Shown here: positions 1-46,804 of the stretch, in pieces
Layout: each line of letters starts with the position of its first letter
How positions within the stretch are numbered: position 1 is the first letter of the stretch
From: Gammaproteobacteria bacterium
GTDB lineage: Bacteria > Pseudomonadota > Gammaproteobacteria > Eutrophobiales > Eutrophobiaceae
Reading direction: 5' to 3'
NCBI GenBank assembly: GCA_016179185.1
Contig: JACORW010000029.1
Location: 1-46,804, forward strand
DNA: 46,804 bases
The notes under the pieces: model-generated
Databases searched by the model: none
What the model was told of the DNA's origin: nothing
The model's input: only the letters and a program-made list of their open reading frames with translations
Program-made: the position numbers and the translations under genes

Positions 1-73
1 AAAAGCTTGCATGCTACTCAAGGTGTTCGGGAATTGCTGAGACATGAGTGTTCGACAATTGCTGAGACATGCC

Positions 74-184
74 CCATAAGTCATAAGCTATAAGTGAAAA
101 GCAACAAGAGCTATAAGCCATAAGTCATAAGCTATAAGTGAAAAGCAACAAGAGCTACATGCCATAAGTCATAAGCTATAAGTA
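74..184. repeat. 44-bp direct repeat, about 2.5 copies
   Basis: The segment beginning CCATAAGTCATAAGC recurs at 74, 118 and 162, an exact 44-base period; the third copy is cut short. Each copy is itself made of a heptamer of the form (C/T)ATAAG(T/C) followed by a GAAAAGCAACAAGAGC spacer. An inverted, shorter version lies at about 247-280 next to the edd stop codon. A separate short repeat, ATTGCTGAGACATG, occurs at 33-46 and 58-71. No gene is visible in 1-280. It looks like ordinary intergenic tandem-repeat DNA that is prone to length change. Confidence 0.85.
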
Positions 185-280
185 AAGGCTGCGAACAACA
201 GTGAATCCAGTAAATACGGTGCGTGGACTTCGAGTTTCGTGTTTTCCTTATAGCTTATGGCTTATTGCTTATTGCTAGCT

Positions 281-2098
281 TCATTCGAGCCACTTTATCA
301 CCGACGCACCCTCCTCCGCCGAGCAGACGCTGTCCCGGAAATTCTGAAACAGATCCCGGCCGGTGCCGAACCGATTGCCGGCGAGATCGGCCTGTACGCA
401 TTCCCGCGCGGCGAATTCCCTCTCCGGCACCTTCGCTTCCAGCATGCCCCGCTCGGCATCGAGCCGGATCACGTCGCCGTCGCGCAATTTGCCAATCGGG
501 CCGCCCATCGCCGCCTCCGGGGTCAGGTGGATCGCGGCGGGCACACGGCCGGACGCGCCCGACATGCGCCCGTCCGTCACCATCGCGATGCGGTGACCGC
601 GACCCTGCAACACGCTCAATGGCGTCGTCAGTTTGTGCAGTTCCGGCATGCCGTTGGCCCGGGGCCCCTGGAAACGGATCACGGCCACGCAGTCGCGATC
701 CAGTTCACCGCGTTTGAAGGCGGCTTCCAGGTCCAGTTGGTCGTGAAAGATCCGGCACGGCGCTTCGATGACCCGGTTCCCCCGCGCCACCGCGGACACC
801 TTGATGACGCTGCGCCCGAGGTTGCCGTTCAATACCCGAATTCCGCCCTCGGGGTCGAACGCATTGGCGATCGGCCGCAGCACCTCGTCATTCCCGGAAT
901 CGCGCGCCACCGGGTACCAGTCCAGTTTGCCGTCCTCGAGAACCGGCTGTTGCGCATATTTCGACAAACCACCGCCCGCGACGGTCGAAATGTCCTCGTG
1001 CAGCAGACCGGCACCCAGGAGTTCGCGGATCAGGAACGCCATTCCGCCCGCGGCGTGGAAATGGTTCACGTCCAGGTCGCCGTTGGGGTAGATGCGCGTC
1101 AACAGCGGCACGGCGGCGGAGAGCCGATCGAAATCATCCCAGTTGATCTGGATCCCGGCGCTGCGGGCCATGGCGACCAGGTGCAGCGTGTGATTGGTGG
1201 ATCCACCGGTGGCCAGCAACCCGACGATGGCATTGACGACGGCCTTCTCATCCACGACCTGCGCCAGCGGCGTGTACTGATCGCCGAGGGACGTGATCTG
1301 TGCCACGCGCCGGGCGGCATCGCGGGTCAGCGCCGTGCGCAGCGGCGTGTTGGGATTGACGAAGGCTGCCCCGGGCAGCATCAGCCCCATCACCTCCATC
1401 ATCATCTGGTTGCTGTTGGCCGTGCCAAAAAACGTGCAGGTCCCGACCGTGTGGTAGGCCCGGGCCTCGGCCTCGAGCAGCTCATCCTTGCCGGCCTTGC
1501 CGGCGGCATAGCGCTTGCGCACTTCGGACTTTTCCGGATTGGACAGGCCGCTCGGCATCGGCCCGCCCGGCACGAAGATCACCGGCAGGTGCCCGAACGA
1601 CAGCGCGCCGATCAGAAGTCCCGGCACGATCTTGTCGCACACACCGAGACACAGCGCCCCGTCGAACATGTTGTGGCTGAGGGAAACGGCGGTGGCCATG
1701 GCAATCACGTCGCGGCTGAACAGCGACAGCTCCATGCCGGGCTGTCCCTGCGTGACGCCGTCGCACATCGCCGGCACGCCGCCGGCCACCTGCGCGGTGG
1801 CGCCCACTTCCCGCGCGGCCAGCTTGATCAGCGCGGGGTAGCCGCCGAGCGGCTGATGGGCGGACAGCATGTCATTGTAAGCCGTCACGATGCCGATGTT
1901 GGGCGCCGTGCCATGTCGCAGTTGCAGCTTGTCCTCGCGTTCCGCGGAGGCGAACCCGTGGGCCAGGTTGCCGCAGGAAATCTTGTTGCGTGCAGTACCG
2001 GCCTGCCGCGCCGCTTTCATCCGATCCAGATAAGCCGCCCGCGTCTTTCCGCTTCGCTGGATGATTTCCCGGGTAATCTGATCAATCACTGGATGCAT
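281..2098 (-). CDS. edd: phosphogluconate dehydratase (Entner-Doudoroff)
   Basis: Dehydrates 6-phosphogluconate to 2-keto-3-deoxy-6-phosphogluconate in the cytoplasm, the committed Entner-Doudoroff step. The protein is about 605 residues, normal for the family, and belongs to the IlvD/Edd iron-sulfur dehydratases. The conserved N-terminal block [17 protein letters not shown] and the cysteine-containing blocks [25 protein letters not shown] and [11 protein letters not shown] hold the cluster ligands. The C-terminal DGRMSGASG block is also present. I place the start at the ATG at 2098 because AGGAGG lies five bases upstream; a longer reading frame reaches 2125 without such a site. It is the last gene of the zwf-pgl-edd run, 14 bases after pgl. 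No KDPG aldolase (eda) is present in this window. Confidence 0.96.
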
Positions 2099-2112
2099 GA
2101 GGACCTCCTGGA

Positions 2113-2826
2113 TCACGGCGCCCAATACACGCTGACGGGCGTGCCGGACTGCCGCAGTATGGCGCGCACGGGCATTTCATTTTCCGCGCCCGCGCCGCAC
2201 GCGCGATTGAACGCCGCGCGCTTGTCGTCTCCGGTAATGAGCAGATGAATGTGACGTACGCGGGCCAGCGCCGCAAACGTAAGGCTCATTCTCGGATGCG
2301 GGCCGGCAATCTCGGCGGACAGCGGCCGCACCGCCTTGCACAGCCGGTCGAAGCGCGGGTCCAGGGCATCATTCAGCGCCGCCGCCAGGGGAAACAACGA
2401 TGCCACGTGTCCGTCCCGGCCCATGCCCAGCATGCACAGCGCCGATTCCCACGGCATCGCGCAGAGCCGTTGATGGCATGCATGCTCGGCTGCCTCCGGC
2501 GTGTCGTTTCCCGCCTCGTAGAGCGGGATGAATCGGGCGGCGCCCGCCGCGCCACTCAGCAACTTCTCCCGGACCATTTTCTCGTTGCTGGCCTCGTGCA
2601 CGGGCGCTACCCAGCGCTCGTCGCTGAGCGTCACGGTGAGCCTGTGCCAGTCCAGCGCGGCCCCGGATAACCGTTCAAAAATGGGCGGTGCGGTGGTGCC
2701 ACCGGTGGCGACCAGACCTGCGGCTGGCACCTGGGCGAGCAGCCGGCCGAGGCCCGCCTCGACCTCGGCGGCAAGCGCCGCGTACATCTCCTCGCGGCTT
2801 CGGAACTCATGCCACTGATATGCCAT
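2113..2826 (-). CDS. pgl: 6-phosphogluconolactonase
   Basis: Hydrolyses 6-phosphogluconolactone to 6-phosphogluconate, linking zwf to edd. About 237 residues, typical of the NagB/SOL-type lactonase. The N-terminal [15 protein letters not shown] (phosphate-binding loop), the [11 protein letters not shown] block and the [12 protein letters not shown] block are clear family signatures. The ATG at 2826 is preceded by GGAG at good spacing; an in-frame TTG at 2847 lies almost on the zwf stop codon and is less likely. The gene follows zwf after 22 bases and precedes edd by 14, so the three are almost certainly co-transcribed. Confidence 0.95.
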
Positions 2827-2848
2827 TACCGTCTCCGGCGTGCTCAAT

Positions 2849-4327
2849 TCAGGAATCGAGCCAGGTATGCCCGAAGCGTTCCGTCAATGCAAACGACGCG
2901 GACGGCCCCCAGCTCCCGGCGCTGTAGGACTGCGGCGTCAGTCCCGCCGCCTGCCAGCCCGCAACGATCCCGTCGATCCAGCCCCATGCCGCCTCCACCT
3001 CGTCGCGGCGCACGAACAGCGTGCGGTTGCAGTGGATCGCATCCAGGATCAGGCGTTCGTAGGCAATGCCGCGCCGGTAATTGGGAAAGGCGTTGGTGCG
3101 GCTCAGGTTCAGCGGCAGCGCCTGCAACCGCGTGCCTTCCGAGGTCAGACCGGGAACCTTGTTCATCATCCACAGCGTGATCTCTTCCTCCGGCTGCAAA
3201 CGGATCATCAACTTGTTGGCGGTGAGATTGGACCCCGGCGGCAGCGCGAAGATCGAGTGCGGTACGTCGCGAAACTGGATGAAGATCTCGGTGTAGCGCT
3301 TCGGCATGCGCTTGCCGGTGCGCAGGTAGAACGGCACGCCGCGCCAGCGCCAGTTGTCGATCTCGGCGCGCAGTGCGACGAAGGTCTCGCAATTACTCGC
3401 CCGCCCGCCCTCCTCCTCGCTGTAGCCCGGTACCGGCTTGCCGTTGATCGCCCCGGCGGCATACTGGCCGCGCACGCTTTTCTGCCGGACCTCCGCGGCA
3501 TTCATCGGCCGCAGCGAGCGCAGGATCTTGAGCTTCTCGTCGCGAACCGCATGGGACTCCAGCACCACCGGCGGTTCCATGGCGACCAGGCACAGCAGTT
3601 GCAGCATGTGGTTCTGCACCATGTCACGCAGGGCGCCGCTTTCGTCATAGTAGGACCAGCGCCCCTCGACGCCCACGGTCTCGGCAATGGTGATCTGCAC
3701 GTGGTCAATGCCGTTACGGTTCCAGAGCGGCTCCAGCAGAGAGTTGGCAAAGCGCAGCGCCAACAGGTTCTGCACCGTCTCCTTGCCCAGGTAATGATCC
3801 ACGCGAAACACCGCGTCTTCGTCCACGGCCTCGGCGACCGCGCCGTTCACCTGCCGTGACGTCTGCAAGCTGAACCCGATCGGCTTTTCCAGTACCACGC
3901 GGCAATGCGGGCCCAGCAGGCCAGCGGCCTTCAGGTTGCGGCAGATGGAGCCGTACAGTTTCGGCGACACGGCCAGGTAATACAGCGTGGCATCGTCGGC
4001 CTTCATGCCGCAGCGCTGTCCCAGCCGCGTGTAGTCTTCCGGGCGCTCCAGCTCCATCGGGCAGGTCGCCAGGCGCGCGGCAAAACGCTGCCACACGTCG
4101 CCGTCAATGCCGGGCACGGAAGCATTGGCGCCAATGGCGCGCCGCAATTCTTCGCAGAAAGCTCCGGTCTCCGGGATGGCGCGGGCCGCCGCCACGATGG
4201 TCAGACCGTCGGGCAGCAGCCGATCCCGGTCCAGCAGGTACAAAGAAGGAAACAACATGCGCAACGACAGATCGCCGTTGCCGCCGAACAGCACGACGCG
4301 GGAGGAAACCCTGACCTGTTCGTCCAT
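2849..4327 (-). CDS. zwf: glucose-6-phosphate 1-dehydrogenase
   Basis: Oxidises glucose-6-phosphate to 6-phosphogluconolactone with NAD(P)+, feeding both the Entner-Doudoroff and pentose-phosphate routes. 492 residues, the standard bacterial length. The nucleotide-binding GGNGDLSLRMLFPSLY is at about residues 15-30 and the substrate-binding RVDHYLGKETVQN, with the catalytic-region His, at about 175-190. The ASP in the usual G-A-S-G-D-L motif is replaced here by GGNGDL, a known variation. First gene of zwf-pgl-edd; serC lies 15 bases upstream on the same strand, so all four genes may form one transcript. Confidence 0.96.
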   Translation of the reverse strand: MDEQVRVSSRVVLFGGNGDLSLRMLFPSLYLLDRDRLLPDGLTIVAAARAIPETGAFCEELRRAIGANASVPGIDGDVWQRFAARLATCPMELERPEDYTRLGQRCGMKADDATLYYLAVSPKLYGSICRNLKAAGLLGPHCRVVLEKPIGFSLQTSRQVNGAVAEAVDEDAVFRVDHYLGKETVQNLLALRFANSLLEPLWNRNGIDHVQITIAETVGVEGRWSYYDESGALRDMVQNHMLQLLCLVAMEPPVVLESHAVRDEKLKILRSLRPMNAAEVRQKSVRGQYAAGAINGKPVPGYSEEEGGRASNCETFVALRAEIDNWRWRGVPFYLRTGKRMPKRYTEIFIQFRDVPHSIFALPPGSNLTANKLMIRLQPEEEITLWMMNKVPGLTSEGTRLQALPLNLSRTNAFPNYRRGIAYERLILDAIHCNRTLFVRRDEVEAAWGWIDGIVAGWQAAGLTPQSYSAGSWGPSASFALTERFGHTWLDS

Positions 4328-4342
4328 AGCCCGCCCGTGCGG

Positions 4343-5425
4343 CTAACCGTACCGCGACTCGAATTCATTCATGAACTGCACCAAGCGATCAACGCCTGCC
4401 TCCGGCACCGCGTTGTACAGACTCGCCCGCATGCCGCCGACGGTGCGAAAGCCGTTCAGGTTCAACAAGCCGACTTTCTCCGCCTCCGACAGGAACACGG
4501 GATCCAGCGACTTGTCCGGCAACTGGAACGGCACATTCATCCATGAACGGCATTCCGGGCTCACCTTGTTGCGATAAAAATCGCCGGCGTCAATGGCGTC
4601 ATAGAGTTTCTGCGCCTTGCGCTGGTTTACCACCGCCATCGCTTCCGGTCCGCCCTGGGCCTTCAGCCAGTCGAACACCAGGTCGGCGAGATACCAGGCG
4701 AATGTCGGCGGGGTGTTGTACAGCGACGCATCCTTGTCCTGCACCGCGTAATTGAACGGGATCGGCGTCTCGGGCATCGCCTCGCCGAGCAGATCGCGGC
4801 GCACGATAACCACCGTGATCCCGGACGGGCCGATGTTCTTCTGGGCGCCGGCGTAGATGAGAGCGAACTTCGTCACGTCGAAGGGGCGCGACAGGATCGT
4901 GGAAGACATGTCCGCCACCAGCGGCACGTCGCCGGTGTCCGGGATCCAGTCGAATTCCAGGCCGCCGACGGTCTCGTTGGGCGTGTAGTGCACGTAGGCA
5001 GCGTTCGGATCCAGATCCCAGGTGGAGAACTCCGGGATCGAGGTGTGGTTGCCGGCGCTGGAGTCGGCGACCACGCGAACCTTGCCGTACTTTCCCGCCT
5101 GCTCGATGGCCTTGTCGGACCAGATCCCGGTGCGGACATAGTCGGCGGTGCCACGGCCGCGCAGCAGGTTCATGGGGATGACCGCGAACTGCGTACTGGC
5201 CCCGCCCTGGAGAAACAGCACCGCGTAGTCATCGGGGATGTGCATCAGGTCCCGCAGGCCGCGCTCCGCGTGGCGCGCGATGTCCTGGAACGTGGCGCTG
5301 CGATGGCTCATCTCCATGATCGAGGCGCCGCTTTTGCCCCAGTTCATCAACTCCTGCTGCGCCCGGGCCAGGACCGGTTCCGGCATGGCGGCCGGTCCGG
5401 CGCAAAAGTTGTACGCGCGTGTCAT
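4343..5425 (-). CDS. serC: phosphoserine aminotransferase
   Basis: PLP enzyme that converts 3-phosphohydroxypyruvate and glutamate to phosphoserine, and acts in pyridoxal phosphate synthesis. 360 residues, full length. It opens with the family signature YNFCAGPAAMPEPVL, and the PLP-lysine segment YAGAQKNIGPSG is present. GGGGGTG upstream of the ATG is a plausible ribosome binding site. It is closely spaced with zwf (15 bases), an unusual partner; coupling of serine synthesis with central carbon genes is only inferred from position. The 287 bases upstream (5426-5712) hold no convincing gene and probably contain its promoter. Confidence 0.96.
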   Translation of the reverse strand: MTRAYNFCAGPAAMPEPVLARAQQELMNWGKSGASIMEMSHRSATFQDIARHAERGLRDLMHIPDDYAVLFLQGGASTQFAVIPMNLLRGRGTADYVRTGIWSDKAIEQAGKYGKVRVVADSSAGNHTSIPEFSTWDLDPNAAYVHYTPNETVGGLEFDWIPDTGDVPLVADMSSTILSRPFDVTKFALIYAGAQKNIGPSGITVVIVRRDLLGEAMPETPIPFNYAVQDKDASLYNTPPTFAWYLADLVFDWLKAQGGPEAMAVVNQRKAQKLYDAIDAGDFYRNKVSPECRSWMNVPFQLPDKSLDPVFLSEAEKVGLLNLNGFRTVGGMRASLYNAVPEAGVDRLVQFMNEFESRYG

Positions 5426-5712
5426 TGGTTCACCCCCGTGTCCTTGTCCGCGTAGCGGACCGCGCCGGAAGCGGCTGCAATAGCTCCCGAAAGCGCGCCC
5501 CGAGTCAAAAGCAGATTGTCAGCGTGTCGGAGGGAATTTTCAAATGACGTTCAGGTTTCCGGGGAAACGTCGTGCCACCCAACCCGTATTCGCGCCGTTT
5601 CTGCCCATGCTGGTTCGGATCGCCGGTCTGGTCTGCATGTCGGAACAGACACCTTGGTCTCGCCTTGACTTCGTCCCAAGCGCAGGCCGGGATTTGGCGT
5701 ATCACCGCCGCA

Positions 5713-6153
5713 TCAGTCGTGTCGGTCATCTCCGATACAGGTGCCGGCCAACAACATGCCGATGTAGGTCTGGTAATAGAACGGCTTTGCGTCGCCCGCG
5801 AAGTTCTCGTTTATCTGCAGCACTGCAAACTCCCCCGTATTCTCAAAAATCGATATGGACTTGAAGGGATGGTTCTTGTCGCCATGGCTCAGGACTTTTG
5901 GGCTGTTGTTTGCATCAAAATTTTTCAGGCGCGCCTTCAATGCCGTGGTGCTGATCACCTTGCCCTGGTCACGGTCAACCACGAATTGTCGCTCCAGGTA
6001 GAAATTCTCCCATTCGTGCGTCGCATACTGCCCGGAGTCAGTCAGCCCCAGGACGCTGTTGACGGTGCAGACATACTGGGCGGCAATGGCAGGCGTTGGC
6101 GACAGAACAAATGACGAGAGAAACAATCTCGAAATGACGCCGCAGCGGTTCAT
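5713..6153 (-). CDS. secreted hypothetical protein
   Basis: I do not recognise the family. The protein is about 146 residues and starts with a clear signal peptide (positively charged MNRC...SR, hydrophobic LFLSSFVLSP, and a probable cleavage after TPAIA-A), so it is probably periplasmic or exported. The mature part has two cysteines, one near the start (YVCTV) and one near the end (GTCIG), that could form one disulfide. The ATG at 6153 is chosen because GAGGAAAC precedes it and the signal peptide begins there; the frame is open further upstream but without signal-peptide character. It stands alone between serC and the toxin-antitoxin block. Confidence 0.7.
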   Translation of the reverse strand: MNRCGVISRLFLSSFVLSPTPAIAAQYVCTVNSVLGLTDSGQYATHEWENFYLERQFVVDRDQGKVISTTALKARLKNFDANNSPKVLSHGDKNHPFKSISIFENTGEFAVLQINENFAGDAKPFYYQTYIGMLLAGTCIGDDRHD

Positions 6154-6268
6154 GGTGGTTTCCTCAAGTGATACATCATGCAAAGGCTGCAGATTATAAA
6201 CACGCCCGGGCCAACGACCATGCAAGCACAAGAACGACAAGGCCCGGGCGAGAAAGGCTGTGTGATCT

Positions 6269-6300
6269 ACATGGCGTGCCCGGAGTGATTGACTCGCGGC
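6269..6300 (+). repeat. partial copy of TA-spacer repeat (copy 1)
   Basis: Resembles the first 30 bases of the fuller copy at 8764: both read ATGGCG(T/C)GCCCGGAG(T/A)GATTGAC(T/G)CGCG. It lies at the left edge of the first toxin-antitoxin pair. Resemblance becomes weak after about 6300. Confidence 0.55.
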
Positions 6301-6348
6301 TTTCCCGCTGCGCGGCCCTGCTTCGCTCGATACTTCGCAATGGCCACA

Positions 6349-6654
6349 TTACGCTGCGCGTTTTTCTTTCGGTACCACTGCGAGCCGGAGACCCGATGCG
6401 GCAAGAACCGCGATCAGGCTGCGTAGTTCCGGATTGCCGGTTTTTGAAAGCATTCGATAAGTGGCTTCGCGCGTGAGCTTCGCTTTCCGCGCCACCTTTG
6501 CGATGCCTCCTTGCGCTTGGGCCACATGGCGCAGTGCTAACATGATTACGGCTTGATCTCCATCCTCAATGGCCGCTTCAATGTGTGCAGCCGCCTCCTC
6601 AGGGTCCTTCAGCCTTTCTATCAACCACTCGGTGTAGGACGCGGTCGGCGGCAC
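6349..6654 (-). CDS. antitoxin, HTH addiction-module antidote family (pair 1)
   Basis: About 101-residue DNA-binding antitoxin of the 'addiction module antidote protein' type, partner of the toxin immediately upstream. Hallmarks are YTEWLIERLKDPEEAAAHI at the N terminus and the helix-turn-helix GGIAKVARKAKLTREATYRML, ending SLIAVLAASGLRLAVV. The frame is open back to an ATG at 6747, but that start lies deep inside the toxin gene and would add 31 unrelated residues. The GTG at 6654 has AAGGAAGG seven bases upstream and gives the usual family length, so I prefer it. It still overlaps the toxin 3' end by 56 bases in another frame, so translation of the two is probably coupled. Confidence 0.85.
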   Translation of the reverse strand: MPPTASYTEWLIERLKDPEEAAAHIEAAIEDGDQAVIMLALRHVAQAQGGIAKVARKAKLTREATYRMLSKTGNPELRSLIAVLAASGLRLAVVPKEKRAA

Positions 6655-6994
6655 CTGCTGTGCCTTCCTTCTTTGCGCGGGCTTTGTAGTCTTTGAAATA
6701 GCGTTTCGCACGTTCAATATCCTCGAATTGTGTATTCTTGTTTCCACCGCACAGAAGAAGCACTACGACTCTTCCCATGCATGCGTAGTAAACGCGATAA
6801 CCTGGGCCCCAATCGATGCGCAGTTCCATGACTCCCTCGCCGACCGACCTCGTATCCCCGAAGTTGCCAAGTTCGATTCTGTACAATCGCATATCGACCT
6901 TGGCACGTGTCCGGGCATCCTTCAGGCACTCCACCCATTCCACGAATGGTTTGCGGCCGGCAACCGTTTTGTAATAGTGGAGTTCCCTCTCCAT
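6599..6994 (-). CDS. toxin, RelE/HigB-like addiction-module killer (pair 1)
   Basis: Predicted ribosome-dependent mRNA interferase of the RelE superfamily (Gp49-like/HigB type). The core FVEWVECLKDARTRAKVDMRLYRIELGNFGD, the block GVMELRIDWGPGYRVYYA and the closing ERAKRYFKDYKA are typical. The usual protein is about 100-110 residues; here it runs to 131, with about 20 extra C-terminal residues encoded where the gene overlaps its antitoxin. TACAAT lies only about ten bases before the ATG and no good ribosome binding site is visible, so a leaderless transcript is possible (inference). Confidence 0.85.
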   Translation of the reverse strand: MERELHYYKTVAGRKPFVEWVECLKDARTRAKVDMRLYRIELGNFGDTRSVGEGVMELRIDWGPGYRVYYACMGRVVVLLLCGGNKNTQFEDIERAKRYFKDYKARAKKEGTAGAADRVLHRVVDRKAEGP

Positions 6995-7036
6995 GCAGGA
7001 GATTGTAACTTATATATTACATCGCGGGCAACGCCC

Positions 7037-7116
7037 GGAAGTACTTTTCGCCCGTGTCGCTCGCCCTGCGGGCGCACTTCGGGCGTCCCAATCGTCTGTC
7101 CTGACGATGGATCGAA
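7037..7116 (+). repeat. TA-spacer repeat (copy 2)
   Basis: Aligns with the copy at 8764 from GCCCGGA through TCGCCCTGCGGG and GTCCCAATCGTC to GATCGAAC. The hairpin CAATCGTC-TGTCCT-GACGATGG is matched by CAATTGTC-TTTCCT-GACGATTG in copy 4, so the stem is kept although bases differ. It sits between pairs 1 and 2. Confidence 0.6.
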
Positions 7117-7162
7117 CTTCGGCAAGCTGGCCACGCTATTCCTTTTTAGGTATAATTGCCAA

Positions 7163-7555
7163 GTGAAGGGATGGGCACGAACGAAACCGAGGCGGTTCGA
7201 ATGGATCGGGAGCTCGAAGAAGGACCTCAAGAAACTGCCGGAGGAAGTCGTGCAAGTTTTCGGCTATGCGCTCTACTTGGCGCAAATCGGACAGCAACAT
7301 GAACAGGCCAGGCCGCTGCGGGGCTTCGGTTCTGCGGGCGTTCTCGAGATTGTGGATGACTGGCGAGGCGACACCTATCGCGTCGTGTACACAGTCCGCC
7401 ATATCGTGCGGGTGTTCGTGTTGCACGTGTTTCAGAAGAAGTCAAAGTCCGGGGTCGCGACGCCGAAAGCTGATTTGGATTTGATCAAGCGAAGACTGAA
7501 GGTGGCCGACCGGCGCGCCGAGGAACTGAAAGATGAAGAAACGCAAAGTCACTGA
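7163..7555 (+). CDS. toxin, Gp49-like/HigB RelE-superfamily (pair 2)
   Basis: About 130-residue predicted mRNA-interferase toxin. The signature runs FEWIGSSKKDLKKLPEEV, then RPLRGFGSAGVLEI, DTYRVVYTVRH, VLHVFQKKSKSG and TPKADLDLIKRRL, the standard order for the phage Gp49-like (DUF891) family. The frame is open far upstream, but homology starts only at about residue 5 of the version beginning at GTG 7163. TATAAT lies at 7151-7156, so transcription could start close to the GTG, giving a leaderless message; this is inference. The antitoxin starts inside its 3' end (23-base overlap). Confidence 0.85.
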   Translation: MKGWARTKPRRFEWIGSSKKDLKKLPEEVVQVFGYALYLAQIGQQHEQARPLRGFGSAGVLEIVDDWRGDTYRVVYTVRHIVRVFVLHVFQKKSKSGVATPKADLDLIKRRLKVADRRAEELKDEETQSH

Positions 7556-7877
7556 AAGGCATCAAATTCACGAAGGCAGCGGGAACGTGTACCGCGACCT
7601 CGGCTATCCTGACGCGGAAGAAATGTTTGTCAAGGCACAGCTCGTTCGTAAGATCAGCGACATCATCCGCAGTAAAGGATTGACTCAGGTGGAAGCGGCC
7701 AGGATTCTCGGTCTTACCCAACCGAAGCTGTCGGGCATCCTTCGCGGGCAATTCCGGGGGATCTCCGAGCGGAAGTTAATTGATTGCCTGACCAGTCTGG
7801 GGCGGGACGTCGAGATCGTTGTGAAGGACGCAACCCAGCGTCGCGCGAACGGCAAGCTGACTGTGGTGTTCGCGTGA
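7533..7877 (+). CDS. antitoxin, XRE/HTH_37 family (pair 2)
   Basis: 114-residue helix-turn-helix antitoxin that pairs with the Gp49-like toxin before it. The N terminus HEGSGNVYRDLGYPDAEEMFVK is the family hallmark and the HTH is LTQVEAARILGLTQPKLSGIL. GAGG precedes the ATG at good spacing. Expected to bind the toxin and repress its own promoter, as is usual for type II systems. Closely related in layout and N-terminal sequence to the antitoxin at 13342-13665, so the two pairs belong to the same family. Confidence 0.9.
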   Translation: MKKRKVTERHQIHEGSGNVYRDLGYPDAEEMFVKAQLVRKISDIIRSKGLTQVEAARILGLTQPKLSGILRGQFRGISERKLIDCLTSLGRDVEIVVKDATQRRANGKLTVVFA

Positions 7878-7933
7878 TCGCTTTAGGAGCAGCCATCACC
7901 TGGGCGCCAGATAGTCCGAAGAAACCCGGCAGG

Positions 7934-7984
7934 TTAATTGGTCGAACTGGATTGGTTTGTCGGGAGTTCGAATCCCGGCATCCG
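7934..7984 (+). repeat. TA-spacer repeat, 3' part (copy 3)
   Basis: Matches the 3' end of copy 4: ATTGGTCGAACTGGATT then GTTTGTC(G/A)GGAGTTCGAAT(C/T)CCGGCA. The end folds as an 8-bp stem TGTCGGGA/TCCCGGCA with loop GTTCGAA, which mimics a tRNA T-arm but has no tRNA around it. It sits between pairs 2 and 3. Confidence 0.6.
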
Positions 7985-8051
7985 ATCCCCGGAACTGAGT
8001 TAGTCGCGCCGTAAGCCACAGAGGCGGATTGAATCTCCTGCCTGACACCCT

Positions 8052-8348
8052 TCAGCCAGTTTTGCGCAACGGCGGAACCCTTTCCCTGCCTCGCAAGAGG
8101 TGCCAGAGGTCCCAGTCCCGCTGCAGGTTCATCCAGAATTCCGGACCGGTCCGCAGCGCCTCGCCGAAGGCCAGCGCTGATTCGGCGGAAACACCGCGCC
8201 TGCCGTTGACGATCTCATTCAAGCGCGCGTAGGTCCAACCCAGGTGTGCCGCGAACTTCCTCTGGCTGACACCCATGGGCTCCAGGTATTCCCGGATCAA
8301 CATCTCGCCAGGATGAGTCGGTGGCCTCTTTTTCGGCAATGTGCGCAT
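8052..8348 (-). CDS. higA: antitoxin HigA, XRE family (pair 3)
   Basis: About 98-residue HigA/VapI-type antitoxin. The motif PPTHPGEMLIREYLEPMGVSQ, the HTH around KFAAHLGWTYARLNEIVNGRR and the closing ALAFGEALRTGPEFWMNLQ are diagnostic. Start taken at ATG 8348; a TTG at 8360 would overlap the HigB stop codon by a few bases. Located directly after the toxin gene in the usual higB-higA order and expected to bind the operator upstream of higB. Confidence 0.92.
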   Translation of the reverse strand: MRTLPKKRPPTHPGEMLIREYLEPMGVSQRKFAAHLGWTYARLNEIVNGRRGVSAESALAFGEALRTGPEFWMNLQRDWDLWHLLRGRERVPPLRKTG

Positions 8349-8356
8349 GGTCTGTT

Positions 8357-8650
8357 TCAATCGTGATAATCAACAATCTGAACGTTCACAGCATCCCTTC
8401 CTTCCGACTGGAACATTACCCGCCACTGGCTGTTTACCCTGACGCTCCAAAAATGCTGCAGTCGACCTCCCAGTTTCTCCAGTCTGTTGCCCGGCGACTT
8501 TCGCAGAACATCTGGGCTGTTTGCCGCATTGATCTGGTCGAGTAGCCTGCGAATTCTTGGATGCAGGGTCACTGGCAGCTTGCGAGAGTGCCGCGTATCG
8601 ACACCGTCGTATATGTCTCGCGTAGCCCGGCCGATGAAGTTCCCTATCAT
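8357..8650 (-). CDS. higB: toxin HigB, RelE superfamily (pair 3)
   Basis: About 97-residue HigB toxin, a ribosome-dependent mRNA endonuclease. Family signatures are RHSRKLPVTLHPRIRRLLDQI, GNRLEKLGGRLQHFWSVRVN and SQWRVMFQ...VQIVDYHD. The ATG at 8650 is preferred over a TTG at 8656. No clear ribosome binding site precedes it, so a leaderless message is possible. Upstream is a perfect inverted repeat that probably is the autoregulatory operator. The gene ends next to the higA start, allowing coupling. Confidence 0.92.
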   Translation of the reverse strand: MIGNFIGRATRDIYDGVDTRHSRKLPVTLHPRIRRLLDQINAANSPDVLRKSPGNRLEKLGGRLQHFWSVRVNSQWRVMFQSEGRDAVNVQIVDYHD

Positions 8651-8657
8651 GGCCAAG

Positions 8658-8680
8658 ACTATATCGAAGAGCGATATAGT
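8658..8680. promoter_or_regulatory. probable HigBA operator (perfect palindrome)
   Basis: ACTATATCG-AAGAG-CGATATAGT is a perfect 9-bp inverted repeat with a 5-base spacer, 8 bases upstream of higB. Position and symmetry fit a HigA dimer site overlapping the promoter. Confidence 0.65.
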
Positions 8681-8763
8681 GTGTCATGACCCGAACGGAG
8701 TATCCAGTTCCGTCACTTTTGGGATGGAAAGATCCGCGTGAAACCGGCCTTTTGTTTTGAAGT

Positions 8764-8894
8764 ATGGCGCGCCCGGAGAGATTGACGCGCGACATCCTGT
8801 CGCCCGCCCTGCGGGTGACCTGCGGTCGTCCCAATTGTCTTTCCTGACGATTGGTCGAACTGGATTTGTTTGTCAGGAGTTCGAATTCCGGCAA
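8764..8894 (+). repeat. TA-spacer repeat, fullest copy (copy 4)
   Basis: The longest version of the repeat that separates the toxin-antitoxin pairs. It has three potential hairpins: CGCCCGCCCTGCGGGTG; CAATTGTC-TTTCCT-GACGATTG; and TGTCAGGA-GTTCGAA-TTCCGGCA. Copies 1-3 at 6269, 7037 and 7934 match parts of it in the same orientation, although the pairs themselves alternate strand. No plausible protein is encoded. Confidence 0.6.
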
Positions 8895-9039
8895 CACGCA
8901 TAGACCGGCGCCCAGCCCGCTATTCCTTGGATTTCCATCAGTTACCCGGTTAGTTGCGGTTACTTACTATTTCCTGTCCTCCCGGCCGACCACACTCAGC
9001 CCCGGCAAATGCCATCCATCCCTCAACAGGAGAACTGAA

Positions 9040-9300
9040 ATGAAAGCAACCGTAGCTGTGATTCTTTTGACACTGGCGGCCGGGCAGGCCAATGCCGAAG
9101 GGTTTTACCAGATGGTCGTCGGCAACGCGCCGCAGGCCGTGCAACTCAGCACCGGGCAATCCCACGGGACCAACCATTCGCCTCTGTACGAGCAGGTGAC
9201 CAGTCAGTCCCGGGCGATCGCCAATGGCGAGAGTCGTACCTTCACGCTGGCCGCCAGCTCCGACGCCACGCCTTTGTATCGGCAGGTGAGCGGCTCATAA
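9040..9300 (+). CDS. small secreted hypothetical protein
   Basis: An 86-residue protein of unknown family with a textbook signal peptide (MKATVAVILLTLAAGQANA, cleavage before EGF), so periplasmic or secreted and about 67 residues when mature. The mature part has a repeated pattern: SPLYEQV in the middle and TPLYRQV at the end, each followed by small polar residues. Start fixed by AGGAGA seven bases upstream of the ATG. Followed by a strong terminator, so it is a single-gene unit. No cysteines or membrane segment after the signal. Confidence 0.8.
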   Translation: MKATVAVILLTLAAGQANAEGFYQMVVGNAPQAVQLSTGQSHGTNHSPLYEQVTSQSRAIANGESRTFTLAASSDATPLYRQVSGS

Positions 9301-9344
9301 ATCGGATGATGCGCCCGGGCGGACCGGGAATCCTCCTCCCATCT

Positions 9345-9379
9345 CCCGCGCCCCCTGGCACAGGCGGCGCGGGTTTTTT
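9345..9379 (+). terminator. rho-independent terminator
   Basis: Stem CCCGCGCC (9345-9352) and GGCGCGGG (9366-9373) followed by six T residues. Ends the small secreted-protein gene; the convergent TPR gene ends at 9386. Confidence 0.9.
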
Positions 9380-9385
9380 ATTCAA

Positions 9386-10972
9386 TCAGGGCAAACCCAA
9401 GCGGCGCAGGCTGTCCGAGAATCGCTTGCCCAATTCGGGATCCCTGATCCTTCGGTCGCCTTCTGCCGCCATCCCGTAGTCGGGATTAATCCGCAGGATT
9501 TCCGCTACGTGTTTCCTGCCGTCCGATTCGCGGCCGAGCAGGCCGTAGCTTGAAGCCAGGTATAATCGTGCGGGCAGAAACCACGGGCTTTTCCTCGCAC
9601 CCTTTTCCAGCAACTCGATTGCCTCATCCAGGCGGCCCATGACGTAATAGGTTAACCCGCGCGCAAAATAGTAGGGTTCCATGGGGTTCAGCCGCAGCGC
9701 CCGTTCCACCAGTTGCATCGCCTCGCCCGTCTGACCCGCCCAAGCCCTGCACATGGCCATCCATTCCAGGGCGAATGAGCTGCTCTGGTCGAGCTTTATC
9801 GCCGCTTCTCCCTCCGAGTTCGCCTTGTCGTACTCATTCAGCCACAGATAGGTCCAGCCCAGAGTGGAATGTGTCAGCGCAGAACCCGGATCGAGTTCAA
9901 CCGCCCTCAGCGAGAGTGCAACAGCCTCGGTAAGAGCGGTTTCCCGATTTTCGCTCAGGCCCACGATCCATTCGTAGACCAGCACGCGCGCAAGGGCGGC
10001 GTATGCCTCGGCGTAGCCGGGATCGAGTCTGATCGCATGCCGGAGCAGGGCGCGCGCCTGGAACAGATCCTGTTTGCGGAAACTGCGAAAATACTCGACA
10101 CCGCGCAGGACACAGTCATAGGCCTCCAGGTTGTCCGTCCCCTTTCTGCCAAAGCGAGTCTCCTCCGCGGGAGACAGGTTGATCTGCAGGGCGGCAGTGA
10201 TCTTCTGGACCACTTCATCCTGCACGGAAAAGATATCCAGCAGCTCCCGATCGTAGCGCTGCGCCCAGCGGTCCTGTCCCGTCCTGCCATCCACGAGCTG
10301 GGTGCTGATCCGGACCCGCGCGCCCACCTTGCGCACGCTTCCTTCCACCACGTAGTCGGCGCGGAGTTCTTCGCAGACCTGCTGCACCGTGGCCGATTTA
10401 CCCTTGAAGGTGACAGACGACTGGCGGGAAATCACACGCAGCCCCGACACTCTGGAGAGCTCGGTGATCAAATCCTCCGCGACCCCGCTGGTGAAGTATT
10501 CCTGCTCCTGATCGCCGCTGAGGTTCTCGAACGGCAGGACCGCGACTACGGGTTTCGCAGGCGGGATTTGGCGATCTGTGACCCCACGCCCGGGATGGTC
10601 CGGTGCGGCGCCAATACTGCCGAATTGGACCGCCATGGCGTAGGTTCCTTTTGGCAATTCAATTACCACCGGATCGTCTTGTCCGAACTCGTCGTAATAC
10701 TCCCTCAGCTTGGCGCGCAGCCGGCCAGCCTCCACCCGCACGATGGAATCAATCGCCGGATCAAATCTCTGGTCCCGATCGAACACCTCCACGCCGAGGA
10801 CGAACTGATTCAACCGCCGGCCCGCGCCGGTCACTGTCTCCTCGACAACGTACTTCAAGAAGCGGCTCTGACGCTCCGATTGCGCGAACAAGGGATGCCG
10901 CAACATGCGCGCCAGTTGATCCCGGATCGCAGTCACTTCGTCCGCGGACCATTGAATGACAGTTTCATCCAT
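9386..10972 (-). CDS. FlgO/TolB-like domain protein with TPR repeats
   Basis: 528 residues of unknown precise role. The N-terminal ~105 residues (RQSRFLKYVVEETVTG, DSIVRVEAGRLRAKLREYY, IELPKGTYAM) form the winged-helix-like module commonly found in front of 'adenylate cyclase-like' TPR proteins. A FlgO/TolB-type domain follows at about 145-290 (VVAVLPFENLSGDQEQEYF, GVAEDLITELSRVSGLRVISR, YVVEGSVRK). TPR-like helices run from about 300 to the end (GYAEAYAALARVLVYEW, SALTHSTLGWTYLWLNEYD). No cyclase catalytic domain is visible. No transmembrane segment is obvious. Probably a scaffold or regulatory protein; function not assigned. Confidence 0.8.
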   Translation of the reverse strand: MDETVIQWSADEVTAIRDQLARMLRHPLFAQSERQSRFLKYVVEETVTGAGRRLNQFVLGVEVFDRDQRFDPAIDSIVRVEAGRLRAKLREYYDEFGQDDPVVIELPKGTYAMAVQFGSIGAAPDHPGRGVTDRQIPPAKPVVAVLPFENLSGDQEQEYFTSGVAEDLITELSRVSGLRVISRQSSVTFKGKSATVQQVCEELRADYVVEGSVRKVGARVRISTQLVDGRTGQDRWAQRYDRELLDIFSVQDEVVQKITAALQINLSPAEETRFGRKGTDNLEAYDCVLRGVEYFRSFRKQDLFQARALLRHAIRLDPGYAEAYAALARVLVYEWIVGLSENRETALTEAVALSLRAVELDPGSALTHSTLGWTYLWLNEYDKANSEGEAAIKLDQSSSFALEWMAMCRAWAGQTGEAMQLVERALRLNPMEPYYFARGLTYYVMGRLDEAIELLEKGARKSPWFLPARLYLASSYGLLGRESDGRKHVAEILRINPDYGMAAEGDRRIRDPELGKRFSDSLRRLGLP

Positions 10973-11057
10973 CGCCGAATTGATGTCTCCGCGAAATACA
11001 GGGGCAGATCCAATGTAGGGCGCGCTTGGCCGCCCTCTGGTGTCAGATTACTCCAGT

Positions 11058-12965
11058 CTACCGTGTACGCGGCGCAAGGATTGCGCCCAGAAGATCACGG
11101 CTCTTCCGGATGCGCTCGAGGTGCGGGTAGCGTTCGCCGTCGCGGTAATCCACTGCAACCTCGTGGAAGAAATCCACGCTTTCCACCAGCAACCGCATCG
11201 GTGCGCCGGAGCCTTGCGCTTCGGTGATGGCGCGGAGGAGTACCTCCTTGTTCCAGCGGCGACCGTTGACGGCGACCAATGTCGAGCCTGGGGGCAATCC
11301 CGCCTTGCCGGCCGGTGAGTCCGGCAGGATGTCCAGCAATCGGCCCAAGCTGGAAGCCTCGGTACTCAAAGTGATCCCCAGTGAATACCACAAATCCAGC
11401 GTTTCTTTTGCTTTTTCCCGGTCCTTAGACCTTATGTTTGGCTTGCTGCTGTAAACCAGTTGCCAGCCCCCGTTGGTGAAACCGTCGAGGGGCGCCTGCG
11501 GGCGCACGGAATAGATGCGATCATCAAGGAACTTCCGCCAGTCGTAGTCGGCGACCTGTGCCAGGGCCGCCGTGAATTCTTCGTAGGTATAGGGCCTGAC
11601 CTCCGGCTTGCCGTTTTCTCCGCCAAAGAAGGCTCGGCAGAAATCATCCAGGTTCTTGCGATTCCTGGTCAGCGTGCGGATCAGCACATCGGCCTCCAGC
11701 CAGATCAGGGCGCCCTCGTTGTAAAAATCCACGTCCCGTCGCCATGCCTTCCATTCCGTGGGCACGCCGTACAACAGGTAGGCCGTGCGGGCCGTATCCA
11801 CCAGCGGTCGCCAGGTACGGCCGGGACGGTTGGTCAGTTCAGCGGCGATCTGCGCAAAGGCTTCCTGCGCGTATTCGGGAGTCCACAACCCGCTTCTTGC
11901 GGTAAGGACGAGGCCGAGGTATTGGGTCAGGCCCTCGTAGATCCAAAGCAGATCCGGGTTATATGGTTCCTGGAAATCGTCACGGGTCAGGCCGGCCGGA
12001 CGCCGGTACTTGGCGTTCCATGAATGGACGAACTCATGGGGCAGAAGGGTGCTGGTGGATTTCAGTCGCTCATCATCAATCAGGGAACGTTCGGGCAGCC
12101 GGTTGTCGCTTGATTCGTGATGTTCGAGGCCAAAGGAATCTATGTGATCGCTCAGGGTCAGCAGGAAGTCGTAGCTACGGTAGTGGTATGAGCCGAACAG
12201 GGTGTTCCCTTCCGCCACCAGCTTGCGAAATGCCGCCTCGGTCTCGGGCCGGATCTCTATTGCCGCTGCGCTGTCGGCGGCCAGGTGCAGGCGATGGGGC
12301 ACGGCCGCGTTGCCGGTCAAGTCCAGTTCACGGAAGTGCGCGCCCGTGTTGACCGGAGAATCGACCAGTTCGGCCAGCGAAACGGTTTCGTACCGGATTA
12401 CATTACCGTTCTGGCCTGACTGACGCAGCGCCGTACCGGCCTTCCAGCCATCGGGCAATTTCAGTACGGGCCGATAGCGCAGTTCATAAATGGACTGCCC
12501 GGCTGGATACAACAACAGCGTATTCCAGCTCATCACGGCTACCCGGTCCGACGTTGCCGGGCCATTGCCGAATTGCCCGGATGCCCGCGGCGGCAGGTAA
12601 TCCAGCTCGATATCGAGCTGACTGACCCCGGCGGGCACCTCGACATAAAACGTGTATGCATCACGCGGGTCGCGATCCCATGGTATGGAATTCCCCGCTG
12701 CGGTGATTTTCAGGCCAACGAGTTCCGGAATGGGGCCCGTCGGGCCGTGCTCGCCGGGCATGTATTTCGGGTAGAGCAAGGTGAGTGGCCCCGCTTCCAC
12801 AGGCATGGTCAGTTGCGCGTGCAAGATGCGCTCGGCGGCCCGGGTCATATCCACCTGGATATCGATGGGCGTATTCATGCGTTGAGCGAGCGTCAGGCCG
12901 GGCAGGCAACACAGGGTGATGGCAGCCAAAGCAATCACATTTGAACAGCGATTACTGGTCGGCAT
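11058..12965 (-). CDS. M61-family metallopeptidase with PDZ domain
   Basis: 635-residue exported zinc peptidase of the M61 (glycyl aminopeptidase) family. A signal peptide lies at 1-27 (ALAAITLCCLPGLTLA). The N-terminal beta domain contains YPKYMPGEHGPTGP. The zinc site HEFVHSWN is at about residues 310-317, with the likely third ligand Glu in LLWIYEGLTQYLG about 30 residues later. A PDZ domain lies at about 540-610 (LLDILPDSPAGKAGLPPGSTL). Start supported by GAGGT upstream of the ATG. Monocistronic. Substrate unknown; glycine-rich or small-residue peptides are the family precedent. Confidence 0.92.
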   Translation of the reverse strand: MPTSNRCSNVIALAAITLCCLPGLTLAQRMNTPIDIQVDMTRAAERILHAQLTMPVEAGPLTLLYPKYMPGEHGPTGPIPELVGLKITAAGNSIPWDRDPRDAYTFYVEVPAGVSQLDIELDYLPPRASGQFGNGPATSDRVAVMSWNTLLLYPAGQSIYELRYRPVLKLPDGWKAGTALRQSGQNGNVIRYETVSLAELVDSPVNTGAHFRELDLTGNAAVPHRLHLAADSAAAIEIRPETEAAFRKLVAEGNTLFGSYHYRSYDFLLTLSDHIDSFGLEHHESSDNRLPERSLIDDERLKSTSTLLPHEFVHSWNAKYRRPAGLTRDDFQEPYNPDLLWIYEGLTQYLGLVLTARSGLWTPEYAQEAFAQIAAELTNRPGRTWRPLVDTARTAYLLYGVPTEWKAWRRDVDFYNEGALIWLEADVLIRTLTRNRKNLDDFCRAFFGGENGKPEVRPYTYEEFTAALAQVADYDWRKFLDDRIYSVRPQAPLDGFTNGGWQLVYSSKPNIRSKDREKAKETLDLWYSLGITLSTEASSLGRLLDILPDSPAGKAGLPPGSTLVAVNGRRWNKEVLLRAITEAQGSGAPMRLLVESVDFFHEVAVDYRDGERYPHLERIRKSRDLLGAILAPRTR

Positions 12966-13097
12966 GGCAGGTACCTCGGGGGTTATGGTTTAGCCGTCCC
13001 TGCGCTGCTGGGCCTAAATAACTGTTCTGAAATATGCTACAGGCTTCCAGCGGAAGGCCCGATCCCCTTCCGGCGGATGGGGGACCACTCGATCACC

Positions 13098-13151
13098 TGT
13101 GGGGCCGGGTTTACCCGGCCTGGGACCGGCCGGCTGAAAGCCGGCCCCACA
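13098..13151. repeat. REP-like palindrome
   Basis: TGTGGGGCCGG at the left pairs with CCGGCCCCACA at the right (11 bp), with inner hairpins GGGTTTACCC and CCGGCTGAAAGCCGG. Typical of dispersed palindromic elements between genes. Copy number elsewhere cannot be judged from this window. Confidence 0.7.
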
Positions 13152-13178
13152 AATCCGGTACCTTTGATCGGAACGCCC

Positions 13179-13340
13179 GACGGAAAGCCGGTTGAGCCGG
13201 TAATTGGCGAGATCGGAAACATGCGGCTGGCGAACGCCAAGCAGATTCGCCACGGCTGCCTGGGTCAGACCGCGATTGTCCACGATGCGATCGATTTCGA
13301 CGGCAAGCTGCGCACGGACGGTGCGTTTCCGGCCCGGGAC
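13179..13340 (-). pseudogene. remnant of an XRE/HTH_37 antitoxin
   Basis: In frame on the minus strand reads a degraded antitoxin core: QLAVEIDRIVDNRGLTQAAV then ANLLGVRQPHVSDLANYRL. The helix-turn-helix is recognisable, but no start codon, no toxin partner and no normal C terminus exist; the frame then runs into the REP palindrome. It lies directly after the intact antitoxin at 13342 and is probably a decayed second module. Confidence 0.6.
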
Positions 13341-13341
13341 A

Positions 13342-13665
13342 TTACCAGGCGGCGAGATATCGGTTTGCCGTGGGCTGCCTGACCTTAACGGCCACTTCGA
13401 CGCGCGAACCCAACTTGCTGAGAATCAGCATGAGTCGATCAGCAGTAAAACGCCCGAGATCCGCATTCCGGATCCGGGAGAAATCAGCGGCGGCAATTCC
13501 CGTAAGCGCATGTGCCTGACGAACGGACATGGCCCTGCCGTCGAGCACCTTGATGATCTCTGCTGCCAGCACCGCTTTGAACTGCTTGAGATCCGCATTC
13601 TTCTTCGCAAGGTCCCGATAGACATTACCGCTGCCGTGCACAACCCTGATCCGCTCATGTTTCAC
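13342..13665 (-). CDS. antitoxin, XRE/HTH_37 family (pair 4)
   Basis: About 107-residue antitoxin of the same family as the one at 7533 (shared VHGSGNVYRDLAKKN N terminus). The HTH region is AMSVRQAHALTGIAAADFSRI, followed by RFTADRLMLILSKLGSRVEV. The GTG at 13665 gives a 4-base overlap with the toxin stop and has GGAGG about ten bases upstream; an ATG at 13674 lies only one base after that GGAGG and is less likely. Partner of the toxin upstream. The gene ends beside a decayed relative. Confidence 0.85.
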   Translation of the reverse strand: MKHERIRVVHGSGNVYRDLAKKNADLKQFKAVLAAEIIKVLDGRAMSVRQAHALTGIAAADFSRIRNADLGRFTADRLMLILSKLGSRVEVAVKVRQPTANRYLAAW

Positions 13666-13991
13666 TTCAACCATTCCTCCAAATATTTAAGACGGCTCCT
13701 GATCAGCCGGATTTCGTGTCGGGGAGTCCTGATCCCATGCGTGGATTTTTTCTGGAATGCATGGATTACCCAAAGATCCACACCGACATGCAGCGCATAG
13801 ACCACGCGGTACGCATTGCCCTTGTACGAGAGTGCGATTTCCAGGACACCAGAACTGATTTCTTTCAGAGGTTTTGCATTGTCCGCTTTGCCGCCCTCGG
13901 CCGCGATGGTCAGTGCCGCAAGGCAGATCGATTGCGCCCCTTCGGGAAAGCGGGTGAATGCCTTCCGGGCAGCCTTTATCCAACTAAACAA
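13662..13991 (-). CDS. toxin, Gp49-like RelE-superfamily (pair 4), 5' end altered by IS
   Basis: About 109-residue predicted mRNA-interferase toxin. The family blocks are WIKAARKAFTRFPEGAQ, KPLKEISSGVLEI, AYRVVYALHV, VIHAFQKKSTHGI and HEIRLIRSRLKYLEEW. The only start is a TTG at 13991, one base from the terminal hairpin of the IS200/IS605-type element. The native first residues and promoter have therefore probably been replaced by the element end. Whether the toxin is still made is unclear; the antitoxin could then be expressed from the element or by readthrough. Confidence 0.8.
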   Translation of the reverse strand: MFSWIKAARKAFTRFPEGAQSICLAALTIAAEGGKADNAKPLKEISSGVLEIALSYKGNAYRVVYALHVGVDLWVIHAFQKKSTHGIRTPRHEIRLIRSRLKYLEEWLK

Positions 13992-14500
13992 CCCTCGCCT
14001 GTAAGGCGAGGGGTTTATGGAGGGTCGATTGGAAATCGACTGTCATCGACGATGCTCTCCCCTTCTTGCTCATCGATATACTCCTTGATCATCTCGTCGG
14101 TGATCGTGCCGGAACTCGCCGCCAGATAACCCCTGGCCCAGAAGTGCCGACCCCAGAACTTCTTGCGCAAATGCGGAAACTCCTGCAACAACACCCGCGA
14201 ACTGGTCCCCTTCAGCCATTGCATGATCTGACTCACCTTCTGCGTCGGCCGATAGCTCAGAAACACGTGCACGTGGTCGCGCGCGACCTTGCCGGAGATA
14301 ATCTCCAGCTCATGTTCCAAAGCAATCTGCCGTATCAGGTCGCGCACACGTATCGCCACCTCCCCCGTCAGCACCGCCTTTCGGTATTTCGGTATCCATA
14401 CCAAATGTGCCTTCAGGTCGCTCTTCGTGTGCGCGCCCAGCCTGTAATGTCGCACGCCACCACGTTACACGAACCTTTGCTTCGCCTGAAGGCGAGGGGT
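13986..14500 (-). mobile_element. IS200/IS605-family insertion sequence
   Basis: One Y1 transposase gene flanked by subterminal hairpins: CCCTCGCC-TGTAA-GGCGAGGG at 13992-14012 (right end in transposon orientation) and CTTCGCC-TGAA-GGCGAGG at 14481-14498 (left end). Both ends read ...AAACCCCTCGCCTT... on the minus strand. No terminal inverted repeats or target duplication, as expected for single-strand transposition. Exact tips are uncertain by 10-30 bases. No tnpB is present. Confidence 0.85.
14015..14455 (-). CDS. tnpA: IS200/IS605 TnpA transposase (Y1 HUH)
   Basis: 146-residue single-strand transposase. The HUH metal-binding pair is in ARDHVHVFLSYRPTQKVS and the catalytic tyrosine is in EMIKEYIDEQE near the C terminus. 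Also typical are LVWIPKYRKAVLTGEV and KKFWGRHFWARGYLAAS. Length matches the family, so it is probably intact. It cuts one strand at the element ends next to the hairpins described above. Confidence 0.93.
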   Translation of the reverse strand: MRHYRLGAHTKSDLKAHLVWIPKYRKAVLTGEVAIRVRDLIRQIALEHELEIISGKVARDHVHVFLSYRPTQKVSQIMQWLKGTSSRVLLQEFPHLRKKFWGRHFWARGYLAASSGTITDEMIKEYIDEQEGESIVDDSRFPIDPP

Positions 14501-14504
14501 TTCC

Positions 14505-14567
14505 ACCATCCCCGATGGGGACACTAAGCTGGCCTAGTAGCACGAGTGTTGCTAAGGCGAGGATCAT
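14505..14567 (-). pseudogene. 5' fragment of a cassette gene cut by the IS
   Basis: Just after the attC at 14577 (minus orientation) an ATG begins MILALATLVLLGQLS, a hydrophobic N terminus that looks like a signal or membrane segment. The frame runs directly into the IS left end, and no continuation is found on the other side. Likely the start of a further cassette gene lost to IS insertion. Confidence 0.35.
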
Positions 14568-14576
14568 GGGAATGAT

Positions 14577-14642
14577 GCCTAACGCTCAGGGGCGAGCCGA
14601 GCCCGCAGGGCGAGGATCGTCCCTTGGAGCGCCTTGTTGGGC
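14577..14642 (-). other. attC site 1
   Basis: 66 bases. On the minus strand it has R'' GCCCAAC, an imperfect stem GCGCTCCAAGGGACGA / TCGCCCCTGAGCG with an extra base on one arm, and R' GTTAGGC followed by ATC, the classical integron attC layout. The glycosyltransferase stop codon lies inside it, as is common in cassettes. Confidence 0.85.
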
Positions 14643-15836
14643 GGCTGCCGCGACAGCAGACTCGATGATCATCGCAGCGTACTCGGCGCCGTCAGTAGTG
14701 ATACGCGACGCAAGGGCTCTCGCACAACTCGCGTAGTTGGCCACGCTGGTAAGTTGCACGATCACCCGGCTGAGCCTCGAATGGCTTAGGAACCGCGCGT
14801 GCAGTGGGGCGGGACCAAGGCCAAGGGCTTCGACGCGGTACCCGTGATAATACTGGTCACCAAGATGAGCCACGATGCCCTGAGGCCGCCCGGCCAATGC
14901 TGCCGAGGCAAAGGTGCCTGCTCCGCCGTGGTGAACGACCGCGCTGACCCGGGGAAACAGGAGATCGTGTAGCAGGTCTGGCACAGGGAGGGTCGCCGGC
15001 GATGGCGCGCTCGAACCCTTGAGAAGGCTCGCCGGATACAGTACGCGAACCCCTGCCTGATCAGCTGCGGCTTTGACGAGCGACGCAAGGCGATTGTGGC
15101 CGCTGGAGCCCATGCTCCCAAAGCCAATGTACACCGGCGCCGCGCCGGCGTTGAGAAATTCTTCGACCTGGTCAGGTAAATGCCCGGTAGCAGCGCGACG
15201 CCAAAGCCCGGTGACATGGACGGGCCCGACGTCCGGCGGCACGGGGGTCAAAGTGGAATCCACCGCTGCGAAAAGTTGTCCTGTGCGCGCGAGATAGTCA
15301 TAGAGCGAGGAGACAGGGCCGAGCCGTCTGCGTTGACGTTCTCGTAGGAGCACTTTGCCGAGCAAAGGAAACAGGCCGTCCTGTACGCCCCACAGCATCC
15401 GGTGAAGGATTTGCGGTGGCTGTCGTAGGGGAATGCTTAAAGCGGGTTGATGTAGAGACCGGAGATAGCAGGGGCTGAAAACAGCATAGAAGTAAGGAAT
15501 CTCATAGAATTCGGCCAGAGTTGGCGCAGCGAACTGCAACATCCCACCGACTACAGCGTCTGCATCGGCCATTACGGTTTCGAGGGCCTCAAACTGGGAC
15601 GGCGTGGCCTTGAATGCCTCGAAAAAAACCCGCAGTTCGTTACGGGTCCGGTCGAAAAACGTACTGAAAGCCTGAGCTACCGGATGGTACGGTACTCCAG
15701 CCTCCTCGACCAAAGATCGGAAATCTGGCGGCGCGGCAAGAAGAACTGAGTGACCGCGACGGTGAAGCGCGTGAGCGAGAGCGACCATGGGCTCCACGTC
15801 TCCGCGACTTCCGTAAGGCGCGATGAGGATGTGCAT
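14586..15836 (-). CDS. cassette-borne family-1 glycosyltransferase (MGT/UGT type)
   Basis: About 416-residue GT-B glycosyltransferase of the family 1/28 group that transfers a sugar from a nucleotide donor to small lipophilic acceptors. The N terminus HILIAPYGSRGDVEPMVALA is the acceptor-domain signature, VYIGFGSMGS opens the donor domain, and HHGGAGTFASAALAGRPQG followed by GDQYYHGYRV is the donor-binding block (about 310-345). Start at ATG 15836, 22 bases after the R' core of attC 2; the C-terminal residues RPAGSARP are encoded inside attC 1. It therefore fills one gene cassette exactly. An unusually large cassette gene. Confidence 0.88.
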   Translation of the reverse strand: MHILIAPYGSRGDVEPMVALAHALHRRGHSVLLAAPPDFRSLVEEAGVPYHPVAQAFSTFFDRTRNELRVFFEAFKATPSQFEALETVMADADAVVGGMLQFAAPTLAEFYEIPYFYAVFSPCYLRSLHQPALSIPLRQPPQILHRMLWGVQDGLFPLLGKVLLRERQRRRLGPVSSLYDYLARTGQLFAAVDSTLTPVPPDVGPVHVTGLWRRAATGHLPDQVEEFLNAGAAPVYIGFGSMGSSGHNRLASLVKAAADQAGVRVLYPASLLKGSSAPSPATLPVPDLLHDLLFPRVSAVVHHGGAGTFASAALAGRPQGIVAHLGDQYYHGYRVEALGLGPAPLHARFLSHSRLSRVIVQLTSVANYASCARALASRITTDGAEYAAMIIESAVAAAAQQGAPRDDPRPAGSARP

Positions 15837-15857
15837 GTAACCCCCATTATCGGAGCA

Positions 15858-15927
15858 GCCCAACGCGCACGCTCAGCGGCCGGAACGAGCGGAGCGAGCC
15901 CCGGACCGCTGAAGCGTGATGTTGGGC
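15858..15927 (-). other. attC site 2
   Basis: 70 bases. R'' GCCCAAC and R' GTTGGGC flank a long imperfect stem, CACGCTTCAGCGG against CCGCTGAGCGTG, with one extrahelical base. This is the most convincing site of the group. Confidence 0.9.
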
Positions 15928-15942
15928 GAGCTGGCCAGCAGT

Positions 15943-16704
15943 TCACACCGAGTGGTCCTTGAGCAGATCGAAGCCATCGGATCGCAGGATCGCATCGCGG
16001 ACCAACTTCGCGCGCGCTCGGTCGGCGCGGTCGCGGAGATCCCAGATCTTTCGGCACGAACGAAGGCTACTTCGCCACGAAGGCGACATGCCATAGGACA
16101 AGAGCGCTCCGCCCGAGGACGTGAATGCCCTGTAGATCAGTCCAGAAGGTTTGCTGACCGCGAGATCGACAGGTCGAGAGAATCGTGTCGAGTACCGCCC
16201 GGCCCCGAGGAAGACGCGTTCATCCTTTGGGGCGACGCCGTGGCCGCTCAGAAAGTGGGCGTTGCGAGCCGCTCGCGCCCGGTTTCGTGAGCTCACACGC
16301 TGCAGCGATTGGCCCGACTCCGCGATCTCTTCCACGCGGAGTGCGCCAAGCAGGTACCAGCCGCGATCTCGCGTAAAGCCGGCCCAGTCGGCGCCGACGT
16401 TTCGCCAAAGCAGTCCCCAAAACAACAGAATGTCGCCGACTGCGACGCTTCTGAGGGAAGCGGCTCGAGGATTAGAACACCTGTCGCCATAGCTGAGACC
16501 TTCCCAATCAGGGTCGGCATGGGTACAGCGTCGCCCGACACTACGCACAAACGGAAGGGCCTCCGCTGGATACCCCGGGCCAGGCTTGGGCCGCCTGGTC
16601 GGGAACGGCACGTAGATGAACGATCCGTTCGCGAAGATCGGGCTGCGCGCTTTGGCGCTGTGGCTCGTGTTCGCACCGATGTTCACGAGATAGACTGAAT
16701 TCAC
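15943..16704 (-). CDS. cassette-borne hypothetical protein, possibly Nmad3-like
   Basis: 253 residues. The opening VYLVNIGANTSHSAKARSPI followed by NGSFIYVPFPTRRP is reminiscent of the 'nucleotide modification associated domain 3' group, but I cannot confirm this. Other blocks that look conserved are THADPDWEGLSYGD, DILLFWGLLWR and AHFLSGHGVAPKDERVFLGA. No signal peptide or membrane segment. The only reasonable start is a GTG at 16704, 14 bases after the R' core of attC 3; the stop is 16 bases from attC 2. It is thus a complete single-gene cassette. If the domain guess is right, a role with modified nucleotides or phage defence is possible. Confidence 0.6.
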   Translation of the reverse strand: MNSVYLVNIGANTSHSAKARSPIFANGSFIYVPFPTRRPKPGPGYPAEALPFVRSVGRRCTHADPDWEGLSYGDRCSNPRAASLRSVAVGDILLFWGLLWRNVGADWAGFTRDRGWYLLGALRVEEIAESGQSLQRVSSRNRARAARNAHFLSGHGVAPKDERVFLGAGRYSTRFSRPVDLAVSKPSGLIYRAFTSSGGALLSYGMSPSWRSSLRSCRKIWDLRDRADRARAKLVRDAILRSDGFDLLKDHSV

Positions 16705-16718
16705 ACGTTTATCCAGCC

Positions 16719-16782
16719 GCCCAACGAATGCGCTAAACGGCGCGGCGTTTCTTGCCGCGCCCGTTTGAGCGCGTAGTTATGC
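16719..16782 (-). other. attC site 3
   Basis: 64 bases. On the minus strand: R'' GCATAAC, stem GCGCTCAAACGG against CCGTTTAGCGC with one extra base, a GC-rich apical hairpin GGCGCGGC/GCCGCGCC region, and R' GTTGGGC. The antitoxin gene ends inside it. Confidence 0.88.
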
Positions 16783-16963
16783 GTGTCGACCTCTCCGCCA
16801 CTTTGATAAGACTGCGGAGCGCATCGTTTACTGCCTCGGATGTGGGAAATGCGGCAGCAACATCGGGACTCAACAGCACAAGATTGGTCCCCTTACGGTA
16901 CTCGGCGAGATATTTGCCGCGGACCCCCTTGCCAAGTACTTCACGAGTGTATTCTTTTCTCAT
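16733..16963 (-). CDS. probable antitoxin partner of BrnT
   Basis: 76-residue basic protein, MRKEYTREVLGKGVRGKYLA followed by a middle part EGTN-like (KGTNLVLLSPDVAAAFPTSEAVNDALRSL) and a lysine/arginine-rich tail. It does not show the ordinary BrnA ribbon-helix-helix pattern, but proteins of this kind often follow BrnT-like toxins. It starts 18 bases after the toxin stop and its own stop lies in attC 3. Assignment as antitoxin rests mainly on position and size. Confidence 0.65.
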   Translation of the reverse strand: MRKEYTREVLGKGVRGKYLAEYRKGTNLVLLSPDVAAAFPTSEAVNDALRSLIKVAERSTRITTRSNGRGKKRRAV

Positions 16964-16981
16964 AGGCTTGCTTGTGGGGCA

Positions 16982-17263
<282 letters not shown>

Positions 17264-17286
17264 CTATACGAGTGCCTCACATACAC

Positions 17287-17360
17287 GCATAACAGTAATT
17301 ATCCTGCCGAAATACGGAACGCCATCCCGTATTTCGGCTGGATAAGAAACTGGGTTGTAA
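17287..17360 (-). other. attC-like site 4 (degenerate R'')
   Basis: R' GTTATGC is good (minus strand end at 17287), but the opposite core reads TTACAAC instead of RYYYAAC. Between them is a strong stem, TTATCC-A-GCCGAAATACGG against CCGTATTTCGGC-A-GGATAA. Probably a decayed or divergent attC at the outer edge of the array. The following 17361-17464 holds no gene or integrase. Confidence 0.55.
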
Positions 17361-17464
17361 TGAATTCAACGACATAGTATTTTTTAGCCCTGCAGTTTCA
17401 CGAATTATTCTTGCGCTGGGGCATACCATCATTTACCTGCTCCGGGCAATACGACTCCCCTTTC

Positions 17465-18154
17465 TCACCCGCACTTCGACTCCCCGCAGTTGAGGCAGGT
17501 CAGGCAGCCGTCCATGTAGATGACGGCCTTGGTCATGCACTTGCTGCACAAGGTGGCGCTCGCGGGAAAAGCGTTGTTCTCGCTACTGGAATCAACGCCC
17601 GTGCGTAGATCCGCCTCAGCGCGCTTCTCGGCGACAAATTTGCTGCGGTGCTCATCCAGGCCTTCTTTCTTGAGAATACCGATGGAAATGAGGTGCTGCT
17701 CCAGCACGTCCCCGATCTCGCCCACCAGTGAGGGCATGAACTTGCCGCCTTTCTTGAAGTAACCGCCGCGCGGGTCGAACACGCTGTGCAGTTCCTCCAC
17801 CAGGAACGTCACGTCGCCGCCCTTGCGGAACACCGCGGAGATGATGCGCGTCAGGGCCACGATCCATTGGAAATGATCCATGTTCTTCGAGTTGATGAAG
17901 ATCTCGAACGGGCGGCGCAGTTCGTGCTCCGTGCCCGGGTTCAGCACGATGTCGTTGATGGTCACGTACATGGAATGCTCCGACGTGGGCGTGCGGATCT
18001 TGTACGTGGAACCGGTGAGCGTGGGAGGCCGCTCCAGCTTCTCGTGCATGTGCACGACGTTGTTGGCGGCGGATCCCACGAGCGCCGCTTCCTCGGCCGC
18101 GCCGTTCTCGCGCACTTCCATCCCGACGATTTTGCTTTCAATCTTTTTTGCCAT
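17465..18154 (-). CDS. nrdJb: class II ribonucleotide reductase, NrdJb (TSCPD-type) subunit
   Basis: About 229 residues, matching the separate C-terminal part of split cobalamin-dependent ribonucleotide reductases as in Pseudomonas (NrdJa/NrdJb). The TSCPD-like domain covers residues ~40-150 (TYKIRTPTSEHSMYVTINDI, NMDHFQWIVALTRIISAVFR, LVEELHSVFDPRGGYFKKGG). The end carries a zinc-ribbon/redox-type cysteine cluster CSKCMTK...CLTCLNCGESKCG; the last Cys pair probably reduces the active site after turnover. Start at ATG 18154 with GAGG upstream. Lies 77 bases after nrdJa on the same strand, separated by a 7-bp tandem repeat. Confidence 0.9.
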   Translation of the reverse strand: MAKKIESKIVGMEVRENGAAEEAALVGSAANNVVHMHEKLERPPTLTGSTYKIRTPTSEHSMYVTINDIVLNPGTEHELRRPFEIFINSKNMDHFQWIVALTRIISAVFRKGGDVTFLVEELHSVFDPRGGYFKKGGKFMPSLVGEIGDVLEQHLISIGILKKEGLDEHRSKFVAEKRAEADLRTGVDSSSENNAFPASATLCSKCMTKAVIYMDGCLTCLNCGESKCG

Positions 18155-18164
18155 GGGGGCCTCG

Positions 18165-18213
18165 TGGCTGGTGGCTGGTGGCTGGTGGCTGGTGGCTGGT
18201 GGCTGGTGGCTGG
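18165..18213. repeat. 7-bp tandem repeat, seven copies
   Basis: TGGCTGG repeated seven times without error in the nrdJa-nrdJb gap, ending about ten bases before the nrdJb start. Such a perfect short array is likely to vary in copy number. Confidence 0.95.
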
Positions 18214-18231
18214 ATAAGATGATGCACAAAG

Positions 18232-21200
18232 TTAGAATTTTCCGAAATAGCCTTCCTTCAACGCGTCGTAGAGATTCGCCGCCGTGTGCGTCTCGCCGTC
18301 GTACTCCACTTCCTCGTCGCCGCGCAGCTCCACGACTTCGCCGTTTTCGAGCGTGAAGCGATAGAAGGTGTTCCTCAGATCCTTTTCCTTGACCAATACG
18401 CCCTGGAACGCCAACGGATTAAAACGGAACGTGGTGCAGCCCTTCAGCCCCTGCTCATGGGCGTACAGGTATACGTCCTTGAATTGATCGAAAGGCATGT
18501 CGCTGGGCACATTCACGGTCTTGGAGATGGAGGAATCCACCCACTTCTGCGCGGCGGCCTGGATGTCCACGTGCTGGCGCGGCGTGATGTCGTCCGTGGT
18601 GACAAAATAATCCGGCAATGTCCCGCCGCCGGCGTCCGCCGCGGCATCCACCAGGTGCCGATAGGCCAGCAACTCGTAGGACCACACGTCCACCCGTTCC
18701 TTGCTCTTTCGGCCTTCGCGGATCACGTTGCGGAAGTAATGATGCGCAAACGTGGGCTCGATGCCGTTGCTGGCGTTGTTGGCCATGGAAAGAGAGATCG
18801 TTCCGGTGGGCGCGATGGAGCTGTGGTGCGTGAAGCGCGCGCCGACCTCGGCCAGTTCCTGCACCAGCTCCGGCGCGACGCCGGCCACGCGCTGCATGTA
18901 GCGGCTGTAACGCGCATGCAGCACACATCCTTTGATCTTGTCCCCTTCCTTGAAACCATCAGCAAGCATCTCCGGGCACTGCGCCAGCATGGCCGCCGTC
19001 ACAGTGAACTCCTCGTCCATGATGGGCGCCGGGCCCTTCTCCTTCGCCAGTTCCAGCGCGGCCTGCCAGCCCACCAGTGCCAGCTCCCGGCTCACGCGCT
19101 CGGTGAACTCCGCCGACTCATGGCTGCCGTAACGCAGTCGCAGCAGGGCGAGCGTGGAACCCAGGCCGAGGAAACCCATGCCGTGGCGGCGCTTGCGGTG
19201 GATCTCGTCCTGCTGTTCCTTGAGCGGCAGACCGTTGATCTCCACGACGTTGTCCAGCAAGCGCGTGAAGATGTGCACGACGCGGCGGTATTGCTCCCAG
19301 TCGAAGCGCACCTTGTCCGTGAACGGCGCCACGACGAACTCCGTAAGATTCACCGAACCGAGCAAACAACTGCCAAATGGAGGCAAAGGCTGCTCACCGC
19401 ACTGCCCGGTGACCAGGCCATTGAAAATGACCGTGTTGTTGTCCGGCTGCGTCGTGTCGTAGACATCCTCCCGGCCGGCAAATTCAACCTTCGTCACTCG
19501 CGTCGCGAATCGCTGGGTCTTGCGCAGCATCTTGTCAGCAGCCCATGCCCGGTATTTCTCGTTCTTGTTGTCGAGCAGGAAACCGATTTCGCGCATGAAG
19601 ACATCACGGGATTCTCCATCAATAATCAACTCGTAATCGCTACGGCAGGCATACTCCCGGCGCCCTCCCTTGCCATCGGGAAGTATTCTGATTCCGGCCT
19701 TGCGCCGAAACCGGACACTGCAATAGACGCCAAAATTGGCTAACAGGATTTGAATGTCCTTCAGCAGGTTTTGGTGGCTGGACGCCAGGCGGATCGAGCA
19801 ACTCTGGCTCTTTGTGGACACGTTTATTGTCCCATCGGTCTGGAACAGGGCTCGCAGGTAGCTGCGCGCGCAGGTCTCGGAGCCGCGCCAGATGACTTCA
19901 GGGACTCGCAGCTTCGTGTCGCGCGTAAATCCGTAGCGCTGAAGGATTCGCGCGAGCAATACCGAACGCACAATCAGCAGGTTCCGCTGTGGTACGGAAA
20001 TCGGGGCAACCTGGTAAGTGCGCCGAGTTGGCATCCGGGCAATCAGTGAGTTGATGTAGACGCAAAGCGCCGGCGCCAGCACGCGTTCGTCGTTCCAGAG
20101 GTTCAGTACTGCGGACTCCTTCCCCGGTCCGCGACTTGTGAAGTGCCCATCGCCCGTGATCAGTCCGAGCAACATACCCAGGTTCTCGCTTCCATCGCTG
20201 CCGAACTGTCCCTTCCCGGACTGGACCAAGATCTCATCGCCCGGCTTGAGATCCCGGAGCTTCACCTTCCCGCGCCGAGTAAAGAAGTCATGCCATTCGG
20301 TGGCCCTGATTTCATAGCCATCCGCAGTTTCAACGCGAAACACGTCAGCCCGCCGGGCAGTCAAGAAGGCCGGACACGCAGGACGAACCGCCGTGCCACG
20401 CTCCACCTCCCCGAGTGCACGCCGGTCTACAGTCACTTGAAGGTCCGCCGCCAGCCGCACCAGCTCGCCTATGCGCACCAGCCCATACTGCGTGGCCAGC
20501 CTGGTATCTGCCGTAACGCACGGGTTCGTCGCGCGGATGTTCTCGCAGAACCAGTTGTTGTTGAATTCGTTGATGCGATCGATGAGCACGAAGCCCGGCT
20601 CGGCGAAATCATAGGTGGAGCGCATGATCGCGTCCCACAGATCCTGCGCCGACAGGGTCTTGTGGATGCGGCAGGCCACTTCGCCGCGCGCGTTGTGCAC
20701 ATAGGGCGCCACCAGCGGCCACGGAAGCCAGCGCACCTGCGCCGGATCGTTGAGGTCAATGCCGCCCGCATCCGCTTCTTTCTGCGTCAGCGGGAACGCC
20801 AGCGGCCATGGGGCATTGGCGCGTACCGCCTGCACGAACTCGTCGGTGATGAGCAGCGACAGGTTGAACTGGCGCAACCGGCCGTCCTCGCGCTTGGCGC
20901 GGATGAAATCCAGCACATCCGGGTGCGCCACGTCGAAGGTGCCCATCTGCGCGCCGCGCCGTCCGCCGGCGGAGGACACGGTGAAACACATGCTGTCGAA
21001 GATGTCCATGAATGACAGCGGGCCGGAGGTGTACGCGTCGGCGCCGCTCACATAGCCACCGCGCGGGCGCAGCGTCGAGAACTCGTAGCCGATGCCGCTG
21101 CCGCCCTTCAGCGTCATGCCGGCCTCGTGCAGGCGCGTCAGGATGCCGTCCATGGAGTCGTGGATGGTGCCGGAGACCGTGCAGTTGATGGTGGAGGTCT

Positions 21201-21507
21201 CGGGCTTGTATTCCTGCGCCCCGGCATTGGACAGGACGCGGCCGGCCGGGATCGCGCCATGGCGCAGCGCCCACAGGAACTCGCTGTACCAGTGGGCCTG
21301 GGCCTTGTCAGTCTGTTCCACCGCGGCCAGCGCGCGGGCAACCCGTTCATACGTGCCGTCCATGTCGGCATCCACGGGCTCGCCGTTCTTGCGCTTGAGG
21401 CGGTATTTCCGGTCCCAGATGTCCAGGGACGCGGGCTGCAACGGGACGCGGCAGGTTTCGACGGCGGTTTCCGGGGGCTTTTTACCTACAACACTCAATT
21501 CAACCAT
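18232..21507 (-). CDS. nrdJa: class II (B12-dependent) ribonucleotide reductase NrdJa, intein-containing
   Basis: Adenosylcobalamin-dependent reductase of ribonucleotides; works with or without oxygen. The precursor is about 1091 residues: extein 718 plus intein 373. Catalytic features are the first redox Cys in TSTINCTVSGTIHDSMDG, the loop GGSGIGYEFSTLRPRGG, the radical site N-P-C-G-E (residues NP before the intein, CGEQPLPPFGSCLLGSVNL after it) and APTGTISLSMANNASNGIEP. The start at ATG 21507 has GAGGAG seven bases upstream; the frame is open to 21549. The C-terminal TSCPD part is a separate downstream gene. No cobalamin riboswitch or clear NrdR box is visible in the 68 bases upstream. Confidence 0.95.
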   Translation of the reverse strand: MVELSVVGKKPPETAVETCRVPLQPASLDIWDRKYRLKRKNGEPVDADMDGTYERVARALAAVEQTDKAQAHWYSEFLWALRHGAIPAGRVLSNAGAQEYKPETSTINCTVSGTIHDSMDGILTRLHEAGMTLKGGSGIGYEFSTLRPRGGYVSGADAYTSGPLSFMDIFDSMCFTVSSAGGRRGAQMGTFDVAHPDVLDFIRAKREDGRLRQFNLSLLITDEFVQAVRANAPWPLAFPLTQKEADAGGIDLNDPAQVRWLPWPLVAPYVHNARGEVACRIHKTLSAQDLWDAIMRSTYDFAEPGFVLIDRINEFNNNWFCENIRATNPCVTADTRLATQYGLVRIGELVRLAADLQVTVDRRALGEVERGTAVRPACPAFLTARRADVFRVETADGYEIRATEWHDFFTRRGKVKLRDLKPGDEILVQSGKGQFGSDGSENLGMLLGLITGDGHFTSRGPGKESAVLNLWNDERVLAPALCVYINSLIARMPTRRTYQVAPISVPQRNLLIVRSVLLARILQRYGFTRDTKLRVPEVIWRGSETCARSYLRALFQTDGTINVSTKSQSCSIRLASSHQNLLKDIQILLANFGVYCSVRFRRKAGIRILPDGKGGRREYACRSDYELIIDGESRDVFMREIGFLLDNKNEKYRAWAADKMLRKTQRFATRVTKVEFAGREDVYDTTQPDNNTVIFNGLVTGQCGEQPLPPFGSCLLGSVNLTEFVVAPFTDKVRFDWEQYRRVVHIFTRLLDNVVEINGLPLKEQQDEIHRKRRHGMGFLGLGSTLALLRLRYGSHESAEFTERVSRELALVGWQAALELAKEKGPAPIMDEEFTVTAAMLAQCPEMLADGFKEGDKIKGCVLHARYSRYMQRVAGVAPELVQELAEVGARFTHHSSIAPTGTISLSMANNASNGIEPTFAHHYFRNVIREGRKSKERVDVWSYELLAYRHLVDAAADAGGGTLPDYFVTTDDITPRQHVDIQAAAQKWVDSSISKTVNVPSDMPFDQFKDVYLYAHEQGLKGCTTFRFNPLAFQGVLVKEKDLRNTFYRFTLENGEVVELRGDEEVEYDGETHTAANLYDALKEGYFGKF
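19402..20520 (-). other. intein with LAGLIDADG homing endonuclease in NrdJa
   Basis: 373 residues inserted between ...NIRATNP and CGEQPLPPF. It starts with Cys1 (CVTADTRLATQYGLVRIGEL, block A). Block B is RADVFRVETADGYEIRATEW ending TEWH. The two endonuclease motifs are LLGLITGDG and LRALFQTDG, both with the catalytic Asp. Block F is REDVYDTTQPDNNTVIFNG, and the end is LVTGQ. The last two residues are Gly-Gln rather than His-Asn, a known but less common C terminus. The +1 residue is the enzyme's own radical Cys, so activity depends on splicing. The domain set appears complete, so the intein may still home. Confidence 0.95.
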
Positions 21508-21617
21508 TTCAATTCTCCTCGTTTCCCTCTCCCAACGTCCCTCGTCCATGCCATTTTAGTTTTGTCGCCGTTCCCGTCCTGCCCCCAACAGGTAGTGCAC
21601 AGCCGGACTATTATCCG

Positions 21618-24296
21618 CTATCTGGCGGTCAGTGGCAGTTCCAAATTCACAACACCCTGGCTGGGCACGGAGCGGCTGAATCCGAATCGTTTCGCCAGCG
21701 CTTGCATGGCCGTGTTCGCGGCCAGGGTCTGCCCGGCCAGCCGCCGGGTCCCCCTGCGGCGGCACCAGGCAATAATCCGTTCCATCAACGCCTGCCCCAG
21801 GCCGCGCTGGTGCCAGTCCGTGCGCACGATGACGGCAAACTCTGCCGCGATGTTGTCGGCGTCGCTGACGGCGCGCACGACGCCCAGGGTTTCCGGCGTG
21901 CCGTCCGGTTTCCGGCGCGTGGCGATAAGCGCCATTTCGCGGTCGTAATCAATCTGCGTGAAGCGCGCCAGTTGCTCATGGGTCACGTCGTGCACGGCGC
22001 GGAAGAACCGGAAATAGAGATCTTCCGGGTTCAGGCGCGCGAAAAATTCCCGGTGCGCCGGCTCATCCTCGGGACGGATGGGACGGATCAGCAGTTTTTC
22101 GCCCTGGATCTCGACCTGCTCCTCCAGCTCGCGCGGATACGGGCGGATGGCAAGCCGCTCCGCTCCGCCGCTGCGGGCGCGCTGCACACGGATGCGCGCA
22201 TCGAGCGCGATGACGCCATCGCCGTCCACGAGCAGTGGATTGATGTCCAGCTCCGCGATCTCCGGCTGATCGATGACCAGTTCCGACACCCGCACCAGCA
22301 CGTCGCGCACCGCCTCCAGGTCCGCGCCGCGCACGCTGCGAAAGCCCTGCAGCACGCGGCAGATGCGCGTGCGCTGGATCAATTGATCGGCCAGCAGATC
22401 GTTAAGCGGCGGCAGCGCGACCGCGGTATCGCGCACCACTTCCACGGCGGTGCCGCCCTGCCCGAAGGTCAGCGCCGGTCCGAACACCGGGTCTTCGGCC
22501 ACACCGACGATGAGTTCATGGCTGCCGGGCCGCCGGACCATGGGTTGCACCGTGAAACCCTCGACCCGGGCGTCCGGCTTCAGTTGCCGGACGCGGGCCA
22601 GCATGCCCTCCGCGGCCGCCGCCAGGATGGACGGGCTGCCGATGTCCAGCAGCACGCCACCGGCATCGGACTTGTGGGTCAGATCCGGCGAGAGGATCTT
22701 GAGCGCCACCGGGTAGCCGATCTCGGCGGCCGCGGAAACGGCGGCATTCACATCGGCGGCGACGCGCGCCGGCACCGTGGGGATACCGTAATCCTCGAGC
22801 ACGGCCTTGGCCTCGGGTTCGGTCAGCATGGCGCGATTGCCGTCCAGGGCCGCGCGGATCCGGCTGCGCACAGCCGCTTCCCGCGGCGCGAACGCCTCCG
22901 GCGTGGACGCCGGCGTCTGGATCAGGCTCTTCTGGTTGCGGTCGTACTCCACCATCTGCATGAAGGCGCGCACCGCGAGCTCCGGCGTGAAGTAACTCGC
23001 CACGCCCGCTTCGATGAACACCCTGCGCGCCGCGCGCACCGACTCGCCCCCGAGCCAGCAGGTCAGCACCGGCTTCACGGCGGACTGCGCCTCTTCGGCG
23101 ACGGCCCGGGCCACGGCGACGTTGTCCACGACCGCCGTGGGCACCAGCATGACCAGGATCGCGTCGAAGTCGTTTGCATCGAGCAGCACGCGCAACGCGC
23201 GGCGGTAACGCCCGGCATCCGCATCGCCGATGATGTCCACTGGGTTGCCCCGCGACCAGGTCCGCGGCAGGAATTCGTCCAGGGCCGCGATGGTTTCCGG
23301 CTTCGGGACCGCGAGCGTGCCACCCTCCACGGTCAGTTGATCGGCCACGAGCACACCCGGGCCGCCGCCGTTGGTCAGCACCAGCAGCCGCGGACCCCGG
23401 GCCGGCCGGGAGAACGCCAGTGTTTCCGCGGCGCTGAACAAATCCTCCACGGTCTGCACGCGCAGCATGCCGGCGCGGCGGATGGCGGCGTCGAAGACTT
23501 CATCGTTTCCGAGCAGCGCGCCGGTATGGGTCAATGCCGCCCTGGCGCCGGCCGGTTGCCGCCCGGCCTTGAGGATGATCACGCGCCGGTTGCGGGACAC
23601 GGACCGTGCCGCGGACAGGAATTTGCGCGCATGGCGGATGGATTCCACATATAAAAGTATGCCGTGGGTGTCCGGATCGCTGCCCAGAAAGTCCAGCAGA
23701 TCGCCGAAATCCACGTCGGCGGCATCGCCGAGGGACACGAAGCTGGAAAAACCAATGCCGCGGGCATTGGCCCAGTCCAGCACCGCGGTGCAGAGCGCAC
23801 CGGATTGCGACAGAAACGCGAGGCGTCCGGGCTTTGCCTGCGCATGGGCGAAACTCGCGTTCAGGCCGATGCGCGGCAGGAGCACGCCGATGCAATTGGG
23901 CCCGATGATGCGCATGCCGCTGGCGCGCGCCGCGGTCAACATGGCCTGCTGCAGTTCGTTGCCGGCATCGGACCCGGGTTTGCGGAAACCATCCGCCAGG
24001 ACAATGGCCACCGCGGTGCCGTGCCGGCCCAGTTCGACGATCACCTCCGGCACAGTCGCCGCCGGCGTCGCGATGACGGCCAGCTCGGGCCCGGCGGGCA
24101 GCCCCGCCACATCCGGGTATACGGTAATGCCGTTGATCTCCCGGGTATGGGGATTGACCGGGTAAACCGGCCCCGCAAAACCCCCGGCGAGGATGTTGTC
24201 GAGCACCACCTTGCCCACGGCGCCGGGGCGATCGGTCGCGCCGATCACTGCGATGGATGCCGGGTGAAACAGCTTGTCGAGATTGAGGACGCTCAT
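21618..24296 (-). CDS. acyl-CoA synthetase (NDP-forming)/GNAT acetyltransferase fusion (Pat type)
   Basis: About 892 residues. The first ~450 resemble the CoA-binding and ligase modules of ADP-forming acetyl-CoA synthetase (LFHPASIAVIGATDRPGAVG, GPVYPVNPHT, AFLSQSGALCTAVLDWA). An ATP-grasp region follows at about 490-700 (KAVLEDYGIPTVPARVA, PVALKILSPDLTHKSDAGGV, LIVGVAEDPVFGPALTFGQGG). The last ~150 form a GNAT domain (LYFRFFRAVHDVTHEQLARF, GLGQALMERIIAWCRRRG). This is the layout of the protein lysine acetyltransferase Pat/YfiQ, in which the synthetase part is usually inactive. It ends the minus-strand run that begins with the CDP-alcohol phosphotransferase, but a link to lipid synthesis is not evident. 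Confidence 0.9.
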   Translation of the reverse strand: MSVLNLDKLFHPASIAVIGATDRPGAVGKVVLDNILAGGFAGPVYPVNPHTREINGITVYPDVAGLPAGPELAVIATPAATVPEVIVELGRHGTAVAIVLADGFRKPGSDAGNELQQAMLTAARASGMRIIGPNCIGVLLPRIGLNASFAHAQAKPGRLAFLSQSGALCTAVLDWANARGIGFSSFVSLGDAADVDFGDLLDFLGSDPDTHGILLYVESIRHARKFLSAARSVSRNRRVIILKAGRQPAGARAALTHTGALLGNDEVFDAAIRRAGMLRVQTVEDLFSAAETLAFSRPARGPRLLVLTNGGGPGVLVADQLTVEGGTLAVPKPETIAALDEFLPRTWSRGNPVDIIGDADAGRYRRALRVLLDANDFDAILVMLVPTAVVDNVAVARAVAEEAQSAVKPVLTCWLGGESVRAARRVFIEAGVASYFTPELAVRAFMQMVEYDRNQKSLIQTPASTPEAFAPREAAVRSRIRAALDGNRAMLTEPEAKAVLEDYGIPTVPARVAADVNAAVSAAAEIGYPVALKILSPDLTHKSDAGGVLLDIGSPSILAAAAEGMLARVRQLKPDARVEGFTVQPMVRRPGSHELIVGVAEDPVFGPALTFGQGGTAVEVVRDTAVALPPLNDLLADQLIQRTRICRVLQGFRSVRGADLEAVRDVLVRVSELVIDQPEIAELDINPLLVDGDGVIALDARIRVQRARSGGAERLAIRPYPRELEEQVEIQGEKLLIRPIRPEDEPAHREFFARLNPEDLYFRFFRAVHDVTHEQLARFTQIDYDREMALIATRRKPDGTPETLGVVRAVSDADNIAAEFAVIVRTDWHQRGLGQALMERIIAWCRRRGTRRLAGQTLAANTAMQALAKRFGFSRSVPSQGVVNLELPLTAR

Positions 24297-24329
24297 GGCG
24301 CACCGGTGCCACGGCAAGTTACAGCCGAT

Positions 24330-25073
24330 TCAATACTCACCCAGGCGCCGCTCCCACGCCTGCTGATTCTTTACGGCATCGCGGATAAAGGGCGACAGCC
24401 GGATCAGCCGCAGCACAAAGTAATTCAGCCACGACCCCGGGAAACGCAACGGCCTGACGATGTCGAGAAACAGCACCACGCGCATTCCTGGCGTGTCGTT
24501 GTGCACCTGGTGTTTGTAGGTGTCGTCGAACACCAGGCACTTGCCCTCCTCCCAGCGCGCCTCCTGCCCGCCGACCTCGATCCGGCACCGCGCGCCCGGT
24601 TCCGGGACGATGAGCCCCAGGTGACAGCGGAGCACCCCTTTATAGGGGCCCCGGTGCAACGGGATGTGCTTGCCGGGCGCCAGCACGGAGAAAAACGCGG
24701 TGAACATCCCGGGGATGGACTCCACGATGCGCGTGGTCTCCGGGCAGCGCGCGCAGTTGTGGTCCATGCGGTAGCCGTAGCCGTACAGGAAAAAAGTCTT
24801 CCACCTGTCGTCCTGCGTGATGTTGACCTGATCGCGGGAGATGTCCTGGAAATTGGGAATGGCGTCGGGGCGTTGCAGCACCTGCTCCAGTTCGGCGCGG
24901 ATGTCGCGCCAGTGCGATTCGAGTTGCCGGACCCACGGGAACACGGCCGCATGCTGAAACGGCGTGTCCGGAACGAGTGAGTACCGCAACAATACCCGTT
25001 CGATGCGCTTGATGATCCACAACCCGATGGCGACACTCGGACGGTGCCTGGATTTCTTTTGCTTCGGTTCCAT
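24330..25073 (-). CDS. aspartyl/asparaginyl beta-hydroxylase family protein (LpxO/AspH-like)
   Basis: About 247 residues. Iron/2-oxoglutarate dioxygenase fold: the first ligand His is in KHIPLHRGPYKGVLRCHLGL and the second in CLVFDDTYKHQVHNDTP, followed by MRVVLFLDIVRP. Bacterial LpxO, which hydroxylates lipid A acyl chains, is in this family. Basic residues and a short amphipathic N terminus suggest membrane association. Start at ATG 25073, 11 bases after the preceding gene; the frame is open further but would overlap that gene widely. Because it ends a lipid operon, a hydroxylase acting on a ceramide or other envelope lipid is a reasonable guess; not shown. Confidence 0.85.
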   Translation of the reverse strand: MEPKQKKSRHRPSVAIGLWIIKRIERVLLRYSLVPDTPFQHAAVFPWVRQLESHWRDIRAELEQVLQRPDAIPNFQDISRDQVNITQDDRWKTFFLYGYGYRMDHNCARCPETTRIVESIPGMFTAFFSVLAPGKHIPLHRGPYKGVLRCHLGLIVPEPGARCRIEVGGQEARWEEGKCLVFDDTYKHQVHNDTPGMRVVLFLDIVRPLRFPGSWLNYFVLRLIRLSPFIRDAVKNQQAWERRLGEY

Positions 25074-25084
25074 TGCCGTTTCCG

Positions 25085-26029
25085 TCAGCGCAGCGCCCCG
25101 CGCCGCAACAACTGCAGCAGAACGCGCCAGCCGAACAACAACGGATGACGGCGCAGGCGCGGCGTGATCTCGATGCGCATGCCCGTGTGCCGTTCGACCT
25201 TCCACGCGGCGTAATCAACCCCGCCGGAAAACGTCATCGCACTCTTGGCCAGCCGCAATACCGACAACACCTTCCCCAGCCACCGTCTGCGCCGCCACGT
25301 TCGCCGCGCCGCGTGCACGGCGTCCGCCGAACGTGTGGCAATGAATGAGTCGCCGCCCACATGCGCGAGTCCCGGCAACGCAACCAATGCCGAAACCAGT
25401 GCCTGTTCATAATAGTCGCGCTCCCCGCTCACCAGCACGTCCGCGCGCTGATTCGATTCCGGCCGCAACTCGGCCCCGTAGGTCAGTTCAAACCCGTGCA
25501 GCCACGGTGCCGGCGCATCAAACGAACCTCCCGGCAACATCGGCAGAACCTCGCGCAGGAATCGCAGCACGGCATGCCCAAGCCCCTCGGCGACACGCTG
25601 CGAGATGGCGGCGTCGCGCGCATACAGCAGCGCCACGGGCTGGCAAAACCGCGCCCAGAAATATGAATGAAAGGCAGACCGGGCCCCGCGCTCGAAATCC
25701 GCCAGCGACAGCACGGCGTACTTCACGCGCATTGCGGTTCCCTCCGCGGGCACCTCCAGGTAAAACACATTCGGCGGCAGCGTCGCGTTGAGCCAGCGCA
25801 TCCACCTGCCCGGATACGCAGCCCGGTAATCATCCACAATGACATAGAGATCGACGACCCCGTCGGCAGCATCCTGTCGGCGGCGGCACGAGCCATACAA
25901 AAGTACCGCCGCCAGGCTCGCGCCGAATTTCGTCTTCAACGCCGCGGCGGGAACGGCAAAGGCGGCCGCGACGGGCGCCGCCATCCGGGAGGCGCGCAGC
26001 GCCACCAGTTCCGGGGGGACGGGGGTCAT
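25085..26029 (-). CDS. nucleotidyltransferase-fold protein of the lipid operon
   Basis: 314 residues. AVLLYGSCRRRQDAADGVVD followed by LYVIVDDY resembles the pol-beta nucleotidyltransferase pattern G-S-x(8-12)-D-x-D, here with D-L-Y as a possibly altered acidic pair. The C-terminal part is arginine-rich and without known motifs. Start overlaps the stop of the kinase gene upstream by 4 bases, so translation is coupled. Organisation as CDP-alcohol phosphotransferase - lipid kinase - this protein recalls the cpg genes next to ceramide genes of Caulobacter (from memory). Biochemical role not assigned. Confidence 0.7.
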   Translation of the reverse strand: MTPVPPELVALRASRMAAPVAAAFAVPAAALKTKFGASLAAVLLYGSCRRRQDAADGVVDLYVIVDDYRAAYPGRWMRWLNATLPPNVFYLEVPAEGTAMRVKYAVLSLADFERGARSAFHSYFWARFCQPVALLYARDAAISQRVAEGLGHAVLRFLREVLPMLPGGSFDAPAPWLHGFELTYGAELRPESNQRADVLVSGERDYYEQALVSALVALPGLAHVGGDSFIATRSADAVHAARRTWRRRRWLGKVLSVLRLAKSAMTFSGGVDYAAWKVERHTGMRIEITPRLRRHPLLFGWRVLLQLLRRGALR

Positions 26030-26976
26030 GGGATCACGAAGTTCACATTGCCGGCAACGCCTAGCGTGAGTTTTTCGCCTCCGGCCTCATAGCACTGGCC
26101 GTCAATGACGAACGGGCCATCCAGAGTCAGTACGAGCGAATCCACATTCGCGCTCGCGTACCCGTCTTCCGGCCGCAGTCCCTCTCCACGGCCCCGTAAC
26201 AGGCCCGGCAGGTTCCTGTACATCCGTGCCGGCCGCGGACCCACCGCCGTGGCATGAATGGGCGCGACCTGCCCGCCCCAATACGGCCGCATCCCGAGCA
26301 GCAACCGGTCCAGCACCGTGGCAAGGATGGCCAGATACGGACGGCGGCCGGCACATCCCGGAAACCCTTCCAGTTGCGCGTGGACAGGCGCAGTCAGTCT
26401 TCGGCTATCGGGGCCGATCAGGGCGCCAAGAAATCTCCCCAGCACCAGGGCCGACGCGATCTCTCCGGTGATCCCCCGGCCGCGCACGTGATCGGCGAAA
26501 TACCCGACGCCACGTGCAATGATCCCGGCGCCGAAGAACATCCCGCACAACGGTGGCGAACTTGCGCGTTCGATCCTGAGCACCGGGCACACGCGCCCCG
26601 GAGGCGGTGCCCCGGGCTGCTGCGCCAGCCGGTTGCGCAACCGCTTCAGCACGGCAACGGGAGTTTCCCGGATGCCGATGTCCAGGGCGCTCATGTTGGT
26701 CGTTCCGGCCGGAACGACAAGCACCGCGGGCACCGGGACGGGGTGACCAGGTTCAAACAACCGGGTGAGTACGCCATGCAACGTGCCATCTCCGGCGATG
26801 ATTACGAGCAGGTCCGGCCTGACGGCAAGGATATGCCCCATCCCGGTTCCATCGAGCGCGGCGCCGTCCAGTTCCATGTAGCTGTCCCCGGCGATCTGCC
26901 GGCACAACGCCCGGATTTCGGGCAGCCGGCTGCCGACCCGCCCGGCGGCCGGATTGCAGAGTATCGCAATGCGCAT
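26026..26976 (-). CDS. lipid kinase of the diacylglycerol/sphingosine/ceramide kinase family
   Basis: 316 residues, DAGK catalytic-domain fold. The nucleotide-binding motif is DLLVIIAGDGTLHGVLTRL (usual form GGDGT) and the second motif VVPAGTTNMSALDIG replaces the common GTGNDFA. The N terminus RIAILCNPAAGRVGSRLPEI is also typical. It would phosphorylate a lipid hydroxyl with ATP at the inner membrane. With ceramide genes a few kilobases away, ceramide is the leading candidate substrate; the ceramide-kinase-related protein CpgB of Caulobacter is the precedent I recall. It overlaps the next gene by 4 bases and follows the CDP-alcohol phosphotransferase by 15. Confidence 0.8.
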   Translation of the reverse strand: MRIAILCNPAAGRVGSRLPEIRALCRQIAGDSYMELDGAALDGTGMGHILAVRPDLLVIIAGDGTLHGVLTRLFEPGHPVPVPAVLVVPAGTTNMSALDIGIRETPVAVLKRLRNRLAQQPGAPPPGRVCPVLRIERASSPPLCGMFFGAGIIARGVGYFADHVRGRGITGEIASALVLGRFLGALIGPDSRRLTAPVHAQLEGFPGCAGRRPYLAILATVLDRLLLGMRPYWGGQVAPIHATAVGPRPARMYRNLPGLLRGRGEGLRPEDGYASANVDSLVLTLDGPFVIDGQCYEAGGEKLTLGVAGNVNFVIP

Positions 26977-26991
26977 GGCCGACGCGGCAAT

Positions 26992-28167
26992 TCACGCGGG
27001 CGCGCGGGTGAACACACGCACCGCAAGCCGATCCCGGTCACGCGCCGGATCAACCTGCGCCAGCCACGACACCAGCGGCCCGGTCCGCCACCGCACCGAG
27101 ACGGCGTACGACACCCGCAGCAGCAGAAACGCCGTGGAGGCAAGGTGCCAGATCACGACGGCCCACAGGCCCTGCGCCGGATCCCCGTACCCCCAGAACA
27201 GGGTCAACAGGATCAGATTCGGATTGCGGCGCGCGGTGATCAGCCGGTTGAAGGAATCCAGCGGGCGCCAGACGAACAATGAGAATGACGCGGCAAAAAG
27301 CTGAAATGCGCCTTCGCACAGACGCCCGCCGATGTATCCCGCGAGCATCAGCCACAGGACCGTCGCGAGGGGTACCGGACCGTCCCACTGCGCCGCCACA
27401 CCCATGCCCCAGGCCGCGTACCAGATCGGCGGGTGCAGCAGATCGATGCCGTGATCCAGATAGTCGCCGAAGCGGCTCGAGGTCACCGTGACCCGCGCAA
27501 GTTTGCCGTCAACGGTGTCCAGAAACGTCATGAACCAGGCCATGGCGAGTCCGGCGGCAAATTCCCCCTGCGCGAATGCGATCGCTGCGAGGATGGCCAG
27601 CAGCAAACCGAACAGGGTCACGTGGTTGGGCCGCAGCCCGGCACGGATGCACAGGTGCGTGGCATGGAATGCCGGAACCGGCCAGAGCCATTTGGTCACC
27701 AGATCCGTGACGCCCTTGTATGCGCCACCGAAGAGCTCGCGTTCCAGCGCGTCCAGTTCTGCATGGGAAATGTCGTGCACGCGCGCCGGTTCGAATTTGC
27801 GCAGCCGCAGCTCGAATCCGGCGACCAGATCCGCCGGCCGGCGAATCATCAGTGCATCAAGCGCGGGACCGGCGCCCCGGGAGAGCGCCACGCCTGCGGC
27901 TTCCTCCTGTCCCACGGGCACGCGCGCAGCCACAGCCTGTTCGCTGTCTCCGGCACGCAGTTGGAAGGCGCCATCGCTGCGCGCCAGTGCTTCCAGCAAC
28001 CGCGCGTCATAAATGTGATCGGCGCGCAGCAGCAAAACCGTGGATGCCGGTGCGACGCCCTGCATTGGCGTTCCCAGTGACGCGAGCATGCGCCGGATGC
28101 GCTCCGCTCCGGTCATGCCCCAGACCCGACGGTCGCAGTTGCCGACGATCCGTATGGCGTCATTCAT
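26992..28167 (-). CDS. CDP-alcohol phosphotransferase with degenerate nucleotidyltransferase N domain
   Basis: 391 residues. The C-terminal ~230 residues form a membrane CDP-alcohol phosphatidyltransferase; the complete motif D-x2-D-G-x2-A-R-x8-G-x3-D-x3-D is seen as DTVDGKLARVTVTSSRFG then DYLDHGID, and five or six hydrophobic segments follow or flank it. The N-terminal ~130 residues (MTGAERIRRMLASLG, STVLLLRADHIYDARLLEAL) look like a MobA/IspD-type nucleotidyltransferase that has lost the glycine-rich GxGxR loop. The fusion recalls inositol-phosphate cytidylyltransferase/phosphotransferases. GGAGG lies eight bases before the ATG. First gene of the run that continues with the lipid kinase. 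Joins a CDP-activated alcohol to a hydroxyl acceptor. Confidence 0.85.
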   Translation of the reverse strand: MNDAIRIVGNCDRRVWGMTGAERIRRMLASLGTPMQGVAPASTVLLLRADHIYDARLLEALARSDGAFQLRAGDSEQAVAARVPVGQEEAAGVALSRGAGPALDALMIRRPADLVAGFELRLRKFEPARVHDISHAELDALERELFGGAYKGVTDLVTKWLWPVPAFHATHLCIRAGLRPNHVTLFGLLLAILAAIAFAQGEFAAGLAMAWFMTFLDTVDGKLARVTVTSSRFGDYLDHGIDLLHPPIWYAAWGMGVAAQWDGPVPLATVLWLMLAGYIGGRLCEGAFQLFAASFSLFVWRPLDSFNRLITARRNPNLILLTLFWGYGDPAQGLWAVVIWHLASTAFLLLRVSYAVSVRWRTGPLVSWLAQVDPARDRDRLAVRVFTRAPA

Positions 28168-28226
28168 TCCTGTTTCCTCCGCGGCCGGCGGTTGTCGCCG
28201 CGCCCTGAATCGGCAAATATGCCCGC

Positions 28227-29165
28227 ATGCCCTCCGCCACCGTCTATCGCATTGCCCATATTTCGGATCCGCACCTGACGACGCTCAGCGGGATCCGGCC
28301 CGCCGATGTCCGCAACAAGCGCATTCTAGGCTACCTGTCCTGGCTCTGGCGCCGCCGCCGCGAACACCGGCGCGAAGTTCTGGCGAAGCTGATTCAGGAC
28401 GTCGAATCGCGGCGGCCGGATCACGTCGTCATTACCGGCGACCTGACCCATGTGGGCACGCCGTCGGAGTGCGCCGAGGCAGCGACCTGGCTGCAGGAAA
28501 CATCCGGCCGCTTGCCATTGACGCTGATCCCCGGCAACCATGACCGGTATGTATCCGCGCCATGGTCCGTGACCACGGGGCGCTGGGCCGATTATATGGT
28601 GGGTGACGGCGGGGACACGGCGCTGGAGCAGGACATGTTTCCGTCGTTGCGGCGGCGGGGGCCGGTTGCCATCATCGGCCTGACGAGCGCGGTTCCGAGC
28701 CCGCCGTTCTTCGCCACGGGAAGGATCGGGGACAATCAACTCGAGGCATGCGAACGATTGCTGAACGAAGCCGGCCGCGCGGGACTGTTCCGGCTGCTGC
28801 TGGTACATCATCCTCCGGCGCCGAACCGGCTGGACTGGCGCCGCTCCCTGATCGACGCCGGCCGGCTCCGGAAAATCCTGAAACGCGCCGGCACCGAACT
28901 CGTGCTGCACGGGCATTGTCATCGCTGGCTGTCCACATCGGTTCCGGGACCGCTCGATGACATTCCGGCGCTCGGGATCCCGTCGGCATCGGCGCTGACG
29001 ACCCGCGCCGGCCGGCGTGCCGGCTACAGCATGCTGGAGATCACGCCGGCCGGCTTCGGCTGGGAGGTCTCCGTGGCGTGCTATGCCCTGGTGAATGACA
29101 CGACGGGATTCCAGCTCCACGACCTGCTGAAACTTCAACGACCGAAGCGCCCTGACATCTCGTAA
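28227..29165 (+). CDS. calcineurin-like metallophosphoesterase
   Basis: 312 residues with the full metallophosphoesterase motif set: ISDPHLT near the N terminus (D-x-H), HVVITGDLTHVG (G-D), IPGNHDRYV (G-N-H-D), LLLVHHPPAPN (H) and LVLHGHCHRWLS (G-H-x-H). Cytoplasmic or membrane-peripheral; a pyrophosphatase of the LpxH kind or a lipid-phosphate phosphatase would both fit. It is divergent from the CDP-alcohol phosphotransferase (59-base shared promoter gap) and convergent with lptG, so it is probably part of the envelope-lipid region. Substrate cannot be told from sequence. Confidence 0.88.
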   Translation: MPSATVYRIAHISDPHLTTLSGIRPADVRNKRILGYLSWLWRRRREHRREVLAKLIQDVESRRPDHVVITGDLTHVGTPSECAEAATWLQETSGRLPLTLIPGNHDRYVSAPWSVTTGRWADYMVGDGGDTALEQDMFPSLRRRGPVAIIGLTSAVPSPPFFATGRIGDNQLEACERLLNEAGRAGLFRLLLVHHPPAPNRLDWRRSLIDAGRLRKILKRAGTELVLHGHCHRWLSTSVPGPLDDIPALGIPSASALTTRAGRRAGYSMLEITPAGFGWEVSVACYALVNDTTGFQLHDLLKLQRPKRPDIS

Positions 29166-29197
29166 TGCCGGACGGCGGCATCCCGCGGCTGCCGGCA
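29166..29197. terminator. possible terminator hairpin between convergent genes
   Basis: TGCCGG (29166-29171) pairs with CCGGCA (29192-29197), with further GC pairing inside. No T-tract, so only tentative. It lies between the phosphoesterase stop and lptG stop. Confidence 0.35.
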
Positions 29198-29206
29198 CAT
29201 CCTGAC

Positions 29207-30271
29207 TCAGCGCACTCGTACCAGCAGTTGCTGGCCGGCGATAGCGAGCAGCACACCCGGTCCGAGCGCAACGAACGCCGGACTGAGTTCCAGCAGCAGG
29301 CCGGCGTTGGACACAATCTGGTCGAGCAGATAAACCCCGACACCGGTGACGGCGGCGAATACCAGCCGCTTGCCGAGCCCGCCGTGCAGAAACCCGAACA
29401 CGAACGGCGTGGACAACAGCAGCATTGCGATCAACATGACCGCCCCGCCGGCCTTGCGCCACAGCGCGAGTTCGTAGGCCGCGAATTCCTGGCCCGTGGT
29501 TTTTAGATACGCGACCAGTTCACGCAATTGGGTCGGCGAAAGGCTCTCGGGGGGGCGCAGCAGCGTGGCGATCTGCTCCGGCGACAAAAACGGCTGCCAG
29601 GGCAGTTCCGCCAATTGCTCGGTGATTACGCTGCCGCCGTCAATGCGTTTGCGCGTGACCCGGTTCAATGACCAGAGCCCGGCATCCACAATCTCGGCGT
29701 GCGGGCTGCGCAGGTGCTCCACCATGCGCCCCTGGGCATCGAACGTCATGATCTCGACGTCATTCGGCTCGTCCCGCGATCCCATGCTGCCGATACGCAG
29801 CACGCGCCGGTTGTCGCGGATCCAGATCCCCAGTCCGGAGCCCAGTTCGGTGCTTTGCGCGAGCGCCGCCGAACGCTGAATCATTGCCTGCTGTTGCAGG
29901 ACCGGCGCCACGAACTGCTCGAGTGCGGCCAGCGCGGCCACCACCATAAGCCCAAGCGTCAACGACGCGCGCGCTATTCCCATGGCGGACAACCCCGCGG
30001 CGCGCATGGCCACAAGCTCCAGCGACGCGGCCAGCCTTCCCAGCGCAATGACGTTGCCGAGCAGCGCAATGAACGGCGCCAGTTGAATCAGCCGCCGCGG
30101 GATCATCAGCACAACGTAGCGCATCGCATCCGCGAGCTCGTAGCTGCCTTCGCCCACGTCCTCAAGTTCTTCCAGCAGGTCCAGAAAACTGAACAGCGGC
30201 AGCAGCACTGCCGTTGCGACACCGACGCCGACGGCGATCCGCCCAATCAGGTAACGGTCAAGAATTTTCAT
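29207..30271 (-). CDS. lptG: LPS export permease LptG (YjgQ/YjgP family)
   Basis: 354 residues, the standard size. Opens KILDRYLIGRIAVGVGVATA with paired N-terminal membrane segments, the family block LAPFIALLGNVIALGRLAAS and SLELVAMRAAGLSAMGIARA (coupling region that contacts LptB), a periplasmic beta-jellyroll at ~125-250, and C-terminal membrane segments. The start ATG overlaps the lptF stop by 4 bases. Normally works with LptF and LptB2 to pull LPS from the inner membrane. The usual neighbour pepA is absent; the location inside a ceramide-lipid region raises the possibility of a dedicated cargo. Confidence 0.9.
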   Translation of the reverse strand: MKILDRYLIGRIAVGVGVATAVLLPLFSFLDLLEELEDVGEGSYELADAMRYVVLMIPRRLIQLAPFIALLGNVIALGRLAASLELVAMRAAGLSAMGIARASLTLGLMVVAALAALEQFVAPVLQQQAMIQRSAALAQSTELGSGLGIWIRDNRRVLRIGSMGSRDEPNDVEIMTFDAQGRMVEHLRSPHAEIVDAGLWSLNRVTRKRIDGGSVITEQLAELPWQPFLSPEQIATLLRPPESLSPTQLRELVAYLKTTGQEFAAYELALWRKAGGAVMLIAMLLLSTPFVFGFLHGGLGKRLVFAAVTGVGVYLLDQIVSNAGLLLELSPAFVALGPGVLLAIAGQQLLVRVR

Positions 30272-31341
30272 GACACCGCGGTCCGCGGCGTCACGGTCCC
30301 GGCGCGGAGGATCCAGATGACGCCTGCAGCCATCAGGCCATGCAGCCACCAGACACCGGGGATGGCGCCGACGACACCCTGCTCCACCCACGACTGGGCC
30401 AGGCCGCTCAGGTTGTAATACACGGCGAACACCAGCGCCGCGACAATGCTGCGTTCGTGCCGGCCCTGACCCGGCGTGGCACGACTCAATGGCACCGCCA
30501 CGAGCACCAGCAGCAGCGTCGCCAGCGGCCGCGACAGCCGCCACTGCCACTCGGCGATCTCCGCCGGCGCGGCGGACGCCAACAATGTAGCCGTGGCCGC
30601 GGCCTTGCGCCGGTAGCCGATGGCCGCGTCCGGCTGCGTAAGATTGAAGACCAAATCGTCGAACTCGGTGACCTGATCGGCGCCCCTGTCCCGCGGCAGC
30701 CGGTACAACTGACCCTCAAACAGGTGCAACTGTGATTTTCCCGTCGCCGGGTTCTCGTGATGTTCGGCGCGCCGCGCGTTAACCACTGTGCTCGCCTGCG
30801 CGCCGCGCCGGAACAGAAATACCTCCTGCATTTCCAGCGTGTCCGGATCCTTGCGCTGCGCATATAGCACGCGCCCGCTTTCCTCGCTGCCGTAGAACTT
30901 CCCGGCCTGCACGCGGGCCGGGCTGAATTCCGCGCGCGCCTCGGCGTCCAGCAGATAACTTTCGGCGTAAGCCCAGGGCCGGGCGGCGACCGACAGGCAA
31001 CCCACCAGAATGGATACCGGCACGGCCAGGATCAGGATCGCCCTGATGATCGCGCCCGGGCCCACACCCGCAGCGCGCAGCGCGACGATTTCCCGGTCGC
31101 GATACAGCCGCCCAAGCCCCATGATCACCGAGAAATACAGCGCCACCGGGACGAGCACTTCGCTCGCGATCATGGTCTTCAGCAGCACGAGCCGGGCCAG
31201 CGCAATAATCCCCAGCGTTTCGGTAACCGCCGCCGCCAGGTAGCGTCCCACGGAAAAGCAGGCAAACAACGCCAGCAGAATGCCGAGCACCGCCAGAAAC
31301 GGCTTCAGCACCTCGGCAATGATGTAACGCTCTATGCGCAT
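30268..31341 (-). CDS. lptF: LPS export permease LptF (YjgP/YjgQ family)
   Basis: 357 residues. N terminus RIERYIIAEVLKPFLAVLGI with membrane segment, ALYFSVIMGLGRLYRDREIV and ALRAAGVGPGAIIRAILILA (coupling region), periplasmic jellyroll (~125-250), then C-terminal membrane segments with PLATLLLVLVAVPLSRATPG. ATG at 31341 chosen because the family alignment starts there; the frame is open to 31512. First gene of lptF-lptG. Divergent from the nucleotidyltransferase gene at 31409 with 67 bases between. Confidence 0.9.
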   Translation of the reverse strand: MRIERYIIAEVLKPFLAVLGILLALFACFSVGRYLAAAVTETLGIIALARLVLLKTMIASEVLVPVALYFSVIMGLGRLYRDREIVALRAAGVGPGAIIRAILILAVPVSILVGCLSVAARPWAYAESYLLDAEARAEFSPARVQAGKFYGSEESGRVLYAQRKDPDTLEMQEVFLFRRGAQASTVVNARRAEHHENPATGKSQLHLFEGQLYRLPRDRGADQVTEFDDLVFNLTQPDAAIGYRRKAAATATLLASAAPAEIAEWQWRLSRPLATLLLVLVAVPLSRATPGQGRHERSIVAALVFAVYYNLSGLAQSWVEQGVVGAIPGVWWLHGLMAAGVIWILRAGTVTPRTAVS

Positions 31342-31408
31342 GAGTTTCCGTGGTTTCGCCGCAACCCGCCCGCGGCAAGGCGCCACGCGCGGATGGTAAT
31401 ATAGTCCA

Positions 31409-32176
31409 ATGGGAAACCGCCGCAGAAAAACGCCCACGCGCGCGGTGCTGCTCAGCGCCGGCCAGGGCCGGCGCCTGCTGCCGCTTACCGCCAATCGCCC
31501 CAAGTGCCTCATCCGGATAGGCGATCGCTCGGTGCTCGAATGGCAACTGGATGCGTTGCTTGAAGCGGATACCCGCGAAATCGTCGTGGTATCCGGTTAT
31601 CGCAGCGACCTGGTCGAGGCGCTCGTGGCACGGCGCTACGCGCGCCGCGGAGTGCGCGTCGAATTCAATCCGTTCTTCGACATCACCGACAATCTGGCCA
31701 GTTGCTGGATCGCCCGCGCCGCGATGGACGGGGACTTCCTGCTGCTGAACGGCGACATCATCTTTGAGACTGCCGTGCTGCGGCGCGTGCTCGATTCCAC
31801 CGCTGCCCCGATTACCCTTGCCGTCAACATCAAGGACGAATACGACGATGACGACATGAAAGTAAAGGTAACCCGGGGAGTGGTACGCCGGGTCAGCAAG
31901 ACACTGGCGCCGCAACAGACCAGCGGAGAATCCATCGGCATGCTGTATTTCCGCGACAGCGGCGTGGCGTTGTTTCGCGCCGCGGTGGATAGCGCCATCC
32001 GGCATCCGCCCAGTCTCAACCTGTGGTACCTGTCGATCATTGACGCGCTTGCCGCGGACGGGATTGTCCGGGCCTGCCCGGTGACCGGACTGGGCTGGGC
32101 GGAGCTGGATTTCCCGAGCGATCTGGAAATTGCCAGGGCGACCTTTGGCGGAAGTCTTCTGCATCAGCCCGGCTGA
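31409..32176 (+). CDS. sugar-phosphate/phosphoalcohol nucleotidyltransferase (LicC-like)
   Basis: 255 residues. The Rossmann-like nucleotidyltransferase signature AVLLSAGQGRRLLPLTANRP then KCLIRIG (G-x-G-x-R...P-K) is intact at residues 12-35, and FLLLNGDIIFE supplies the metal-binding Asp. The block FNPFFDITDNLASCWIARAA resembles cytidylyltransferases for phosphocholine and related alcohols (LicC type) more than sugar enzymes. It would use CTP or another NTP to activate a head-group phosphate, a suitable donor for the CDP-alcohol phosphotransferase or the glycerophosphotransferase-like protein nearby. The substrate is inferred. Confidence 0.82.
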   Translation: MGNRRRKTPTRAVLLSAGQGRRLLPLTANRPKCLIRIGDRSVLEWQLDALLEADTREIVVVSGYRSDLVEALVARRYARRGVRVEFNPFFDITDNLASCWIARAAMDGDFLLLNGDIIFETAVLRRVLDSTAAPITLAVNIKDEYDDDDMKVKVTRGVVRRVSKTLAPQQTSGESIGMLYFRDSGVALFRAAVDSAIRHPPSLNLWYLSIIDALAADGIVRACPVTGLGWAELDFPSDLEIARATFGGSLLHQPG

Positions 32177-32187
32177 TCGCCCTTTAC

Positions 32188-32222
32188 CAGGGTGATGCAA
32201 ACCGGAGTTTTGCCTCACCCTG
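32188..32222. terminator. hairpin between convergent genes
   Basis: CAGGGTGA (32188-32195) pairs with TCACCCTG (32215-32222), and GCAAAC with GTTTTGC inside, around a CGGA loop. A strong stem, without a long T-run, placed between the stops of two convergent genes; probably bidirectional. Confidence 0.55.
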
Positions 32223-33059
32223 TTACGCTGGTTTCAGCCTGCCCGCACGCTGCGCCAGGATCGCCTCCACGCGGCGCAGGTCATCCGGCGTATCAACGTC
32301 AATGCTGGCTTCGGGATCATCCAGCATCACGGGGGCAATCCGCGCACCGAGACGGCGTGAGGCCCGGGACAGCGCGTCGTCCAGCGTCATGGCCCCCACC
32401 AGGTAACGCACAAGACCGGCCACGCCAAGTATCCCGGCCACAAGCCGTGCCGGGTTTTTGCGTTGCTGTTCCACCGCTGTCCAGAATTTGATGACACGGT
32501 TTCCTGTTCTTGTCAGCACGGCAAACAGGTTGCAGGTGCAGTAGCCGTCTCCGAATCGCAGTACCGTGCGCCGGACGCCCGGAAATGCTGCGGCGACCCG
32601 GTCGTAGTCAATCAGACCGACGGCCAGGTCGGCTTCCAGGATCAAACTGGCGGAGATAAACCTCGCCGCGAGCGGCGCCGTCAGCAACGCGTGGTCGGCC
32701 GTCGTAATCAATACCGGAAGTTCATTGCCCAGCGCCTGCAACCCTTTCGCAGCGCTGCGACTGGGCGAAGGCTCCGGGTCGAGCCGGGTCACCCCCGGGG
32801 TTTCAATCGCGGCAGTGAGGGACGGATGCGCCGCCATGCAGGCTTGCGCGGGACCGACTACAACTATGCGGCCCAGCCGCGGCACGCCGCGTACGGCGGC
32901 AATCACACGGTTCAACAGCGGTACCCCCGCAACCGGCACCGCGGCCTTGCAGGCGACCCCTGCGTGGCGGGCCACGGGATCGGCAGCGCTGCGATCCCCG
33001 GCCAGGATCAGCGCATTGAATCCGGATCCCGGCAAAGACCCTGGTACGGCGTGCTCCAT
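32223..33059 (-). CDS. MobA-like NTP transferase coupled to ceramide synthase
   Basis: 278 residues. FNALILAGDRSAADPVARHA opens a MobA/IspD-type fold, but the loop after LAG lacks the usual G-x-S/T-x-R-M/F pattern. CKAAVPVAGVPLLNRVIAAV continues it, PVLITTADHALLTA gives the D-x-x-like metal site, and ASIDVDTPDDLRRVEAIL is the common C-terminal block. The gene starts one base before the end of the cerS stop (TGATG overlap), so it is translated with cerS. This tight coupling is the best evidence that a nucleotide-activated head group is made together with ceramide. Donor and acceptor are unknown. Confidence 0.8.
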   Translation of the reverse strand: MEHAVPGSLPGSGFNALILAGDRSAADPVARHAGVACKAAVPVAGVPLLNRVIAAVRGVPRLGRIVVVGPAQACMAAHPSLTAAIETPGVTRLDPEPSPSRSAAKGLQALGNELPVLITTADHALLTAPLAARFISASLILEADLAVGLIDYDRVAAAFPGVRRTVLRFGDGYCTCNLFAVLTRTGNRVIKFWTAVEQQRKNPARLVAGILGVAGLVRYLVGAMTLDDALSRASRRLGARIAPVMLDDPEASIDVDTPDDLRRVEAILAQRAGRLKPA

Positions 33060-34201
33060 CAGTCCCCCAACTGCTTCCGGTAAATCCGGTAGCGCTTGTA
33101 TAACCGGCTGCCGATGACCTCCAGAATATGGCGCATGCCCTTGTTGTCATCCAGGATCCAGGACATTTCCACTTCCCGGATGCCGTGCCGACACACCGCC
33201 TCCTTGACGCTCTGGATCAACAGGAATGCTATTGCGATACCAAGGGGAGTATTCTGAAATTCCTTCCGGACCCCCATCAGCGGCACGCGGCCGGTCCGTA
33301 CCCGTTCCCCCTTGATACGCAGCGCGAGTTTCACCCATCCGCACGGCAACAGGTGCCCCCGAAGATCGGCCGCGGCTTCATTTATGTTCGGCAACGCCAC
33401 GATGAACGCCACCGGCCTGCCGCCGAATTCGGCGATCTGGACAAATTCATCCGGCACCAAAAGGCGGAGACTGGTTCCAATCTCCGCGAATTCCGCCTCC
33501 GTAAACGGGACGAACCCCCAGTTTTCCGACCATGCGTCATTGAATATACTGCGCAGAATTTCCAGTTCTTCTCCCATACGGTTGCGCCGAAGAATTCGCA
33601 GTTGCACACGCGGACCGTAACGCCGCAGGAGGGAATCCATGACCCTGGGCGGCGTGAAATCCGTATTGACCCAGTAGGCCAACAGGTCCCTGGCCGGCTG
33701 ATAACCCATTTCCTGCACGTACTTCCCATACCATGGGCGTCCGTGGGGCATCATTACCACGGGCGGGGTCTCAAATCCGTCCACCAGCAGTCCGCACTCT
33801 TGATTGATGGACAGGCTGAACGGACCGGTAATTTCTGTCGCGCCTTGTTCTCGAAGCCAGTCCTCAGCAGCGCCGAACAGCGCTGAAAAAACGTGGATGT
33901 CCTCTATTCCTTCCAGCATGCCGAAATGCCCTGTTTTTGGGCCGTGGTGCTCCCGGTGCAGGGCATCTATCTGGGCGGAAATCCGTCCAGCCGGGACGCT
34001 GCCCCGGAGCGCCATCCAGGCTTGCCATTCCCCGTGCTGGAAAAACGGGTTATGCCGGGAAAGGTGCAGGCGCCGTTCAAGCCGCAGCGGCGCGACCCAT
34101 GCCGGGTCGCCGGCATAGGCCCGGTACCCGACATCTATGAACCGCCAGAGCTCACCACCGGTACGGACGGGGACGATCTCCACTCTGGAACTGTCGGGCA
34201 T
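33059..34201 (-). CDS. cerS: bacterial ceramide synthase (GNAT-like)
   Basis: About 380 residues, GNAT-like acyltransferase of the bacterial ceramide synthase (CerS/bCerS) kind, which acylates the 3-ketosphinganine made by Spt. Blocks that recall the family are VGYRAYAGDPAWVAPLRLER, ARNPFF-like SRHNPFFQHGEWQAWMA, PFSLSINQECGLLVDGF and MMPHGRPWYGKYVQEMGY, then FEWALLE-like WILDDNKGMRHILEVIGS RLYKRYRIYRKQ at the C terminus. Start at ATG 34201; the frame is open to 34285. It is divergent from the HIT/aasR side and leads an operon with the MobA-like gene. Name based on neighbourhood with spt, acpR, cerR and aasR plus family resemblance. Confidence 0.85.
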   Translation of the reverse strand: MPDSSRVEIVPVRTGGELWRFIDVGYRAYAGDPAWVAPLRLERRLHLSRHNPFFQHGEWQAWMALRGSVPAGRISAQIDALHREHHGPKTGHFGMLEGIEDIHVFSALFGAAEDWLREQGATEITGPFSLSINQECGLLVDGFETPPVVMMPHGRPWYGKYVQEMGYQPARDLLAYWVNTDFTPPRVMDSLLRRYGPRVQLRILRRNRMGEELEILRSIFNDAWSENWGFVPFTEAEFAEIGTSLRLLVPDEFVQIAEFGGRPVAFIVALPNINEAAADLRGHLLPCGWVKLALRIKGERVRTGRVPLMGVRKEFQNTPLGIAIAFLLIQSVKEAVCRHGIREVEMSWILDDNKGMRHILEVIGSRLYKRYRIYRKQLGD

Positions 34202-34317
34202 GGAAAGATTCCGGTGTAAGTTTCTCTGGTTATTCGACGACTCAGTCTCGGGCAGGATCAGGCGTGGGGCGAACCAGTGGTGCATTTGTCAGAAACTTTT
34301 GCTATATTATCATATAG

Positions 34318-34779
34318 ATGGCTGATATTCTTCCCAATAAGGCAGAAGCTCTGAATGCAACTATGCGTAAATTCGGGGCACCGCAGACCTGCATCCGTAA
34401 CTATCGGTACTGGACCGTACTGCTGCGACCCGCCCAAATTACGCTGGGATCGCTGGTTCTGGCGGCCATCGAGCCAGCCCGAGCACTGTCCGAGCTGAGC
34501 AGGGAGAGTTTCGCCGAAATGGCTGACGTGGTACGGGATATTGAGCGCGCCCTCCGCCAGGCGTTCAGGTACGACAGGATCAATTATCTGCTCCTGATGA
34601 TGGTAGACCCCGATGTGCACTTTCATGTGATCCCCCGGTATGCCTCGGACCGTGACTTTGCCGGAATCCGATTCACTGACCCGGGCTGGCCGGGAATACC
34701 GGATATGGGCCGGAAAAACGACATCGGGGCGGAAACCCTTGAGCGGATTCTGGGTCACATACGAACCTGCTGGAATTGA
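34318..34779 (+). CDS. HIT-family protein
   Basis: 153 residues. The histidine triad region reads DVHFHVIPRYASDR, so the first His of H-x-H-x-H is Asp while the middle and catalytic His are kept. The N-terminal half has the usual HIT beta-strand layout (NYRYWTVLLRPAQITLGSLV, SRESFAEMADVVRDIERAL). HIT enzymes hydrolyse or transfer nucleoside-phosphate bonds. It is divergent from cerS (116-base gap) and precedes aasR by 267 bases; those 267 bases show no convincing gene and probably hold the aasR promoter. A role in clearing acyl-AMP or CDP-type intermediates is a speculation. Confidence 0.85.
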   Translation: MADILPNKAEALNATMRKFGAPQTCIRNYRYWTVLLRPAQITLGSLVLAAIEPARALSELSRESFAEMADVVRDIERALRQAFRYDRINYLLLMMVDPDVHFHVIPRYASDRDFAGIRFTDPGWPGIPDMGRKNDIGAETLERILGHIRTCWN

Positions 34780-35046
34780 ATTAAATGGAAGATAATCTTC
34801 AAGAAATTTGGTGCATGTGGGGTCGGGCTCGTGTAGGATTTGTCGCCTCTTTGGGCCGGGCTACCGGTTGGGATTGGGGTTGGGGAAGGCGCTATACCGG
34901 CACTTGCCGGACGGCAGCGCAATTAGAAGGAGTTCTTCGTTGGGGCACTGCGTTCGGGTTGAAGGAGCCCGGCTACGTGAGTTTGTACTGTTTCCCCTTT
35001 TTAGGGCCACCGCCGTGTCCATCAGTCTGTTTGGAGATCTTCTAGC

Positions 35047-36798
35047 GTGAACTGGCAACCTACGTCGACCCGAAACAGCCAGCCACAACGATTGGCAGAT
35101 TTCGGTACCCTTTCCGAAGCACTCGATTACGCAGCCCTGGGAACCACCGGCTCAAATTTCTATGACGCCCGCGGCGAATTACGCGAAACCCTGCCCTACT
35201 CGGAGCTGCGGCAGCGCGCCGTTGTCACCGCGCGGCAACTGATCGGGCTCGGGTTGATGCGCGGGGAGCGCATCGCCATCGTGGCGGATACCGACCCGAA
35301 TTTCATGGTGATTTTCTTCGCCTGCCAGTATGCGGGGTTGGTCCCCTATGCGATGCCGGTTCCCGTCAACCTGGGCAGTCACAATATATATGTGCAGCAG
35401 TTGCGCGGCCTGTTGCAGGGTGGCGAGGCCTCCGCTGCGGTCGCACCCGCGGAGTATCTCGGTTTTCTGGAAGAGGCAGCCGAGGGACTTCTTTCGCTCC
35501 GCTGGCGCGGGACGACGGAACAACTGCGGGCGCGGGAGGCGGCCCGGGTTGAACTGTCACCCACGCGGCTGGACGAGCCCGCTTACCTGCAATTCACTTC
35601 GGGCAGCACCCGGTTCCCGCAGGGCGTCGTCATCACCCAGAAGGCGGTGATGAGCAATCTGCGCGGAATTGTGCGCACCGGGCTTGAAGTCAAGCCCGAC
35701 GACCGGTGCGCCTCGTGGCTGCCCTATTACCACGACATGGGGCTGGTGGGCTTCGTGCTCGGACCGGTGGTTTCGCAAGTTTCCGTTGATTATCTGCGCA
35801 CCCGGGACTTTGCGGTGCGTCCGCTGCAGTGGCTGCGCATAATCAGCCGCAATCGCTGCACCATCGCATTCAGTCCGCCGTTTGGATTTGAGCTGTGCGC
35901 GCGGCGCGTCCGCGGCAGTGACCTGGCCACGTTGAACCTGTCCTGCTGGCGCGCCGCCGGCGTCGGTGCCGAAATGATCCGGCCGCCGATCCTGGAAAGC
36001 TTTGCGTCAAGGCTCGCCCCGGCGGGATTCGATGCCCGGGCATTTCTGCCTTGTTATGGACTCGCCGAGGCATCCCTCGCGGTCAGTTTCCCGGCGTTGG
36101 GCAGCGGTGTCGAGGTCATGGATGTTGATGCAAGCAGGCTTTCGGAACAGGGCCTGGTAATTCAGGTCGAGAGTGGAAGCGGCCGGACCAATTCGTTCGT
36201 GAACTGTGGCGAACCTCTGCCGGGGCACGAAGTTGCCGTGGTGGATGACGCCGGGAACCCGGTCGGCGACGCGCGCCATGGCCGGGTCCTGGTCCGCGGC
36301 CCCAGCCTGATGCAAGGCTACCTCAACAACAACGAAAGCACGGCCCGTGTCATGCTTGCCGGCGGCTGGCTGGATACCGGCGACCTGGGGTATCTGCACC
36401 AGGGCCATCTCTACATCACCGGTCGCGCCCATGACGTCATCATCGTGAACGGCCGCAATATCCGGGCCCAGGATCTCGAGGACCTGGCCGAAAACCAGCC
36501 GGAGGTTCGCAGCGGGGATGCATCGGCATTTGCGCTCACCGACGCCGCCGGGATCCCGGCCGTCGTCATCGTCGTCGAATGCAGACTGGCGGAACAGGCG
36601 GCACGACAGGCGCTGGTCGTGCGTCTGCAGCGTCTTGTGTATGAAGGCTTTGGTGTACGCTGCATGGTGGAACTGGTCGCCTCCCACACTTTACCCCGTA
36701 CCTCCTCCGGGAAGCTGTCGCGGGCTGCGGCTCGCCAGGGATTTGTCCAGCGCGCGGGCTGGGATCAGCCGCCAATTGCTGAAGCCGTTTCCGGCTGA
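35047..36798 (+). CDS. aasR: fatty acyl-AMP ligase / acyl-ACP synthetase for ceramide
   Basis: 583-residue adenylate-forming enzyme. The P-loop YLQFTSGSTRFPQGVVIT is at about 180-197, WLPYYHDMGLVGFV follows, FLPCYGLAEASLAVSFPALG is the A5 region, GGWLDTGDLGYLHQGHLYIT the A7/A8 region, and the catalytic Lys is in RTSSGKLSRAA near the end. The pattern SWLPYYHDMGL is typical of FAAL-type ligases that load acyl-ACP. It would charge the AcpR nearby with the fatty acid for Spt. Start is GTG at 35047. cerR follows after 9 bases. Name by analogy to the Caulobacter cluster aasR-cerR-acpR-spt. Confidence 0.9.
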   Translation: MNWQPTSTRNSQPQRLADFGTLSEALDYAALGTTGSNFYDARGELRETLPYSELRQRAVVTARQLIGLGLMRGERIAIVADTDPNFMVIFFACQYAGLVPYAMPVPVNLGSHNIYVQQLRGLLQGGEASAAVAPAEYLGFLEEAAEGLLSLRWRGTTEQLRAREAARVELSPTRLDEPAYLQFTSGSTRFPQGVVITQKAVMSNLRGIVRTGLEVKPDDRCASWLPYYHDMGLVGFVLGPVVSQVSVDYLRTRDFAVRPLQWLRIISRNRCTIAFSPPFGFELCARRVRGSDLATLNLSCWRAAGVGAEMIRPPILESFASRLAPAGFDARAFLPCYGLAEASLAVSFPALGSGVEVMDVDASRLSEQGLVIQVESGSGRTNSFVNCGEPLPGHEVAVVDDAGNPVGDARHGRVLVRGPSLMQGYLNNNESTARVMLAGGWLDTGDLGYLHQGHLYITGRAHDVIIVNGRNIRAQDLEDLAENQPEVRSGDASAFALTDAAGIPAVVIVVECRLAEQAARQALVVRLQRLVYEGFGVRCMVELVASHTLPRTSSGKLSRAAARQGFVQRAGWDQPPIAEAVSG

Positions 36799-36807
36799 CC
36801 GCAACCC

Positions 36808-37725
36808 ATGTCCACAACGGTGGCGCTGACCGGGGCCACCGGTTTTCTCGGCACCGCGATCCGCAAGGCCCTCGTTGAACGAGCGTGGCAGGTTCGCGCC
36901 CTCACGCGGAAGGACCAGCCAGAGGAGCCTGGCGTCACCTGGCGCGTGGGAGACATTGGAGACGCCGCTGTACTGCGAGCTCTGATCCGAGGGGTTGACG
37001 CCGTCATTCACTGTGCCGGCACCGTTCGCGGCAGTTCCCAGGCGGGATTCGATCGAGTCAACGTGTCGGGTACCGCGGCCGTTCTGACCGCGATCCGGGA
37101 CGATGCCCCCAACGCCCGCCTGCTGTTCATCTCCTCGCTGGCTGCCCGGGCACCGGACTTGTCGTGGTATGCCGCCAGCAAGGCGGCCGCGGAGGGACTC
37201 ATTCAGGCGCAGAGCCCGGCACTGGGCTGGACGATCCTGAGGCCCACGGCGATCTACGGCCCCGGGGACCGGGAAATGCGCCCGCTGTTCAAGTGCCTTC
37301 TGCATGGATTTGTCCCCTCATTGCAACCTCGCTGCGGCCGGTTTTCGCTGCTCCACATTGACGATCTTGTCGAAGCGGTACTGCATTGGTTGCAACATCC
37401 CGGCCTCAAACATCAAACATTTGAGCTGTGCGACGGATGCGCCGGCTACACGACCGGGGGGATTGCGCGTGAAGCCGGAACGGTACTGAAGAGGCGCGTC
37501 CGCATACTCCCGCTGCCCGCATGGTTCCTGATGTCCGTGTCGAGATTGAATCTGCACGCAGCCCGGGTGTTCCGGTACTCTCCAATGCTGACACCCGGCA
37601 AAGCCAGGGAACTGACGTTCGCCGACTGGGCCGCCGATTGCGGCGCCTACTCCCGTGCCACGGGCTGGAAACCCAGGATTCGGTTCCGGGACGCTCTCCA
37701 GGCGGGCCGGCTGTTCTTTACATGA
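36808..37725 (+). CDS. cerR: NAD-dependent epimerase-family reductase, ceramide reductase
   Basis: 305 residues, extended short-chain dehydrogenase. The NAD(P) motif GATGFLGTAIRKAL is at the N terminus, VDAVIHCAGTVRG follows, and the catalytic pair is ISSLAARAPDLSWYAASKAA (Y-x3-K). ILRPTAIYGPGDREMRPLFK is the typical substrate-domain entry. In characterised clusters CerR reduces the 3-keto group of the ceramide precursor. Nine bases after aasR and 27 before acpR, so clearly co-transcribed. Sequence alone cannot separate this from other epimerases; the context makes the assignment. Confidence 0.88.
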   Translation: MSTTVALTGATGFLGTAIRKALVERAWQVRALTRKDQPEEPGVTWRVGDIGDAAVLRALIRGVDAVIHCAGTVRGSSQAGFDRVNVSGTAAVLTAIRDDAPNARLLFISSLAARAPDLSWYAASKAAAEGLIQAQSPALGWTILRPTAIYGPGDREMRPLFKCLLHGFVPSLQPRCGRFSLLHIDDLVEAVLHWLQHPGLKHQTFELCDGCAGYTTGGIAREAGTVLKRRVRILPLPAWFLMSVSRLNLHAARVFRYSPMLTPGKARELTFADWAADCGAYSRATGWKPRIRFRDALQAGRLFFT

Positions 37726-37752
37726 GGCGCAAAAACTTAAACAATTCGCAGC

Positions 37753-38004
37753 ATGCACCCGGGATACGACGAAGTTCTGGTCCGGCTGAAGGACCATCTG
37801 CAGAAGGTCGCAGGCAAGGGGAAGCAATTTTCGGACGATACGGACCTGGTCTCGCAGCTCGGCCTTGATTCGGTCAAGGTTCTCGACCTGATCATGGAAG
37901 TCGAGGATGAGTTCGACATCTCCATTCCGATGAACGTGCTGACCGAGGTACACACGGTGCGGGATCTCGCCGAGGCCATCGCGCAGCTCAGGTCGCGCCA
38001 CTGA
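37753..38004 (+). CDS. acpR: acyl carrier protein for sphingolipid synthesis
   Basis: 83-residue acyl carrier protein. The 4'-phosphopantetheine attachment Ser40 is in QLGLDSVKVLDLIMEVEDEF. Helix-rich and acidic as expected. It lies between cerR and spt, so it probably delivers the acyl chain from AasR to Spt. A 153-base gap follows before spt, with no clear terminator or gene in it. Confidence 0.93.
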   Translation: MHPGYDEVLVRLKDHLQKVAGKGKQFSDDTDLVSQLGLDSVKVLDLIMEVEDEFDISIPMNVLTEVHTVRDLAEAIAQLRSRH

Positions 38005-38157
38005 TCCGTTCGGCAACCGCGGCGCCTGAGATCCCTGCTGCCGCGGAGGTACTCGATGTGCTCCATTCCTCAGGCGCTTGAAGCAACGCTGTCCCTTCCT
38101 GATGCTTTCCGCCCGGAGGCGCATCTTCGGTCACGATTGAGTTAGGATTACCGGCAC

Positions 38158-39357
38158 ATGTCACTGTTCAACAAATTCGACCAACTGGCCCGTGATCGCG
38201 CCGCCCTGCTGTCCAGCGGCTTCGACCCCTTCGGCGCACCCATCGAGCAGGTGTTCTCGCCGACCGAAGCGCTGATAAACGGCCGGCGCATCATCCTCGC
38301 CGGCACCAACAACTACCTGGGACTCAGTTTTGCGCCGGAGTGCCTGAGCGCAGCACACGAAGCACTGGATCGCGAAGGGACCGGGACCACCGGATCCCGG
38401 ATGGCAAACGGCAGTTTTTCCGGACACCGCGCGCTGGAACGGGAGCTGGCTGAATTCTACGGGTGCCGGTCCTGCATCGTGTTCACAACCGGGTATCAGG
38501 CGAACCTCGGCATGATCTCGGGGCTCACCGGGCCCGGCGACGTATTGATGATCGATGCCGACTGTCACGCCAGCATCTACGACGGCTGCAAACTGAGCGG
38601 CGCGGAAGTCATTCGCTTCCGCCACAATGACGCTGCCGACTTGAAGAAGCGCATGCGGCGCCTGGGCGAACGCGTGTCGTCAACATTGATCATTGTCGAA
38701 GGCATCTACAGCATGCTCGGCGATCGGGCGCCGCTGGCGGACATCGTGGCGGTCAAGCAGGAGATCGGCGGGTACCTCCAGATTGACGAGGCGCATTCGC
38801 TTGGCGTGCTGGGCGAAACCGGGCAGGGACTCATCGAAGAGGCCGGCGTCGGCGACCAGGTTGATTTCGTGGTGGGCACGTTCAGCAAGAGCCTGGTCGG
38901 CATCGGCGGTTTTTGTGTAAGCAACCTGCCGGAACTCGATCTGGTCCGCTATGTCAGCCGTCCCTATGTATTTACCGCGTCCCCCTCCCCGTCCGTCATC
39001 GCGTCCACGCGCGCCGCCCTGAAACTGGTTCGCGACGGCCGGCACCTGCGCGAGCGACTTTGGCGCAGTGCGCGCCGGATGTACCGGCGCCTGGCGGACC
39101 TGGGGTACCGGCTCGGCCCCGAACCCAGCCCGGTGATCGCCGTCATGGTTGACACGCGCGAGCAGGCGCTGGCGTTCTGGTACGGGCTGTTCGAGCATGG
39201 CATTTACGTCAATCTGGTGTTCCCGCCCGCGGCCCCCGGTGACAAATCGCTGGTGCGCTGCAGTGTGAGCGCGGCCCATACCGATCAGCAAATTGATCAC
39301 ATCTGCGAGGCGTTTGCGGCGTTGCGCCCCATGGTAACGTCCGCAACCGCCAGTTGA
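38158..39357 (+). CDS. spt: serine palmitoyltransferase
   Basis: 399-residue alpha-oxoamine synthase; condenses serine with an acyl thioester to 3-ketosphinganine, the first committed step of sphingolipid synthesis. The PLP lysine is Lys244 in VGTFSKSLVGIGGFCV, the cofactor-binding DEAHSLGVLGETGQGL is ahead of it, and NNYLGLSFAPEC with GTGTTGSRMANGSFSGH are typical of the bacterial SPT branch. Soluble and full length. Alternative members of the fold (KBL, BioF) are less likely given AcpR, CerR and AasR directly upstream. Confidence 0.93.
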   Translation: MSLFNKFDQLARDRAALLSSGFDPFGAPIEQVFSPTEALINGRRIILAGTNNYLGLSFAPECLSAAHEALDREGTGTTGSRMANGSFSGHRALERELAEFYGCRSCIVFTTGYQANLGMISGLTGPGDVLMIDADCHASIYDGCKLSGAEVIRFRHNDAADLKKRMRRLGERVSSTLIIVEGIYSMLGDRAPLADIVAVKQEIGGYLQIDEAHSLGVLGETGQGLIEEAGVGDQVDFVVGTFSKSLVGIGGFCVSNLPELDLVRYVSRPYVFTASPSPSVIASTRAALKLVRDGRHLRERLWRSARRMYRRLADLGYRLGPEPSPVIAVMVDTREQALAFWYGLFEHGIYVNLVFPPAAPGDKSLVRCSVSAAHTDQQIDHICEAFAALRPMVTSATAS

Positions 39358-39427
39358 CCGGCAGACATTCACGGATCCGGCGCCGGCAGCGCGCCGCTGC
39401 TTTCCTCATACGACGGACTGATCGCGA

Positions 39428-41116
39428 ATGCGTACCTTGCTCGCTCTGATCCGCGCCTACCCGGCGCGCACCGCGATCATGTTGCTGGCGCTCACCGTGG
39501 CGGGTGTTGCGGAAGGACTCAGCCTGACGACCTTGTTGCCGCTCATGTCGGTGGCGGTCGGTGGCGCAGCGGACTCCGGCCTGGGGCGTACGGTCGTGGA
39601 GACGCTGGCGCGCTTTGACCTCCAGCCTACCATCGGGGCGATGCTGCTGCTGATCGTCGGCGGCATGGCGATCAAAAGCCTGCTGCTGCTGCTGGCAAAC
39701 CGGCAGGTCGGCTACACCGTGGCACACGTCGCCACCACGCTGCGCCTGGAGCTTATCGAGGCGCTGCTCGCCAGCCGCTGGGAATATTACCTGCGCCAGC
39801 ACACCGGTGCCTTGGCCAACTCCATTGCCACCGAGGCGTATCGGGCCGCGACCGGGTTTCAATATGGCGCCAACGTGATCGCGTTCGCGATCCAGGCCGT
39901 GGTCTACGTCGTTGTCGCGCTGCTGGTGTCATGGCAGGCCACGCTGGTCTCGCTCATTGTTGGTGTATTTTTCGTTATTGTGCTGCATCAACTGGTGCGC
40001 GCGGCGCGACGTGCAGGGGCAAGGCAGACGCGGCTGATGCGCGCCCTGCTCGCCTACCTGACCGATATCCTGGGTGCCGTCAAGCCGCTGAAGGCAATGG
40101 CGCGCGACAATGTCGCCGAGGCCGTCCTTCGGGATCAGAACCGGCAACTGGAATCCGCAATGAAGCGGGAGGTCATGAGCAAGGAAACCCTGCGCGCGCT
40201 GCAGGAGCCCATGGTTGCGGCGCTGGCCGCCACCGGACTGTATCTGGCGCTGGTGTACTGGAAGATGTCGCTGGCGGAAGTGATGGTGCTCGTCTTCCTG
40301 CTGGTGCGAATCCTGACCCTGCTGAACAAGACCCAGCGCCAGTTCCAGCACCAGACCACGCAGGACAGCGCATACTGGTCGTTGCGCGCCGCGGCGGCTG
40401 AGGCGACCCGCGCGGTGGAACAATCCAGCGGCACGCTCGCGCCATCCCTGAACCACGGCATCCGGCTTTCCAATGTATGGTTCGGCTACGGCGGGAACCA
40501 GGTGTTTCGCGGCCTGGACATGAATCTGCAGGCGGGATCATTCACGGCAGTGGTCGGGGAATCAGGCATCGGCAAGAGCACGTTTCTTGACCTGCTCTGC
40601 GGCCTCGCCCGCGTGGAAACGGGGCAGATCCTCGTGGATGGCCTGGACATCGAACAACTGGATCTGAAGCGCTGGCGGCGTCTCATCGGCTACGTTCCGC
40701 AGGACAATATCCTGTTGCATGACACGGTGTGCGCCAATGTGCTCGTGGGTGAACGCGACCTGAACCGTGCCGACGCAGAACTCGCCTTGCGGCAGGCCGG
40801 GGCGTGGGATTTCGTTGCCGGCCTTCCCGGCGGCATGGACACGGTGGTCGGAGAACGCGGCGGAATGATCTCCGGCGGGCAGCGCCAGCGCATCGCGCTG
40901 GCGCGTGCCCTGGCGCATCGGCCCAGATTGCTGGTTCTGGATGAACCCACCAGCGCGCTGGACCCGGACAGTGAACGGGCGATTTCCGCGACCCTGGCCG
41001 AACTGGCGGGGAAACTCACCATCGTCGCGGTTTCGCACCAGCCGGCCGTGGCTGCCGTGGCCGACCGGATTTACGCCTTCGAGGGTGGCCGGGCCCGGTT
41101 GATAAAAGAGAATTGA
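39428..41116 (+). CDS. MsbA-like ABC exporter, fused permease/ATPase
   Basis: 562 residues. Six-helix membrane domain over ~1-320 and ATPase domain after ~340: Walker A GESGIGKST, Q-loop YVPQDNILLHDTV, signature ISGGQRQRIALARAL, Walker B RLLVLDEPTSALDPDS and switch His in VAVSHQPAVAAVA. Half-transporters of this class flip lipids or lipid-linked sugars. It begins 70 bases after spt in the same orientation, so a ceramide-lipid flippase is a natural reading; this is inference. Drug or peptide export cannot be excluded. Confidence 0.88.
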   Translation: MRTLLALIRAYPARTAIMLLALTVAGVAEGLSLTTLLPLMSVAVGGAADSGLGRTVVETLARFDLQPTIGAMLLLIVGGMAIKSLLLLLANRQVGYTVAHVATTLRLELIEALLASRWEYYLRQHTGALANSIATEAYRAATGFQYGANVIAFAIQAVVYVVVALLVSWQATLVSLIVGVFFVIVLHQLVRAARRAGARQTRLMRALLAYLTDILGAVKPLKAMARDNVAEAVLRDQNRQLESAMKREVMSKETLRALQEPMVAALAATGLYLALVYWKMSLAEVMVLVFLLVRILTLLNKTQRQFQHQTTQDSAYWSLRAAAAEATRAVEQSSGTLAPSLNHGIRLSNVWFGYGGNQVFRGLDMNLQAGSFTAVVGESGIGKSTFLDLLCGLARVETGQILVDGLDIEQLDLKRWRRLIGYVPQDNILLHDTVCANVLVGERDLNRADAELALRQAGAWDFVAGLPGGMDTVVGERGGMISGGQRQRIALARALAHRPRLLVLDEPTSALDPDSERAISATLAELAGKLTIVAVSHQPAVAAVADRIYAFEGGRARLIKEN

Positions 41117-41170
41117 TCCCCGCGGGTCGCGGCGCAGAATGCAGTGGCACGTGCCGACGGGAAAATAAGC

Positions 41171-42325
41171 TCAAGACGGGCTTTTTGAGCAGGTTGACAG
41201 AAAATCAGCCACGGCATCGGCGCCCACCTGCGCCGCGGAACGCCCCGGATCCTGAAAAAATGTGTAATTGAACGCCTCGCGCTGGCGCTGCCGGTACTGA
41301 TCATGGGACGAGAACGCCTCCGAAAGCGCACGCGGCAGCTCCCGCGGCACATCGCCGACCACCTGCCCCAGGTGCCAGTGCGCATAAAACGGGTTTTCCT
41401 GCCACGCCACGCCCTGGGCATTGAGGAAAATGCAGGGACGCGGTTCAAGCAGGAACTCATACACCTGGCTGCTGACATCGCCCAGGTAGATGTCCGCGGC
41501 CCGCATATAGGTCATGTCCGCCGAAAGCATGCTGCCCAGATCAATGCGGATGTTTTTCGCCATCCCAAACCTGCGCGGCAGCGCGGCGCGATGCCGGAGA
41601 AAGCGGCGAAACAACACGATGTGCGGCGCAAATATCAGATTGAGGCCAGAATTCTCGAGAAAATGATCCAGCACCCGGATACCCATCGCACTCCAGGACG
41701 ATACCGACTGATCGAAATGGGGCGTATAGACGACTACCGGGTTGTCATTGTCGAAAAATCGCATGCGCACGGGGTTCAGCCCGAGAGCGACTTCAAATTT
41801 CGGCCACCCGACTTTGGCAAATGTGCCCGGCCTGAGGTAGCCGCGTTCGGTCAGCCGATCAACGTATTTTTTCCCCGGCAGCAACGCGAAATCGAATTCG
41901 CCCGAGCGGCTGTCGAAACCGGCTTCGCGGTCGCCGGCGCCGTGCCGCACGTGGATAAGTTTCAGATCCCGCAGACCATGGATCGTTTTCAACCGCAGGC
42001 AGGTGCGCTCCGGGGCCACCAGCGCGTCCAGTGACCGGAAGAACTCCAGATTGTGCCGCAGTACGACTTTCTTGCGCTGGAATGTGAACGCAGACAGCAG
42101 CGGATCAATGAAATCGTAATACCACGGGGCTGGCAGGGACACAAAGCGACAGTCGTGGCCGGGATACAGATCGCCAATGCGTCGCGCAAAGTCCATTTCA
42201 GGCCGGCTCGAGCAGGCCAGGATGACCTCGAATCCGCGCTGCCGACGGGACAGCTCAAACGCGAACGGCGCCGCCTGGGGAACCTGGTGGGGGGCGGCAT
42301 GATTGAACAGAAATCCGACGCGCAG
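41171..42325 (-). CDS. CDP-glycerol glycerophosphotransferase-like protein, start uncertain
   Basis: About 384 residues if read from 42325. Blocks KLIHVRHGAGDREAGFDSRS, FDFALLPGKKYVDRLTERGY, VVYTPHFDQSVSSWSAMGIR and ADIYLGDVSSQVYEFLLEPR are those of the CDP-glycerol:polyglycerol-phosphate glycerophosphotransferase (TagB/TagF-like) family, with the likely catalytic His in RHGAG and YTPHFD. Coding clearly continues upstream of the ATG at 42196: the frame reads RVGFLFNHAAPHQVPQAAP, a natural N terminus, preceded by CTG at 42325 and soon by a stop. So either CTG is the start or a small frameshift has removed one. Convergent with the ABC exporter gene. May add glycerophosphate or a similar unit to a lipid. 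Confidence 0.75.
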   Translation of the reverse strand: MRVGFLFNHAAPHQVPQAAPFAFELSRRQRGFEVILACSSRPEMDFARRIGDLYPGHDCRFVSLPAPWYYDFIDPLLSAFTFQRKKVVLRHNLEFFRSLDALVAPERTCLRLKTIHGLRDLKLIHVRHGAGDREAGFDSRSGEFDFALLPGKKYVDRLTERGYLRPGTFAKVGWPKFEVALGLNPVRMRFFDNDNPVVVYTPHFDQSVSSWSAMGIRVLDHFLENSGLNLIFAPHIVLFRRFLRHRAALPRRFGMAKNIRIDLGSMLSADMTYMRAADIYLGDVSSQVYEFLLEPRPCIFLNAQGVAWQENPFYAHWHLGQVVGDVPRELPRALSEAFSSHDQYRQRQREAFNYTFFQDPGRSAAQVGADAVADFLSTCSKSPS

Positions 42326-42446
42326 GGGTTCATTTTGACGGGACCGGTGTCACAGTGGAACCCTGTGCGCAACCGCAGGCTGCGGACTTGCGCTGGGGCC
42401 ACCACCTCCCGGGGCCGCGTCGAGAACGTGCCCGGCGATAATTCGG

Positions 42447-42986
42447 TTACCAGCACGCCGCCAGATGCACGCCCACCGATGATGCGTCGGCGTAGGGCAT
42501 GACCGCAACACCACGGTAGGGGCTGGTGAAGACGATGCCGCTGGCGATACCGATGGCAGCACCGGCGATGACGTCCTCGACGAAGTGCTTGTCCGCTTCC
42601 ACGCGGCTGTAGGCGACGAAAGCCGCGCCCACGTACGCCGGCAGCGCGTACTTCCATCCATAACGCTGCTGGATGAACGTGGCGCCGGCAAACGCCCGGG
42701 AGGAGTGGCCGGAGGGGAACGACTCGCAGCAGTTACCGTTGGGCCGGCGCTTGTCGGTGATCTCCTTCAGCCCCTGAGTCGCGAGTTCCGATGCACCCAG
42801 CGTCAGGAAAAACTGTACGGTTCCTTCCGAACCTTCCTCGTGAACCACCGTTGCGCCCAGTCCCGCCAGTGGGATGGCCGCCATCAGTACATCGCCGGCC
42901 GTTTCCACAGCGTCATCGGCGGCAACCTGCCGGGCGCAGCACAGCGTCATCAGCACCAGCGACGCCGTGAACATCTGCGTGGTCAT
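42447..42986 (-). CDS. PAP2-family phosphatase (exported)
   Basis: About 179 residues with a signal peptide (MTTQMFTASLVLMTLCCARQ, cleavage near VAADD). The three PAP2 motifs are present: KEITDKRRPNG (K-x6-R-P), FPSGHSSRAF (P-S-G-H) and SRVEADKHFVEDVIAG (S-R-x5-H-x3-D). It would remove phosphate from lipid phosphates or undecaprenyl pyrophosphate at the outer face of the inner membrane. Start at ATG 42986. A ceramide-1-phosphate or lipid-phosphate role fits the region but is not proven. Confidence 0.88.
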   Translation of the reverse strand: MTTQMFTASLVLMTLCCARQVAADDAVETAGDVLMAAIPLAGLGATVVHEEGSEGTVQFFLTLGASELATQGLKEITDKRRPNGNCCESFPSGHSSRAFAGATFIQQRYGWKYALPAYVGAAFVAYSRVEADKHFVEDVIAGAAIGIASGIVFTSPYRGVAVMPYADASSVGVHLAACW

Positions 42987-43114
42987 GTCAGTACCAACTA
43001 TAGACTGAATCCGCCGGTATATGTGGCCAATGCGACCTCCAGGCGGCGCGGACCCGGCGGACCCGGACACGTCAGCCGGGGGATACACCGGGCGGAATGA
43101 ACTACAATTAAACT

Positions 43115-43423
43115 ATGGACGCAACACCCCTCAAGATTGGCGAGATAGGGATTCTCCAGAATCTCGGCCGCAGTGCACTTAACGGGCAAATAGCAGAGGT
43201 CATCGGCGGACTGCGGCGACGCATGCTTTATTGCCTGACCGACCCCGCACGGTCGGAAATCTGCGACGCCTACGCCGTGAAAGTGCCCGGGTTTCCGGCG
43301 CCGAGAGACCGAATCGTCTGGTGCGTCCAGCCCCACCAGATCCGTCGCATTATCGATCCGGACAAAGGTTTGTCGGCGGCAACCCGGCGAGGTCAGATCG
43401 CTTCGGCGCCGGCCGAACGCTGA
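43115..43423 (+). CDS. small hypothetical protein
   Basis: 102 residues, no known domain that I can name. The opening LKIGEIGILQNLGRSALNGQ followed by IAEVIGGLRRR and VWCVQPHQIRRIID looks like a small beta-barrel (SH3/KOW-like) protein, and such short proteins occur as orphan genes in many proteobacteria. No ribosome binding site; TACAAT lies about ten bases before the ATG, suggesting a leaderless transcript. It is convergent with the tRNA-Leu gene. Confidence 0.55.
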   Translation: MDATPLKIGEIGILQNLGRSALNGQIAEVIGGLRRRMLYCLTDPARSEICDAYAVKVPGFPAPRDRIVWCVQPHQIRRIIDPDKGLSAATRRGQIASAPAER

Positions 43424-43467
43424 TCGCTTTGTCCAAGGCGCAGCTTCGGCCTCACTCCGTCTGGAAC

Positions 43468-43790
43468 TGGTGCCCGGGGCCGGATTCGAACCGGCACGGC
43501 ATTGCTGCCAAGGGATTTTCCTGCCGCTGCGATTTTCACCGCTGCGCGCCGCGCGCGCATTTGTGGTCTGGACTTTCCCTTTGCCACATCCGGTACTTCC
43601 GGATGACAGGCAGGGGCCGTCAAGTCTCTACACTTTCCCCGGTGCCGTTGCGCCGGGGCTTAGCTCGGGATCGCCACCACCATCACGTGCTGAGGGTTCC
43701 CCGAATTTGACCCCATTCACACCAGCCGTTTCCGCGCTGGGTGCTCAACTGCGTCAAGTCCCTTGTGTCTACCTATTCCACCACCCGGGC
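43468..43790 (-). tRNA. leuZ: tRNA-Leu(UAA), interrupted by a group I intron
   Basis: Exon 1 is 43756-43790 (GCCCGGGTGGTGGAATAGG... to GGGACTT) and exon 2 is 43468-43519 (AAAATCCCTTGGC... to CCGGGCACCA, with CCA encoded). Joined, they give a normal class II tRNA with a long variable arm, 7-bp acceptor stem GCCCGGG/CCCGGGC, T-arm GCCGG-TTCGAAT-CCGGC and anticodon loop CT-TAA-AA. The order pgsA - tRNA-Gly - tRNA-Cys - tRNA-Leu is that of E. coli glyW-cysT-leuZ. The intron lies between U34 and A35. Confidence 0.93.
43520..43755 (-). ncRNA. group I self-splicing intron in tRNA-Leu
   Basis: 236 nt, no open reading frame. It starts after U34 and ends with G (omega-G). P1 forms between exon GACTT and intron GGGTC, with U.G at the splice site. 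Core elements characteristic of the IC3 group follow in order: ATTCGGGGAACC, ATCCCGAGCTAAGCC, GTAGAGACTTGACGGC and AAAGGGAAAGTCCAGACC. A P2 hairpin CAGC...GCTG and a P8/P9-type hairpin (ATCCGG-AAGTA-CCGGAT) are visible. The insertion site is the same as in cyanobacterial and plastid tRNA-Leu(UAA) introns. Confidence 0.92.
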
Positions 43791-43820
43791 CCGGGCTGGT
43801 GCGTTACTGCAGTGAAAATG

Positions 43821-43894
43821 TGGAGGCTGGGGTCGGAATTGAACCGGCGTACACGGCTTTGCAGGCCGCTGCATGACCACTCTGCCACCCAGCC
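43821..43894 (-). tRNA. tRNA-Cys(GCA)
   Basis: 74 nt with encoded CCA; acceptor GGCTGGG, anticodon loop CT-GCA-AA, T-arm GCCGG-TTCAATT-CCGAC. Lies between tRNA-Leu and tRNA-Gly. Confidence 0.95.
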
Positions 43895-43991
43895 GGTGAC
43901 AGGCTGTCGCGAAACCATTGCGCCACCCTGTCCCTGACTCAACCATCCAGAAACTGAAAGCCCCGAGGTTAATCGGGGCCAGCAGATCATT

Positions 43992-44067
<76 letters not shown>

Positions 44068-44102
44068 AAATCTAGTTTCCAACTCAGCGCGTTGCGCCTC
44101 GC

Positions 44103-44121
44103 CCAACTGAGCTATTCCCGC
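44103..44121 (-). repeat. duplicated 5' fragment of tRNA-Gly
   Basis: 19 bases identical to the first 19 bases of the tRNA-Gly gene (GCGGGAATAGCTCAGTTGG on the minus strand), 36 bases upstream of it. Not a functional tRNA. A remnant of duplication or of an integration event. Confidence 0.8.
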
Positions 44122-44203
44122 GAAACTCCGCCGAAAAGAGGCAGGTATTGTAGTGCGCAGCGTCAGCGTGTCAAACAATCCGTTTTCAGAAGTCGTGCTT
44201 ATC

Positions 44204-44767
44204 CTATTGTTTTCGCGCTGTTTCCCGAAGCTTCGGCCAGGCGCTGAGCAGATACTGGCACAGTGAGATCAACGTCAGCACGGCCGCAACGTATAACAAT
44301 ACCAACCCGGTTTCGTAGACCGGCAGTCCCAGGACCGGCTCGCGGAACAGGAGCAGGATCAACGCGATCATCTGCGCGATGGTCTTTATCTTGCCATAGA
44401 CTGAAACGGCCACTTTGCTGCGCGCACCCAGCTCCGCCATCCATTCGCGTAAAGCGGACACGGTGATTTCCCGACCCACGATCACGGCCGCGGGCAGTGC
44501 CAGGCGTATGCTGGGGTCCGCCTGAACCAGCAGCACCAGCACGACGGCGACCATCAGCTTGTCCGCCACCGGGTCAAGAAATGCGCCCAGCGGAGAGGTC
44601 TGGTTCAGTCGCCGCGCAAGATATCCATCCAGCAGATCGGTCAGCGCCGCTGCGCTGAACACGGCACAGGCCGCGTAATTGCGCCAGTCCACCGGAAGGT
44701 AGAAAACCAGCACGAGGACCGGGATCATTACAATGCGCAGCAACGTCAGTGTGTTCGGGATATTCAT
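44204..44767 (-). CDS. pgsA: CDP-diacylglycerol-glycerol-3-phosphate 3-phosphatidyltransferase
   Basis: 187-residue membrane enzyme making phosphatidylglycerophosphate. The motif D-x2-D-G-x2-A-R-x8-G-x3-D-x3-D is seen as DLLDGYLARRLNQTSPLG then AFLDPVADK. Several hydrophobic helices. The start overlaps the uvrC stop by 4 bases, the classical uvrC-pgsA arrangement. Confidence 0.96.
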   Translation of the reverse strand: MNIPNTLTLLRIVMIPVLVLVFYLPVDWRNYAACAVFSAAALTDLLDGYLARRLNQTSPLGAFLDPVADKLMVAVVLVLLVQADPSIRLALPAAVIVGREITVSALREWMAELGARSKVAVSVYGKIKTIAQMIALILLLFREPVLGLPVYETGLVLLYVAAVLTLISLCQYLLSAWPKLRETARKQ

Positions 44768-46596
44768 GGATCACCGTGCAGGCCGGCGTAGATGCGCCGG
44801 GCGAGATTCTTGTTAATCCCGTTGACCTTGGCAAGATCATCCGTGCCCGCGCGCATGATGCCCTGCAAACCACCGAAGTGCCGCAGCAGCGCCCGCCGCC
44901 GTCCCGCGCCGATGCCGGGGATGCGCTCCAGAACCGACGCACCGCTGCGGCGCTGTCGGCCCTGCCGGTGCCCTGTTATCGCAAAGCGATGGGCTTCATC
45001 GCGGATTTCCTGCAACAGCAGCATGCCGCCATGTCCGCCGGCCAGCCGCCGGGCGGAAGGTGCCCCCGAAATAATCAGCGCGTCCTGCCCGGGACGCCGG
45101 TCCGTGCCCTTGACCACACCCACCAGCGGAATGTCCGAAAGGCCCAGTGCGCGCAGCGCTTCCGCCGCAACGCCGACCTGGCCCCTGCCGCCGTCAATCA
45201 CAATCATATCCGGCAGCGGCTCCGACCCCGACATGGCGTGCCGGTAACGGCGCTCCAGCACCTGACGCATGGCCGCGTAGTCGTCGCCGGGCGTGATCCC
45301 GGCCACTTTGAAACGCCGATAACAGGATTTGATCGCCCCCTCCGCACCGAAAACGACACAGGCTCCGACGGCTCCTTCGCCTTGAGTATGACTGATATCG
45401 AAACACTCGATGCGCCCGGGTGGCGCGGGCAAGTCCAGCGCCTCCGCCACCTGCTGGAGGCGTTCCTGGTGACGGGCGCGGCTTCCGAGCTTTTGGCGCA
45501 ATGCCAGCGCGGCGTTATCCCGCGCCAGCGCCACCCACCGGGCCTTGACACCGCGGGCCGGAACCCGGATGGCGACACGTCTGCCGGATTCGGCCGCAAA
45601 TACCTGTTCCAGTAACGAACTGCCATCCGGCCTCTCGCTGACGAGGATTTCCGCCGGGATATTCCCGCGCCCGGCGCCGGACAGGTAATACTGCGTAAGG
45701 AATGCCTGCAAAATGCCGGCACCGTCGGCATGCGCGCCGCCATGGGGAAAGTAGCCGCGATTGCCCAGATTGCGTCCAGCGCGGATCATGAACAACTGTA
45801 CGCAAGCCTGCCCCTGCTCCGCTGCCATCGCAACAACGTCGCACTCTCCATGGGGAACGCTGGCGACCTGTTGCTCCTGGACGCGGCGCAGCGCCGCGAT
45901 CCGATCGCGATAGCGGGCGGCGCGCTCAAACTCCAGCGCGGCGGCGGCCCGTTCCATCGGGCCGGTCAGCCGCTGGATGATTTCCTCATTGCGACCCTCG
46001 AGAAACAATTCCGCATCGCTGACATCCGCAGCATAGTCTTCGGCTGTGACCAGGCCGACGCAGGGGGCGCGGCAGCGGCCGATCTGGTGTTGCAGGCACG
46101 GGCGGCTGCGGTTGCGGTAGTAGGCGTCTTCACACTGGCGGACCTGGAACAGTTTCTGCACCAGATTCAGCGTGCTGCGCGCAGAAGCTGCGCTGGGAAA
46201 CGGCCCAAAATAACGCCCCTCCCCGCGGCGCGCGCCGCGATGGAAGGAAAGTCTGGGAAACGCATGACCGTGTTCCAGAAACAGACAGGGGTAACTCTTG
46301 TCGTCCCGAAATACGACGTTATACCGGGGATGCAAAGATTTGATGAGGTTGCTTTCCAGCAGCAGCGCCTCACCTTCGGTGCGTGTCACGGTCACTTCGA
46401 TGTCGCGAACCTGGTCCAGCATCGCGCGCGACTTGGGGGAATCCAGGGCGCGGTTGAAATAGCTGCCGACGCGTTTGCGAAGATTTCCGGCTTTGCCGAT
46501 GTAAATGACGTTGCCGTCCCCGTCCAGCATCCGGTAGACACCGGGGCGACTGGTCAGCCGGCGGACGAACTCTGGCGCTGATGCGCGCTCAGTCAT
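44764..46596 (-). CDS. uvrC: excinuclease ABC subunit C
   Basis: About 610 residues, full length. The GIY-YIG nuclease is at the N terminus (RPGVYRMLDGDGNVIYIGKA), the cysteine block CLQHQIGRCRAPCVG is at about 155-170, a UVR motif follows (AAAALEFERAARYRDRIAAL), then the RNase H-like second nuclease (IECFDISHTQGEGAVGACVV) and C-terminal HhH (LERIPGIGAGRRRALLRHFG). Makes both incisions in nucleotide excision repair. Start taken at ATG 46596 from family length; the frame is open to 46662. Followed by pgsA and the tRNA block. Confidence 0.96.
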   Translation of the reverse strand: MTERASAPEFVRRLTSRPGVYRMLDGDGNVIYIGKAGNLRKRVGSYFNRALDSPKSRAMLDQVRDIEVTVTRTEGEALLLESNLIKSLHPRYNVVFRDDKSYPCLFLEHGHAFPRLSFHRGARRGEGRYFGPFPSAASARSTLNLVQKLFQVRQCEDAYYRNRSRPCLQHQIGRCRAPCVGLVTAEDYAADVSDAELFLEGRNEEIIQRLTGPMERAAAALEFERAARYRDRIAALRRVQEQQVASVPHGECDVVAMAAEQGQACVQLFMIRAGRNLGNRGYFPHGGAHADGAGILQAFLTQYYLSGAGRGNIPAEILVSERPDGSSLLEQVFAAESGRRVAIRVPARGVKARWVALARDNAALALRQKLGSRARHQERLQQVAEALDLPAPPGRIECFDISHTQGEGAVGACVVFGAEGAIKSCYRRFKVAGITPGDDYAAMRQVLERRYRHAMSGSEPLPDMIVIDGGRGQVGVAAEALRALGLSDIPLVGVVKGTDRRPGQDALIISGAPSARRLAGGHGGMLLLQEIRDEAHRFAITGHRQGRQRRSGASVLERIPGIGAGRRRALLRHFGGLQGIMRAGTDDLAKVNGINKNLARRIYAGLHGDP

Positions 46597-46762
46597 GCCC
46601 GACCGCCCCCGGTGTCCCCCGACGCCGCCGCCCCGCCCAATACACGTTTCGCACCTGCGCACGCGCCGGCTTCAGATGGATCCGACGTTTAGGCGTGGCA
46701 ATTTTTACCGGCCGGATCGACCCGTTTTTCCCCGGTATACAATTCATGCGCGGCGACTTATC

Positions 46763-46780
46763 ATACTAGAATATACTAGA
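46763..46780. promoter_or_regulatory. 10-bp-spaced direct repeat in AT-rich uvrC upstream region
   Basis: ATACTAGA occurs at 46763 and 46773, exactly one helical turn apart, within an AT-rich stretch that contrasts with the GC-rich surroundings. Could be part of a promoter or a protein-binding site. The rest of 46597-46804 shows no gene. Confidence 0.3.
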
Positions 46781-46804
46781 TATAGAAATTGTAAGATATT
46801 GATA

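Follow-up and report, generated by a model that had tools for sequence, protein, structure and literature searches.

In cyanobacteria and plastids, the tRNA-Leu(UAA) gene, trnL(UAA), carries group IC3 introns that split the anticodon after U34. Small group I introns of proteobacterial tRNA genes are found in the tRNA-Ile(CAU) gene of Azoarcus and the tRNA-Arg(CCU) gene of Agrobacterium. In group I chemistry, a guanosine attacks the 5′ splice site and the exons are then joined. Vepritskiy et al., in the Journal of Bacteriology in 2002, reportedly described a tRNA-Leu(UAA) intron in a deep-subsurface gammaproteobacterium, said to be an isolate of Pseudomonas; the intron is said to resemble in size the one described here, in the same tRNA and the same bacterial class. 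A review of 2014 named bacterial tRNA group I introns only for cyanobacteria, alphaproteobacteria and betaproteobacteria (PMC4033280). Interrupted tRNA-Leu-TAA and tRNA-Arg-TCT genes have been published for Beggiatoaceae, namely Candidatus Thiomargarita nelsonii and BOGUAY, by authors who did not determine the secondary structure and subgroup of these introns (PMC4853749).

Here we describe a split tRNA-Leu(UAA) gene in a stretch of 46,804 nucleotides (the window) from contig JACORW010000029.1 of a gammaproteobacterium of the family Eutrophobiaceae (assembly GCA_016179185.1). Its intron is like the trnL(UAA) introns of cyanobacteria and plastids in the tRNA and in the insertion site, and the introns of Azoarcus and Agrobacterium sit in other tRNAs. 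The split gene and its neighbours are as follows.

43468-43790, minus strand: split tRNA-Leu(UAA) gene, 323-nt precursor with a 236-nt intron between U34 and A35
43756-43790, minus strand: tRNA-Leu(UAA) 5′ exon, positions 1 to U34 (ARAGORN; near-identical to intronless relatives)
43520-43755, minus strand: group I intron, 236 nt, with terminal G (RF00028; covariation in 85 introns; empty sites in relatives)
43468-43519, minus strand: tRNA-Leu(UAA) 3′ exon, A35 to the encoded CCA (ARAGORN; joined-exon fold)
43821-43894, minus strand: tRNA-Cys(GCA), upstream neighbour (ARAGORN; Rfam scan)
43992-44067, minus strand: tRNA-Gly(GCC), upstream neighbour (ARAGORN; Rfam scan)
44204-44767, minus strand: pgsA-like gene, CDP-alcohol phosphatidyltransferase (PF01066, E=3.5e-39)
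44764-46662, minus strand: uvrC (UvrC domains and GIY-YIG)

When run without introns, ARAGORN called only tRNA-Cys and tRNA-Gly in this region and no tRNA-Leu(UAA); with introns allowed it called tRNA-Leu(taa) with a 236-nt intron (36,236 in its output). An earlier note on this DNA had placed a 236-nt intron with a terminal G directly after U34, and this placement (43755-43520) is exact by ARAGORN, by the joined exons and by empty sites. Joining the exons, a check that the note had proposed, yields a perfect 87-nt tRNA-Leu(UAA) fold with the CCA encoded, and uninterrupted genes in relatives of the same family confirm the boundary. The insertion between U34 and A35 is the defining site of the tRNA-Leu(UAA) intron family. 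The minimum free energy of the split gene lies at z=-3.2 relative to shuffled sequences. At its 3′ end the intron reads GGCAGG, where GGUAAG or GGUACG is usual in related introns.

Upstream uvrC and pgsA are followed by tRNA genes in the order Gly-GCC, Cys-GCA, Leu-UAA, the split gene being the third. This uvrC-pgsA-tRNA-Gly-Cys-Leu order, which is also that of E. coli, bears out the suggestion of a conserved gammaproteobacterial tRNA operon, and the order Gly-Cys-Leu is common to most of the relatives checked. A partial copy of the 5′ part of tRNA-Gly (87% over 30 nt) lies at 44098-44127 within the tRNA cluster, 54 nt from the real gene. Directly after the tRNA-Leu gene, at 43434-43467, there is a CAGCTTCGGCCTCACTCCGT-like stretch that recurs on contig 44 of the same genome (L069), and short AGCTACAAGC-type repeats flank the tRNAs of contig 44 and the tmRNA.

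The Rfam model RF00028 matches 43765-43554 with 31.2 bits over model positions 1-253, the full model (E=4.2e-6 genome-wide). The curated gathering cut-off of this model is 50. A scan at default Rfam cut-offs thus gives no group I match for the intron, because its score lies beneath that value. The fold provides further evidence. Introns from this site, 85 in all and each of at most 276 nt, were aligned with MAFFT, and their RNAalifold consensus shows the group I helices. Helices were then written from the window sequence and tallied as cells over the 85 introns. The aligned introns are kin, so that the cells do not count as independent events. The elements of the fold are listed below.

43753-43758, minus strand: P1 5′ side, exon CUU and intron GAC, with the U34.G wobble at the splice site (first three pairs in 85/85)
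43744-43749, minus strand: P1 3′ side, internal guide GUUGAG (alignment of 85 introns)
43709-43714, minus strand: P3 5′ strand GGGGUC, previously supposed to be the partner strand of P1 (pair counts)
43613-43618, minus strand: P3 3′ strand GGCCCC (pair counts)
43700-43705, minus strand: P4 5′ strand (94% of cells paired)
43664-43669, minus strand: P4 3′ strand (pair counts)
43637-43658, minus strand: P6a hairpin with a short 10-nt loop, the site of an HNH gene (~475 nt) in relatives (covariation; insert lengths)
43622-43626, minus strand: P7 5′ strand GACUU, helix of the guanosine site (pair counts)
43571-43575, minus strand: P7 3′ strand AAGUC (pair counts)
43582-43612, minus strand: P8 hairpin (pair counts; fold)

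All but one of the 510 cells of P3 and all but one of the 425 cells of P7 are paired, with 104 and 110 cells, respectively, changed on both sides; together these two helices make up the pseudoknot that a group I intron should have. P8 is paired in 98% of the cells of its outer four pairs (46 changed on both sides), P4 in 94% (32) and P6a in 88% (138). Registers slid as a control pair in 18-59% of cells for P3 and P7, and mostly in 18-64% for the helices overall. P2 is paired in 72% of cells as written versus 77% when slid by two, so no weight is placed on its exact register. P1 is paired in 94% of cells, and its C-G, U-A and U.G pairs beside the splice site occur in 85/85 introns; this U34.G wobble and the terminal G of the intron are both group I hallmarks. 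The P1 previously proposed (GACTT/GGGTC) was wrong. Its GGGTC is part of the 5′ strand of P3 (43714-43709) and the true guide is GUUGAG (43749-43744). The P3 pairing across the 85 introns rules out the former helix, and in most introns the strand in question is CCCGUC, which makes pairing with GACUU impossible there. With P3, P4, P6, P7 and P8 all present, the group I call of the earlier note holds, albeit with an Rfam score below the gathering cut-off, and the intron is confirmed as a genuine, correctly placed group I intron. Its small size and its tRNA site would be in keeping with subgroup IC3.

The searches also bear on whether this gene is the only tRNA-Leu(UAA) of the organism, in which case, as had been pointed out, growth would depend on splicing. 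Neither a tRNA search (35 matches) nor BLAST of the gene found a second tRNA-Leu(UAA) in the assembly, which is 86% complete and has 115 contigs. The tRNA-Leu(CAA) and tRNA-Leu(UAG) genes are separate genes in the same genome, and the fragment with which contig 103 begins is not a tRNA-Leu(UAA). The evidence for a sole copy is strong but, because the assembly is 86% complete, not final. UUA accounts for 22 of the 12,496 codons of the window's long ORFs and is used in 14 of these 28 ORFs. Since the assembly has a single tRNA-Leu(UAA), UUA should be read by the spliced tRNA only, and growth would depend on its splicing. Intron-bearing relatives have one tRNA-Leu(UAA) place each. A second gene in the missing part of the assembly would therefore be unlike every intron-bearing relative checked.

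Two explanations other than a functional intron have to be weighed here. That the split is a chance resemblance or an assembly artefact has a negligible probability: the same site is occupied in at least 105 other distinct introns, independent genomes have the intron in this tRNA cluster too, the helices covary, and no point in favor of this explanation was found. Somewhat less remote, and still very improbable, is a degenerate intron that no longer splices, the gene being a pseudogene and another tRNA-Leu(UAA) in the unassembled part serving the cell. The completeness of the assembly (86%), the Rfam score under the cut-off and the departure of GGCAGG from the common GGUAAG/GGUACG would agree with it. 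However, both exons are intact and perfectly paired, every core helix is complete, and the intron is kept in two related genomes that are 95-96% complete (G001 and G002), each with one tRNA-Leu(UAA) copy. The gene very probably contains a self-splicing group I intron without an endonuclease gene, from a lineage that probably spreads by homing, as its fold and its relatives suggest.

For such a self-splicing intron, the precursor would fold so that P1 brings U34.G to the catalytic core. A guanosine bound in P7 would attack after U34, and U34 would then attack after the terminal G of the intron, joining the exons. The product would be a normal tRNA-Leu(UAA) reading UUA (and UUG). From the fold and its conservation, this splicing would be expected to take place in the cell.

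A proteobacterial tRNA-Leu intron had at first been thought unusual. This did not hold: many gamma- and betaproteobacteria have an intron there, published genomes among them (PMC4853749), and the tRNA-Leu(UAA) intron site is common in Proteobacteria, not exceptional. A pattern scan of named genomes gave at least 119 stretches; after chance matches and duplicates were dropped and loci from genome searches were added, at least 106 distinct introns were found at this site, and the record titles assign nearly all of them to gamma- or betaproteobacteria. In an even sample of 369 genomes from the window's class, 23 genomes match the pattern. Pattern matches in Zixibacteria, Treponema, Sphingobacteriales and a few others were rejected as uninterrupted genes matching by chance. 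Some record titles are doubtful. The intron records from Desulfobulbus (L148) and Chloroflexi (L174) look misbinned. The title Klebsiella pneumoniae of L145 is probably wrong, because its 702-nt intron is the same as that of G023 (G023:C64), which belongs to the window's family.

In the intron tree, which was built with P6 removed and is weakly supported, the window intron groups with the intron of G001, of the same genus (99), and then with that of G002, of the same family (94). The clade around it, clade A, is starred and comprises 53 introns; the hosts that are named there are gammaproteobacteria, with one record titled Muproteobacteria. The Beggiatoaceae introns of Thioploca and Thiomargarita share clade A, one half of the tree, with the window intron and belong to a lineage that differs from the window's. 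Clade B contains introns of betaproteobacteria, Lysobacter, Rhodanobacter and Stutzerimonas. The deep-subsurface isolate described in 2002 is said to be a Pseudomonas; in this tree a Stutzerimonas intron falls in clade B, while the window intron is in clade A. The Lysobacter and Ottowia introns are near-identical despite their different orders. In the window's family, the window genome (G000), G001, G002, G005, G008, G012 and G023 have the intron, and in many other genomes the gene is uninterrupted. The distribution is patchy even within genera. In G008 the intron carries an HNH gene, whereas G021 and G030, of the same genus, have an uninterrupted gene with identical exons, which constitutes a clean empty site; likewise, G023 has the intron and G011, G032 and G036 have uninterrupted genes, with exons that are close, not identical. 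Searches of phages and plasmids with the split gene gave no full-length match. In Vibrio phage 11895-B1, a 51-nt segment (100338-100388) matches the core of the intron at 86%, where the annotation gives the terminase large subunit; this may perhaps be a group I intron in the terminase region.

At least 11 related tRNA-Leu introns, 684-739 nt long, hold an antisense frame of 154 codons inserted in P6 that encodes an HNH protein of 154 aa (L077, L080, L083, L090, L093, L111, L132, L137, L145, L147 and L185). The protein matches PHROG 10822 (E=1e-46) and, weakly and under its cut-off, PF13392. The eleven proteins are 59-77% identical, pN/pS is 0.20-0.37 and dN/dS is ~0.09, with distances near saturation. 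By these ratios, the HNH genes in the relatives' introns are shown to be under purifying selection. Set against 57 homologues from phages, they make up a single clade (95), and HNH homologues are common in viral contigs. The frame of L137 has no ATG at the aligned start and an in-frame GTG just upstream. A remnant of the HNH gene is present in P6 of G005 (L169). At the same site in G012 (L063) there is a palindromic insert that resembles a miniature mobile repeat. In the window intron, with its 10-nt P6a loop, no HNH gene or remnant was seen, and it thus lacks the intron-encoded homing endonuclease that marks a mobile group I intron. All eleven HNH-bearing introns are in clade A; mapped on the intron tree, HNH presence requires 11 changes, which does not improve on shuffled labels. 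In the part of the literature that the search covered, HNH genes were not found reported for any tRNA-Leu intron, and the gene may be new there.

The anatomy of these introns, the selection on their genes and the empty sites are consistent with homing in the relatives, and the HNH gene probably moves the introns. The HNH enzyme would probably cut an uninterrupted tRNA-Leu gene, and repair would copy the intron in; the window intron would be an endonuclease-free member of this lineage. A different history is vertical inheritance from an ancient tRNA-Leu intron common with Cyanobacteria and plastids, lost in most proteobacteria, with no homing. The insertion site, which is that of the cyanobacterial trnL introns, and the grouping of the window intron with G001 and then G002 agree with such a history. 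It is nevertheless unlikely, given that a genome with the endonuclease has congeners whose uninterrupted genes are identical, that Lysobacter and Ottowia have near-identical introns although they belong to different orders, and that the relatives' endonuclease genes are under selection. Beyond homing as such, a more specific proposal is that the gammaproteobacterial tRNA-Leu(UAA) introns are a mobile family driven by their own HNH homing endonuclease, whose antisense gene in P6 was acquired in a single capture from HNH enzymes of the phage type, that the window intron lost the gene, and that the tRNA-Arg(UCU) introns of the same bacterial family use an unrelated PD-(D/E)XK enzyme. We regard this combination as plausible and hold it about as readily as we doubt it.

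Other group I introns are present in the same genome. The tRNA-Arg(UCU) gene (L069:1476-1775; G000:C44:11914-12213) has a group I intron of 223 nt after U34 (36.4 bits), and the exons, once joined, form tRNA-Arg(tct). This intron is patchy in the window's family. The HNH gene of the tRNA-Leu introns does not recur in the tRNA-Arg introns; those of G003, G004 and G019 carry a PD-(D/E)XK gene (PF11645; E=2.5e-38 in G003, E=2.6e-40 in G019, by likeness in G004) whose protein is related to PDB 2ost. The latter is presumably I-Ssp6803I, the PD-(D/E)XK homing endonuclease of a cyanobacterial tRNA-fMet intron. I-Ssp6803I is an intron-encoded endonuclease in a tRNA gene whose family (PF11645) it has in common with the relatives' tRNA-Arg(UCU) introns. 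In contrast, the relatives' tRNA-Leu introns have the unrelated antisense HNH gene (PHROG 10822) and the window intron has none. The Leu and Arg introns of this genome are 69% identical over 206 nt, with an alignment score of 147 versus a shuffle maximum of 100.5; by this comparison they are homologous, yet they form separate groups. The T-loop of the tmRNA (L071:421-705; G000:C67) contains a 285-nt group I intron, whose 19.9 bits are weak on their own, and the joined halves form a tmRNA with the tag ANDDNYALAA. Such introns at the tmRNA T-loop are known from 21 phyla (PMC11915505).

The window intron adds a member to an already known set of proteobacterial tRNA-Leu(UAA) introns, a kind of split gene that is overlooked when tRNAs are annotated without introns or Rfam is run at its default cut-off. 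Among close relatives the site is occupied, empty or provided with an endonuclease gene, so the choice between inheritance and mobility of the trnL(UAA) intron can be tested directly in bacteria. If the only UUA-reading tRNA of this organism needs self-splicing, as it appears to, it would be a clear natural test of the reliability of self-splicing.
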